41,165 nt of DNA from positions 1-41,165 of the IMG/VR virus record IMGVR_UViG_3300046524_000104; one strand, 5' to 3'. Positions 1-41,165 of the stretch are shown piece by piece (positions within the stretch are counted from its first letter, which is position 1; each line of letters starts with the position of its first letter). A program made the position numbers and the translations under genes. Origin of the DNA: a virus. The notes below the pieces were generated by a model. It saw only the letters and a program-made list of their open reading frames with translations. It was not told the origin of the DNA and searched no databases.

Positions 1-8
1 AGGAAGGC

Positions 9-1163
9 ATGACCACGACTCATGCAGGCGAGTGCATGACCGACGAGAAAATCGAAGCGCTGAAAGCTGCCGCACTGGCCGCGACGCCGCAGAACATCGA
101 TAGTGCTGAGTCCATTGACCGCTTCGAGGACGGCAGTCATATCGAATGCCCGGCCTGTAGCGGCGAAGGGTATGTGCCGCGCGAGGCTGATTTTTGCAAT
201 TACGACGGCACCGCCATCGGCGTGCAGTTCTATGGCATCGGCGCTGCGCATGGCGCGGCTGAAGCATATTTCCGCGCAGTGAGCCCCGCCAATGTGCTCG
301 CGCTGATTGGTCGGCTTGAATGCGCTGAAGTCGCCCTGCTATCTGCAAGAAAACCTGCCGCGCCGCAGTCGTTCGAAACGTGGGCGACGAAAGAAGGGCT
401 GATTAGCGAGTCGCACGGCGTTCGATTCGTCAATTCGATGTGCGATGTCGCACGGAAGGCATGGAGCGCCGCGCTCGCCGCTCTCGCTGCCGCGCCAGCG
501 CAATCGGGGGAGCCGGTGGCGATCGTCCGCGACAATCCGGACGACATTGGCACAATCATCGAGGCGACGTGCCCGCTCGAAGTCGGAACGCAACTCTATC
601 TTGCCGCCCCGCAGCCAGCACAGACTGCGCAATCTGGTGAGGCGTGCAAGTGTCGCCGACTCGGAGATTGGGACGGTCGCAATCACCATCCGCTATGCGA
701 CGAGGCACCCGCGCAATCTGCCGTGGTGCTGGACGATGAGCGGGCCGCGTTTGAGGCATGGTGGAAATCCAACGGATGCATAGCGATCGGTAAAACGTGG
801 ACGGAAGATGCGTGCTGTATGGCATGGCAAGCCCGCGCCGCATCCCCGCAACCAGTGGCACAGACGGAGCGGGCGCTGACGGAGCCCGCATATAGTTGGC
901 TTACGATCTCGTCAGCACCGCGCGACGGATCGAACATCCTGATTCGTTTCGGTCGAGATGGCGCATCGCAGGCGAAGTATGTGCCGGGCGTACCACACCC
1001 TTGGAAGTTCATCGACACCAACGATGGCATCACGTGGCTGATCAACGGCGCGCGAGATGACGAATACGGGCCGTCGCACTGGATGCCGATGCCGTCAGTG
1101 CATGAAGCAGAGCCTGGTCACGTGACCGCCGCGCAGCCAGCAAGCGGAGGTGATCATGAGTGA
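9..1163 (+). CDS. Ead/Ea22-like phage accessory protein with DUF551-like C-terminus
   Basis: Protein of 384 residues of unknown function. The N-terminus carries a CPACSGEGY zinc-knuckle-like stretch (about residues 47-55) and then an SPANVLALIGRLE segment typical of Ead/Ea22-like early phage proteins. The last 75 residues (YSWLTISSAPRDG to the HWMPMPS end) resemble the DUF551 W-x-P-L-P module. The middle is Ala/Pro-rich linker. The ATG at 9 follows AGGAAGG at the very edge of the window and an upstream gene probably overlaps it as ATGA; an in-frame ATG at 36 is an alternative start. It heads the visible part of an early operon, and its 3' end overlaps the next gene. Family assignment is from remembered motifs; the function is unknown. 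Confidence 0.7.
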   Translation: MTTTHAGECMTDEKIEALKAAALAATPQNIDSAESIDRFEDGSHIECPACSGEGYVPREADFCNYDGTAIGVQFYGIGAAHGAAEAYFRAVSPANVLALIGRLECAEVALLSARKPAAPQSFETWATKEGLISESHGVRFVNSMCDVARKAWSAALAALAAAPAQSGEPVAIVRDNPDDIGTIIEATCPLEVGTQLYLAAPQPAQTAQSGEACKCRRLGDWDGRNHHPLCDEAPAQSAVVLDDERAAFEAWWKSNGCIAIGKTWTEDACCMAWQARAASPQPVAQTERALTEPAYSWLTISSAPRDGSNILIRFGRDGASQAKYVPGVPHPWKFIDTNDGITWLINGARDDEYGPSHWMPMPSVHEAEPGHVTAAQPASGGDHE

Positions 1164-1485
1164 CCTGATTAAGCGCCTACGCGACCACGAAGCCTCTGTA
1201 TTGCAGGGCCCGGCGTATCTGATGCGAACCGCGACAGAGGCAGCGCAAGCCCTCGAATCCGCGAACGCCCGCATCGCCGAACTCGCAACAAAATGCCGCC
1301 TGTACGAAGCATCGCTCGACAAGTCGGATAGGGAAGCGGATGGGCTGAAGAAGGATGCGGAGCGGTATCGGTGGCTGCGTGACAATCATATTGGCGACGA
1401 CCCTGAAGCAATCGAACTGACGCCAGCGGCGCAATATGGATTGGATGCCGCGATCGATGACGCCATTGCCAAGGAACCGAAATGA
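1156..1485 (+). CDS. Small coiled-coil phage protein
   Basis: A 109-residue protein starting at the ATG at 1156, chosen because GGAGG lies five bases upstream; a GTG at 1150 would add two residues. Residues about 25-75 are rich in Ala, Glu, Lys and Arg with heptad character (an ESANARIAEL stretch, then SDREADGLKKDAERYRWLRD), suggesting a coiled coil. The RYRWLRD segment is common in small accessory proteins of Burkholderiales phages. The start overlaps the preceding gene and the stop overlaps the next as ATGA, so it is translationally coupled. No function is assignable. Confidence 0.7.
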   Translation: MSDLIKRLRDHEASVLQGPAYLMRTATEAAQALESANARIAELATKCRLYEASLDKSDREADGLKKDAERYRWLRDNHIGDDPEAIELTPAAQYGLDAAIDDAIAKEPK

Positions 1486-1910
1486 CTGAAGACCAGATGG
1501 CGATACTCAAACGACTCGCCGATGTGCTCGAATGGGGTGGCGCAGAAAATGGTATCGCTGCCGACAATGCGGCTATCTACGCGAGCACTATCCGCGCCGC
1601 TCTTGCATCGAGCGATGCGCAAGCCGATGGCGGGAAGGGTGAGGCGGTGGCGGAAATGATCGTGCGCAAGAAAGACGTGAAGCTTGTTGCGTGGTCAAAA
1701 TCTGCCGATCTGCCGGAGGGCAAATACCGGCTCTACACCGCTCCGCAAGCCGAGTGCGCCCCGCGTGATGGACTGATGGATCTGCGTCGCATCGCACACG
1801 AATTGCGCATATACAACCCCGCCGCAGACGAGTACAAGGGCGAGCATATCCACAAGGTTTGGGCGCGTGAAATCGACGGCGCAATCGAACAGGCGGAGAG
1901 GGCGAAATGA
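1482..1910 (+). CDS. Hypothetical early phage protein
   Basis: A 142-residue protein in the ATGA-coupled operon. An N-terminal helical part (MTEDQMAILKRLADVLEW) is followed by a variable linker, and the C-terminal 40 residues (LRRIAHELRIYNPAADEY onward) form a probable helical module ending in AIEQAERAK. The PEGKYRLYTAP segment is the kind of mosaic block shared among small early proteins of this sort, as is the similar VGTQLYLAAPQ block in the gene at 9. I recognise no enzymatic motif. It is probably an accessory early protein. Confidence 0.65.
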   Translation: MTEDQMAILKRLADVLEWGGAENGIAADNAAIYASTIRAALASSDAQADGGKGEAVAEMIVRKKDVKLVAWSKSADLPEGKYRLYTAPQAECAPRDGLMDLRRIAHELRIYNPAADEYKGEHIHKVWAREIDGAIEQAERAK

Positions 1911-2113
1911 CTGAAGCGCAATTGAACGACCTTTATCGCCTGACAGCCAATCGAACCTGCGGCCGGCTCACGTTTGTAAAGATCGGGCTCTCGCTATGCA
2001 CGCCACGCGCAGAACTGACGGAACATGAGATTGGTCGGCTTTGGGAAGAATCCGACTACGACCCGCTATGGTTTGCTCGCGCCATCGAGCAGGCAGCGAA
2101 GGAGAAGGAATGA
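1907..2113 (+). CDS. Hypothetical early phage protein
   Basis: A 68-residue protein that overlaps the previous stop by ATGA and has a GGAGAGGG Shine-Dalgarno region just upstream. It contains a helix-rich ELTEHEIGRLWEESDYDPLWFARAIEQ region; the last part recurs in small phage early proteins. No catalytic or DNA-binding motif is clear. Confidence 0.6.
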   Translation: MTEAQLNDLYRLTANRTCGRLTFVKIGLSLCTPRAELTEHEIGRLWEESDYDPLWFARAIEQAAKEKE

Positions 2114-2325
2114 TGGTGACCGACGCCGAGTTATACCGACACATGCTCGAAGTCGCCAAGGCGGCCGGCTTTGAGTCGATCACTGAGGCGATCGCTACTG
2201 CCGGGAAGTACCGCAAAGCGCTTGTCGAGATCCAGAATGGCGACCCTGTGGATATGGCACTTGATCCGGGATGGGCAAGACGCATTGCAGCAGAGGCGCT
2301 AGGCGAAGAACAGGAGAAGGCATGA
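2110..2325 (+). CDS. Hypothetical early phage protein
   Basis: A 71-residue protein. Two adjacent ATGs (2110 and 2113) follow GGAGAAGG, and either could be used; the first overlaps the previous stop. Mostly helical sequence, with an AAGFESITEAIATAGKYRKAL core and a PGWARRIAAEALG tail. No recognised domain. Its place in the coupled operon is the main support. Confidence 0.6.
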   Translation: MMVTDAELYRHMLEVAKAAGFESITEAIATAGKYRKALVEIQNGDPVDMALDPGWARRIAAEALGEEQEKA

Positions 2326-2483
2326 CACCAGCCGAAATTGATGCGCTGATCTACAAGCATACGGGCATTCGCGAAAATTTCCCTGAGCAGCAAGACGAAC
2401 TTCGCAAGCTGGTTCGCGCTGTCATTGAACAAGTTTCGGATATCGACACGCGAACGATCGACATGTTTTCGGAGGCTAGATGA
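2322..2483 (+). CDS. Small hypothetical phage protein
   Basis: A 53-residue acidic helical protein (MTPAEIDALIYKHTG start). Its start overlaps the previous stop by ATGA and is preceded by AGGAGAAGG. No recognised domain; supported by coupling and a good ribosome binding site. Confidence 0.55.
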   Translation: MTPAEIDALIYKHTGIRENFPEQQDELRKLVRAVIEQVSDIDTRTIDMFSEAR

Positions 2484-2650
2484 TCCACATATTTGCAACC
2501 TTGATTATCTCCGCGGTGGCCTTGATTGCTGTTTGGCAATGGGCGCGCATCCAGTTTGATTCGTGGAGAAACCGGAGGCTAATTCGTCGCACGCTGAACG
2601 AGTTGCGCGTCTGGCGACAAGAACATGACGCCAAGAAGGAGTCAACATGA
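2480..2650 (+). CDS. Small single-pass membrane protein
   Basis: A 56-residue protein with one N-terminal hydrophobic segment (residues about 3-22, ending AVWQWARIQF) followed by a very basic tail rich in Arg (SWRNRRLIRRTLNELRVWRQ). The layout predicts an inner-membrane anchor with a cytoplasmic basic tail. GGAGG lies just upstream of the ATG, which overlaps the preceding TGA. The function is unknown. Confidence 0.55.
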   Translation: MIHIFATLIISAVALIAVWQWARIQFDSWRNRRLIRRTLNELRVWRQEHDAKKEST

Positions 2651-2811
2651 CCCAATGGAAATGCCACCACGGCTTCACGCTGAGCCAGCAATGCCGCGAA
2701 TGCGATCTGGTATCGGCGCGCGAGATCGAATCACACTGGGGCGTCGACGAAGCTAGGGCAAAGATTGCCCAGGCCGAGGCGGTCAAGACGGATGCGGAGG
2801 TGAGGGCATGA
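2647..2811 (+). CDS. Small CxxC-type putative zinc-binding protein
   Basis: A 54-residue protein. Residues 6-20 carry C-H-H and then C-x-x-C spacing (WKCHHGF, then QQCRECDL), compatible with one small zinc site. A short helical tail follows. The ATG overlaps the previous stop, with AAGGAG upstream. The zinc site is inferred from spacing only; the function is unknown. Confidence 0.55.
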   Translation: MTQWKCHHGFTLSQQCRECDLVSAREIESHWGVDEARAKIAQAEAVKTDAEVRA

Positions 2812-2966
2812 CGCTCCTAACCTTATACGCCCTTATCGGCGCAACCATGTCCCTGATCGAGTCGCAAGGCCGGTGCCCATCGGCAAGCCTGGCAGTGTTA
2901 TGGCCGCTGGCGCTGGTAGCGATTGTGGGAGGGGTTATTTTGGGGGATGCGGAGGTGAAGGAATGA
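2808..2966 (+). CDS. Small two-span membrane protein
   Basis: A 52-residue protein with two hydrophobic stretches (residues about 2-17 and 28-46, the second LAVLWPLALVAIVGGVILG) separated by a short polar loop with Arg and Cys. It overlaps both neighbours by ATGA. Possible roles include a small early membrane effector; there is no family match I can name. Confidence 0.5.
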   Translation: MTLLTLYALIGATMSLIESQGRCPSASLAVLWPLALVAIVGGVILGDAEVKE

Positions 2967-3613
2967 AAGAACGACCAATTTTATTTAGCGGCCCGATGGT
3001 GCGCGCTCTGCTCGACGGCAGCAAGACGCAGACGCGCCGTGTCGTGAAGCTGCCGCACAACAATCCGCTCGGTCAGTGGGAACCGACAAGTATCGGTGGT
3101 GAGAACGGCGGTCGCACGGCGGCTGGCGAAACCGTGCCGCTCCAAGGCGGCATCTGGCACACGCGGACGGGCGACAGCCTCATGTGCCCGCACGGACAGC
3201 CCGGCGACCGTCTGTGGGTGCGTGAGTCATATCGGCTACGCCGCGAGAGCCTTAACGGCGCGCCGATGGATGGCGTCCCGCCGAACATGTTCTGCGACAG
3301 CACGCGCTGGTTTGAAGCGGACGGCGCAGCGCCCGAGTTGTTCGGCAAGTTGCGCCCCAGCATCCACATGCCGCGCTGGGCATCGCGCATCACGCTCGAA
3401 GTCACTGGCGTGCGCGTCGAGCGCCTGCAGGACATCAGCGAGGCGGATGCAGAAGCGGAAGGAATCAACTTCCTTCGCCAAGTGCCCGACGCCGACGAGA
3501 CGTTGACGCCGCGCGAGCTGTATATGTGCCTTTGGGATGGACTGAAGCCAGCCGCCGGCGCGACATGGGCAGACAACCCGTGGGTGTGGGTGGTGGAGTT
3601 TAAACGGGCATGA
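2963..3613 (+). CDS. ASCH-like domain phage protein
   Basis: Protein of 216 residues. The start (ILFSGPMVRALLDGSKTQTRR, residues 6-26) is the signature of a widespread phage family with an ASCH-like, PUA-related beta-barrel thought to bind RNA or nucleotides. GDRLWVRE (about 86-93) and the end NPWVWVVEFKR are further family landmarks. The ATG at 2963 is coupled to the preceding stop, with GGAGG upstream. ASCH proteins have been linked to RNA metabolism and modified nucleosides; which applies here cannot be told. Strong family call, weak functional call. Confidence 0.75.
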   Translation: MKERPILFSGPMVRALLDGSKTQTRRVVKLPHNNPLGQWEPTSIGGENGGRTAAGETVPLQGGIWHTRTGDSLMCPHGQPGDRLWVRESYRLRRESLNGAPMDGVPPNMFCDSTRWFEADGAAPELFGKLRPSIHMPRWASRITLEVTGVRVERLQDISEADAEAEGINFLRQVPDADETLTPRELYMCLWDGLKPAAGATWADNPWVWVVEFKRA

Positions 3614-3675
3614 TCGAAGCGGCACAAAGAATCTTGGAAATCACGCGCAAATATTGGTTGGGAGGCGGGGAATGA
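3610..3675 (+). CDS. Possible 21-residue peptide bridging the operon
   Basis: A tiny ORF whose ATG overlaps the stop of the ASCH-like gene and whose stop overlaps the ATG of the HD hydrolase gene (ATGA on both sides). Its last codons include GGGAGGCGGGG, the Shine-Dalgarno for the next gene. It may serve mainly as a translational coupling bridge rather than as a functional peptide. Confidence 0.35.
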   Translation: MIEAAQRILEITRKYWLGGGE

Positions 3676-4169
3676 GCATCGCATTTAAGGCAATGCAGTT
3701 CGCGCGAGAAGCGCACAAGGATCAGTTGAGGAATTATACGGACGAGCCGTACTGCACACATCTAGCCGAGGTTGCCGGGATCGTCGCAACCCTTGATCTT
3801 CCGGAGGGACCGATTGCCATCGCTGTCGCATGGTTGCATGACACGGTGGAGGACACCGGAACAACCCCACGCACTCTTTTTGAGGAGTTCGGTCAGGACG
3901 TAAAGGCCGGCGTGATGCTGCTCAGCGACCTGGAGGAAGGCAATCGGTCATTGCGCAAACAGATGTCACGCCTCCGCCTGGCGACGGCGCCGGGCTGGAT
4001 TCAGACGATCAAATGCGCCGACCTGATCAGCAACACGTCGAGCATCGTCAAGCACGACCCGAAGTTCGCTGTGACGTATCTGGAAGAAAAGCGGCTGCTG
4101 CTTGATGCTATGACGCGGGCCGATCCGAGGCTGGTTGAGATTGCTCGGAAACAGGCGGAGGGCGTATGA
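3672..4169 (+). CDS. HD-domain (p)ppGpp hydrolase-like protein (SpoT/Mesh1 type)
   Basis: A 165-residue stand-alone HD protein. It keeps the pattern of alarmone hydrolases: H30 in the PYCTHLAEVA segment, H56-D57 followed by E60-D61 in WLHDTVEDT, and D117 with N121 in KCADLISN. These correspond to the metal and substrate residues of Mesh1 and the SpoT hydrolase domain, which remove the 3'-pyrophosphate of (p)ppGpp. No synthetase, TGS or ACT part is present. It starts at 3672, coupled to the upstream ORF. It lies two genes before the integrase, so it may tune host stringent response around the lysis-lysogeny decision; that role is inference. Activity on another 3',5'-substituted nucleotide is possible. 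Confidence 0.75.
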   Translation: MSIAFKAMQFAREAHKDQLRNYTDEPYCTHLAEVAGIVATLDLPEGPIAIAVAWLHDTVEDTGTTPRTLFEEFGQDVKAGVMLLSDLEEGNRSLRKQMSRLRLATAPGWIQTIKCADLISNTSSIVKHDPKFAVTYLEEKRLLLDAMTRADPRLVEIARKQAEGV

Positions 4170-4420
4170 ACATCGAAGGATCTGTGATGGCTAGTCGGCT
4201 CATGTCGCCGGCCGACTTGGTCGAGATCACCGGCAAACGCCGGTATTCGAAGCAGGCGGAATGGTTCAAGGCGCAGTTCGGCGTTACAGTGACGCAGCGG
4301 GATGATCGCAGCGTCGTGATGACATGGGCGACCTACGAAGCGCTCGCCGCACAAAAGGTCGGGCTTGCAACGGCTCATAGCGCGCGGCCAAAGGCCGAAG
4401 TTTGTTCACCGTTTGCGTAG
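4166..4420 (+). CDS. DUF4224 protein, integrase-associated
   Basis: An 84-residue protein with the DUF4224 core: LMSPADLVEITGKRRYSKQ followed by a second helix around AEWFKAQFGV and a beta pair ending in a MTWATYEAL segment. Proteins of this family are commonly encoded just upstream of phage tyrosine integrases and may act as recombination directionality factors or regulators; that role is not proven. GGAGG precedes the ATG at 4166; a second ATG at 4187 is possible. The stop lies six bases before the integrase start. Confidence 0.75.
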   Translation: MNIEGSVMASRLMSPADLVEITGKRRYSKQAEWFKAQFGVTVTQRDDRSVVMTWATYEALAAQKVGLATAHSARPKAEVCSPFA

Positions 4421-4425
4421 GCATC

Positions 4426-5514
4426 ATGACCCCTCGCCAGAAAGCAAAATATCCACGCGTCTACTCGAAACACGGCGCGTGGTACTGGGTCGAGCCGCGC
4501 ACCGGAAAGTGGATCCGGCTATGCGAACAGACCGATCCCGAATCGAAGTTGCTTGAGCGCCTGTCGCAGGAGCGCAATCGCTTCGAGCGACCACAGGGAG
4601 CCGGCAACGCCCGGCCCTTGATCGACGAGTACGTGCTCAAGCACCGGGACGCACATAGGGAGAAGGCGTGGCCGAGCTACGGAAAGTACGCCGGCAACGC
4701 TCTGCGCAATATCGACGTGGAGGATATCGACGCGGCGACTGTGATGGACGTGCTGAAGCACTGGAAGGGCAAGCTGCCCATGCAGCGCACGATGCGCGCG
4801 TTCCTGTCCGGGTTCTTCAGGTGGTGCATTGAAGAGCGAAAGATGAAGACCAATCCTTGCAACGAGCTGAAAAAGTGGCTGAAGAAGCCGCTTCCCAGCA
4901 GCATCTACATCACGGACGAGCACTTCTCCGCCATCCGCGCCGCGATGGCCAGCTATGAATACACCTGGCGCGGCAAGACCCTGACCGCGCACGTCAACAC
5001 CGGGCCGATGATGCAGTGCTTTGTTGACCTGTGCTATCTGACCATGCAGCGCTCAACCGAAATCCGGCTGCTGAAGTGGTCTCAGGTCGACGAATCGGAG
5101 GGCGTGATTCACTTCCTGCCGACCAAGACTGAGGATTCCAGCGGCATCGCAGTCGACATCGTGATCTCGCCGGAGATCGCCGCAGTGCTCGCGCGCCTCC
5201 GGGAGATTGACGGCAAGGTGAAGCGCATTGGCGAGGCGAACGTCATCCACGCACTAGATGGGTCGGAGTATGGGGCCACTGCAGTCCGGGCGGCATGGCT
5301 CAGGGCAGCGAAGCGGGTGAAACTTGACGGGCTGGGCTACACGGTGAAGGCGATCCGCGCCAAGGGGCTGACCGACGCGCGCAATGCCGGATACGACATC
5401 GAAGACCTGAAGGAAGCGGCGGCTCATTCGACATCGAAGCAGACCGAGGATTACATCAAACGGAGGTCCGTGCCGGTCAGCAAGGTGCGTCTAAAAATTC
5501 CCCGCAGCGCGTGA
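4426..5514 (+). CDS. int: Phage tyrosine integrase
   Basis: A 362-residue site-specific recombinase. Residues about 1-55 are a small basic N-terminal arm-binding region, 60-155 the core-binding SAM-like helices, and 160-345 the catalytic domain. Catalytic residues visible are R209 (MQRSTE), K234 (PTKTE), R311, H334 (AAHST) and the nucleophile Y343 (EDYIKR). The usual box-II histidine is replaced by lysine (K308-A-I-R311). The ATG at 4426 opens MTPRQKAKYPR; an upstream in-frame ATG at 4402 lies inside the preceding gene and would add eight residues. It presumably acts on the att region immediately downstream, with the DUF4224 protein as a possible partner. Confidence 0.92.
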   Translation: MTPRQKAKYPRVYSKHGAWYWVEPRTGKWIRLCEQTDPESKLLERLSQERNRFERPQGAGNARPLIDEYVLKHRDAHREKAWPSYGKYAGNALRNIDVEDIDAATVMDVLKHWKGKLPMQRTMRAFLSGFFRWCIEERKMKTNPCNELKKWLKKPLPSSIYITDEHFSAIRAAMASYEYTWRGKTLTAHVNTGPMMQCFVDLCYLTMQRSTEIRLLKWSQVDESEGVIHFLPTKTEDSSGIAVDIVISPEIAAVLARLREIDGKVKRIGEANVIHALDGSEYGATAVRAAWLRAAKRVKLDGLGYTVKAIRAKGLTDARNAGYDIEDLKEAAAHSTSKQTEDYIKRRSVPVSKVRLKIPRSA

Positions 5515-5805
5515 AGTCAGCAATGTATTAGACAGCGCTTAGACAGCGCATTAGACAGGGGTAGATGTCGCAGGCCAGAATGGTTACCAGGATTGGCTTG
5601 CGAGCAATCGAAAAATCCATCGTGCTTCTGTTCCGTCGTCAGAATACTGGCTATGCTTCTAAGCCTTGATGGGCATACGATAGCGCCGATCACTGTCTAA
5701 TGCGTTGCCGAGAAAATAGGCAACAACAGGCGCGGCTTTGCGGTCAATCAGCGAGCAATTATTGGACAGCAAAGAGCCTGTCTAATACGTCAAAACTTGC
5801 GTATA
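5515..5805. other. Candidate attP region with integrase arm-type repeats
   Basis: No gene is evident here. The octamer TTAGACAG occurs directly at 5528-5535, 5539-5546 and 5551-5558 (11-12 base spacing, about one helical turn) and inverted at 5693-5700 and 5778-5785. The 134 bases between the two groups would hold the core. A perfect inverted repeat, GTTGCC-9-GGCAAC, lies at 5704-5724. Arrays of short repeats on both sides of a core just downstream of int are the usual form of attP arm sites. I could not identify the crossover core or a tRNA 3' end. Confidence 0.6.
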
Positions 5806-5825
5806 TACTGTACGTAAACACAGTA
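5806..5825 (+). promoter_or_regulatory. LexA-type SOS box overlapping a -10 element
   Basis: TACTGT-N8-ACAGTA: a perfect 6+6 dyad matching the E. coli and betaproteobacterial LexA consensus CTGT-N8-ACAG, including the outer TA pairs. It overlaps a TATACT candidate -10 at 5804-5809 and ends six bases before the ATG at 5832. LexA bound here would block transcription of the 5832-7553 genes until DNA damage. Binding is inferred from the match. Confidence 0.75.
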
Positions 5826-5831
5826 TCCGCC

Positions 5832-6059
5832 ATGGGCCTATTCAACTCCGCCGAAGCTGACCGACACTGCCGCCTCTGCGAACACTGGGGCGGCGACATC
5901 GCGGGCGGCTCTCATGCGCTATGTCTTGAGGGCGGACGCAAGTATGTGCAGGCGATGCCGGAGCGCGGGTGCGTACATTTTGTGCGCTGCATAGGCGTCG
6001 ATGACGAGCCAGGTACGGCCAATGCTCCAGGCCAGACAGGAGGCGACCATGACCGATAG
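5832..6059 (+). CDS. Small cysteine-rich protein, probable SOS-induced
   Basis: A 75-residue protein with C13-x-x-C16, C31 and C47/C53, a plausible zinc site in its first two thirds. There is no Shine-Dalgarno before the ATG; the bases just upstream belong to the SOS box, so the leader is very short (about 16 bases if TATACT is the -10). I do not know the family. Its position as first gene after a LexA box suggests damage-induced expression, with the ligase-like gene downstream. Confidence 0.65.
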   Translation: MGLFNSAEADRHCRLCEHWGGDIAGGSHALCLEGGRKYVQAMPERGCVHFVRCIGVDDEPGTANAPGQTGGDHDR

Positions 6060-6267
6060 ACCCGATGACCCCGCAGACCAGCCGCCGCTTGTCCAGGCGC
6101 TGCTACTCGCCCGCTACACGCTTGTGATCCACAACGGCATGAAGGTGACCAGCGAGGGCGAGTCGTGGCGGCTAGACTTCACGACGGAACTGGCGACGAT
6201 CGACGCGGTGTTGCAGAATGCGGGAATAGACACGACGAAGCCGATGCTTGCGCCGGTCAAGTGGTGA
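6049..6267 (+). CDS. Hypothetical small phage protein
   Basis: A 72-residue protein starting at ATG 6049 after AGGAGG (five-base spacing), overlapping the previous gene by 11 bases in another frame. Proline/aspartate-rich N-terminus, then LVQALLLARYTLVIHN and an ELATIDAVLQNAGIDT helix; this second helix is common in small phage proteins. No catalytic motif is evident. Probably cotranscribed from the SOS promoter. Confidence 0.65.
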   Translation: MTDRPDDPADQPPLVQALLLARYTLVIHNGMKVTSEGESWRLDFTTELATIDAVLQNAGIDTTKPMLAPVKW

Positions 6268-6269
6268 GC

Positions 6270-6896
6270 ATGGACGCGTCAGATTTGATGCTGGCCACTC
6301 TCCATAGGCGCCCGTTCTCCGACCCGGAATGGCTGTACGAATGGAAATACGACGGCTTCAGGTGCCTGGTCCGAAAGCAGGGCGGTCATGTCGATCTGAT
6401 CAGCCGCACTGGCAAGCCATTCAACCGATCATTTCCGGACATCGTCGAAGCGGTCGCCGCGGTGCCGGGTGACTTCACGTGGGATACCGAGCTGGCCGTT
6501 GGCGACGGGAAGGGACCGTTGTCATTTGACAGGCTCCAGCAACGGGCCCGCACCACCTCGCCAAAGAACATCGGTGCCGCCGTGCGGTCGTGCCCGGCAC
6601 GGCTCTACGTGTTCGACTTGCTGAGTGCGGACGATTGCGACCTACGCGAGATTGAACTCATCGAGCGCAAGAATCGTCTGCGCGATACATTCGACGACAC
6701 GGCAACGCTCGTTTATTCCAATGCGGTTGTCGGCGTTGGCATGTGGGTATTCGAACAGGTGCAATACTATGGCTTTGAGGGAATGCTAGCCAAGCGGATG
6801 TCGTCGCCCTACACGCGCGGCAGATCGCGAGACTGGATAAAGATCAAGAACGCCGGATATGACAGGCCGGCGGCTTTGGGGTTTGGGAAGAGATAA
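6270..6896 (+). CDS. Minimal ATP-dependent DNA ligase (adenylation domain only)
   Basis: A 208-residue nucleotidyltransferase of the ATP-dependent DNA ligase superfamily. Motif I is EWKYDGFR with adenylated lysine K26. Motif Ia SRTGKPF follows at 45-51, motif III at DTELAVG (72-78), IIIa at YVFDLL (113-118), motif IV EGMLAKR (170-176) and motif V WIKIKN (189-194). It then stops after about 14 residues, so the C-terminal OB fold (motif VI) and any N-terminal DNA-binding domain are missing. It is closest in style to the ligase domain of LigD-type enzymes. An alternative GTG start at 6264 overlaps the previous stop. It may seal nicks with help from another protein, or adenylylate a non-DNA target. 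Probable SOS operon member. Confidence 0.8.
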   Translation: MDASDLMLATLHRRPFSDPEWLYEWKYDGFRCLVRKQGGHVDLISRTGKPFNRSFPDIVEAVAAVPGDFTWDTELAVGDGKGPLSFDRLQQRARTTSPKNIGAAVRSCPARLYVFDLLSADDCDLREIELIERKNRLRDTFDDTATLVYSNAVVGVGMWVFEQVQYYGFEGMLAKRMSSPYTRGRSRDWIKIKNAGYDRPAALGFGKR

Positions 6897-6935
6897 ACTG
6901 AGGCGCCAGTGAGACTGGGCTAACGGGGAGGGGTG

Positions 6936-7112
6936 ATGACACGAGAACAGGTCGAAGCGCTGCTGGCGAAGCTGACGCGGTGGGATCTGACCGGAGACTA
7001 TGAGGGCGACCACAGCATGGTTCCCTGTGAACTCGACGGCGAATTCGTCAGGTTTGATGACGTGCGGGAAGCGCTGGAAGGGATGATTGACGCGCCGCAG
7101 ACTGCGGGCTGA
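6936..7112 (+). CDS. Small hypothetical phage protein
   Basis: A 58-residue acidic protein preceded by GGGGAGGGGTG, a strong Shine-Dalgarno region, at ATG 6936. It begins with a helix (MTREQVEALLAKL) and ends in a short beta/helix module with FVRFDDVREALEGM. No named family; the ribosome binding site and coding-like composition support it. Confidence 0.6.
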   Translation: MTREQVEALLAKLTRWDLTGDYEGDHSMVPCELDGEFVRFDDVREALEGMIDAPQTAG

Positions 7113-7144
7113 TGATTGATATGCGCTTAGGCGCGGGAGGAAGG

Positions 7145-7369
7145 ATGAGCGACTTGCAGAGATGGGTGCCCGACCGAGACGTCAACATGGAACGCGTGCT
7201 GACCGAGTGGGACGACGAGATAGATGGCGAATGGGTGCGTGCAGAAGACGCAATCCGACGCGAAGCCGAGTTGCTGGCTCAGATTCGAAATCTGGAGGCA
7301 AGGGCGGCTCAATCTGCGGCGTTGGTCGCCAAGGCTATGGAACTTATCGCGCCGAAATCGGCTGATTGA
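7145..7369 (+). CDS. Small coiled-coil protein
   Basis: A 74-residue protein. The ATG at 7145 is chosen over 7112 because GGGAGGAAGG lies directly upstream. Residues about 30-68 (helix around EAELLAQIRNLEARAAQS) have heptad spacing, so a short coiled coil is likely. The function is unknown. It lies in the same plus-strand run as the ligase-like gene. Confidence 0.6.
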   Translation: MSDLQRWVPDRDVNMERVLTEWDDEIDGEWVRAEDAIRREAELLAQIRNLEARAAQSAALVAKAMELIAPKSAD

Positions 7370-7397
7370 TCGTCGCCAATGGCGAGAGGGGGAGGGG

Positions 7398-7553
7398 ATG
7401 GACGATATAGTAGAACTGCTGCCGCTCAAAGAGTATCGCTGGCACCAACCATCAGAATGGCAAGCGCCGGTATTTCAATGGCGATATTGGGCGCGCTTGG
7501 GCGACGGCTCAGAAGGATTTTTGTGGCTTGAATTGCCACGTAGCGTGGACTGA
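7398..7553 (+). CDS. Small hypothetical phage protein
   Basis: A 51-residue protein with five tryptophans, all between residues 15 and 43 (YRWHQPSEW, FQWRYWARLG, FLWLE). The ATG at 7398 follows GGGGGAGGGG. This is the last gene of the plus-strand run before the convergent late operon. No function can be assigned. Confidence 0.55.
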   Translation: MDDIVELLPLKEYRWHQPSEWQAPVFQWRYWARLGDGSEGFLWLELPRSVD

Positions 7554-7567
7554 GGGGTGCCGCCCGA

Positions 7568-7629
7568 AGCCTGAGCCTCGGACGGGATACAGCGAATCGC
7601 CTGTTATAGCGGTTTACAAATCTCAGGCT
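7568..7629. repeat. Inverted repeat at convergent gene junction
   Basis: AGCCTGAG at 7568-7575 and its exact complement CTCAGGCT at 7622-7629 face each other across 46 bases, between the last plus-strand gene and the last minus-strand gene. It could form a long hairpin limiting converging transcription. There is no T-run, so an intrinsic terminator is not supported. Confidence 0.3.
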
Positions 7630-8012
7630 GTAGCGGGGCCGCTCCAATGCGATGCTCCGCCCAGTCGCACCCCAGCCCACATTAAAAATGCACGCCATGC
7701 AGGCACGCCCGACACTTCGGACGCTTCTTTCAGCACGGCGTCAGCAACATCGCGAGCGACCGGATGAGGTTGCGTGTAGAGGAAGTCGTGAAGCGCCGAC
7801 GCCTCGTGCGCGCTGTCTGCTGTCAGTAGGAATGCGACCGGAGTGCGCGGCACCGAGGCGAAGTCCGTTTCGAACCCATCCGGTACCACAAACGTCTGCT
7901 TCGCCACATCCGACTGATACACGAGCGGCGCAGTCAGGCGCCACGTTCCGCGCCCGCTGTTCGTTGCGTCGCTGACGAGCTCGACTTCGAGATCGGAGAG
8001 GAATGCGCTCAT
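7623..8012 (-). CDS. DUF1353 phage protein
   Basis: A 129-residue protein with the DUF1353 landmarks: a VPDGFETDFASVPR motif (about 42-55), the EASALHDFLY motif with histidine (about 69-78) and the later ARDVADAVLKEA helix. DUF1353 proteins sit in late regions of many phages; a peptidase-like role has been suggested but not shown. The start overlaps the preceding lipoprotein stop (ATGA), so it is the distal gene of the late operon. Confidence 0.8.
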   Translation of the reverse strand: MSAFLSDLEVELVSDATNSGRGTWRLTAPLVYQSDVAKQTFVVPDGFETDFASVPRTPVAFLLTADSAHEASALHDFLYTQPHPVARDVADAVLKEASEVSGVPAWRAFLMWAGVRLGGASHWSGPATA

Positions 8013-8476
8013 TGCAGCGCAGCCCCGGCGAGCGGCGTCGAAGCGGCGACAGGTGCCGATGCCTCAGCCGCGCTCGATGCAGCCGCAGTCGTAGCCGCGA
8101 TGAGTTGATCAATCAGCGCCTGAACCATCGGCCCGAAGGTCGAAAGACCCAGGAGGATAGCCGGTTGATTCGGCAGCGTCGGAACGGCCTGCACGATCGT
8201 GATCGCCGCGGGCAGCAGCGAATCATGGAACGCCTTGAGACTTGCAACGTCGATCTGGCCGCCAGCCTTGCAGATGGCTTGATTTGCAGGCAACACGGTT
8301 TTGTTGATGACCGCTTGCTGATCGGCGTTCAGGAGCGTCGACTGGCCGAGAATTGCCAGATCGCCATTAACGATCGTGCAGCCGGTCTGGAATTGCTGCT
8401 GGACGGTCGGAAGGGATGTGCAGGCGGAGAAAGCGGCGGCCGCAACAATGACTGCCGCGAGGCATAGTTTTTTCAT
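8009..8476 (-). CDS. Putative lipoprotein in late/lysis region
   Basis: A 155-residue protein with a lipoprotein signal peptide: a KK pair, a hydrophobic stretch and a lipobox ending at cysteine 19 (AAFSACTS). The mature part contains two more Cys, a helical middle and an Ala/Ser-rich tail (ATTAAASSAAEASAPVAAS). It probably sits at the outer or inner membrane face. It lies next to another lipoprotein and a holin-like gene, which suggests lysis or superinfection functions; that is inference. Confidence 0.65.
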   Translation of the reverse strand: MKKLCLAAVIVAAAAFSACTSLPTVQQQFQTGCTIVNGDLAILGQSTLLNADQQAVINKTVLPANQAICKAGGQIDVASLKAFHDSLLPAAITIVQAVPTLPNQPAILLGLSTFGPMVQALIDQLIAATTAAASSAAEASAPVAASTPLAGAALQ

Positions 8477-8499
8477 GGTGAGTGTTTCCGGGAGAGGTT

Positions 8500-8703
8500 T
8501 TAGAACTTGAAGTGCGCGCCGGCCTTGACTTCAAGGCTTTGCGCTGGCTTGGTGATCTTTAGGGAAAAGTCTGTCGATGGATTCGGCTCAGCCAGGATGA
8601 CGCAGCAGCCGATTCCTTCGGTAGCGCTGATCGTGGGCAGGACCTGGACATGCTCAACTACCGTGCAGCCGCCGAGCAGCAGACACAGCGCGAGGCGGAT
8701 CAT
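8500..8703 (-). CDS. Small putative lipoprotein
   Basis: A 67-residue protein with a short signal sequence and a lipobox, LLLGGC, giving lipidated Cys13. The mature part is 55 residues with a Cys-Cys pair and ends in a beta-rich AGAHFKF. It overlaps the holin-like gene by four bases. It could be an Rz1-like outer-membrane spanin subunit but lacks the usual proline richness, so I leave it unassigned. Confidence 0.55.
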   Translation of the reverse strand: MIRLALCLLLGGCTVVEHVQVLPTISATEGIGCCVILAEPNPSTDFSLKITKPAQSLEVKAGAHFKF

Positions 8704-8909
8704 GCGGCCGGCGCAGTTGACTTCACCGGGCGAGCGTTGAGGTAATTGATCGCAGCGTGCACGGCAGCTCCAAGCAGGCCCGTTACGAGCACGGAAACGC
8801 TTTCCGGTACGGGCGCATGAAACATGGCAGTGAGCGCCCAGCTAACTGCGGGCTCGAGCGTGGCAGCGCTTACGGTGATGCCACCAGTTGCAATGCTAGT
8901 TGGGTTCAT
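8700..8909 (-). CDS. Holin-like small membrane protein
   Basis: A 69-residue protein with two hydrophobic stretches (about 17-31 and 38-58, the second SVLVTGLLGAAVHAAINYL) and a short basic tail. Size and topology fit a class II holin, but position, not motif, is the argument: it sits between lipoproteins and late genes. The ATG at 8909 overlaps the upstream stop as ATGA. An alternative is an unrelated small membrane protein. Confidence 0.5.
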   Translation of the reverse strand: MNPTSIATGGITVSAATLEPAVSWALTAMFHAPVPESVSVLVTGLLGAAVHAAINYLNARPVKSTAPAA

Positions 8910-9382
8910 TACAGATGCTCCGGGTCGTGATGGATGACTTCGGTCGGCGTGAATTGCGCGCCGTCTTTGAGATAGCGTTGCAAGACGAACAGGGGCCACG
9001 GAAGGGTATGGATTCCCGTTCCTTTTCCTGTGTGGTGCTGCTTGCACAGCAGAAGTCCCTGGCCAGTAACCGGGCTCATGTCGTCGACAAAGGTGTACGG
9101 ATTCGATTCATCAAATTGCGACCAGTCGTGATGCGGGAAGTCGGCCTTCACGCGATCCCAGTCAAGCGCGCCTTCGGCGAAACTTCGTTCGATGCCGGCG
9201 TGATGCGCCTCGAGCGGCTGGCCAAGTTCTTCTTCGGTCTGGCCGCAAATCCAGCAGCGTGGATCGGCCGATTTCAGCGCTTCTTTTGTGTGCCGGAATA
9301 GTGGAGTCGTCACGCGATCGGCATGCGAAGGCGTCAGTACATCAACCGTGAGCGTTTCACGGAGTTCATGTGCTTGGGTCAT
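8909..9382 (-). CDS. HNH-like zinc-binding phage protein
   Basis: A 157-residue protein. A CWICGQ knuckle (about 43-48) is followed by EAHHAGIERSF and, 50 residues later, LLLCKQHHTGKGTGIH. The C-x-x-C, HH, C-x-x-HH arrangement is that of a divergent HNH/treble-clef nuclease, with the HH pair as the catalytic side and the cysteines binding zinc. Its location in the late operon, coupled on its downstream side, differs from the free-standing homing endonucleases elsewhere in the window. Catalytic competence is uncertain. Confidence 0.5.
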   Translation of the reverse strand: MTQAHELRETLTVDVLTPSHADRVTTPLFRHTKEALKSADPRCWICGQTEEELGQPLEAHHAGIERSFAEGALDWDRVKADFPHHDWSQFDESNPYTFVDDMSPVTGQGLLLCKQHHTGKGTGIHTLPWPLFVLQRYLKDGAQFTPTEVIHHDPEHL

Positions 9383-9385
9383 AGG

Positions 9386-9706
9386 TCAGCGAGGGACGCA
9401 CTGCACAGACAGCGATCGGCAATCCGTGCGGGGAGGGGTGGAGTTGGTGGTGAACTTGAACGAGACGTTGTAGGTGTTGCCAGCGGCCCCGCCAGAAATC
9501 CACGCGAGCAGAAGAGCACCAGGAACGCCGCTCACATTGGTGTTGATGCTGGAACCTGTGACGGTCAATCCGGTATCGGCCGTCACGGTCAGATCAATGA
9601 CGGCTTCGCCCGGCGCGAGCCATCCGTGGGAGAGGGCCGTTGGGGGCGAGCTGAGGTCTAGCCCATAGTCCAAAGTTGCGCGGGGGTCTTTCTGCACCGT
9701 GACCAT
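9386..9706 (-). CDS. Putative tail-tip/fibre-associated beta protein
   Basis: A 106-residue protein, rich in Thr, Val and Gly, predicted all-beta, with an Ig-like pattern (AVIDLTVTADTGLTVTG and NTYNVSFKFTTNST). It lies between a putative tail fibre protein and the HNH-like gene, three to four bases from each. Phage genes of this type often encode small Ig-like structural or decoration proteins. Family not identified. Confidence 0.5.
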   Translation of the reverse strand: MVTVQKDPRATLDYGLDLSSPPTALSHGWLAPGEAVIDLTVTADTGLTVTGSSINTNVSGVPGALLLAWISGGAAGNTYNVSFKFTTNSTPPRTDCRSLSVQCVPR

Positions 9707-9709
9707 GGA

Positions 9710-10330
9710 TCAACTCAGCGACTGGGAGAAGCTGGCGGCAGGGAAGGACGGAGCCGCATCGCCGTTGTTGATGGTTTTCGGCGTCTGAAGCGGCCCGTAC
9801 GTCCACGCATTTCCGGCGGTCGATGCATCCACTAGGACTGTGCCGAAAATGATCGTCGGGCCCGACGTCGGAGCGCCGAACGTGATCGCGTTGTTGTTGC
9901 TCACGAGCCCCGACGTGCCGCTCGATGCGACGGCTGTTCCTGCGCCTTGCGTACCTGACCAGTTCGCCAGCGAGGACGTGTAGGACACGCGCGCGTAGCC
10001 CGTATACGCCGCTTCGGTGAACGTGCCGGCGTTCAACTGGGTCGTTTGTTCCGTCCATACGACCGTGCCATCGGTCACGGTGCCGCCCGCGGTCGTGGGC
10101 CATGTCGGCGCGCTCGATCCCGACGTGCCTGCCGTGGTGCAGCGGTAGATCCGGCCATTCGGTGTCACAGGGATTACCGTATCGTTCAGGCTGTATGCAG
10201 TGCTCGTTGCCGCATAGCCCTTCGTCGCCGCAATCAGCGCTACATAGAAGGTCGCCGGCAGCGTATTCGCCTGGCCGCGCAGCAGGTTGTCGAGAAGTTT
10301 GTTCTGTGCGTAATTCGTGAAACTCGCCAT
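9710..10330 (-). CDS. Tail fibre/tail-tip structural protein
   Basis: Protein of 206 residues. The N-terminus ([17 protein letters not shown]) is typical of a virion protein recurring in Burkholderiales phages. Residues about 45-90 contain the module [18 protein letters not shown] with a closing DGTVVWTEQ, a short beta module recurrent in phage tail proteins and possibly carbohydrate-binding. The rest is Thr/Ser/Gly-rich beta sequence. An intrinsic terminator precedes the gene, so it may have its own promoter or depend on readthrough. The receptor role is inferred. Confidence 0.55.
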
Positions 10331-10342
10331 GTGCGGCTCCAG

Positions 10343-10370
10343 GAAAAGAAAAAGCCCCTTGCGGGGGCTC
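10343..10370 (-). terminator. Rho-independent terminator after the repeat protein
   Basis: On the minus strand AGCCCC-CGCAA-GGGGCT is followed by TTTTTCTTTT, a strong intrinsic terminator directly downstream of the 550-residue gene and 13 bases before the start of the next. Confidence 0.85.
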
Positions 10371-10371
10371 G

Positions 10372-12024
10372 TTATGCGGCGACCTTGACGGTCCGTTGTT
10401 CGAATGGGATAGCGAAGGCTCTAGTCTCGGCAGCAATGCTCACAGTCCGCTGCTCTGCGGAGACGGGCAAGACTCGAGTCTCAGCGGTGACCGTGAATAT
10501 GCGCCCGTCCGTTTCCACGGCGAACGTGACCGCGTTCGGGTGGAGCGGCGCCGTCCATGAGGCCAGCAGCAATCCGGCCTCGGCCAGTGCCGCGGCGATT
10601 TGCGTCGTCGATGCCCGAATATCCGCAGACAGGGCGCCCTGTTCGATGAGCGCCGCAGCCAGCGTTGTTGCGAACGACGTCGCGAGCGCGCCGGATTCAG
10701 CCAGCGCAGCCGACAGCACAACTTCTGTCGTCGCGTTGCCGATGAGCGATCCACCCTCAGACAAGGAGACGGAAAGCGAGACGACAGTCTGCAGATTCGA
10801 CTGAAGCGCGCTGCTTTCAACAAGCGATGCGACAAGCGTCGGATGCGTCGTGAGCCCGGCAGACAGCGAGCCCGAATCGTTGGCCGCACATGCGAGGCGA
10901 ATGCCGGTTGCGAGTGATGCCTGAAGCGAACCGGATGCGCCGAGTTGTGTGGCAAACGATGATGCGAACGACGAATTGAGCGCACCCGCGTCGGACAGCG
11001 CAGCAGCAAGCCGGATCGATGTCGAGAGCGCTGGCGAGAGCGCGGCTGCCTCTGACATCGCGCAGCCCATGCGGACTGCTGTAGCGAGTCCGGCTGACGT
11101 CGACCCTGTTTCGCTGAGGGACGCAGAGAACGTCGCACTGGTCGACACGAACGCTGCATTCACTGAACCTGTCTCGGCAAGTGCTGCCGATAGAAGTACA
11201 GCCGTCGTCAGGCTCGGTGCGGTCGCGCTCGATTCGATAACCCCGACTGCCAGCCGAATACCGGTCGTCAGCGCGGAGGCGACAGCGCTATTCTCAGTCA
11301 GCGATGCAGCAAGCCGAACCGAGGTCGACAGCGCCGCGCCAATCGAGCCGGATTCAGCGAGTGGAGCAGATCCCCTAATCGACGTCGACAGGGCGGCCGA
11401 CACCGATTCCGACTCGGTGAGCGGCGCAGCAAAGGTTGCGCCGGATGCTGCCGCAAGATACTTCGCGGCGCCGAGCAGAATGTTGTATGAGCTCCCCTGC
11501 GCAGTCTTGATCGTCATCTTGACGGTCAATGTCTGGCCGGCAGAGTTGGCCGAATACGTCAGCGTTGTCGAGTAGAACCCGGTGTTGCCCGCACCTGGCC
11601 CGGTTGGGGTATGCGTGACAGCCGTCGCGCTTCCGTCCGACAGCGTTGCGACCAACTGAGCCGCCGCACTATAGGCGCCCCAGTAGATCGTGAGCGTGCG
11701 GCTTGTCGTATCGGCGGGTAACGTGAACTGGATACCCTGGCCGACCGCCACCGTCACCGGGTCATCGAAAATCCCTTCGATAACCCCGGTCGTAGAGGCG
11801 GTCGGCGTGCCATCGGTCCATGTATATCCGATCCCATAGGCATAGGTATTCCACGAGATATTGGAGCCGATGAGTGTCGGCAGGCCTATGGTCGACCCGC
11901 CGCCGTTCTTGCGGTTCGGCGTCGTCGCCGAATGAAATTCAATCCAGTCCGTCTGCGCGGGCGACGAAAGGTTGAATGTCTCGGTCCCGGCAAGAATGGT
12001 TGTCGAGCCGGATAGGCTACCCAT
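10372..12024 (-). CDS. Long repeat-containing tail fibre/spike-like protein
   Basis: A 550-residue probable adhesin. Residues 1-195 form a beta-rich N-terminal domain ([12 protein letters not shown], then [18 protein letters not shown]), perhaps jelly-roll. Residues about 200-490 are about fifteen tandem units of close to 20 residues, with consensus a-a-L-x-E-s-G-s-l-x-a-a-L-x-T-x-v-r-L-a. Residues about 500-550 are a second set of 9-10 residue beta units ([26 protein letters not shown]). No enzyme motif is visible. It sits between the endolysin and a terminator in the late operon. A fibrous solenoid extending from the tail is the likely form; receptor binding is inference. Confidence 0.6.
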
Positions 12025-12112
12025 AGTCGTCTCCGGTCAGGCGGTTACAGCCCGGAGGCCGTTATGGAAATATGCGTGAGACGAATAAACGGCGAATATT
12101 CGTGTGGCAGAT
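12025..12112 (-). promoter_or_regulatory. Intergenic gap with a 10-bp palindrome
   Basis: These 88 bases separate the endolysin stop from the repeat-protein start. They hold the perfect palindrome CGAATATTCG (12093-12102), part of a longer ACGAAT/ATTCGT dyad, in locally AT-rich DNA. A minus-strand promoter is possible, but I cannot define -35 and -10 boxes. Confidence 0.3.
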
Positions 12113-12598
12113 TTAAGCGACGCCGGCAGCAACCGGCATTTCGCCGGTCTCCATCGCATGGCAGAGGCGTACGGCTCGCGCACCGACTTGTCCGTACCAG
12201 TCGCTAGCCTTCATCCCTGCAGCCGCAACGGCATATGAGCCGCGCTGCATAGCTGCGAGCGTGTTCTTGAAGCCGAGCAGGCCCTTCCCCGTCGAGGTGG
12301 CGCCGACTCCCATGTTGAAACACATGTTTGCGAGAACGCGCTGGCGGACCTCGTCAAGCGAACGCCACCAAGGAAAATTCGCATCCAGCTTCGTAAGGCT
12401 GGTCGAGATATCGCGTTCAAGGAGTTGATTGACCTGTGCATCACTGAGGGGAAATTTCCAGCCGGACGGAAGGGGCGAGACATCCATGTTGTGACCGACA
12501 CCGACCGTGCGTTTGGGAATCTTGGCTGTGTCTAGATACGGCATGTACCGCACGCCTTCATCGCGGCGCAGCTCGGCTTCAAGAAGTGCGAGGTTCAT
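12113..12598 (-). CDS. Phage endolysin, GH24 lysozyme (muramidase)
   Basis: A 161-residue T4-lysozyme-type muramidase that cuts the MurNAc-GlcNAc bond. The catalytic triad is visible as E14 (RRDEGVR), D23 (PYLDT) and T31 (RTVGVGHN). FPWWRSLDEVRQRVLANMCFN is the usual central helix. There is no signal peptide or SAR segment, so release needs a holin. The ATG at 12598 is preferred to the four-residue longer start at 12610 because it gives the canonical N-terminus. A coiled-coil membrane protein gene and a terminator lie just upstream. Confidence 0.92.
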   Translation of the reverse strand: MNLALLEAELRRDEGVRYMPYLDTAKIPKRTVGVGHNMDVSPLPSGWKFPLSDAQVNQLLERDISTSLTKLDANFPWWRSLDEVRQRVLANMCFNMGVGATSTGKGLLGFKNTLAAMQRGSYAVAAAGMKASDWYGQVGARAVRLCHAMETGEMPVAAGVA

Positions 12599-12608
12599 GG
12601 CAACACCC

Positions 12609-12633
12609 AAAAGAAAACCCGCTTGCGGCGGGT
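12609..12633 (-). terminator. Rho-independent terminator before the endolysin gene
   Basis: On the minus strand CCCGC-CGCAA-GCGGG is followed by TTTTCTTTT. It comes just after the membrane-protein gene and only 10 bases before the endolysin ATG, so it could reduce endolysin expression by attenuation. Confidence 0.8.
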
Positions 12634-12636
12634 CGG

Positions 12637-12909
12637 TTACTTGTCCGCCTTGCTGTCCAGGCGACGATCGAACTTGGTATCCATCTGTTCCAGCTTTGCG
12701 AAGACGGCATTGATCGAATCACTGAGCCGATCGATAGCCTTCTCCAGCGCGCTTGACGTGACAAAACTCTCCGCGCAATGGAGCTTGAACGCCGCCAGAT
12801 CCTTTTCGTTATCTCCAATCCGCGCATGCATGGAGCGAAACGCCCACCATGCGACAGTGCCAATGCCAGTCGCCACAGCGCCGCCAACGTAAAGGACCGT
12901 GTTGTCCAT
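12637..12909 (-). CDS. Membrane-anchored coiled-coil lysis-associated protein
   Basis: A 90-residue protein with one N-terminal membrane segment (about 5-24, YVGGAVATGIGTVAWWAF) and a long C-terminal coiled coil (ALEKAIDRLSDSINAVFAKL onward). It resembles XhlA/DUF2730-type phage proteins in composition, though XhlA has the reverse order. It lies directly upstream of the GH24 endolysin, so it may be a holin partner or i-spanin-like protein. The ATG at 12909 starts just before the membrane segment; an upstream in-frame ATG at 13017 would run back through a terminator and is unlikely. Confidence 0.55.
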   Translation of the reverse strand: MDNTVLYVGGAVATGIGTVAWWAFRSMHARIGDNEKDLAAFKLHCAESFVTSSALEKAIDRLSDSINAVFAKLEQMDTKFDRRLDSKADK

Positions 12910-12933
12910 GTGTGTAAAGCCCCGGATAGAAAT

Positions 12934-12958
12934 GAAAAAAGCCACCCGAAGGTGGCTT
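12934..12958 (-). terminator. Rho-independent terminator (AGCCACC-TTCG-GGTGGCT)
   Basis: On the minus strand a seven-base-pair stem with a UUCG tetraloop is followed by TTTTTT. It lies 25-49 bases upstream of the lysis-associated gene. The same hairpin recurs at 17261-17289, suggesting a shared cassette. Confidence 0.85.
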
Positions 12959-13077
12959 GTGGTCGTGTTTTTGCTGCGCGTAGCGGGTGGGCCGAAATTG
13001 CGTGTTTTCCTGCCCATACACTCGTCAACCCCTTGACAGCAAAGGATTAGACGGCCGGACCGCGGCGCGCATCGGAC

Positions 13078-13105
13078 GAAAAAAAACCGGCTCGCGGGCC
13101 GGTTT
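13078..13105 (-). terminator. Rho-independent terminator of the Arc-like gene
   Basis: On the minus strand AACCGGC-N6-GCCGGTT is followed by a run of eight T. It starts three bases after the stop codon of the Arc-like gene and isolates the repressor transcript from the lysis genes. Confidence 0.85.
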
Positions 13106-13107
13106 CG

Positions 13108-13326
13108 TTATTTGTGTTTCAGGGCGTGTCGCATTCGGGCCTCTATCGCATCTAGCGACTTCTCGCCTATCTCTACGCCCTCCAGAGCACGCTGAAGGAG
13201 TTGGATTATCTCCGTGTTCAGTGACGCGCCGTGACCCTCTGCTGAAGACTGTACGCGCGCGTGTAGGTCACGCGGCAAGCGAAGCGCGGTCTTGATGAAG
13301 TCGGTTTGGTCGAGTGAGGTAGCCAT
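13108..13326 (-). CDS. Arc/MetJ-type ribbon-helix-helix repressor
   Basis: A 72-residue DNA-binding protein. Residues 9-20 (DFIKTALRLPRD) form the beta ribbon, then LHARVQSSAEGHGASLNTEIIQLLQRALE gives helix A and helix B with the conserved S-x-N-x-E-I pattern of P22 Arc. It would bind as a dimer of dimers to the palindromes in 13342-13420, giving autoregulation and control of the divergent plus-strand island. A weak -10 (TATGCT, 13338-13333 on the minus strand) places the mRNA start at about the ATG, so the transcript may be leaderless. Its own terminator follows. Confidence 0.85.
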   Translation of the reverse strand: MATSLDQTDFIKTALRLPRDLHARVQSSAEGHGASLNTEIIQLLQRALEGVEIGEKSLDAIEARMRHALKHK

Positions 13327-13341
13327 GACCGAAGCATAGCA

Positions 13342-13420
13342 CCTTCATCATGAAAGCAAAAGTTCTTGCCTTCATGTTGGAGGCGGGCTATCATCAGTTC
13401 ATAGCCTTCATCATGAAGGC
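13342..13420. promoter_or_regulatory. Operator cluster for the Arc-like repressor
   Basis: Three related palindromes: CCTTCATCATGAAAG (13342-13356), GCCTTCATGTTGGAGGC (13368-13384, imperfect) and GCCTTCATCATGAAGGC (13404-13420, perfect about its centre). The half-site is GCCTTCAT. They lie between the divergent Arc-like and HNH genes and overlap promoters in both directions. Confidence 0.75.
13366..13394 (+). promoter_or_regulatory. Putative promoter for the HNH/OMP island
   Basis: TTGCCT (13366-13371), 17-base spacer, TATCAT (13389-13394). The middle operator covers the -35 and spacer, and the right operator starts 10 bases after the -10, so repressor binding would block it. Confidence 0.5.
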
Positions 13421-13421
13421 G

Positions 13422-13497
13422 TGGAGGCACCCCACACGGCGGCAACCGGTGGAGTGCCGATGACCCGAAACCCGACTGCTACGAAGGGAAACGAATC
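13422..13497 (+). promoter_or_regulatory. Structured 5' leader of the HNH gene
   Basis: GGCAC-C-CCAC (13426-13435) can pair with GTGG-A-GTGCC (13449-13458), with an inner CGG/CCG closing the loop. Alternatively CCCCAC can pair with the earlier GTGG at 13422. Downstream, CCCG occurs twice and either copy can pair with the Shine-Dalgarno GAAGGG. The competing pairings suggest translation control. I do not recognise the RNA family. Confidence 0.4.
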
Positions 13498-13977
13498 ATG
13501 GAAAAGAATAGCACGGCGCAAGCCGGGGACGCGTTCGCGCGCGCAGTTCTAGGCCCGTGCATTGAATGGGCTTATGGCCGATTCAAGGGCGGTTATGGGC
13601 AGTTTCGATACCAGGGCAAGCCGATATTGGCTCATCGCCTTGCATATTGCGACTTTCATGGACTTTCCTTGGATGACATCACGAACGTAGTCATCCGTCA
13701 CCGCTGCGATAACCGAATCTGCTTCAATCCACTTCACCTTGAGCCTGGAACGCAAACAGACAATATGCGCGACATGAACGCGCGTGGACGTCAGGTCACG
13801 CCGCGCGGCGAGAGAAATCCCAATTCAAAGTTTACCCCCGAGAAGGTTCTCGCAATTCGCGCCACATATGCAGACGGAGGACATGGCTCGACCATGCGTG
13901 AATTGGCGCTTCAGCACGACGTCGACTACAAGTCGATTTGGTGCATCGTCAAAAGAAAAAGCTGGACACACATCTAA
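13498..13977 (+). CDS. HNH homing-type endonuclease
   Basis: A 159-residue free-standing HNH nuclease. The core is VVIRHRCDNRICFNPLHL (about 64-81) followed by a GTQTDNM motif: the His-rich start, the N-P-x-H-L end and two Cys are the HNH_3 landmarks. The C-terminal 45 residues (KVLAIRATYADGG then ELALQHDVDYKSI) form a helix-turn-helix resembling NUMOD/IENR DNA-binding modules. It probably nicks a specific DNA site to spread itself. It is the first gene of the plus-strand island divergent from the Arc-like repressor and has a structured leader. Confidence 0.85.
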   Translation: MEKNSTAQAGDAFARAVLGPCIEWAYGRFKGGYGQFRYQGKPILAHRLAYCDFHGLSLDDITNVVIRHRCDNRICFNPLHLEPGTQTDNMRDMNARGRQVTPRGERNPNSKFTPEKVLAIRATYADGGHGSTMRELALQHDVDYKSIWCIVKRKSWTHI

Positions 13978-13987
13978 GGGCAAAGCC

Positions 13988-14719
13988 ATGAAATCAATAA
14001 TTTTAGTGGCCTCGGCCCTTACCTGTTTTGCGTCTACCGCTAACGCAGAGAGCTTCTTTCACGCTGAGGCAGGATTGGGCGCGACGAATTTTACAGCTGG
14101 TGGCGACGGCCTTTATTTCCAAGAGGGCTTCAGTCATCACCTCAAGCTTCGCGTGCCAGCTGGCCGCATTGGCATCGGCGTGACCGCGCGGCCTTACTCG
14201 CGCGGCTCATGGATTCCCGGCGTCGACCTCAACCTCTCGTACATGTATTTCGGCACCGCCAAGATTCAGGGCGATGCTGTTCCGGATGCAACCGACTATG
14301 CCAACGGCATCGGCGGCTACAATCCAGTAACGAAGTCCTGCAACGGCACATGCGGACCGATGCGCTACTTCGACACGGGCGGCTCGCTCCAGGCGATCGC
14401 ATTGACTGTCGAGCCGTACTATGAAGTCGGCAACTGGCGGTTCAGCGTCGAGGGTGGCCTGGCCATCTTCAAGGGCACGTGGACGTCGACTATGACAGTC
14501 ATGTCGGCCACGAGTCCGTGGGGCCCGCAAGGGTCTGTCGAGACGCTGGCGCACGATCCGAAGCCACAGCTCACATGGGTAGCCGGGGCGTCAGTAGCTT
14601 ATAAGAAGGTGACGCTACGCTACACCTACATCAGCACGCCGTCGAAGAACGTCAGCAATAGCAATGTGCCGCTTGGGTTCAGGGCGGCCCACATGGTAAC
14701 GCTGGGTTACCGATTCTGA
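13988..14719 (+). CDS. Outer-membrane beta-barrel protein (moron candidate)
   Basis: A 243-residue protein with a clear Sec signal peptide cleaved after ANA (residue 20). The mature sequence alternates aromatic and polar strands (LKLRVPAGRIGIGVTARPYS, VDLNLSYMYFG, IALTVEPYYEVG, WRFSVEGGLAIF, VTLRYTYIS) and ends MVTLGYRF, the C-terminal aromatic signature read by BamA. There is one Cys pair in a loop (C-x3-C near 118-122). Size suggests an 8-10-strand barrel. In a phage island this resembles Lom-type lysogenic conversion proteins: surface change, adhesion or superinfection exclusion. The role is inferred. AAGGG precedes the ATG. Confidence 0.75.
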   Translation: MKSIILVASALTCFASTANAESFFHAEAGLGATNFTAGGDGLYFQEGFSHHLKLRVPAGRIGIGVTARPYSRGSWIPGVDLNLSYMYFGTAKIQGDAVPDATDYANGIGGYNPVTKSCNGTCGPMRYFDTGGSLQAIALTVEPYYEVGNWRFSVEGGLAIFKGTWTSTMTVMSATSPWGPQGSVETLAHDPKPQLTWVAGASVAYKKVTLRYTYISTPSKNVSNSNVPLGFRAAHMVTLGYRF

Positions 14720-14988
14720 TGAATACTGATTGCGGCATATACACCATTACGTCGCCGTCTGGGCGCTTCTATGTGGGGTCCGCGATTAGCTTTCGGCGAA
14801 GACGGGCAGAGCACTTCAAGCACCTGAAGCGAGGAACACATCACAACGCCCCGCTTCAGGCTGCATACAACAAATATGGCAAGGATGCCATCATTTTCCA
14901 GCAGATCATTATCTGCGCATCTGACGATCTTCTATTTTTCGAACAAAGGCCAATACCGCATGGCCGAGCTTGGTCTGCTTGCTATTGA
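14719..14988 (+). pseudogene. Truncated GIY-YIG endonuclease
   Basis: An 89-residue GIY-YIG nuclease domain: CGIYTITSPSGRFYVGSA (5-22), the RRRRAEHFKHL arginine segment and LFFEQR with the metal-binding glutamate. The family normally continues with a DNA-binding NUMOD3 part; here the frame ends after EQRPIPHGRAWSACY, so the 3' half is lost. The ATG overlaps the stop of the OMP gene (TGATG). The nuclease fold may be intact, but targeting is probably lost; I call it a remnant. Confidence 0.65.
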
Positions 14989-15049
14989 ATCACGGCGGCG
15001 ACGCTGGGGTATCGGTGGCGAAGACATCGCACCGGATGATGTCCCCTGA

Positions 15050-15080
15050 GAATTAGCTATACTCGCACATACACTAATTC
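15050..15080 (+). promoter_or_regulatory. Promoter and flanking dyad for the dioxygenase-like gene
   Basis: GAATTAG (15050-15056) and its complement CTAATTC (15074-15080) flank TATACT (15058-15063), a good -10. The dyad brackets the -10 and likely start site, as an operator would. No -35 match is evident and no Shine-Dalgarno lies before the ATG at 15093. Confidence 0.5.
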
Positions 15081-15092
15081 AAAATCCACAAA

Positions 15093-16025
15093 ATGGACCT
15101 GAAACGACAGTTTGAACGGGATGGGTTTGTAATCCTTCCCGCCTTCTATTCCAGCGATCTGATGGACCGGGTAACCGAGACCATAGCCAAAAGGAAGATT
15201 GCACGGCCGTTGAGCGTGGTCGTAGACCTGCTCGACACTAACGAGCGGACGTCACTCGGGCTGCTTCCGACAGAAGACATAAAGTCACGGCGCATGAAAA
15301 TCAACGATCTTTATCTGGACATGCCTGACTTGCGCAGCATCGCCCTTTCCGACAGGCTATCGCCCATTCTTCGTAATCTTCTCGGTCATGCGCCAACCCT
15401 ATGTAACAGCCTGTATTTTGAAAAGGGAAGCGCACAACCTCCGCACGTCGACTCCATCTACATGACGCCAAAAACGCCGGGCCATCTGATTGCAACCTGG
15501 GTGGCACTCGAGGACACCGATGAGTCTGCTGGCCCGCTTGAATATTTCCCGGGCAGTCACCGAATCGAGCGCTTCCTGTTCGACGGAAAGAGCCGGCGTC
15601 ACTATAAACCTTCGCTGATGGGCGAATGGCACAACTACATGGACAGCGAAGTTGAGCGCCTCGGGCTAAAAAAACAGACATTTTCCGCAAAAAAAGGCGA
15701 CGTCTTCGTGTGGCATTCGGACCTACTACATGGGGGAGCCGCAATCAAGGATGACTCGCTTACGCGCCGATCCCTTGTGTTTCATTATTTCTCGCGGAGC
15801 GATTCAAAAAAGACAGCGCGAAAATTGCGCCCGCTATCTGACGGGTACTGGATGGACCGCCCCCCACAAGCGATTCCCCTTGAGGCGGCGCAGCGGGTGC
15901 GATTCGAAAGAAACTATCGGATCAGATACCCTGATGTCGATGCGGCAATTACTTCCGGTCAGTTTCATTCCGCACGGCAGCACTATGAGTTGTACGGGCG
16001 AGAAGAGGGCAGATCAGCAGACTAG
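15093..16025 (+). CDS. Phytanoyl-CoA dioxygenase (PhyH)-like Fe(II)/2-oxoglutarate oxygenase
   Basis: A 310-residue non-heme iron oxygenase. H118-x-D120 (PPHVDSIYM) and the distal H213 (DLLHGG) form the facial triad; the arginine at about 225-226 would hold 2-oxoglutarate, and WVALEDTDESAGPLEYFPGSH is the family hallmark. Residues about 275-308 (YRIRYPDVDAAITSGQ, HYELYGREEGR) are a YPDV/YGRxEGR repeat seen at the ends of bacterial surface and glycan-related proteins, so the target may be a sugar or surface polymer. It is transcribed against the late operon from its own promoter, which marks a lysogenic-conversion gene. The substrate is unknown. Confidence 0.8.
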   Translation: MDLKRQFERDGFVILPAFYSSDLMDRVTETIAKRKIARPLSVVVDLLDTNERTSLGLLPTEDIKSRRMKINDLYLDMPDLRSIALSDRLSPILRNLLGHAPTLCNSLYFEKGSAQPPHVDSIYMTPKTPGHLIATWVALEDTDESAGPLEYFPGSHRIERFLFDGKSRRHYKPSLMGEWHNYMDSEVERLGLKKQTFSAKKGDVFVWHSDLLHGGAAIKDDSLTRRSLVFHYFSRSDSKKTARKLRPLSDGYWMDRPPQAIPLEAAQRVRFERNYRIRYPDVDAAITSGQFHSARQHYELYGREEGRSAD

Positions 16026-16035
16026 CACAAGGCGC

Positions 16036-16221
16036 CTACTCTGGGCTTGGAACGAAACCCTGCAAAGCGGGAGGGAGTGACTCGTAATATGTCTTCCACC
16101 TCGCATCAGTAGCATCCACGTTGCCCTGATTCGGAAAATAGCTTGCGTCTTGCGGGCCGCAAAATATAGCCTTGATTGCGGCCTCACTGGAATCTGAAAA
16201 CTGAACGTTAATAGTGGACAT
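16036..16221 (-). CDS. Small tail-fibre-associated protein
   Basis: A 61-residue protein (MSTINVQFSDSSEAAIKAIF start, with YFPNQGNVDATDARWKTYYESLP in the middle) that follows the tail fibre gene by two bases. Small proteins with this NQG-V-x-A-x-D-x-RW pattern follow tail fibre genes in several phages; a chaperone or tip role is possible but unproven. Confidence 0.6.
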   Translation of the reverse strand: MSTINVQFSDSSEAAIKAIFCGPQDASYFPNQGNVDATDARWKTYYESLPPALQGFVPSPE

Positions 16222-16223
16222 GA

Positions 16224-17249
16224 TCAGATCTCGTATGATGATGTGATGATGGTGTAGGTCACTGTAACACCGCTTGTGCTGATGGAATAGTAGCCAACCG
16301 TCTGCGGCGCACCAATGTCCACATCAAACATGCCGGATAAACCTTGGGCGCCAGATGTATTATCTGAGATTTCCACGAAACCGGGCGCAGTGGTTGATGA
16401 TCCATAGTTGTTGGGTGCAATGCCAACGTGTGTGACGGCGGCTGCCGCGTTGGTGATGAATATCGCCCCTCGCATCGAGCGCGCATTCTTTGGAACGGCC
16501 GTCAACGTAAGCGTGGCATAGCTGATGGCTGTCGGAAGAGTGCCAGTGGCATTGATAATTGTTGCCGCCGGGAAAGCGATACGTCGATCCTTGACGAACA
16601 GCAATGGAAACTGGCTGCTTGAATTCGTCGGCACAACGGACACGAGCGCGCTCGCCGTATATCCACTCGGCATATTAGCGCCGCCATACACGCTGGGCGC
16701 AACGACGCTCGTTGCATTCGTGGCCAGCAGCGCTGCCGTCTGCGTCGTCGGATTCCAGATCGCATACAGCGCGACATAACCCGATACCGGCGCCGTGCCG
16801 GTATCCATCCCGCCCGCGCCAGTAGTCGCGAGGTTGATGGTCTTGCTGAAGCTGGCGAGCGTGTACTTCAGGCCGCCGAGCGCAGAGCCGACGACGATCT
16901 CATCGGCGGTCATCGTTGCTGATGCCGATGCTGCCGTTACGCTCATCGACAGATTTCGAGCCGAGCCGATCAGCGCTTCAGAGTTGGCGCTTACTGCTGC
17001 GATCAGATTCGCTAGCAGCGTCGCCGTCGTGCCGTCATCTACCGCGTTCTGGCCGGTCGTGTTTGCGATGAATTGTGCTAGCACCGCCGACATGATCGAG
17101 CTCTGACGCCATACCTTGTTCAGGTCAGGCGACTTCGCTATCCCGGACTGAAATCCGGTTTGCGTAAGCGTCGTGTTGGCGGCGTAGGTAGCCTGCGGCG
17201 TGACGTTCGCGCTACCGCCTACTGCGAACGGGATGAAGTCATTGGACAT
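16224..17249 (-). CDS. Tail fibre protein
   Basis: A 341-residue fibre. The N-terminus (NDFIPFAVGGSANVTPQATY) is the baseplate-attachment type found in many myophage fibres; an alanine/threonine-rich shaft and a beta-rich C-terminal domain of about 130 residues follow. It comes right after the DUF2612 baseplate gene, the usual gene order. A terminator hairpin lies just upstream of its ribosome binding site. The C-terminal part probably contacts the host receptor. Confidence 0.8.
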   Translation of the reverse strand: MSNDFIPFAVGGSANVTPQATYAANTTLTQTGFQSGIAKSPDLNKVWRQSSIMSAVLAQFIANTTGQNAVDDGTTATLLANLIAAVSANSEALIGSARNLSMSVTAASASATMTADEIVVGSALGGLKYTLASFSKTINLATTGAGGMDTGTAPVSGYVALYAIWNPTTQTAALLATNATSVVAPSVYGGANMPSGYTASALVSVVPTNSSSQFPLLFVKDRRIAFPAATIINATGTLPTAISYATLTLTAVPKNARSMRGAIFITNAAAAVTHVGIAPNNYGSSTTAPGFVEISDNTSGAQGLSGMFDVDIGAPQTVGYYSISTSGVTVTYTIITSSYEI

Positions 17250-17260
17250 TTATGCTCCAC

Positions 17261-17289
17261 AAAAAGCAAAAGCCACCCGAAGGTGGCTT
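17261..17289 (-). terminator. Rho-independent terminator between DUF2612 and fibre genes
   Basis: On the minus strand AGCCACC-TTCG-GGTGGCT is followed by TTTTGCTTTTTG. It is identical in the stem-loop to the hairpin at 12934-12958. It ends about 12 bases before the fibre ATG. Confidence 0.8.
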
Positions 17290-17307
17290 GTCTTGTGCTG
17301 GGGATAA

Positions 17308-17982
17308 TCAGTGGGGAAGTGGTGCGACCCAGGCGCCGACGTCAAAGCCGGAAATGCCTGAGTTTTCAGCGTCGAAGCCAAAGACTGGCGTATCTGGCAC
17401 AGTCGGCAGGTAGTAGTTACTGATACCTACGCCGGCAGGCCTGAGATTCAGATAGCCGCCAGTGAACAGCGCAAGCGTCACCGCATCTGGGGCAGGTCCG
17501 ACCAGCACGACGTCCATCGTCATATTCTGGTTGTCGGCGATCAGGATCGAGTAGCCGAGCGGTGCAAACACCGTACTCCACGCTACATAAGCGCCCGGAA
17601 CTGTTCCATCCCAATTGTTCGCTGCGATCGTCGCGTAGAGCAGGATTCGATACTGGTCGTCGGGCAGGGCAACGAGGCCAGTCGTCGGATCGAATGGGCC
17701 TTGCCACGTACCCTGATCGAAGCCGAGCCCAGCAGTATCGAAGCTGAAGTAGACGCCGGTCAGCGGAAGCGAAAGATTCCTTGAGATGCCGACCCATTCC
17801 CCAACCCGGTCGAGTTGCTGACCGACTGCCGTATCGATGTCGTAGAGACCGGGAATCGACGCCAGAAGATTACGCCGGTCCACCGCCCACTGAGCGAGCA
17901 GCGAGACCATCGCCATGAAATTCGGCTTGTCCGCGTGCTCCGACGTGATGAGCGATGTGTAGTCGGTGATTAATGCCGTCAT
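17308..17982 (-). CDS. Baseplate protein, DUF2612 family
   Basis: A 224-residue protein with the DUF2612 start: FMAMVSLLAQWAVDRRNLL and then DIDTAVGQQLDRVGEWVGISR, which recalls the P2 gpI/Mu gp48-type baseplate proteins. YRILLYATIAANNWDG follows. It starts inside the end of the gpJ-like gene (4-base overlap) and is followed by the tail fibre, so it probably attaches fibres to the wedge. The tail has a short repeat (PVFGFDAENSG, ISGFDVGAW). Confidence 0.85.
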   Translation of the reverse strand: MTALITDYTSLITSEHADKPNFMAMVSLLAQWAVDRRNLLASIPGLYDIDTAVGQQLDRVGEWVGISRNLSLPLTGVYFSFDTAGLGFDQGTWQGPFDPTTGLVALPDDQYRILLYATIAANNWDGTVPGAYVAWSTVFAPLGYSILIADNQNMTMDVVLVGPAPDAVTLALFTGGYLNLRPAGVGISNYYLPTVPDTPVFGFDAENSGISGFDVGAWVAPLPH

Positions 17983-19412
17983 GTCGTCACATTGATGTCA
18001 GCAGCGACGCATTGCGCGCCTTCGTTAAACGCTATGACCAGATCGCCGTTCACCAGCACCTGCGCGCCTGCATTGATCGTCTTGCCTGCCGCGATAGCCG
18101 GCGTGAACGTCACTGCGCTTCCGACGATGCCAGTGATCGTGGACGTCAGTTGCGAGCCATCTGTCTGGTTGACGATGATCGATCGACCGTTTGCGAGGCT
18201 GGCGACATTCGCGATATTGATCGTCGTCGTACCGGCGTTATATGGGCCACCCGTCACCAGCATGTCGCCGCGGCCCTGGTACAGGTTCGCGATCGGCAGG
18301 TTATAGGTGTTGCTGAGTGCGTCGAGTTGTTGTTGCGTCAAGCCGGAGCTTGAGGTTGCGGCGTCACCGGACAGGTTCGCCGGCCCGAACAGCTTGCCAA
18401 GCAGCGAGTCCTGGCCGATGTCGAAGCCCGTCAGGTACGCGACCAGTGCATTGGTGATCAAAGTAAATGTCGTCGACACGAACCCAGTCAGCGGAACGAT
18501 CTTCGCCTGAACCATGATGCCAACTTCGGTCATTTCGAACAAGTTGATCGTGATCGGCACGCCGGCAGGGTCATTGACGGTTACAGACGTCGTGCCAAAC
18601 GTGTCCGTACCCGGCGATTTCTTGGCTTGGATCGTCTGCGCAATTGCAGTGATGTCGCCGCCCTCGGCCACGACTGCGATCGAGTGACCGGGCAAGCCGT
18701 TTGCATCCGTAGGTGTGCCCTGATTCTCGTAAATCTTGTTCCGCCCGATACCCGTCGTGTTTGCCACGTTGGCAATGATCGCCTGAAGCGGAGTCTGAGC
18801 GGGCAGAGATGTCGACGCAGCCTGGCGCTGGCGAAGCTGTGCATCCATTTCGACCGGATCACCCGGCGTAGCGGGTGCAGCGTTTGTCACGCTCTGCCAT
18901 CCACGCGTCGGCGTGTTGATCGCATTGATGGCGCCAGCAATAGCCGTGATCGCGCCGGGTTGCTGCGCTGTTGCAGTGACGTCAATAGTGCCACTAACCG
19001 GAATGACGACCGACGCCGGCAAGTTCCACAGGTTCTTGTTCGTGTCCTGCACAACACCATTATTGATCGGCGTTCCGACCTGCCCGACCAGCGTCACGAC
19101 TGCCGTGCTGTTGCTCGAGGCGTCGCGCCGCAGACCGTTGATCTTGACCTGACTGGAGAGACCTGCACCTTGGGCGAAGGTCGGAGAGTAGCCGTTGTAC
19201 GTGGTGACGTCGGCCTGGTTGCCGTCGTTGATGATCTGAGCCAAAAGAGCCAACCACTGGCCGTCCTGGCTATCGGGCTGGACGTACACGTCACTGCCAT
19301 AGATGCTCTGGAACGATGCGGTGATACTGGCGAGTACGGTCGCGAAATCAGGCGCTGAAATGCCCGTCGAATCGATCGTGCATGCAAGTGTCGAAAGGGG
19401 CAAAGTTGCCAT
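17979..19412 (-). CDS. Baseplate wedge protein J-like
   Basis: A 477-residue baseplate_J family protein: N-terminal VYVQPDSQDGQWLALLAQI and later LRQRQAAST then NVANTTGIGRNKIYENQ are the family landmarks (T4 gp6/P2 gpJ equivalents). It lies between a gp25-like small wedge protein (1-base overlap) and the DUF2612 protein, the normal wedge order. It connects neighbouring wedges in the baseplate ring. Confidence 0.9.
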   Translation of the reverse strand: MATLPLSTLACTIDSTGISAPDFATVLASITASFQSIYGSDVYVQPDSQDGQWLALLAQIINDGNQADVTTYNGYSPTFAQGAGLSSQVKINGLRRDASSNSTAVVTLVGQVGTPINNGVVQDTNKNLWNLPASVVIPVSGTIDVTATAQQPGAITAIAGAINAINTPTRGWQSVTNAAPATPGDPVEMDAQLRQRQAASTSLPAQTPLQAIIANVANTTGIGRNKIYENQGTPTDANGLPGHSIAVVAEGGDITAIAQTIQAKKSPGTDTFGTTSVTVNDPAGVPITINLFEMTEVGIMVQAKIVPLTGFVSTTFTLITNALVAYLTGFDIGQDSLLGKLFGPANLSGDAATSSSGLTQQQLDALSNTYNLPIANLYQGRGDMLVTGGPYNAGTTTINIANVASLANGRSIIVNQTDGSQLTSTITGIVGSAVTFTPAIAAGKTINAGAQVLVNGDLVIAFNEGAQCVAADINVTT

Positions 19413-19765
19413 CAGAGAGCCTGGGTAATAGTGGTCTGGCCGAACTGCGTATTGACCACGGCAGCGACCGTGAATTGGCGCGTCGCAGGGTCGAGAAAGC
19501 TTGCGTAATCGACGATCTCATTCACGCCCTGCGTCTCGAGGATGACCGTTTGCACGGCGAGGTCGCGCGTCGCCTCTGTGCCTGCGCCGAGGATTTGCGT
19601 GTTGTAGGGTGTGCCGGCCGTCTGGTCGAGGAACCACTCGCCGGCTATCAGCTTGAGGCGCGTCTGGATTGCCTGGGCGACTGCGGCGGGGCTGTCGACG
19701 AGGAAGTTTTGGCCTGCCTCACCCCACGTGTAATCCCCCGTTGGGCTCAAGGTTCGATATCTCAT
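19412..19765 (-). CDS. Baseplate protein, gp25/Mu gp46-like
   Basis: A 117-residue protein (MRYRTLSPTGDYTW start). The AVAQAIQTRLKLIAGEWFLD segment followed by TPYNTQILG is the small wedge-protein motif of contractile tails (T4 gp25/Mu gp46 group). The ATG at 19765 is chosen because homology begins there; the longer frame upstream is the end of the inserted GIY-YIG gene read in another phase. The first 47 bases overlap the endonuclease gene, so insertion supplied a new upstream context for its ribosome binding site. Confidence 0.75.
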   Translation of the reverse strand: MRYRTLSPTGDYTWGEAGQNFLVDSPAAVAQAIQTRLKLIAGEWFLDQTAGTPYNTQILGAGTEATRDLAVQTVILETQGVNEIVDYASFLDPATRQFTVAAVVNTQFGQTTITQAL

Positions 19766-20630
19766 TCTTGGAGACTCCATCTGCCGCTGCCGCCTTTCGA
19801 CGCGCCGCTGCATCACGTATTTTTTGAATGGTTTCGGGGCTATGCTTGCGCCCAGTCTGGGCCGCAGACATTTTTGCCCTTGCCTCATCGGACGGTCGCA
19901 TGCCCATGCGGGACTTGGAGAGATTGGCTCGATGCTCAGCGCTTTTCGGCTTTCCCTTCGCCGCAGCACTCATCTTTGCCTTCGTCTCTTCTGAGTGAGG
20001 AGAAAATCGAGCGGCATTGATCTTTTCGATTACGAGGGGATCGAGCCTCGCTATACGTAATGCCTCTCGCGCCATTTCGGCGCGCTCTGGAGAAAGCGGA
20101 ATACCGCGGCGCAGCGCATGAGCGGCGTTGAAAGCAGCGCGGCGCTCCGGACTAGAGGCTAGCGCCGCTAGTTTCTCCCGTGTTTCAGGCTTGCATACGC
20201 GCAGCTTCAACGATTCACTCATCCTCGCCCGAGTTTCCGCGCTACGCCTTTTCCCTTTTCCGCCAGCCGAAATCTTGGCTATCCACTCGTCGCTCATAAC
20301 GCGGCCTCGATGCCGATCTCCGATTTTCTTTTTTACCTCATCCATCAGGGCCGGACTTATATCCCCACCTGTTGTGGAGTTATACCCGCCGGGAGAAAGT
20401 GTCCCATATGCCGCGATTGCCGATATCTCGACATCCAACAGTATCGATTCTTCAAGTACGGCAAGTACTGTAAGAGTAGGCTCTCCATATGCGCGCCACG
20501 CACGATATAGAAGTAAATCGGATTTCTGGGAGGCTTGTCGATGCTGCTTGAAACGCTTGGCTGCGCTGTAACGGCTGATGCCGATATAGGATTTCCCGGA
20601 CGCGAAGTCCAGACGATAAAGTTCGCCCAT
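19719..20630 (-). CDS. GIY-YIG homing endonuclease with NUMOD3 repeats
   Basis: A 303-residue free-standing homing endonuclease. The GIY-YIG nuclease domain spans about 1-90 (LYRLDFASGKSYIGISR, then a DVEISAIAAYG segment with the glutamate). Several NUMOD3 DNA-binding repeats follow (SAETRARMSESL, HSEETKAKMSAA, PSDEARAKMSAA, HSPETIQKIRDA). It is inserted between the spike gene and the gp25-like gene and overlaps the latter by 47 bases. Its 5' leader carries the structured element described at 20633-20716. It probably cleaves phages lacking the insertion. Confidence 0.9.
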   Translation of the reverse strand: MGELYRLDFASGKSYIGISRYSAAKRFKQHRQASQKSDLLLYRAWRAYGEPTLTVLAVLEESILLDVEISAIAAYGTLSPGGYNSTTGGDISPALMDEVKKKIGDRHRGRVMSDEWIAKISAGGKGKRRSAETRARMSESLKLRVCKPETREKLAALASSPERRAAFNAAHALRRGIPLSPERAEMAREALRIARLDPLVIEKINAARFSPHSEETKAKMSAAAKGKPKSAEHRANLSKSRMGMRPSDEARAKMSAAQTGRKHSPETIQKIRDAAARRKAAAADGVSKNEISNLEPNGGLHVG

Positions 20631-20632
20631 GT

Positions 20633-20716
20633 GTCATTTCCTGTTATGACGCTCCTGATTGTGGACTGCGGCAACAGGTCAGGAAACCTGCTTTCGCCCC
20701 GTCGGGCTAGCCGCAG
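20633..20716 (-). ncRNA. Structured leader A: three-way junction plus SD hairpin
   Basis: Read on the minus strand, 20716-20666 forms P1 (CTGCGGC/GCCGCAG), P2 (GCCC-GACG-GGGC) and P3 (CAGGT-TTCCTG-ACCTG) joined by UA, GAAAG and UU. After 15 bases a second hairpin (GTCAT-AACAGGAA-ATGAC, 20650-20633) exposes or hides the AGGA Shine-Dalgarno; the ATG at 20630 follows two bases later. A homologous leader lies at 36878-36961. Family unknown to me. Confidence 0.7.
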
Positions 20717-20741
20717 CAACTAAAGTTTACACCGAAAATCC

Positions 20742-21467
20742 TCAGTTCGGCGGTCCCGTGTTTCCACCCTGGGGATCGCTATGCGTATGAGTTTTGAGTG
20801 ACTTGCCACCACCGACGACGTCCGTCTGGCCGGTGATCGTCCCGGTTGCCGTCATGCTTCCCGCGATCGTGCTAGCAGTCGGGGCGCCCTGTTGATTCTC
20901 GACAGAGATCACTCCCGTAACGGTGAGCGTTGGCGTGGTGATAGTCATGCCGCCCGGCGCCACGACATTGACAATCTGGCCGGCAGGGTCGAGCTCGACG
21001 AACGTCGAACCGTCATTGCTACGTAGTTGAGCCTTGCTCGTGCTGATCCCGCTGATCTTCGTAGCCTGCGAGAACGGGCCGGGCAGGCAGAAGCCGTCCG
21101 ACAGGTCATGCATGCGGAATTCGGATTGAACTTGCACACCGCCCGACGTCCACCAGGAATCGATGCAGCGCGAGGCGAACACGACGAGGCATTCGTCGCC
21201 GGCCGCGACCGGGAAAGTCAGCGTGCAGCCGCCGCCGCGGGGAAAGACGACAGGGCAATCGAGCAACAAAGGAAGGGCGACCCCTTGCGTCGAGCCGTCT
21301 GGCGCACGGACTTGCGCTTTGATGGCCGGCTGGATCACGCATGTGACAGCGTCAGGATTAAAGCTTTGAATGATGCCGGGAAGGGCTGTCCACATCTGCG
21401 CCTGACGCCCATCAAACGCAGCGAGCAATCCTTCGTCGAACGAGTTTAGGCGCTCTCTCTGATCCAT
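20742..21467 (-). CDS. Baseplate membrane-puncturing spike, Gp138/gpV type
   Basis: A 241-residue spike protein. The N-terminal OB-like domain (MWTALPGIIQSFNPDAVTCV, VFPRGGGCTLTFPVAAGDEC) is the Gp138_N type. The C-terminal half is a beta-helix of short repeats (SNDGSTFVELDPAGQIVNVVA, MTITTPTLTVTG) and the end SLKTHTHSDPQGG contains the H-x-H type apex that binds metal in such spikes. A trimer would sit at the tail tip and pierce the outer membrane. It follows the hub gene. Confidence 0.88.
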   Translation of the reverse strand: MDQRERLNSFDEGLLAAFDGRQAQMWTALPGIIQSFNPDAVTCVIQPAIKAQVRAPDGSTQGVALPLLLDCPVVFPRGGGCTLTFPVAAGDECLVVFASRCIDSWWTSGGVQVQSEFRMHDLSDGFCLPGPFSQATKISGISTSKAQLRSNDGSTFVELDPAGQIVNVVAPGGMTITTPTLTVTGVISVENQQGAPTASTIAGSMTATGTITGQTDVVGGGKSLKTHTHSDPQGGNTGPPN

Positions 21468-21482
21468 GCGAAAACCTGTTTA

Positions 21483-22436
21483 TTAGCCGAACGCCTGAAC
21501 GGAATCTTGTTGATTGCTCGCCGATGTGTCTACAGCGAGACAAGTGATGTCCACATACCAGGCCTGCCCGCGCGAATCGCCTTCGAACTCGGCAACGAGC
21601 ACTCTGTAAAATCCGGCAGCGGTGGTGACTTGCGCAATGGCGGGAGAGTATTGAAGCCCTTGCTGCTGCAAGGTAATCTGGTTGATGTCTGATTGCGCTA
21701 TCTGAACCAGGCACCCAATCCGGATGAGGGGATTGAGCAGCGCGCGGGCACGAACACCATCATTGCAAGCCTCCGGGACACCGATCAGGCCGGTTGTTGA
21801 CGACAGCACCACAGCTTCGCCTGGACGATATCCCGTGATTGGCACAACGACGAACTGCCCGTTCTGCATTGACCATCGATAGCCATACTTCTGCGACCAG
21901 TCCCGCGCCAGGTCTCTCGTCATGCCGAACATCGTTTTACCGCGCGAAAGGGCTTGTGCCGTCCCTAATCCGGCGCCAGCAATAAGGCCTGTCGCATCTG
22001 ACGCAAACGGTAATGAGGCGACGCCATTGGGAGATTGGGCGCCCTGTATCGCAGTTATCACCTGCTGCGGTGTCTGCCCCGCCGCGAGTGACAGACTTGT
22101 TATAGCGAACCCATAAAACTCATCTCCATCGGCGGCAAAGATATCGATGTAGGAGTCGACGTTGCGCTCTCTGCCTTCCCGTACTTCCTTGATGGTTCCC
22201 TGAAAGATGACCCCGAAATTCCCGTCAAGGTAGCCCGCTTGAAGCGTGATAGTCGTGAACTCTTTCTGGATCTTCTTGACCGTTGATTTGGCGAGGTTAT
22301 AGACCCGAGCGTACATCGTATTCGGAGACTGTTCGTCTGCGTTTTTCGTCCGGAACGTGAACCGGAAATCGGACAGGTCAAGACCTACCGTGCCAGTCGA
22401 GACGATCAGGCTCGCTTTGCGTCCGAACTGGTTCAT
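21483..22436 (-). CDS. Baseplate hub protein
   Basis: A 317-residue protein at the hub position between the plug-like protein and the spike. The start, NQFGRKASLIVSTGTVGLDL followed by SDFRFTFRTKNADEQSPN, matches the hub family common in phages with DUF2612 and Gp138 proteins; ITLQAGYLDGNFGVIFQG is the beta strand of the hub ring (gpD/gp27-like fold). It probably forms the trimeric ring below the tube that holds the spike. Confidence 0.78.
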   Translation of the reverse strand: MNQFGRKASLIVSTGTVGLDLSDFRFTFRTKNADEQSPNTMYARVYNLAKSTVKKIQKEFTTITLQAGYLDGNFGVIFQGTIKEVREGRERNVDSYIDIFAADGDEFYGFAITSLSLAAGQTPQQVITAIQGAQSPNGVASLPFASDATGLIAGAGLGTAQALSRGKTMFGMTRDLARDWSQKYGYRWSMQNGQFVVVPITGYRPGEAVVLSSTTGLIGVPEACNDGVRARALLNPLIRIGCLVQIAQSDINQITLQQQGLQYSPAIAQVTTAAGFYRVLVAEFEGDSRGQAWYVDITCLAVDTSASNQQDSVQAFG

Positions 22437-22744
22437 GCTGTGATCGCGTATAGATGGGACGTTGCGCCTAGGTTATCGAACGCCGGCACTGTGTCAGGCG
22501 AGTTATCTGTCTGCGCAACCAAGGCGAACTGAAATCCAAGGTAGCCGAACTGTTCCAAAAGATCGCATCCCGTCACCATCGGAATACCCGACACGATTGG
22601 ATTGCCGCTCGCACCAGAAATGTCGATGATCCACGACGCGTTCGGTACATTCCATGTGACTGTAAATCCATAGGTCACACCAGCAAGCGCAATGCTGAAC
22701 GTCTCCGGCTGCGGGGACAGCGGGATTTCGAAAAACGTCGTCAT
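22433..22744 (-). CDS. Baseplate plug-like protein (DUF6983 type)
   Basis: A 103-residue beta-rich protein (FFEIPLSPQPETFSIALAG start, then TWNVPNASWIIDIS and VTGCDLLEQFGYLGF) matching the small baseplate plug family. It overlaps both neighbours by four bases (dit-like gene and hub gene), consistent with coupled expression of hub components. Confidence 0.72.
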   Translation of the reverse strand: MTTFFEIPLSPQPETFSIALAGVTYGFTVTWNVPNASWIIDISGASGNPIVSGIPMVTGCDLLEQFGYLGFQFALVAQTDNSPDTVPAFDNLGATSHLYAITA

Positions 22745-23457
22745 GGCAATTTGAACTGTGACGGCAAAGAGGGCAGCGAAGGCAGGTTGATGCTCGGTGT
22801 CGGCAGCGGGTACTTCACGCCATAGTTGTTCGTCGCCCCGTTCTGCGCGGGATTTGCCATGTTTGCCGAATCGGGAACCGTGACCGTCTGCGTCTGCGCC
22901 ATCAGAATCTGACGCATTGTCACGCGCATGATGATGCTGTTTTCCGTCTTCGCATCGGTAGTCGTTGCAATCGACTTGATGAGCATGTTCTTGTAAACAC
23001 GCTTTCCGGTGTAGACGTCGAAGATTCGACGATCGTTGTAAAGCTGTAGAATGCCCTTGTACTTCTGTACCGTGACTGGATCGCCAGAACTGAATGCCTT
23101 CGCGATGCCGTTGACCAGCTCAGCCGCGCCGATCACTTTTTGCAGCAGCGGACTCGCATTCGCTGCGGCCCCAAGGATCTGATTGAAGGCGCCGGAGTTG
23201 TTTGGGCTGTTCGACCAGGCAATCGTCAGGATCACTTCGGACGGACGGGCAAACGCATGGTCGGAGATCACCGCGCCCTGCTCAACAGGGTGGTCAGTGA
23301 TTTCCATTTCGTCGGAGTGCGCCTCCTCGATCGTCATCTGAGTATTGACAAGCGTGATTCTCTCATCGTTCTCAGTGCGCCACATTCGCAGTGGCTTGAT
23401 GGCGAGCGCCTGGATGCCGATCTGCGCTGTTGATGCGATCGTACCGAGGATGCTCAT
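22741..23457 (-). CDS. Distal tail / Dit-like baseplate protein
   Basis: A 238-residue protein located directly after the tape measure gene. PLRMWRTENDERITLVNTQ and, later, RRIFDVYTGKRVYKNMLI contain the strand pattern of distal tail and hub-adaptor proteins; the end is Pro/Leu-rich (PSINLPSLPSLPSQFKLP). Position and pattern support a ring protein joining the tube to the hub; the exact family name is inference. Confidence 0.65.
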   Translation of the reverse strand: MSILGTIASTAQIGIQALAIKPLRMWRTENDERITLVNTQMTIEEAHSDEMEITDHPVEQGAVISDHAFARPSEVILTIAWSNSPNNSGAFNQILGAAANASPLLQKVIGAAELVNGIAKAFSSGDPVTVQKYKGILQLYNDRRIFDVYTGKRVYKNMLIKSIATTTDAKTENSIIMRVTMRQILMAQTQTVTVPDSANMANPAQNGATNNYGVKYPLPTPSINLPSLPSLPSQFKLP

Positions 23458-25280
23458 CTAAATGCTCCAGCGAAGTTTCTTACGAGGTCGCCATTGACGC
23501 GGCTTTGTTCGCCACTGACGGCGCGGGCCGTGCCTTGGGGATCTGATGAGCCGTTGATGGTGAACATGTTGGTCTGGTTCATCGAGACGGCTTGGCTGTT
23601 TGCCGACGAGGAGCCGAGGCGCGCACCATCAAACTTATTGAGATAGCCCGCAGTTTCATTGGGAAGGAATTTTTCCCAATCGGCACCGTGCGCGGCAATA
23701 TCCTTGTCGAGATTGCCTTGTCCCCAGTTATAGGCGGCCAAAGCCTTCCGAATATCGCCTTCGTACCTCGCCATAAGATCATGGATGTACGATGCGGCAC
23801 CTGTGGCGGATTGAGTCAGATCATTCGGGTCTGCGACGCCGTATTGCTTCGCCGTGGCATCCATGAACTGGAAATGTCCCTTCGCGCCGACAGGGGACAG
23901 CATCGTTTTGCCGCGACCCGATTCGATATTCCATACCTTATCCAGTGAGCTGGGAGGCAGGCCGAATTTCTTCTCGAGCGCAGCAAACAGGTCTGCGGTC
24001 GAGCGTGATGCCAGGGGCGCAGCCGAGGCGCCTGACAGAGCGGGAATGGCCTGTGGATCGTAAGTGGCCCCAGATGAATTTCCATGGGCGTTACCTTCAG
24101 CCCTTGAAACGAAGTGACCCGAGCCGCCGTAATTGAACGCATGCTTGATGCTGTCCAATACCCCCGACCATCCGCCCGATTGCACCGGAGCCGAATCTGG
24201 TCTCGCTCCCCCGCGACGCGATACGAAATGTCCACCAGGGGAATTTTCCTTGATGGTGTCGACCGCCTTGTAGGCGCCATACCCGAGAAGGCCCATGCCT
24301 CCCATCGTGCCGAGCAATCCAACAAGGCCAGATCCGCCCACCGCAGTTGCAGCGACGCCAAGGCCGCCGAGTGCGCCGGCCAAAGAAGCCACACCAGAGA
24401 CAAGGCCAACCAGTTTGATAGCCGCCAGTCCTATGAGGATGCCTTTTACCCCTCCGAGCGCATCGACCACCTTGTTGATGTTCGTTGTGGTCTTGTCCCA
24501 ATCGATTCTATCAATCCAGTTCGCAAGCTGCTGAACAGAATCCGCAATCGCCTTTGCGACGTCCCCCGCGTGCGTTTCCGCCCACTTCTCAAACCTGTCG
24601 ATCAGCGGCGTCATAACCGGGACGAGCTTGGACTCTATGACGATCCAAAGCTTGTCAAAGTCACTTATGACACGCCGAATGGAGTTGTTGAACTCCTTGC
24701 CAGCGAACGCAGCGCCTTCGGGGTCGATACCCCATCTTGTCAGGCTTGCTGCGTACTTCTTTTGCTCGTCCTGAAGCGTTGAAAGCCCATTCTCAAGCAT
24801 GAGAAGGGTGTCAGGATCAATCCCGAACAGGCCGGCATACGCAGCAGCGACATACGGCTGTTGCGACTTCATCTTTTCGATGAAGCTGGTGAACCGCTCT
24901 GCCGGGTTGCCACCTTTAACGCCCAGCGAATCAAGAAGGCTGCCCGATCCCGGATTCAGTCGCAACGTGCGAGCGAAGTTTTCGAGTGAACCCTGCGCCT
25001 GGTCAGCAGTGAGGCCAATCTGCCCCGCCGCGTACCTCAACGCCATGATGTTGCCGACCGTTGCGCCGGTACGCTGCGATGCGTAGTACAGATTCTCCAT
25101 TTGACTGGAGATGATCTTTACTCCAGCAACGACCCCTGTGGCGGCGGCAGAAACCGCCAAGCCGACATTTCTGACTTTCTTGGTGACGCCGTCGACTGAG
25201 TCGACGAACTTCTTCATCCCGACTTCATCAACCTTGAACCCAAGGCTTACGAGGAACTCACGAAGGACGTTATTGCTCAC
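23454..25280 (-). CDS. Tape measure protein with lytic transglycosylase domain
   Basis: A 608-residue tape measure. It starts with GTG at 25280, overlapping the chaperone-extension stop as GTGA. The N-terminus is the usual coiled region (LGFKVDEVGMKKFVDSVDGV); residues about 280-345 are a hydrophobic glycine-rich stretch. About 435-545 is a soluble lytic transglycosylase domain with catalytic E in NIESGRG, then AKGHFQFMDATAKQYGV and AYNWGQGN. Two GHFVSR motifs flank a linker. It sets tail length and digests peptidoglycan locally during DNA entry. It is short, predicting a short tail. Confidence 0.88.
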   Translation of the reverse strand: MSNNVLREFLVSLGFKVDEVGMKKFVDSVDGVTKKVRNVGLAVSAAATGVVAGVKIISSQMENLYYASQRTGATVGNIMALRYAAGQIGLTADQAQGSLENFARTLRLNPGSGSLLDSLGVKGGNPAERFTSFIEKMKSQQPYVAAAYAGLFGIDPDTLLMLENGLSTLQDEQKKYAASLTRWGIDPEGAAFAGKEFNNSIRRVISDFDKLWIVIESKLVPVMTPLIDRFEKWAETHAGDVAKAIADSVQQLANWIDRIDWDKTTTNINKVVDALGGVKGILIGLAAIKLVGLVSGVASLAGALGGLGVAATAVGGSGLVGLLGTMGGMGLLGYGAYKAVDTIKENSPGGHFVSRRGGARPDSAPVQSGGWSGVLDSIKHAFNYGGSGHFVSRAEGNAHGNSSGATYDPQAIPALSGASAAPLASRSTADLFAALEKKFGLPPSSLDKVWNIESGRGKTMLSPVGAKGHFQFMDATAKQYGVADPNDLTQSATGAASYIHDLMARYEGDIRKALAAYNWGQGNLDKDIAAHGADWEKFLPNETAGYLNKFDGARLGSSSANSQAVSMNQTNMFTINGSSDPQGTARAVSGEQSRVNGDLVRNFAGAFR

Positions 25281-25869
25281 CTGTTACGCTCCGCTTGCTG
25301 TCTGAGTATTTCTTCGTTTGCAGAACGCACATCAAGCGCGTCATTCAAAAATGCGATGTCTTCGAGACCCAATGTTCCGTCGACCAGCGATTCATATTTG
25401 CAAAGCCCTTCCATGACGGGCCTGATCAGCCAGTCTTCACCATCAGGCAGCGACAGCAGCGCGACATTGTTTGTCTGTGCGCTAGTTATGCCACTGCCGC
25501 GCCGTTGAAAAAACCGCCGATGTTCTCTTGGATAACCTTCACCGCGAGCTGGATCATCTGGCCCATGTCCATATCCTCGAACATGAGGCTACCGCCACGC
25601 GCGATCACCGGAGCGCCCTGGCCGTTCGTCTGGATGCGCTGGCAAACGCCGAGACAGATATCCAGCACGTAGTCGACGTCCTCGTCCGACATGCCGGAGA
25701 GAGCATCAGTGAGCGGGCCGAGGAATGCAGCAAATCCAGCGCTCTTGTCAGGAACGCCACTCATGCCGGCCAGCAACGGAGCCAGCCGGCGAGCAACGTG
25801 AAACTGCTTGCGGGCGTCAATACGGCCGATACGATACTTCTGGCCGCCGACTTCAACGATGTCATTCAT
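25277..25869 (-). CDS. Tail assembly chaperone fusion made by -1 frameshift (G-T type)
   Basis: The zero-frame product (25486-25869, 127 residues, ending FFNGAAVA) is a tail assembly chaperone. A slip on TTTTTTC at 25513-25507 moves to the -1 frame, which stays open to the TGA at 25277 and adds 76 residues, including the DUF6889-like LPDGEDWLIRPVMEGLCKYE part. The fusion would be 197 residues. The downstream part has no good start codon before its internal ATG (MEGLC), so frameshifting is the natural way to express it, as in lambda G/GT. Such chaperones coat the tape measure, whose gene follows at once. Confidence 0.8.
25486..25869 (-). CDS. Tail assembly chaperone, unshifted form (G type)
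   Basis: A 127-residue protein (NDIVEVGGQKYRIGRIDARK, then a MSDEDVDYVLDICLGVCQRI helix) encoded between tail tube and tape measure. It is the major product of the region; most ribosomes would stop at the TAA at 25486. It starts three bases after the tube stop. The length and position match lambda gpG-like chaperones of contractile-tailed phages. Confidence 0.82.
   Translation of the reverse strand: MNDIVEVGGQKYRIGRIDARKQFHVARRLAPLLAGMSGVPDKSAGFAAFLGPLTDALSGMSDEDVDYVLDICLGVCQRIQTNGQGAPVIARGGSLMFEDMDMGQMIQLAVKVIQENIGGFFNGAAVA
25507..25513 (-). promoter_or_regulatory. -1 ribosomal frameshift slippery heptamer T-TTT-TTC
   Basis: In the chaperone zero frame the codons read GGT TTT TTC AAC; the heptamer T_TTT_TTC is canonical for simultaneous -1 slippage. 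It lies 21 bases before the zero-frame stop. No strong pseudoknot is obvious to me downstream. Confidence 0.75.
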
Positions 25870-25872
25870 GGG

Positions 25873-26316
25873 TTAAATCCCGATACTGAGTGCCGGATCC
25901 ATCACGCCGATGTCGAACACCCATTCGATCGTGCCGGCTTCCATTGCGTAGGTGTTGTTCGGGAACTTCGAGAACGCGACCTGTTGGCATGAGTACTGCT
26001 CGCCGCGGACGATGTCCGAGCCCGCCATGACGCCTTGGCCCCAGTTGGCCGACGAGGTGCGCTGAAAGTTGTACATCGCCGAGAGCTTGCCGTTCGTCGG
26101 CGAGGTCTTCAGCAGACGCACCGTCGCGCGGCCACCCTTACCCGGGTTCAGGCTGTGCATGACCGAACCATCGGCGCCGATGACCATCGTGTTGGCGTTC
26201 TCGACGAATTCGAAGGTCACGCCTTCTTTTGCGTCGCCCGCGCCATCGCCGAGCGTGATCGAGCCGCCGGGACCGGTCAGCGTGAGCGCAAAATCTTGGA
26301 AGCTAAAAGTGCTCAT
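25873..26316 (-). CDS. Tail tube protein (DUF3277 type)
   Basis: A 147-residue tail tube protein: FSFQDFALTLTGPGGSITLG start, AKEGVTFEFVENANTMVIGA and DGSVMHSLNPGKGGRATVRL are the DUF3277 landmarks, ending in a VFDIGVMDP strand. It would stack as hexamers inside the sheath. It is normally next to the sheath gene; here a plus-strand homing endonuclease separates them. Confidence 0.88.
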   Translation of the reverse strand: MSTFSFQDFALTLTGPGGSITLGDGAGDAKEGVTFEFVENANTMVIGADGSVMHSLNPGKGGRATVRLLKTSPTNGKLSAMYNFQRTSSANWGQGVMAGSDIVRGEQYSCQQVAFSKFPNNTYAMEAGTIEWVFDIGVMDPALSIGI

Positions 26317-26335
26317 GGTTTTCCTACGTTAAGAG

Positions 26336-26386
26336 TTGACCGTGATAGCGAACTCAAATATCCTTTAGGATCACAAACTTGCTGTG
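26336..26386 (+). promoter_or_regulatory. Promoter and hairpins for the plus-strand GIY-YIG gene
   Basis: TTGACC (26336-26341), 17-base spacer, TATCCT (26359-26364). Overlapping and after the -10 are two small palindromes: ATCCT-TT-AGGAT (26360-26371) and TCACA-N7-TGTGA (26370-26386). No Shine-Dalgarno precedes the ATG at 26397. This gene opposes the late operon and so needs its own promoter. Confidence 0.55.
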
Positions 26387-26396
26387 AACCCACCAA

Positions 26397-27395
26397 ATGC
26401 AGACCAACGAAAAGAAACGATTTCAAATTGATCCATACAACAAACCGCTCCATCGTCCAGGTGTTTATCTAATCCGTAACCTGCTCAATGGAAAGCAATA
26501 CGTCGGACTCAGCAAGGATGTTGCAAATCGCCTAAAAGATCATGCTTGCGGTCATGGATGCTCGCCGGTTCTAGCGAAAGCTATCCGGAAGTACGGAGCA
26601 GTCTCATTCTTCGCGATGCCAGTCTTTTATTCGCTCGATGGAACTGACTGCCTCTTGGAGGTAGAGACCTCTCTCATCGCTGAATACAACTGCATTTCGC
26701 ATGGCTACAACGTACAGGCAGCGTCACAGTCATATGGGCCGTATGGAGCGGCGCATAGTGCGGCAGTTAAGGCTGCGCACGCTAGGCCGGGCGCCAAGGA
26801 AAGGCGCATGCTTGCCGCCTCTCTCAGGGAATCCAATCCTGAATTCTTGGCCGCACGAGCTGAGTGGATGAAAACGTTGAACGGCGATCCGGAAATAGCG
26901 GTACGTCGGCTTGAAAACCTGCGCGCCGCCGCCAAGCTCCCATCTCGCAGGGAGTCAAGCTCTAGAGCATCAAAACTTCGCTTTGCGGACAGCAATGCTG
27001 AATCAAAGTTTCGCGAAGGGTGGCTCAAGTACCGAAACTCACCTGACTATCAGGAACGGACATCAGATGAGGCGAAGCGCCGGATGTCTGATCCGGAGTA
27101 CAAGGAAAGCCTTCATGCGAAGATGCGAGCCACGATGGCGACAGATGAATTCAAGGCAAAGCGCTCAGTCGCATCGATCGCCATGCATACCCCAGAGGTT
27201 CGGGCAAAGAAATCTGCAAAGGCGAAGGCCAATTGGGAGGCGCCTGGATTTAAGGATGCCTTCCGCGAAGCCCGAAAAGGATTCCGCTGGATTACCGATG
27301 GATCAGTCAATAAGCATTTCCGCGGAGACGGAGAACCGCCGGAAGGCTGGCGGATCGGCCGCAGCGGGATTGATAATCGACCAAAACAAGACTAG
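26397..27395 (+). CDS. GIY-YIG homing endonuclease, opposite strand
   Basis: A 332-residue endonuclease. The GIY-YIG domain is near the N-terminus (PGVYLIRNLLNGKQYVGLSK, about 22-41, with the R and later E in LEVETSLIAEYN). Several short NUMOD-like modules follow (SDEAKRRMSDPEYKESLHAK, TPEVRAKKSAKAKANW), and the tail is FRWITDGSVNKHF, a motif found at the ends of such endonucleases. It is inserted between tube and sheath genes in the opposite orientation, overlapping the sheath stop by four bases. It has its own promoter. Confidence 0.88.
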   Translation: MQTNEKKRFQIDPYNKPLHRPGVYLIRNLLNGKQYVGLSKDVANRLKDHACGHGCSPVLAKAIRKYGAVSFFAMPVFYSLDGTDCLLEVETSLIAEYNCISHGYNVQAASQSYGPYGAAHSAAVKAAHARPGAKERRMLAASLRESNPEFLAARAEWMKTLNGDPEIAVRRLENLRAAAKLPSRRESSSRASKLRFADSNAESKFREGWLKYRNSPDYQERTSDEAKRRMSDPEYKESLHAKMRATMATDEFKAKRSVASIAMHTPEVRAKKSAKAKANWEAPGFKDAFREARKGFRWITDGSVNKHFRGDGEPPEGWRIGRSGIDNRPKQD

Positions 27396-29206
27396 GCCGC
27401 AACGCTCACGGCAAAGTCGACCGAATGAACTGCGCCCGCCAGCTTGACAGCGATCTGGAACGGCACCGACTTGCGCGCAGCGCGGTCAGCCTGGCTTTGC
27501 GATGCGACCGGCGGCTGAAACACGTAGTAGCCCTTCGGCAGAAAATCGCCTTGGTTCAGCGTGCCGAAGCCACCGCTATTCCACACGCCCGGTGCGAACA
27601 GACCATTGCTGACGTACTGCTGGCAGACGCCTTCGATGTCCGTCGCGAGGATGTGCATCCCAGGATCGGTCTGCGGGATCTTCGTGGTGCTGGTGAACAG
27701 GCGATTGAACAAGGCGTTCTGCACGTCGATCAAGAACGCGTCCATGCCAACGATCGTGTCGATGTACTGACCTGATGCGACCTTGGCGGGCTCGATGATC
27801 GCTGTGTTGTTGTTATATGCAACGAAGACGTTGCAGTTGCTGGCCTCCAGCGCTGCGATCTGCGTTGCGTTGATCGTTTCCGGCGCCACACCCGGTTCCT
27901 GCTTGAACATCAGCGTAATGACCGTGTTGTTTCCGGTGTAGTCCACCGTCAACTGGCGACCAAGCAGAGAATTCACTGCATACGCGCTGTTGCTCGAGTA
28001 CTGCGTGCAGGTCTTGTTGTAGCCAAGCGCCTGAAGCTGTGCGGCGATGTCCGTCGTCACTTGGGGGACGAGAACCCCGGCCTCTTGAGTCGTGACGCCG
28101 TAGAAGTGCTTGTTGTTCGTCGATTCGATGAAAGCGGCGACCGCGAGGTGATCAGCATCAACTGCTTGCGGGATCGTCAGGCCGTACCATTGCTGGCCGA
28201 ACTGGTTGTCGAACAGAGCGACGGCAGTGACAGCCGTTTCTGCAGCAACACCGTTGGCGACGAACGCTCCAGACGAAGCCGAGGTCATGCCGAGCAGCGC
28301 CGAGATGTCCGTACCGGAACCGCCCGAGAGCGTCGCGCCAGACGGCGTAGCAACCGATGCCGCCAGCGTAAATGCGTTGCCCGCAGTGCCGGCCGTCTTG
28401 TAGACGACCTGGATTGCCGTACCAGCCTGATTGACCGAGTACGTTGCCTTGACGAGATTCGTGTCAGCCGACTGGCTCAGGAACGTCACAGCGTTCGCCA
28501 GCGTGGCGGCCAGGTTCGCGCCGATCAGAATCTGGTTGCCGGTCGTCAGTGCCGATACGAACGTGACGACTGTCCCGCCGATGGTGATCGTGGCCGCCGC
28601 ACTCGGATTCAGTGCGAAAGTGAGCGAGCCGAACGCAGTCGGAGCCGAGGCGAAGCTGAGCGTCGACATTGCGCCCGTCGTGCCGTCCGTGATCTGGAAC
28701 TGCGCGAAGCTCGAATTCCATACGCAGGTCGAGCCAGCAACAGCCGCGGCAAGAGCGGTCTGGATCAGAGCCGCGATGCCGTTCAGATTGACCGACGATC
28801 CGAAGCTTGCCGGCGAGATCGTGAATGGCGAGCCGTTGATCGTGATCGAGAAGGCAGGGGCTGTGATGGCCGTGAAGTTCGCGATGGCCTGCTGCGCCAC
28901 CGAAAGCGTAGCGCCAAACAGTTGCGCGTTCGTCGCGGTCTGCGCCCAGCGACCGATCAGCACATTGGCCGGCTGCGGCGACTGGCCGAACCATGCCACT
29001 GCGGCGAGGTATTCAGGCGCGGTCGTGCCGAAGTCCGCGGCGACGGCCGACGAACTGAGGTATTGACGCATGCGCGATGCGACGTCGATCACAGGCGACG
29101 AGCCCAGAATCAACTCGGTGTTCAGGTTCTGCGCCTGTGCCGCGTTCGGCGACAGATTCACTGTCCCCTGAATCAGGCGAGAGATAGGAAGTTGACTCGT
29201 CGTCAT
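27392..29206 (-). CDS. Tail sheath protein (DUF3383 type)
   Basis: A 604-residue contractile tail sheath: QLPISRLIQGTVNLSPNAAQ start and SPQPANVLIGRW (TAPEYLAAVAWFGQSPQP context) are the DUF3383 hallmarks, with the C-terminal third (ATDIEGVCQQYVSNGLFAPG, LPKGYYVFQPP) forming the conserved core. A Thr/Ala-rich insert in the middle (about 120-310) is probably the surface domain. It follows a terminator and a good ribosome binding site, as expected for a highly made structural gene. Confidence 0.9.
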   Translation of the reverse strand: MTTSQLPISRLIQGTVNLSPNAAQAQNLNTELILGSSPVIDVASRMRQYLSSSAVAADFGTTAPEYLAAVAWFGQSPQPANVLIGRWAQTATNAQLFGATLSVAQQAIANFTAITAPAFSITINGSPFTISPASFGSSVNLNGIAALIQTALAAAVAGSTCVWNSSFAQFQITDGTTGAMSTLSFASAPTAFGSLTFALNPSAAATITIGGTVVTFVSALTTGNQILIGANLAATLANAVTFLSQSADTNLVKATYSVNQAGTAIQVVYKTAGTAGNAFTLAASVATPSGATLSGGSGTDISALLGMTSASSGAFVANGVAAETAVTAVALFDNQFGQQWYGLTIPQAVDADHLAVAAFIESTNNKHFYGVTTQEAGVLVPQVTTDIAAQLQALGYNKTCTQYSSNSAYAVNSLLGRQLTVDYTGNNTVITLMFKQEPGVAPETINATQIAALEASNCNVFVAYNNNTAIIEPAKVASGQYIDTIVGMDAFLIDVQNALFNRLFTSTTKIPQTDPGMHILATDIEGVCQQYVSNGLFAPGVWNSGGFGTLNQGDFLPKGYYVFQPPVASQSQADRAARKSVPFQIAVKLAGAVHSVDFAVSVAA

Positions 29207-29222
29207 TTATGAAGTCCCAATG

Positions 29223-29248
29223 AAAAAAGCCCGCACAGGGGCGGGCTC
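29223..29248 (-). terminator. Rho-independent terminator before the sheath gene
   Basis: On the minus strand AGCCCGC-CCCTGT-GCGGGCT is followed by TTTTT. It lies between the neck gene stop and the sheath start. Confidence 0.85.
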
Positions 29249-29268
29249 AGAAAGCGTTGCGTGAGGTA

Positions 29269-29844
29269 TTACTGCGTGACGTTGATCGGCTCGGTCTGCG
29301 TTTCAGACTTCGCTGTCGCCTGGGCGGAGAGGACGGTGAGGATCGGGTAGGTGCGCACGACGCGCCGGCGGATGCGCATGCTCAGATCAAACCGGCGAAT
29401 CCATTGCTGATTGACCAGGTCGGGAGCGGTGACGATCGAACCGACTTCGACCAGCCCCATTTCGAACTGATCGAGTGTCGAATTGTTCTGCGCGACATAC
29501 ATGCCGTCGCGGGCCTGTGCGGCATAGCTCAACGCGTTGGCACCGTAGAAGCTGCACAGGACCGCGATGATCTCGTGCCGGATGAACGTTTCGTTGCCGG
29601 CGGGATTAAGCTGCTCGTACGAGTTCGCGTCGTGCTCGATGCCCGTCACGCCCACTGCACACCAGTTCGTAGACGGCTCTGGCTGCTTCGGCACCGTTGC
29701 CTGCCAGCGAGGCCGTACCATGTTGCCGGGTAGGCCGGTTAGCCCGATGATGAGCTTCTGGAATATCGAATCGAGGTCCGCGTCTTCTGGTGGCGCCGTC
29801 CCTGTTGGCTGCAGATAGCCGGGAACAGTTGAATCATTGGCCAT
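29269..29844 (-). CDS. Neck/tail terminator protein, gp12-like
   Basis: A 191-residue protein. Start chosen at 29844 (MANDSTVPGYLQP). LDSIFQKLIIGLTGLPGNMV and VRPRWQATVPKQPEPSTNWC fit the phage neck terminator gp12-like (LIC_12616) family. It overlaps the previous gene by 11 bases. It probably caps the tail tube and joins head and tail. Confidence 0.78.
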   Translation of the reverse strand: MANDSTVPGYLQPTGTAPPEDADLDSIFQKLIIGLTGLPGNMVRPRWQATVPKQPEPSTNWCAVGVTGIEHDANSYEQLNPAGNETFIRHEIIAVLCSFYGANALSYAAQARDGMYVAQNNSTLDQFEMGLVEVGSIVTAPDLVNQQWIRRFDLSMRIRRRVVRTYPILTVLSAQATAKSETQTEPINVTQ

Positions 29845-30217
29845 TCGAGCCGCCCGACAACGGAATGAGTTCGCAGTTCGCCGCAGTGAAGCCGATTCCA
29901 AAGCGGGACCAGTCGCCCACGTTGGTGACCGTATATTGGCGCCCGTTCCACGTCACGATGTCTGCATCCTGCCCATCCCCGCCAGCCTGCAGCAGGAACC
30001 GGCTATGCACAGTGATCGAACCATTGATGCGCGATCCTTCCGCCAGACGCATCAGCAGATCGCCTGTGTTGTTCGTCACGACACCGTAGAAGGGCGTTGA
30101 AACGGCGGAGTCTGTCGCAATGCCGTTATCGTCGACGGTCTGCGTTTGGCGCGCGCAGACGAGGCTATCCACGAAATCCGGGTCGAGCAGGATTTCGGAG
30201 ACGTCAAGTAGTGGCAT
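29834..30217 (-). CDS. Head-tail connector protein
   Basis: A 127-residue protein (LDVSEILLDPDFVDSLVC start, NGRQYTVTNVGDWSRFGIGF near the end) in the neck-gene block between the HK97 gp10-like and terminator proteins. Its sequence pattern fits small connector/stopper proteins; the family is not named with certainty. Confidence 0.65.
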   Translation of the reverse strand: MPLLDVSEILLDPDFVDSLVCARQTQTVDDNGIATDSAVSTPFYGVVTNNTGDLLMRLAEGSRINGSITVHSRFLLQAGGDGQDADIVTWNGRQYTVTNVGDWSRFGIGFTAANCELIPLSGGSNGQ

Positions 30218-30219
30218 GG

Positions 30220-30786
30220 CTAGTCTTTGTTGCGGACGACGTAGGTGATCGAATTGCGCAGCGATCCGGTGTTGATAAGCGGGATGATGCCCGCCTCAGT
30301 TTGCGCCTGTGCCGGGTCGGCGCCCGAGTCGACCGCCTTCAGGTAGGCCTTCTCATCAGCACGCATACTTTTCGTCTGGCGGCTCTTGTGCCGATTTCGG
30401 ATCGTTTCCGGCGAGAGGGCCGGAGGAATGTTGCTGCCGATTTTCTTTTTGACCGATTGTGAGGCGACCATGCCGGCGCTGCTCATCTGCCGTTCGGCGC
30501 CAGCCTGATTGCCGCTCAGCGCTGCATCTGCGGCTTTCCCAAGCCGATCGGCGCACTGGTCCTGTACGTCGGCGACGCCAGGAACCAGAAAGGGCCGTGC
30601 TGGCACGTTATGCTCGGGAGAGCCGGTCTCCATCACATAGCCAATCTGTGCGTTCGTGATCGGCGTATCGGTTCGCTCGGGAGCGCTATCGGGGATGCCA
30701 ACCAGCACATCCTTATTGGTCAGCTTGTTGATGGCGTCGATGATGGCCTTCATGTTGTCGACCGTCATCGTTGCGCCTGATTTCAT
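30220..30786 (-). CDS. HK97 gp10-like neck protein
   Basis: A 188-residue protein. KDVLVGIPDSAPERTDTPIT, then NAQIGYVMETGSPEHNVPAR and PFLVPGVADVQDQCADRLGK are typical of the minor tail/neck (gp10-like) family. INTGSLRNSITYVVR closes it. The ATG at 30786 lies four bases after the inserted GIY-YIG gene stop; MTVDN at 30768 is an alternative. Confidence 0.78.
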   Translation of the reverse strand: MKSGATMTVDNMKAIIDAINKLTNKDVLVGIPDSAPERTDTPITNAQIGYVMETGSPEHNVPARPFLVPGVADVQDQCADRLGKAADAALSGNQAGAERQMSSAGMVASQSVKKKIGSNIPPALSPETIRNRHKSRQTKSMRADEKAYLKAVDSGADPAQAQTEAGIIPLINTGSLRNSITYVVRNKD

Positions 30787-30790
30787 GTTG

Positions 30791-31504
30791 TCACTCTGCG
30801 GAAATTGCTAGCGGAAGTTGCGAATCCTGTTTGGATATTTGGCGTGCGGCCTTCTTTTCGGCTCTAGCCGCCATCATCATTTCTCTGTACTCAGGGGACC
30901 ACTTGAAACCCGCCCGCTTTTTGTTTGATTCGATTACAGCCAGGCGCGTTCCCTCTGCGCATTTCTTTCCTTTCTGCGCGGCACTCATGTTAGCGCGAAC
31001 TTCATCGCTGAGCTTTCTTCCCCTGAGCGCCGCGGCATGCTTGGCCCTGTGCTCGGGCGTGTGCTTCCTGCCTTTTAGAGCGGCAGAGAGCTTTGCCCTC
31101 GTCTCGGGCGAGAACTCTCGGCCGGTGTGTATCGCCAGAAGTTTCGCAGTGTGCTCAGGCGTTCGATTCTTCGGGCCAGAGACGCCCTCACCGCCTGGCG
31201 TCTTATTGACCAGCGGGCCGCTCGGTTCCCGGCCTATCTTCGCAATCCACTCAACCTCTAGAGCGAAAGCCTGCTTTTCTGTCAATCCAGTCGCCAACTT
31301 TATGCCGAGTATTTCTTTTCCTTCGGCCTTGGCTTGCCGAATGATGTTGGCCTTGTGGCTGTTGCCGCGCTCATCGGTGAAGTGACTGCTTATCCTTCTC
31401 CCCGATCCTTTGCCTACATAAAACGGAATCTTGGTGTCCGGCCGCAAGAGGAGATACACGAAATAGTCTTTTCTCTCTTCTTTTTTATTCACTTCGCTAA
31501 GCAT
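30791..31504 (-). CDS. GIY-YIG homing endonuclease (LEM3-like) in neck genes
   Basis: A 237-residue endonuclease whose domain is YFVYLLLRPDTKIPFYVGKG (the LEM-3-type variant), with ALEVEWIAKIGRE carrying the glutamate. NUMOD3 repeats follow (TPEHTAKLLAIHTG, SPETRAKLSAALKG, TPEHRAKHAAALRG, SDEVRANMSAAQKG, SPEYREMMMAAR). The end is lysine-rich. It is inserted between the DUF4054 gene and the gp10-like gene on the operon strand, with AAAGGA as Shine-Dalgarno and no own promoter evident. Confidence 0.88.
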   Translation of the reverse strand: MLSEVNKKEERKDYFVYLLLRPDTKIPFYVGKGSGRRISSHFTDERGNSHKANIIRQAKAEGKEILGIKLATGLTEKQAFALEVEWIAKIGREPSGPLVNKTPGGEGVSGPKNRTPEHTAKLLAIHTGREFSPETRAKLSAALKGRKHTPEHRAKHAAALRGRKLSDEVRANMSAAQKGKKCAEGTRLAVIESNKKRAGFKWSPEYREMMMAARAEKKAARQISKQDSQLPLAISAE

Positions 31505-31513
31505 ACGCGTCCT

Positions 31514-31909
31514 TTAGCAATTAAATTGAAGGCCTCCTGCACCCATCATTCTAGCTAAAGTTAGGTATCGTATGCCATACGATGTAAGCGCAAAAAACCC
31601 CGCACCATCCAGCGAGGCAGCGCCTGTGTCGTAGCTAGTGCTGACCTTGTCGACAGTCTTGGCCGACGTCGGGCCGGTCATTACACCGGGAACGCCGCCA
31701 ACAGCAGCGGCCGTTTGATCGCGCACCGACAGCGCCAGATGGTGCGCCGTCACCAGTTCGATGCCGATGTTGGTCAGCTCGACCCATCGGTCAGCGTTGA
31801 CGAGCGATGCCGCCACCGTCAGCCACGTCTGGATCAACGAATCCGGGTAACGCGTGGGATCGTTGAATTCGGGAAAGTCAGAGCGTAGCTGAGTCGGGGT
31901 GACGGTCAT
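31514..31909 (-). CDS. Head completion/adaptor protein (DUF4054)
   Basis: A 131-residue protein. LRSDFPEFNDPTRYPDSLIQ (about 8-27), a WLTVAASLVNADRW helix and ELVTAHHLALS are the DUF4054 landmarks. It follows the capsid gene and a small ORF, the position of head adaptor proteins. The last codons hold the Shine-Dalgarno for the inserted GIY-YIG gene. Confidence 0.82.
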   Translation of the reverse strand: MTVTPTQLRSDFPEFNDPTRYPDSLIQTWLTVAASLVNADRWVELTNIGIELVTAHHLALSVRDQTAAAVGGVPGVMTGPTSAKTVDKVSTSYDTGAASLDGAGFFALTSYGIRYLTLARMMGAGGLQFNC

Positions 31910-32097
31910 GATTTTGCGGGGCGGCCGGGTTTGCGCTTCTCGTCCGGTTCTACCGCGGCGATGGGCGCTTCGTCTGTGTGCAGCAGCACGAACCAGTGGC
32001 TTTCGTACTCTGCGGGGATTTCGTCGCCAGCCTTGAAATACAGCGGCCGGCAGTCGTCGCGGGTCAGGGTGAAATCCTGATTGGCGATACGAGTCAT
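31906..32097 (-). CDS. Small protein downstream of the capsid gene
   Basis: A 63-residue protein with a beta-rich core (QDFTLTRDDCRPLYFKAGDE) and a basic, proline-rich tail (DEKRKPGRPAKS) like an AT-hook (R-K-P-G-R-P). It is four-base coupled to the DUF4054 gene. DNA contact by the tail is inferred. Confidence 0.6.
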   Translation of the reverse strand: MTRIANQDFTLTRDDCRPLYFKAGDEIPAEYESHWFVLLHTDEAPIAAVEPDEKRKPGRPAKS

Positions 32098-32115
32098 ATT
32101 ATGCTCCGGTAATCA

Positions 32116-32148
32116 GCCGGGAGAAGTCAACTGGTAACAACTCCCGGC
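32116..32148 (-). repeat. Inverted repeat downstream of the capsid gene
   Basis: GCCGGGAG and CTCCCGGC form a perfect eight-base-pair stem around a 17-base loop, seven bases past the capsid stop. There is no U-run, so it is more likely an mRNA-stabilising or processing hairpin than a terminator. Confidence 0.5.
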
Positions 32149-32154
32149 GTCCGC

Positions 32155-33222
32155 TTAGATGGCGTCGCGGTAGGCGAGGGTGCTGCCGTAGCGGAATTCC
32201 ACCTGGCCGAAGCGTGCCCAGTAGGTGGTGATCTGGAACAGCGAACGGTATTCCAACGGCGTGCGCTGCAGTTCCGTCATCGGGTACTGAACGTACTTCT
32301 TGTCGTTGTTGTACGCGATCATGCGGTCAACCGTGCCCGGCGTGCCCGGCGTGCCGCCGACGCCTGCACCGATCAACCACTTCAGCGGGAGGATGTCCAG
32401 CTTCTGGCCCATCTGCGTGCAGATGTTGTTCTTCATGATGTACGACAGGATGGTTTCCTGCGCCGCGGTGTTGACCGGCTGGCTGCCGATGTAACCGAGT
32501 TGTGCCGGCGGAAGCATCAGGCGACTCGGCAGCACCTTCCAGCCCGAAGCGGCCCATGCGCTCGTCAGGATTTCGTTGCAATCCTTCAGGATTTCGAGGG
32601 CCGTCTTCGTCGTCCACTGCGGCGTGCCTGTGGCGCCGTTCGCCACGTTCTGATAGCTGCCGACAGCCGAGTTCGAATTGACGAGACCCGTGAAGCTCAT
32701 GGACGAATCGCCGAAATAGACGATGTTGTCCAGGTCCATGTTGCGCTTGAGGTTCATGCCTTCAACCTTTTGCGCATCGACCGGCTGGCCGAGGGCTTGC
32801 GCCTTCACCAGTTCGGGAACGGTGTACTTGACCTCAGCACCCCACAGGCGCATCGGTTGCGGCGTCTTGCCGATGTCGACGGACGGGCCGGCGAGCGCGT
32901 TGCCTTCGTTCGAGATCCAGTTCAGACCGCCCGGATTGATGCCGCCTGCCATCGCGAACGCGGAGTTGGTCCACGATGCGACTTCGTCAGCCGGCGACAC
33001 GTCGGTGCGAATCTCGACGTCACGCGACCAGGTGAACTCGACCAGCGGCTCGTTGAGCGTCTGATCCAGACGTTCGAGCTGGCCGATCAGGAAAACGCCC
33101 GTGGAGTCCACGGTCGCCTGATCGTAGGTCATCATGCCGTCGGTCGTGAAGTGGCGAGCGAACTTGCGCGACGCTTCAGCGATTTCCCGGCGCTTGAGGA
33201 ATTTTTGAACAGACATGTCCAT
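32155..33222 (-). CDS. Major capsid protein (DUF2184 type)
   Basis: A 355-residue HK97-fold capsid protein. DVEIRTDVSPADEVASWTNS, LWGAEVKYTVPELVKAQALG, LDNIVYFGDSSMSFTGLVNS and RTPLEYRSLFQITTYWARFG are the DUF2184 landmarks. The ATG at 33222 (MDMSVQ) follows TGGAG at a 10-base distance and is preferred to the ATG at 33246, which lies within the terminator. It forms the capsid shell together with the cement protein upstream. Confidence 0.88.
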   Translation of the reverse strand: MDMSVQKFLKRREIAEASRKFARHFTTDGMMTYDQATVDSTGVFLIGQLERLDQTLNEPLVEFTWSRDVEIRTDVSPADEVASWTNSAFAMAGGINPGGLNWISNEGNALAGPSVDIGKTPQPMRLWGAEVKYTVPELVKAQALGQPVDAQKVEGMNLKRNMDLDNIVYFGDSSMSFTGLVNSNSAVGSYQNVANGATGTPQWTTKTALEILKDCNEILTSAWAASGWKVLPSRLMLPPAQLGYIGSQPVNTAAQETILSYIMKNNICTQMGQKLDILPLKWLIGAGVGGTPGTPGTVDRMIAYNNDKKYVQYPMTELQRTPLEYRSLFQITTYWARFGQVEFRYGSTLAYRDAI

Positions 33223-33242
33223 TGATTTAATGCTCCAGAAAT

Positions 33243-33267
33243 GCAAAACCCCGCCGTAGAGGGGTTC
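33243..33267 (-). terminator. Terminator/attenuator before the capsid gene
   Basis: On the minus strand AACCCC-N8-GGGGTT is followed by TTGC. The U-run is short, so partial termination is likely. It is followed by the capsid ribosome binding site. Confidence 0.6.
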
Positions 33268-33296
33268 TGTGAGGTGCGCTGTTACGCGCCGGGGAC

Positions 33297-33803
33297 TCAG
33301 ATGTTGAATGCAATTTCCGTCACGCCATATGCATCGGCGGGGCCGGTGAAATAGGTGTTCGACGGAAGGGCAACTGTGTTCGTGCTGTCTGCCGCGGCTT
33401 CGAATCCACCAAGCGGCTTGCCAGCAGCAGCACCAGCGACGCGCACATAGACCGTGCCACCCTTGGCTGCGGCAGTGACGCCACCCAGCGAGACCATCAC
33501 ATAGCCGCGCTTCAGAACATCGACCACGCCCGAAACCGGCGGCGTCGACGTGCCGAGCGGGTCAGTGCCGTTCGTCTGGATGGGGTAGGCGCGCAGGTTG
33601 ATGCCGTACACCAGCGCGGCGGTGTCCGCCGAGTTGTTGATCGGCTGCACTTTGCCCGAGACGAGCTTCACAGCTACGCCGAACACGGTCGGGGGCGCCG
33701 CCGAGTCGATCTGCTGGGTTTCGATGGTAGCGGCTTCAGCGCGCTGGAGATCACCGGCAAAACCAGCCGGCATGCGGAATGTATAAGCTTGCAACGAGGG
33801 CAT
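33297..33803 (-). CDS. Capsid cement/decoration protein (Gp24-like)
   Basis: A 168-residue protein (MPSLQAYTFRMPAGFAGDLQ start). FGVAVKLVSGKVQPINNSAD, then VYGINLRAYPIQT and GYVMVSLGG are the beta-tulip pattern of structural cement proteins. It lies between the protease/scaffold and capsid genes, as is usual. It would stabilise the mature shell. Confidence 0.78.
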   Translation of the reverse strand: MPSLQAYTFRMPAGFAGDLQRAEAATIETQQIDSAAPPTVFGVAVKLVSGKVQPINNSADTAALVYGINLRAYPIQTNGTDPLGTSTPPVSGVVDVLKRGYVMVSLGGVTAAAKGGTVYVRVAGAAAGKPLGGFEAAADSTNTVALPSNTYFTGPADAYGVTEIAFNI

Positions 33804-33812
33804 GTCGGCTCC

Positions 33813-35225
33813 TTACTTACGGTTGTTCCAGAAATCGCGATGGATCTGGTTGAGGTCTTTCGTGACTACTTGCGCATCGGAGGTCGCGGTCTTCGCAGAC
33901 TTGTTCTTCTGCTTCACGAGTTCCGATGCGGCATGGAAGGCCATCTTTGCGGCGGCACAGTCCATCTTTGAAACATCGGCGTCGCCCGTGATGACACGCA
34001 CGAGATCGCCATTGCCGTTTTCGAGGCCAGCGCGGAGAGCGCGACGACGAAGCACGCACAGCGAATCGGCCGTCTTCTTTCCATCGGCCTTCGCGTCATA
34101 CGTCGGGAGCTTCACGCCCGGCGCGAGGATTTCTGCGCGGGCCTTGGCGTCCTGGAACTCGTCGCGGAACGAGGCAGAATCGCTGGTCGACTTCTTCTCG
34201 TCGCCCTTCTTTTCCTCTTCCTCGTCGGAATCGTTCGTTTCATCGGACTCGTCGCCAGCGTCGCCGTCGTCGTCCTTGGTCTCGTCCTTCTTCTCTTCGT
34301 CGGAGTCCTTGGTCGAGCCAGCCGACTCGAGGGCCGAGACGCGATCGTTGATCGACGTGACGGCCTGCGTCAGGGCGTCGAGCGACTGAGCAACCTTGGC
34401 CATCGGATCAGCCTCAGACTCGTCGTCCTTGGTGTCTTCCGACGCGTTGGCCTTTTCGGCGCCGGGCATGTGGATGTGGATCGCAGGCACGTTTTCAACC
34501 GCGCCATCCTCATCCTTCATCTCGCCGACAGCCTTCTCGAACTCGTCGGCATCGCGCGTCATGAACGCTTTGCGCAGCTTGTCCACGAAGGACGTCGTGC
34601 CTTTCTTTACAGCCATGGGTTGATCTCCCAAAAGTTTTGAACTGTCCTGAACGCTACAGACAGGGCCACAGCGGGCGTTCTTCACAAGCGCCACGTGGTT
34701 CCCCACGATGGACGTTTGCCGCGCCCGCCCAGGCGCGATTTGCTCGTATTCGGCGTCATAGCCGCATGAAATTTCCTTGAGTCCGTTATTGCGAATCTCG
34801 TTGATCGCGCCCTTGTCGGTGATCAGCAGATCGGCGATGAGCAGGTTGCTCTGTTCGCCTTCGCCGCGGCGGATGTTGTGCGCCGTCCCCTTGGCGAGGT
34901 ACGACCACGTATCGGGCGTTACCGGATCACTGGGATGGTTGAGCGTGACAGGCTTTCCGAGAAAGCTGGCGATCGTGTCGGGCGAGAAGACTTCATCCTC
35001 ATTGCGCTCGACCTCAATCACTCCGTCCTTTGCTTCGATTCCTTCCAGCTCCATCTCGGCATAGTCCTGCACACCAGTCCGCGCGATCGGCACCTCTTCG
35101 CAAAGCAGGTAGCCTTCCGGCGTGAAAGACTGATTCGGGCCTAGTTGCTCGACGGCGAAGAAACCCGATACGGTGATCGCGTCATTCGTGCGCTTCGGCT
35201 TGCACTTGTCGCACTGGCAGGTCAT
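33813..35225 (-). CDS. Prohead protease-scaffold fusion (DUF2213)
   Basis: A 470-residue protein. Residues about 1-195 are the DUF2213 protease-like domain (GYLLCEEVPIARTGVQDYAE, FLGKPVTLNHPSDPVTP, LKEISCGYDAEYEQ), with H-x-S in NHPS and S/C of SCGY as candidate catalytic positions. Residues about 245-355 are a very acidic, Asp/Glu/Lys-rich region with a short coiled coil (MAKVAQSLDALTQAVTSIND), the scaffold part. The end returns to a folded region. A four-Cys N-terminus (CQCDKCKP) is a minor oddity. One chain would serve both roles. Confidence 0.8.
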   Translation of the reverse strand: MTCQCDKCKPKRTNDAITVSGFFAVEQLGPNQSFTPEGYLLCEEVPIARTGVQDYAEMELEGIEAKDGVIEVERNEDEVFSPDTIASFLGKPVTLNHPSDPVTPDTWSYLAKGTAHNIRRGEGEQSNLLIADLLITDKGAINEIRNNGLKEISCGYDAEYEQIAPGRARQTSIVGNHVALVKNARCGPVCSVQDSSKLLGDQPMAVKKGTTSFVDKLRKAFMTRDADEFEKAVGEMKDEDGAVENVPAIHIHMPGAEKANASEDTKDDESEADPMAKVAQSLDALTQAVTSINDRVSALESAGSTKDSDEEKKDETKDDDGDAGDESDETNDSDEEEEKKGDEKKSTSDSASFRDEFQDAKARAEILAPGVKLPTYDAKADGKKTADSLCVLRRRALRAGLENGNGDLVRVITGDADVSKMDCAAAKMAFHAASELVKQKNKSAKTATSDAQVVTKDLNQIHRDFWNNRK

Positions 35226-35228
35226 AAG

Positions 35229-35510
35229 TTACTTTCCTGCCGTGATCCGAACCGATGCGGGATCGCCCGTCGTGATGAACGACAGGCTCGTGTTCGCGTT
35301 CAGATTCATCACGACAGGTACGTTCTGCACGAGCGGATGACCGGCAGCGACCGTCACTGATGCGCCATAGCCGACATAGGCAACGCCGGGACCGAGATTG
35401 GTCAGGATGACTTGTGTCGGCGTACCAGCGGCCGGCACCGTGACGGTTTGTGATGTGCCGTTCGCAGCGATGGCTGTTTCGCCGGTAAAGATGAAATCGG
35501 GGAGGGCCAT
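35229..35510 (-). CDS. Small beta-rich virion protein
   Basis: A 93-residue protein (FTGETAIAANGTSQTVTVPA start, VAYVGYGASVTVAAGHPLVQ), all-beta, resembling small decoration proteins encoded beside phage head genes. It is three bases upstream of the protease/scaffold start. A head decoration role is likely but unproven. Confidence 0.55.
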   Translation of the reverse strand: MALPDFIFTGETAIAANGTSQTVTVPAAGTPTQVILTNLGPGVAYVGYGASVTVAAGHPLVQNVPVVMNLNANTSLSFITTGDPASVRITAGK

Positions 35511-35513
35511 TAT

Positions 35514-35681
35514 TTAATCCGGGATGATTGGTGCGCCGTTCTCGGCTTCGTATTTCAGTTTGCTGGCGTACCACTCGGGGGCAGCATTCATGAACGCGCT
35601 AGCCATGGACTGCACGAAGTTGTTTCCATTCGCTTCCAGCCAGATCACGTACTCTCCGAGGATTTCTTCGTCTGATTTCAT
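35514..35681 (-). CDS. Small hypothetical protein in the head operon
   Basis: A 55-residue protein (MKSDEEILGEYVIWLEANGN start, ending NGAPIIPD). It is mostly helical, spaced six bases from the head morphogenesis stop and three from the next gene, so it is tightly packed. No named family. Confidence 0.55.
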   Translation of the reverse strand: MKSDEEILGEYVIWLEANGNNFVQSMASAFMNAAPEWYASKLKYEAENGAPIIPD

Positions 35682-35687
35682 ATCGAT

Positions 35688-36434
35688 TCAATCCGTCAAT
35701 ATCGGCTCAGCGAAACATCTGCAATTCCAGATGCAGCCAGGATTTGCGCGTTCGCCCGTGCGCTCATCGGCGACAGGCGGGTTATTCCACTGGAAAATCT
35801 TGCCGTTGAGCTTCTTGTGGTCGCTGCGGACGGTTGAATCGCCGCTGGTCCGCCAGATGTAGGAATCTGCGCCGATGTGCTCTGCTCGAGCTTGCGTGAG
35901 CGTGGCGGCCGTTCTTGCGGTCTCGGTACGGGCGATCAGAACAGCGCGTGAGGTTGTGACTTCCTCGGTGCGCTGAATCTCTTTCGCTATCTCCTGAAAC
36001 CGCGTCGAGTCCTCCAGCCCAGCCAGCGTCAGCCGATGCACCCGCTGCGCCGCCTCGATTGGTATGCTCTGAATCAGTCCGACCTGTTCGGCGAGCAACT
36101 GCCGCATCACCTGACCGGTCGGCGCATTGCGGATCTCTTCGCGCAGCCCGCGTGACAGTTCTTTGGCCATCGTCTGCCACGCCTGCTCATCACGCAGCGC
36201 GACGTCCATCAGCATGTTGCTGGCTGTCTGCGTCGCCCATCCCTTGAGCATGTCGGAGTAGGCTTTGAGCAACTGCTCGATCGTCGGAACCTGGCTCATG
36301 TCGCCGGGCGTGAATGGCGAGATGATCGAGCCGACCTGCTGCGCTACCTTGCGGAGTTGCAGGGCGTACCGCTGCTCGATGCGCTGCGTCTTGACCGGGT
36401 TGCGGCTTCGCTTGCGGTCAAGGGTTAGCATCAA
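35688..36434 (-). CDS. Head morphogenesis protein (SPP1 gp7/Mu F-like)
   Basis: A 248-residue minor head protein. Its C-terminal 100 residues have the Mu F core: ARTETARTAATLTQARAEHI, then DSTVRSDHKKLNGKIFQW and a CIWNCRCFAEPI end with paired Cys. The N-terminal part is helical. In SPP1-like phages this protein enters the capsid with the portal and helps DNA ejection. It lies one gene after the portal, separated by the inserted unknown gene. Confidence 0.85.
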   Translation of the reverse strand: MMLTLDRKRSRNPVKTQRIEQRYALQLRKVAQQVGSIISPFTPGDMSQVPTIEQLLKAYSDMLKGWATQTASNMLMDVALRDEQAWQTMAKELSRGLREEIRNAPTGQVMRQLLAEQVGLIQSIPIEAAQRVHRLTLAGLEDSTRFQEIAKEIQRTEEVTTSRAVLIARTETARTAATLTQARAEHIGADSYIWRTSGDSTVRSDHKKLNGKIFQWNNPPVADERTGERANPGCIWNCRCFAEPILTD

Positions 36435-36877
36435 ATTTCCGCTTTTATAAATCCGAGATCAATATCGACAACTAGCAACTGATCTCTATTGGTCGCCGAG
36501 AAACGTCCGGATGCCCAGAAACCACCACTCTGAAAATCGACGTATTCCTTATCGGTTGCCTGAATATCAACGCGACCACAGGAGAATGTCTCTTCACCCG
36601 TGCAGAATCCACCGCTCGGGCCTACGTCAGCGCCCATCATGGTGCCGCTCACCGATATCTCTTTGCGCTGATGGGCTATCTGCAAAATAGAGAACGCAAG
36701 ATCCACCGGATCAAGCCCCTCCATCTGAAGAAGCGCGTACATTTCGGTCGCGGAATCAGTTGGTCGCTTCCCCCAAGTTCCTACATCCGTTCTATCCTGC
36801 AATGCAGCGAAAATCTCTTTCGCGACGCTTATCGCTGCATCAGTAAGGTGCGGTCTATTCTCGATTAGATTCGACAT
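36431..36877 (-). CDS. Unknown protein inserted between portal and head morphogenesis genes
   Basis: A 148-residue protein I do not recognise. The ATG at 36877 is chosen because GGGAG lies just upstream, inside a hairpin. Residues 1-75 are helical (MSNLIENRPHLTDAAISVAK and later LDPVDLAFSILQIAHQ). Residues about 85-148 are beta-rich with two Cys (GGFCTGEETFSCG, then GFWASGRFSATN). It overlaps the head morphogenesis gene by four bases. It interrupts a normally contiguous portal-head gene pair and shares its structured 5' leader with the GIY-YIG gene at 19719, suggesting a mobile or moron gene. Confidence 0.6.
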   Translation of the reverse strand: MSNLIENRPHLTDAAISVAKEIFAALQDRTDVGTWGKRPTDSATEMYALLQMEGLDPVDLAFSILQIAHQRKEISVSGTMMGADVGPSGGFCTGEETFSCGRVDIQATDKEYVDFQSGGFWASGRFSATNRDQLLVVDIDLGFIKAEI

Positions 36878-36961
36878 TTCATCTCCCAAAGATGAACCCT
36901 GAATGAGAGGCTGCGGCAACGGGCAGGGGAACCCGCTTTCGGACGGCCATCCTAGCCGCAG
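36878..36961 (-). ncRNA. Structured leader B: three-way junction plus SD hairpin
   Basis: Read on the minus strand, 36961-36911 forms P1 (CTGCGGC/GCCGCAG), P2 (GGAT-GGCC-GTCC with one U-G pair) and P3 (CGGGT-TCCCCT-GCCCG), joined by the same UA, GAAAG and UU as in leader A. Then TTCATCT-TTGGG-AGATGAA (36896-36878) is a seven-base-pair hairpin that includes the Shine-Dalgarno GGGAG and ends at the ATG. It starts nine bases after the portal stop. Confidence 0.7.
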
Positions 36962-36970
36962 CACAACTTG

Positions 36971-38428
36971 TCACTTCTTCTTTCGCCAGCGCTTGATCCA
37001 TTCCAGTGCAGAACCAGAGTCGCCAGTCAATTTCGACGCATCAGGCATATCAGGCAAGTCCATCTCGCCGGGTGGCGGGGCGTTCTTTTCCTGTTCTTCG
37101 GCTTCGGAGATTGCCTCGTCCGTGATCCCGCCAAACATGCCAGTGTTCGGAGCCGATGCTTTCAACTCCTTCATGCCGTCGCTGATCTTCAGCAGGTTCC
37201 CATCCACGGCAGCAGTGACGGCTTCCACAGTCGACTTGGCGATCTCCGACTTTTCCTTCTCGGACATTTCCTGAAGGTTTCGGAATTCAAACGAGAAGTC
37301 GTCAGGGAGTGCCTTGCCAAGCGACGACATCGACATGACCGACAGCAAACGATGCAGCGGATTCCGAAGGCGCCGTTCCTGATTCTGCTTGACCTTCTCA
37401 TGCCACTGCTTCATTTCGCCTTCGCCAGTCGCGCTCAGGCCAGTAGGAGATTGACCGAACAGGCGGGTGAATGGCATGCCGAGTGCGCCGCAAAGCTGCT
37501 GCGCGAACTGGGTGAGCATGTCGGACAGACCAGAGAACGCGTAGGTGTGCGCTTCAAACTTGTCTTTGCCATCAACCAGCGTCATGCCTTCGTTGGTCTG
37601 GGCGAAGCGCGTGAATTCGATCTGTGCTTTGAGACCAGCGAGAGCGGGACCGCCCAATGCAATGATGTCGCGTAGCCCTTCAATCGTCATCGTGCGGAGG
37701 TGGGCCTTGTAGATCAACTGACCGGCACCGACAGACGCGCTATCGAATGCGATCAGGCGATCCCACATCGGCTCGAGAACCGACAGGCCCCAGCCGTTCT
37801 CGCTGACGCGCTGATAGAACGGCAAATCCATGCCATCCAGACGAATCACACGGCTGTAGTGAATCTTGGCCTTCGGGATCGCGGCGTAATCGGCGATCAC
37901 GTTGTAATAGACCGGCTTGCCCATGTCCGGGCCGAAGTCAGTTACCACTTCGCCAACGGGCGGCGACACCATCCAGCGGTCGAGGATCAGCAGACCTTTG
38001 AACTGGTCCTTACCGATCGCCTCGATGCGCAACGGAGTCTCGAAGTCCTGTCCGTCGATCAGCATGACGGCAAGACAGCCGCCGTACAGGTTCGCCCACT
38101 TGCCGTCGTCGCACAGCGCATCCCAGATCGCCAGGCGCATCATGTCGCGCTCGATCAGGGAAATATCTTCCGGGTCGAGCCCGGTCATCTCAATGCCGCA
38201 CCGGGTCATATCTTCCGGCATGGCATCGACAGCCGCGCGGACCACCCAGCTACCGCGGTAGGCGGCTTCGAGGTTGATCCGGTTGCGGCTTTGATAAGAA
38301 AGCGCGTAAGACGACGCAGACGACTGGTTATTCGTTCCCCAGCCCAGGTTAGCGGACGCGTTGACGAATGAATCATTGGTACGCGCCACCGTCACGCCTG
38401 CCTTCTGGTTCCGACGTGACTTAGACAT
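36971..38428 (-). CDS. Portal protein (DUF1073 type)
   Basis: A 485-residue portal. RNRINLEAAYRGSWVVRAAV, then a PEDMTRCGIEMTGLDPEDI segment and SENGWGLSVLEPMWDRLIAF are DUF1073 landmarks; GALGMPFTRLFGQSPTGLSA (about 325-345) is the portal-wing motif. A dodecamer would form the head vertex for DNA packaging. The N-terminal part of the same Pfam family is found in Acb1-type anti-CBASS proteins, but length and gene order support the portal. Confidence 0.88.
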   Translation of the reverse strand: MSKSRRNQKAGVTVARTNDSFVNASANLGWGTNNQSSASSYALSYQSRNRINLEAAYRGSWVVRAAVDAMPEDMTRCGIEMTGLDPEDISLIERDMMRLAIWDALCDDGKWANLYGGCLAVMLIDGQDFETPLRIEAIGKDQFKGLLILDRWMVSPPVGEVVTDFGPDMGKPVYYNVIADYAAIPKAKIHYSRVIRLDGMDLPFYQRVSENGWGLSVLEPMWDRLIAFDSASVGAGQLIYKAHLRTMTIEGLRDIIALGGPALAGLKAQIEFTRFAQTNEGMTLVDGKDKFEAHTYAFSGLSDMLTQFAQQLCGALGMPFTRLFGQSPTGLSATGEGEMKQWHEKVKQNQERRLRNPLHRLLSVMSMSSLGKALPDDFSFEFRNLQEMSEKEKSEIAKSTVEAVTAAVDGNLLKISDGMKELKASAPNTGMFGGITDEAISEAEEQEKNAPPPGEMDLPDMPDASKLTGDSGSALEWIKRWRKKK

Positions 38429-38473
38429 GCTAGAAGAATTTCCTTTTTTGTGGCGCGAGGCCTCGGAGTAGTT

Positions 38474-39874
38474 TTACCCTGCAAGCTTCGCCCAGATGTC
38501 CAGATTTGTTCCGCCAGGGGCGTAGCACATCACAAAAGCATCTGCGAGGTTTGGCGAGGCGACCTCGCGCTTTGCAAGATCCTTCTTGCTCTCGACCTTC
38601 ACGCGTCCGTTCTGATCGTAGTCGCGCTTCGGTGTCGACAGCTCGTCAATCAGGCGATCCAGGTGCGGGCAATCAGCAGAGATGCTGATCAGCTTGTCAT
38701 CGGCGAATTTCTCGCCGCGGCGAATCGCATTGAAGGTGTTGCGAAACCGGTCTGCCACCAGCCACCAGGCTTGCGCCTTGATGTTGGAGAACATGTCCTT
38801 GTTCGTGACCTTTGGCTGATATTCCCGATCCGGCTCCCACACAGCCCCGCCTGCGTTGAATTTCTCGTAACGCACAGGGAATCGATCGGTCGACGACTCG
38901 TTGACTTCCTTGAACTTGGCGCCGGCAGAAGCCCCAACACCAATAGAGTCATAGATGATCTTGGCGTCGCGCTCTTTAGCGGCGACATAGGTTCGGCTGC
39001 ATGATTTCAGCAACTCGTCTTCGCCAGCCTTCCATTCATCGATCCACGAAACTACCGAGCCATGCGCGAATACGTTGGCGCACTTGTCGGCGCCCGAGTC
39101 TGCGACGTCGAAGCCGATGCGCTTGGCGCCAGATGGCTCAATGCCCAGTGCCTTATGCGCGTCCACTGCAGCCATAATCCATGACCGCTTGATAATCGCG
39201 TCATCGTCGTCATCCTTGGGTTGCCCAAGGTAGATGTGCGCGAACTCGTCTTCGTCTTCTAGCTGGGCGGCTTCAATCACGTCCCGCATCGTCTGCGACA
39301 GGAACGGGTTCTCGTCGTAGTTGATGCGCCGGACCAGCGTACCGGGAGGCGGATTGATAACGAACCGTTTATATACGAAATCCGTCGAGAGCCGCGGATT
39401 GAAGACAATCCAGACTTGCGACCCTTGCTTGCGGATCGTCGCTTCAAGAATTTTCCACTGGTCTTCGGTAAGGTTGTGGCCTTCCTCAATCCAGAGAACA
39501 TCAATCCCTTCGAGAGACTTGATTTCGTCGATGGAGCGCCAGAGACCGTAGAACAGAAACTCCGATCCGGTCTTTCGCCCAACAATCTTGTTGTCGAGCA
39601 CGCGAAACTGGCTGGTAAGCCCGAACCGGTCGATTTGGTTCTTGAGCAGCGTATAGACCGATTCCTCAATCTTGTTCTGGAACTGGCGAACGCACAGAAA
39701 GCGCAACTTTGCGTTGCTAGCCAGATACGTTGCAAATCCTGCTGCATCCCATGACTTCGATGACGCGCGGCCGCCATACAGGACTCGGTTCCGTACCGGC
39801 TTATCGCCGACTATCTTTGCTGCCCAGAAGGCGCGTAGAACCGGATTCAGCGTCGGCTGGCTAGCTTGCTCCAT
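38474..39874 (-). CDS. Terminase large subunit
   Basis: A 466-residue packaging ATPase-nuclease. Walker A-like GGRASSKS (34-41), Walker B region IDVLWIEEGHNL with the catalytic E, and the nuclease start RIGFDVADSGADKCANVFAH with its metal-binding Asp are visible. The PBSX-type pattern (VWIVFNPRLSTDFVYKRF) supports the family. It overlaps the small terminase stop by 14 bases and precedes the portal. Confidence 0.92.
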   Translation of the reverse strand: MEQASQPTLNPVLRAFWAAKIVGDKPVRNRVLYGGRASSKSWDAAGFATYLASNAKLRFLCVRQFQNKIEESVYTLLKNQIDRFGLTSQFRVLDNKIVGRKTGSEFLFYGLWRSIDEIKSLEGIDVLWIEEGHNLTEDQWKILEATIRKQGSQVWIVFNPRLSTDFVYKRFVINPPPGTLVRRINYDENPFLSQTMRDVIEAAQLEDEDEFAHIYLGQPKDDDDDAIIKRSWIMAAVDAHKALGIEPSGAKRIGFDVADSGADKCANVFAHGSVVSWIDEWKAGEDELLKSCSRTYVAAKERDAKIIYDSIGVGASAGAKFKEVNESSTDRFPVRYEKFNAGGAVWEPDREYQPKVTNKDMFSNIKAQAWWLVADRFRNTFNAIRRGEKFADDKLISISADCPHLDRLIDELSTPKRDYDQNGRVKVESKKDLAKREVASPNLADAFVMCYAPGGTNLDIWAKLAG

Positions 39875-40385
39875 AGAAATGATCGAGGCTCGTCGGTACG
39901 TCTTCGCCGGCGCCAGCCGCTATGTCTTTGTTCGCCTTGAGCAGGTTCACGCCGATCTCGCTTGCCTCATTCGCCATACGGGAAAGGACCGCGATTCCTT
40001 TCAGCGTCTGCACACCTTCCTCGGTGAGCGGGACGCCGTCGTCAATCTCGGCCGCCTTCATGTGCGCGATACCGGCAAGACGGTGTGCTGTTGCTGCTCC
40101 GTAGTCTGCTGCGCTAGCCAGGTGACTGCTAATCGACATGAGGCGCTGGGCCAAAGTTTGCGCACTTATCTGCGAACTTACCGGCAGCTTTGAAAGTGCG
40201 GTCTGCGCACTAGCTATTTGATTTGCAACGCTTTTTATTTCCGAAACCTGCGAACTTACTTTCTTTCGGATCGCCGTTTCCGAAACGCCGTACTCTTCGG
40301 CCAAAGCGCGGCCTGATTCACCGTTGAGAAGGCGGCTTTTTATCTGTGCCCATTGTTCTTCGGTGAGTTTTGATTTGCGCCCCAT
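39861..40385 (-). CDS. Terminase small subunit-like protein
   Basis: A 174-residue protein with an N-terminal helix-turn-helix (LTEEQWAQIKSRLLNGESGR, then ALAEEYGVSETAIRKKVSSQ), as in terminase small subunits that recognise the packaging site. The rest is helical, consistent with an oligomerisation region. It lies immediately before the large subunit. It is the first gene of the morphogenesis operon. Confidence 0.82.
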   Translation of the reverse strand: MGRKSKLTEEQWAQIKSRLLNGESGRALAEEYGVSETAIRKKVSSQVSEIKSVANQIASAQTALSKLPVSSQISAQTLAQRLMSISSHLASAADYGAATAHRLAGIAHMKAAEIDDGVPLTEEGVQTLKGIAVLSRMANEASEIGVNLLKANKDIAAGAGEDVPTSLDHFYGAS

Positions 40386-40404
40386 GGTCTTTCTGTGATT
40401 TGGT

Positions 40405-40418
40405 GCCGATCTATCGGC
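40405..40418. repeat. Palindrome upstream of the terminase operon
   Basis: GCCGAT-CT-ATCGGC, a perfect six-base-pair inverted repeat 20 bases before the small terminase ATG. It may be an operator or the packaging-site signal; there is no further evidence. Confidence 0.35.
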
Positions 40419-40449
40419 TATACCCTGTCACGCGATGGAGAGGGGTAGG

Positions 40450-40800
40450 TTAGGCGGCGTCGAGCATTTCAGGCGAAATCGTAAGCCGCCCGACCTCACC
40501 AAACTCTTTGTGGTACGTGATGCACTTAGCAGAGCGCTTGCTCATCCAGCCGCCGCGGCTCGCGTGACTATCTGGCGCGGCCAGCGTCTCATGCTGCTCT
40601 ATGTGCATCGTGTTCGTTTCCCTCATCCAGTCGTGGTGAAGGTGGCCCGTGTGCGCGTAGCTGAATTTCGTACGCCCAAACACGTCGCGAAACTTCGCGA
40701 TCAGCGTCGTTTCAAGATTCTCTTTCTTCTTCTTGTGGGAGTGATGAAAGAGGCTATCCGGTTTTCCGTGTGGAAGGCTTGCGATGAGCAATAACCTTCT
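40450..40800 (-). pseudogene. C-terminal fragment of a calcineurin-like phosphoesterase
   Basis: About 115 residues corresponding to the C-terminal part of phage metallophosphoesterases: FHHSHKKKKENL, then FGRTKFSYAHTGHLHHDWMR with the metal-binding G-H-x-H-H, and ITYHKEFGEVGRLTISPEML. The N-terminal D-x-H, G-D and N-H-D motifs of the family are absent, and the transposase-like ORF ends where the missing half should be. The gene was probably cut off by a rearrangement. Its true start, if expressed, is unclear. Confidence 0.65.
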
Positions 40801-41165
40801 CCGTGTTGAATCGCGGCTCGCAGATGTCGCAGACCAGGGCGCGCTTCGCACGCTGCCCGCGGGTTACCGGCGGCAACGTGACGAGGTGCATGTCTGCAGC
40901 GCGGCACGGCAGCCCGCAGTTGCCGCACGGGTTCCCGTCGTCCCTCAGCAGGAACTCCAACTTGAGTGGCTTCCGCTTCGCCACGCCGGCCGTCGCCAGG
41001 ATGCGCGCGCGGAGCACCTCGTAGCTGTAGCCTCGCCCAGCTCGGGCAATGTGCTTCATCAGCCCGTTGACCGCCTCGGTGTAGGCGTTCGTGTACGGGT
41101 GGTCGAAGTAAGCCAGAATCTCGGTGCGCCAGTTCTTCATGAGCCGCGTCAGCTCGGCGAAGTCC
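40754..41165 (-). CDS. ISL3-transposase-like protein with C-terminal zinc site (partial)
   Basis: The frame is open to the right edge, so the 5' part is outside the window. LMKNWRTEILAYFDHPYTNA, then YTEAVNGLMKHIARAGRGYS and YEVLRARILATAG match the C-terminal end of ISL3-family DDE transposases, including the E of the catalytic triad (TEAVN). It then runs into a C-x-x-C ... C-x-x-C zinc ribbon (NPCGNCGLPC, then VCDICEPRF), which ISL3 transposases do not normally have. No inverted repeats are visible here. It may be a domesticated transposase or a real IS copy. Confidence 0.65.
   Translation of the reverse strand, partial: DFAELTRLMKNWRTEILAYFDHPYTNAYTEAVNGLMKHIARAGRGYSYEVLRARILATAGVAKRKPLKLEFLLRDDGNPCGNCGLPCRAADMHLVTLPPVTRGQRAKRALVCDICEPRFNTEKVIAHRKPSTRKTG

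Follow-up and report, generated by a model that had tools for sequence, protein, structure and literature searches.

On read-through transcripts, a structure that sequesters the Shine-Dalgarno sequence (SD) silences bacteriophage T4 I-TevI and other homing endonucleases of phages, and SD-sequestering hairpins have been described for T4 I-TevI, segB, and Aeh1 mobE (PMC3014915, PMC2988022). The T4 systems rely on a simple hairpin containing a late promoter, whose use undoes the hairpin (PMC3014915, PMC2988022). A different point of reference is the int-alpA RNA family (RF02996), which Rfam types as 'Gene; sRNA' and whose printed structure line includes neither a pseudoknot nor an SD hairpin. The discovery description of int-alpA reportedly dates from 2017; the literature naming the family that we found consists of a table entry only, and int-alpA has been one of numerous orphan structured RNAs that lacked an assigned function. 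Translational riboswitches of the SAM-II and preQ1-II classes form a pseudoknot that joins an aptamer loop to sequence at the SD or close to it.

The window, that is, the whole stretch of viral DNA analyzed here (41,165 nt of IMG/VR record IMGVR_UViG_3300046524_000104), carries two int-alpA RNAs on its minus strand. A cmscan search against Rfam 15 returned exactly two matches in the whole window, both to RF02996 and both spanning model positions 1-71 of 71: leader A (20653..20717, 49.9 bits, E 1.6e-7) and leader B (36897..36962, 53.6 bits, E 1.8e-8), the gathering cut-off being 35.8 bits and the E-values being computed over the whole window. Both share with the family the three helices and the CUAG and CGAAA junction core. 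Since these scores lie far above the cut-off and the pattern CTAG..CGAAA..TGNCGC occurs twice in the window compared with 0.05 expected occurrences, the leaders are not chance resemblances. The first-pass annotation had called them unrecognized, with a junction new to its author, and had proposed an Rfam search; the full-length matches remove that novelty, and a novel RNA class is ruled out. The leaders are members of a known orphan family, and what is new is their functional reading as cis leaders. Rfam riboswitch models gave no cmscan match to either of them.

The location from which int-alpA takes its name, between integrase and alpA genes, is not found in this phage, where leader A sits among tail genes and leader B between portal and Mu F-like genes. 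That location gives the family its name without entering into its definition by sequence, and it is missing from most phage members. At one relative (L305), the order is integrase, 22 nt, RNA, a 179-aa cargo gene with no Pfam hit, and AlpA (Pfam 1.9e-21), so there the family name fits.

In leader A, the three-way junction formed by P1, P2, and P3, with CUAG and CGAAA, occupies 20666..20716; in leader B, it occupies 36911..36961. Sequence reading, RNAfold, and the Rfam structure line agree on both, and RNAfold recovers the three-way junction from each 51-mer (-29.5 kcal/mol for A and -25.2 kcal/mol for B). The first-pass annotation had recognized these 51-nt elements on the minus strand (20716-20666 and 36961-36911), their identical 7-bp P1 and junction bases, the exchanges in P2 (C-G to G-C, A-U, and U-G) and P3 (A-U to G-C), and, after each junction, a hairpin enclosing the SD of the gene that follows, and re-reading of the sequence bore out every one of these observations. 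Its broader proposal of a structured minus-strand RNA with covariation is likewise supported by the sequence, RNAfold, and family comparison, and its suggestion of cis control over the next gene stands as a reading that the sequence supports; the aptamer that it also suggested is a conjecture. It missed a pseudoknot (PK1, below), the complementarity between the P3 loop and the SD-hairpin loop, and the spread of the RNA before 58 unrelated gene groups.

Downstream of each junction, again on the minus strand, come a linker and a hairpin that carries the SD. The last six nucleotides of the leader A P3 loop, UCCUGA (20679..20684), are complementary at 6/6 positions to the linker strand UCAGGA (20653..20658), and family-wide covariation supports both strands of this pairing, PK1. 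The SD hairpin of leader A, GUCAU-AACAGGAA-AUGAC (20633..20650), holds the SD AGGA (20639-20642) in its loop, ahead of the ATG at 20630, and this loop is complementary to the leader's own P3 loop as well, a relation that recurs in the family test. In leader B, CCCUG in the P3 loop (36924..36928) is complementary to the linker strand CAGGG (36897..36901), with support from the family test, and the hairpin UUCAUCU-UUGGG-AGAUGAA (36878..36896), identified from the sequence and by RNAfold, directly precedes the ATG at 36877. The final positions of the RF02996 model (conserved AgGG) coincide with the PK1 3' strand. Unlike the family as depicted in Rfam, the RNAs described here are 5' leaders with PK1, a possible second pseudoknot, and an SD hairpin; PK1 is absent from the Rfam structure line, yet it may have been known earlier, because Infernal models cannot hold pseudoknots.

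The analogy with T4 I-TevI proposed in the first-pass annotation is supported by the SD-hairpin precedent, as here, too, the SD of a phage homing endonuclease is held in an RNA structure (20633-20650; the corresponding hairpin of leader B is at 36878-36896). Unlike in T4, a conserved pseudoknotted junction precedes the hairpin, and one device serves unrelated genes. The resemblance to SAM-II and preQ1-II lies in the pseudoknotting of an aptamer-like loop with a strand at or near the SD and in the position, since the RNA lies in cis upstream of the gene that it would control and appears to carry an expression platform; the differences are that int-alpA has no candidate ligand, no shared pathway, a different fold, and no Rfam riboswitch match.

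Relatives were collected by pattern scans of IMG/VR and one genome scan, which yielded approximately 85 viral loci with the fold and further chromosomal ones, and about 50 of them (53 non-redundant members) formed the comparative set. The RF02996 model applied to whole genomes scored above the cut-off in 58/299 sampled Burkholderiaceae, in 39/369 genomes from the class of a Kluyvera genome, in 13/385 genomes from the class of a Mesorhizobium genome, and in 0/14 control genomes. A blastn search for close relatives of leaders A and B in named phages produced matches at chance level only. The enterobacterial version is present in Enterobacter phages ENT1, BHUENT3, and BHUENT6 and, at 76% identity, in 2/5,426 E. 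coli genomes; a divergent copy in an E. coli prophage is flanked by a minor tail protein L gene and by a hypothetical gene preceding a C40 peptidase gene. Single phages can carry two or three leaders before different genes and with different P2 loops (L210, L218, and L222 in G009; L213 and L219 in G010). Members used in the pairing tests were partly found with patterns that fixed CUAG and CGAAA, and these bases therefore seem invariant in part by construction; the tests of PK1, the SD hairpin, and the start codon are independent of them. Natural variants exist at L225, L247, L258, L272, and L273, where the first P2 pair changes from G-C to C-G or U-A and CUA changes to CCA or CUG, and they are useful for telling which junction bases matter.

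Of the 80 chromosomal RF02996 hits, a set selected by the model irrespective of position, 74 are followed within 2-40 nt of their 3' end by an SD, a start codon, and an ORF (60 aa or longer unless truncated by a contig end), compared with 9.3% of random same-strand positions and 4/80 on the opposite strand. The distance from P1 to the start codon is 26-40 nt in nearly all of the 53 non-redundant members and is filled by the pseudoknot strand and the hairpin; members outside this range have a terminator-like hairpin inserted between P1 and the start codon. On the upstream side, 41/67 testable chromosomal loci have a long ORF on the same strand that terminates no more than 60 nt before the RNA (8.4% at random positions), its stop codon lying mostly 3-24 nt before the RNA, and in leader B the upstream stop codon is approximately 8 nt before P1. 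The ORFs ending 6-13 nt before the RNA at L229, L254, L266, and L294 look by eye like HTH/antitoxin-type genes rather than integrases. Judged from these positions, int-alpA appears to be almost always a leader just before a gene, which favors a cis leader over an sRNA.

A universal promoter just upstream of P1 is ruled out, as the general signal in the 45 nt before P1 amounts to at most 0.32 bit per position. An extended -10, TGATATAAT, directly 5' of P1 is confined to enterobacterial copies. At L004, L008, L010, and L012, as at further enterobacterial loci, the box adjoining the 5' side of P1 is TGATATAAT or TGATAAAAT, and the TGA of this box closes the upstream open frame, so that promoter and stop codon overlap.

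A MAFFT column alignment misplaced the tail and the P3 register, and pairs were therefore counted within each member and compared with swapped partners. PK1, in which the last six nucleotides of the P3 loop pair with the linker strand between P1 and the SD hairpin, scored 5.30 of 6 for own partners and 4.19 for swapped ones, a difference matched in 0/20,000 permutations, which remove composition and only partly shared descent (the 5' strand was fixed by position). Against the nearest relative with a different loop, a control that itself accounts for relatedness partly, the own partner was better in 35 cases and worse in 6. Positions 3-5 of PK1 take all four Watson-Crick types (C-G, U-A, G-C, and A-U), as illustrated by UCAUCA/UGAUGA (L087), UCCGAG/CUCGGA (L074), and UCCCGA/UCGGGA (L080). 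An independent duplex-energy test had the same outcome, and the same pairing test applied to the 22 nt upstream of P1 was null (3.70 compared with 3.73).

The alternative pairing of the P3 loop with the loop of its own SD hairpin (PK2) scored 4.78 for own and 4.17 for swapped partners (0/20,000 permutations), and the own partner was better in 28 and worse in 9 nearest-neighbor comparisons. The SD-hairpin loop often repeats the linker strand, with ACUCGGAG present twice in L074, ACAGGGCU twice in L118, and CUGUG twice in enterobacteria. The sequence comparison thus supports PK2, although more weakly than PK1, and the result is partly confounded because SDs resemble each other, even though the swapped-partner controls contain the same SDs. 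The mean duplex energies of PK1 and PK2 are close (-7.9 and -8.8 kcal/mol), which fits what a switch requires. The SD hairpin itself had a mean score of 6.18 compared with 2.77 for dinucleotide shuffles; an SD within a loop of 5-8 nt is not necessarily hidden. Comparison of family members demonstrates, at the level of sequence, the three-way junction, PK1, the SD hairpin, the leader position, and the exchange of cargo.

The cargo of leader A is a 303-aa GIY-YIG/NUMOD3 homing endonuclease (19719..20630, minus strand; phrog_314 homing endonuclease 6.6e-34, NUMOD3 1.3e-16). The 3' end of this ORF (19719-19765) overlaps the apparent ATG of the next gene (19765), which encodes a baseplate wedge-like protein, by approximately 47 nt; the GTG-start ORF listed at 19969 probably does not mark the true start. 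Leader B precedes a 148-aa protein of no recognized family, with no Pfam, PHROG, or PADLOC hit, encoded between the portal and Mu F-like genes (36431..36877, minus strand). Overall, 143 instances of the RNA stand before 58 similarity groups of unrelated proteins. Those recognized comprise HNH_3 homing endonucleases (the largest phage group), NUMOD4-HNH and GIY-YIG proteins, an HNH protein with a phage replication C-terminus, KilA-N, a methyltransferase, and a weak tail-tube match; most of the remaining proteins have no Pfam hit. Defense genes as cargo were ruled out for the sampled proteins (PADLOC 0/10, NCBIfam 0/10). At the portal/Mu F junction, leader B and the leaders of L030 and L063 are near-identical and precede unrelated ORFs, and in L188 a nearly identical leader with a fourth ORF lies after, not before, the Mu F-like gene. 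These four loci (36911-36961 in the window) also share approximately 8-10 identical nucleotides upstream of the leader.

On this evidence, leaders A and B, both int-alpA RNAs, probably act in cis as intercistronic translational control elements for mobile-element cargo. The RNA, which directly follows the stop codon of the preceding gene or stands in front of an accessory gene, folds into the three-way junction and ends in the hairpin that presents the SD of the next gene in its loop. In the mechanism that we propose, the P3 loop can pair alternatively with the linker strand before this hairpin (PK1) or with the SD loop (PK2), the PK1 state presumably leaving the SD usable (on) and PK2 together with the hairpin locking it (off). 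The invariant junction bases might set the balance between PK1 and PK2 in response to some trigger, for which a ligand, a protein, ribosome coupling, and dimerization are candidates. Such control may serve to prevent the expression of homing endonucleases and other cargo from read-through transcripts of the invaded operon until a certain stage or signal. More tentatively, and with somewhat less than even confidence, int-alpA could be a widespread portable translational switch of mobile elements, in which the P3 loop chooses between the linker decoy and the SD of whichever gene is plugged in; we hold equally tentatively the joint claim that such a switch is read out possibly through P2 kissing dimers or a ligand.

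Several other explanations have to be weighed against cis control. The classification of int-alpA in Rfam implies a trans-acting sRNA that is processed or terminated before a gene lying nearby by accident, and the terminator-like GC hairpin and U-run right after the junction in the MTKLYIANC gene family and in L069 and L103 are consistent with it. We consider this quite improbable, because in 74/80 hits an SD and a start codon follow at a fixed spacing, the 26-40 nt leaders have no terminator, and pairing with the SD loop fits cis control; where the terminator-like hairpin is present, there is no room for a promoter between it and the next SD, which points to an attenuator rather than a gene end. 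Such hairpins between junction and start codon occur at L043:2425, L016:414, L028:368, L060, L065, L069, and L103, and in the MTKLYIANC family the U-run can double as the 5' arm of the SD hairpin. Even less probable is a DNA-level cassette site for cargo exchange, comparable to integron attC, with an incidental RNA structure. Near-identical leaders with unrelated cargo at the same operon position (leader B, L030, and L063), the shift by one gene in L188, and 98 pairs with a junction at least 96% similar yet unrelated cargo would suit it; nevertheless, homologous recombination in a conserved leader is enough to account for the swaps, and the fixed start-codon distance and the covariation linking the P3 loop with the linker and the SD loop are meaningful only in an mRNA, which leaves this explanation highly improbable.

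The remaining candidates concern what might operate the cis control element. A metabolite or ion riboswitch, with the invariant CUA/GAA junction as ligand pocket and the PK1/PK2 exchange as expression platform, is unlikely, though several features speak for it: near-invariant junction bases stand amid freely varying helices, a translation platform and a terminator-like platform occur in one class, and PK1 and PK2 are similar in energy. It is opposed by the lack of a common pathway among the 58 downstream groups, unlike in most riboswitches, by several copies per phage, and by the lack of a ligand candidate; as most cargo proteins are without known function, no shared pathway names a ligand. 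Plain translational coupling, in which ribosomes stopping a few nucleotides before P1 perturb the junction and melt the SD hairpin, would agree with the upstream stop codons at 41/67 loci and in leader B, but 26/67 loci have no such ORF, enterobacterial transcripts may start at the RNA itself given the extended -10, and a junction with invariant bases exceeds what coupling requires, which makes it distinctly unlikely. Kissing of P2 loops between transcripts, through which folding or translation would track transcript number and hence phage or plasmid copy number, draws on a palindrome of at least 4 nt in 25 of the 34 unique P2 apical segments (10.9 expected, at most 20 in 2000 shuffles), a count taken over related members alike. 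The palindromes include GGCC, CGCG, GCGC, CCGG, CTGCAG, and GTGCAC, the remaining segments being mostly GACG or UAGC loops. Leaders within one phage have different palindromes, the P3 and SD loops have no palindrome excess, and the excess in P2 suggests that kissing dimers may form in part of the family; however, the common GACG and UAGC loops are not palindromic, and leader A has GACG, so as a general explanation dimerization is very unlikely.

A leader with a specific PK1 and an SD hairpin makes the function of int-alpA testable by reporters with defined mutations. If int-alpA is indeed a portable switch, phages and islands would control homing endonucleases and accessory genes with one standard RNA part. 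The findings suggest that mobile elements share one RNA part for homing endonucleases, replication proteins, and unknown accessory genes, and int-alpA could serve to mark accessory genes in prophages and islands.
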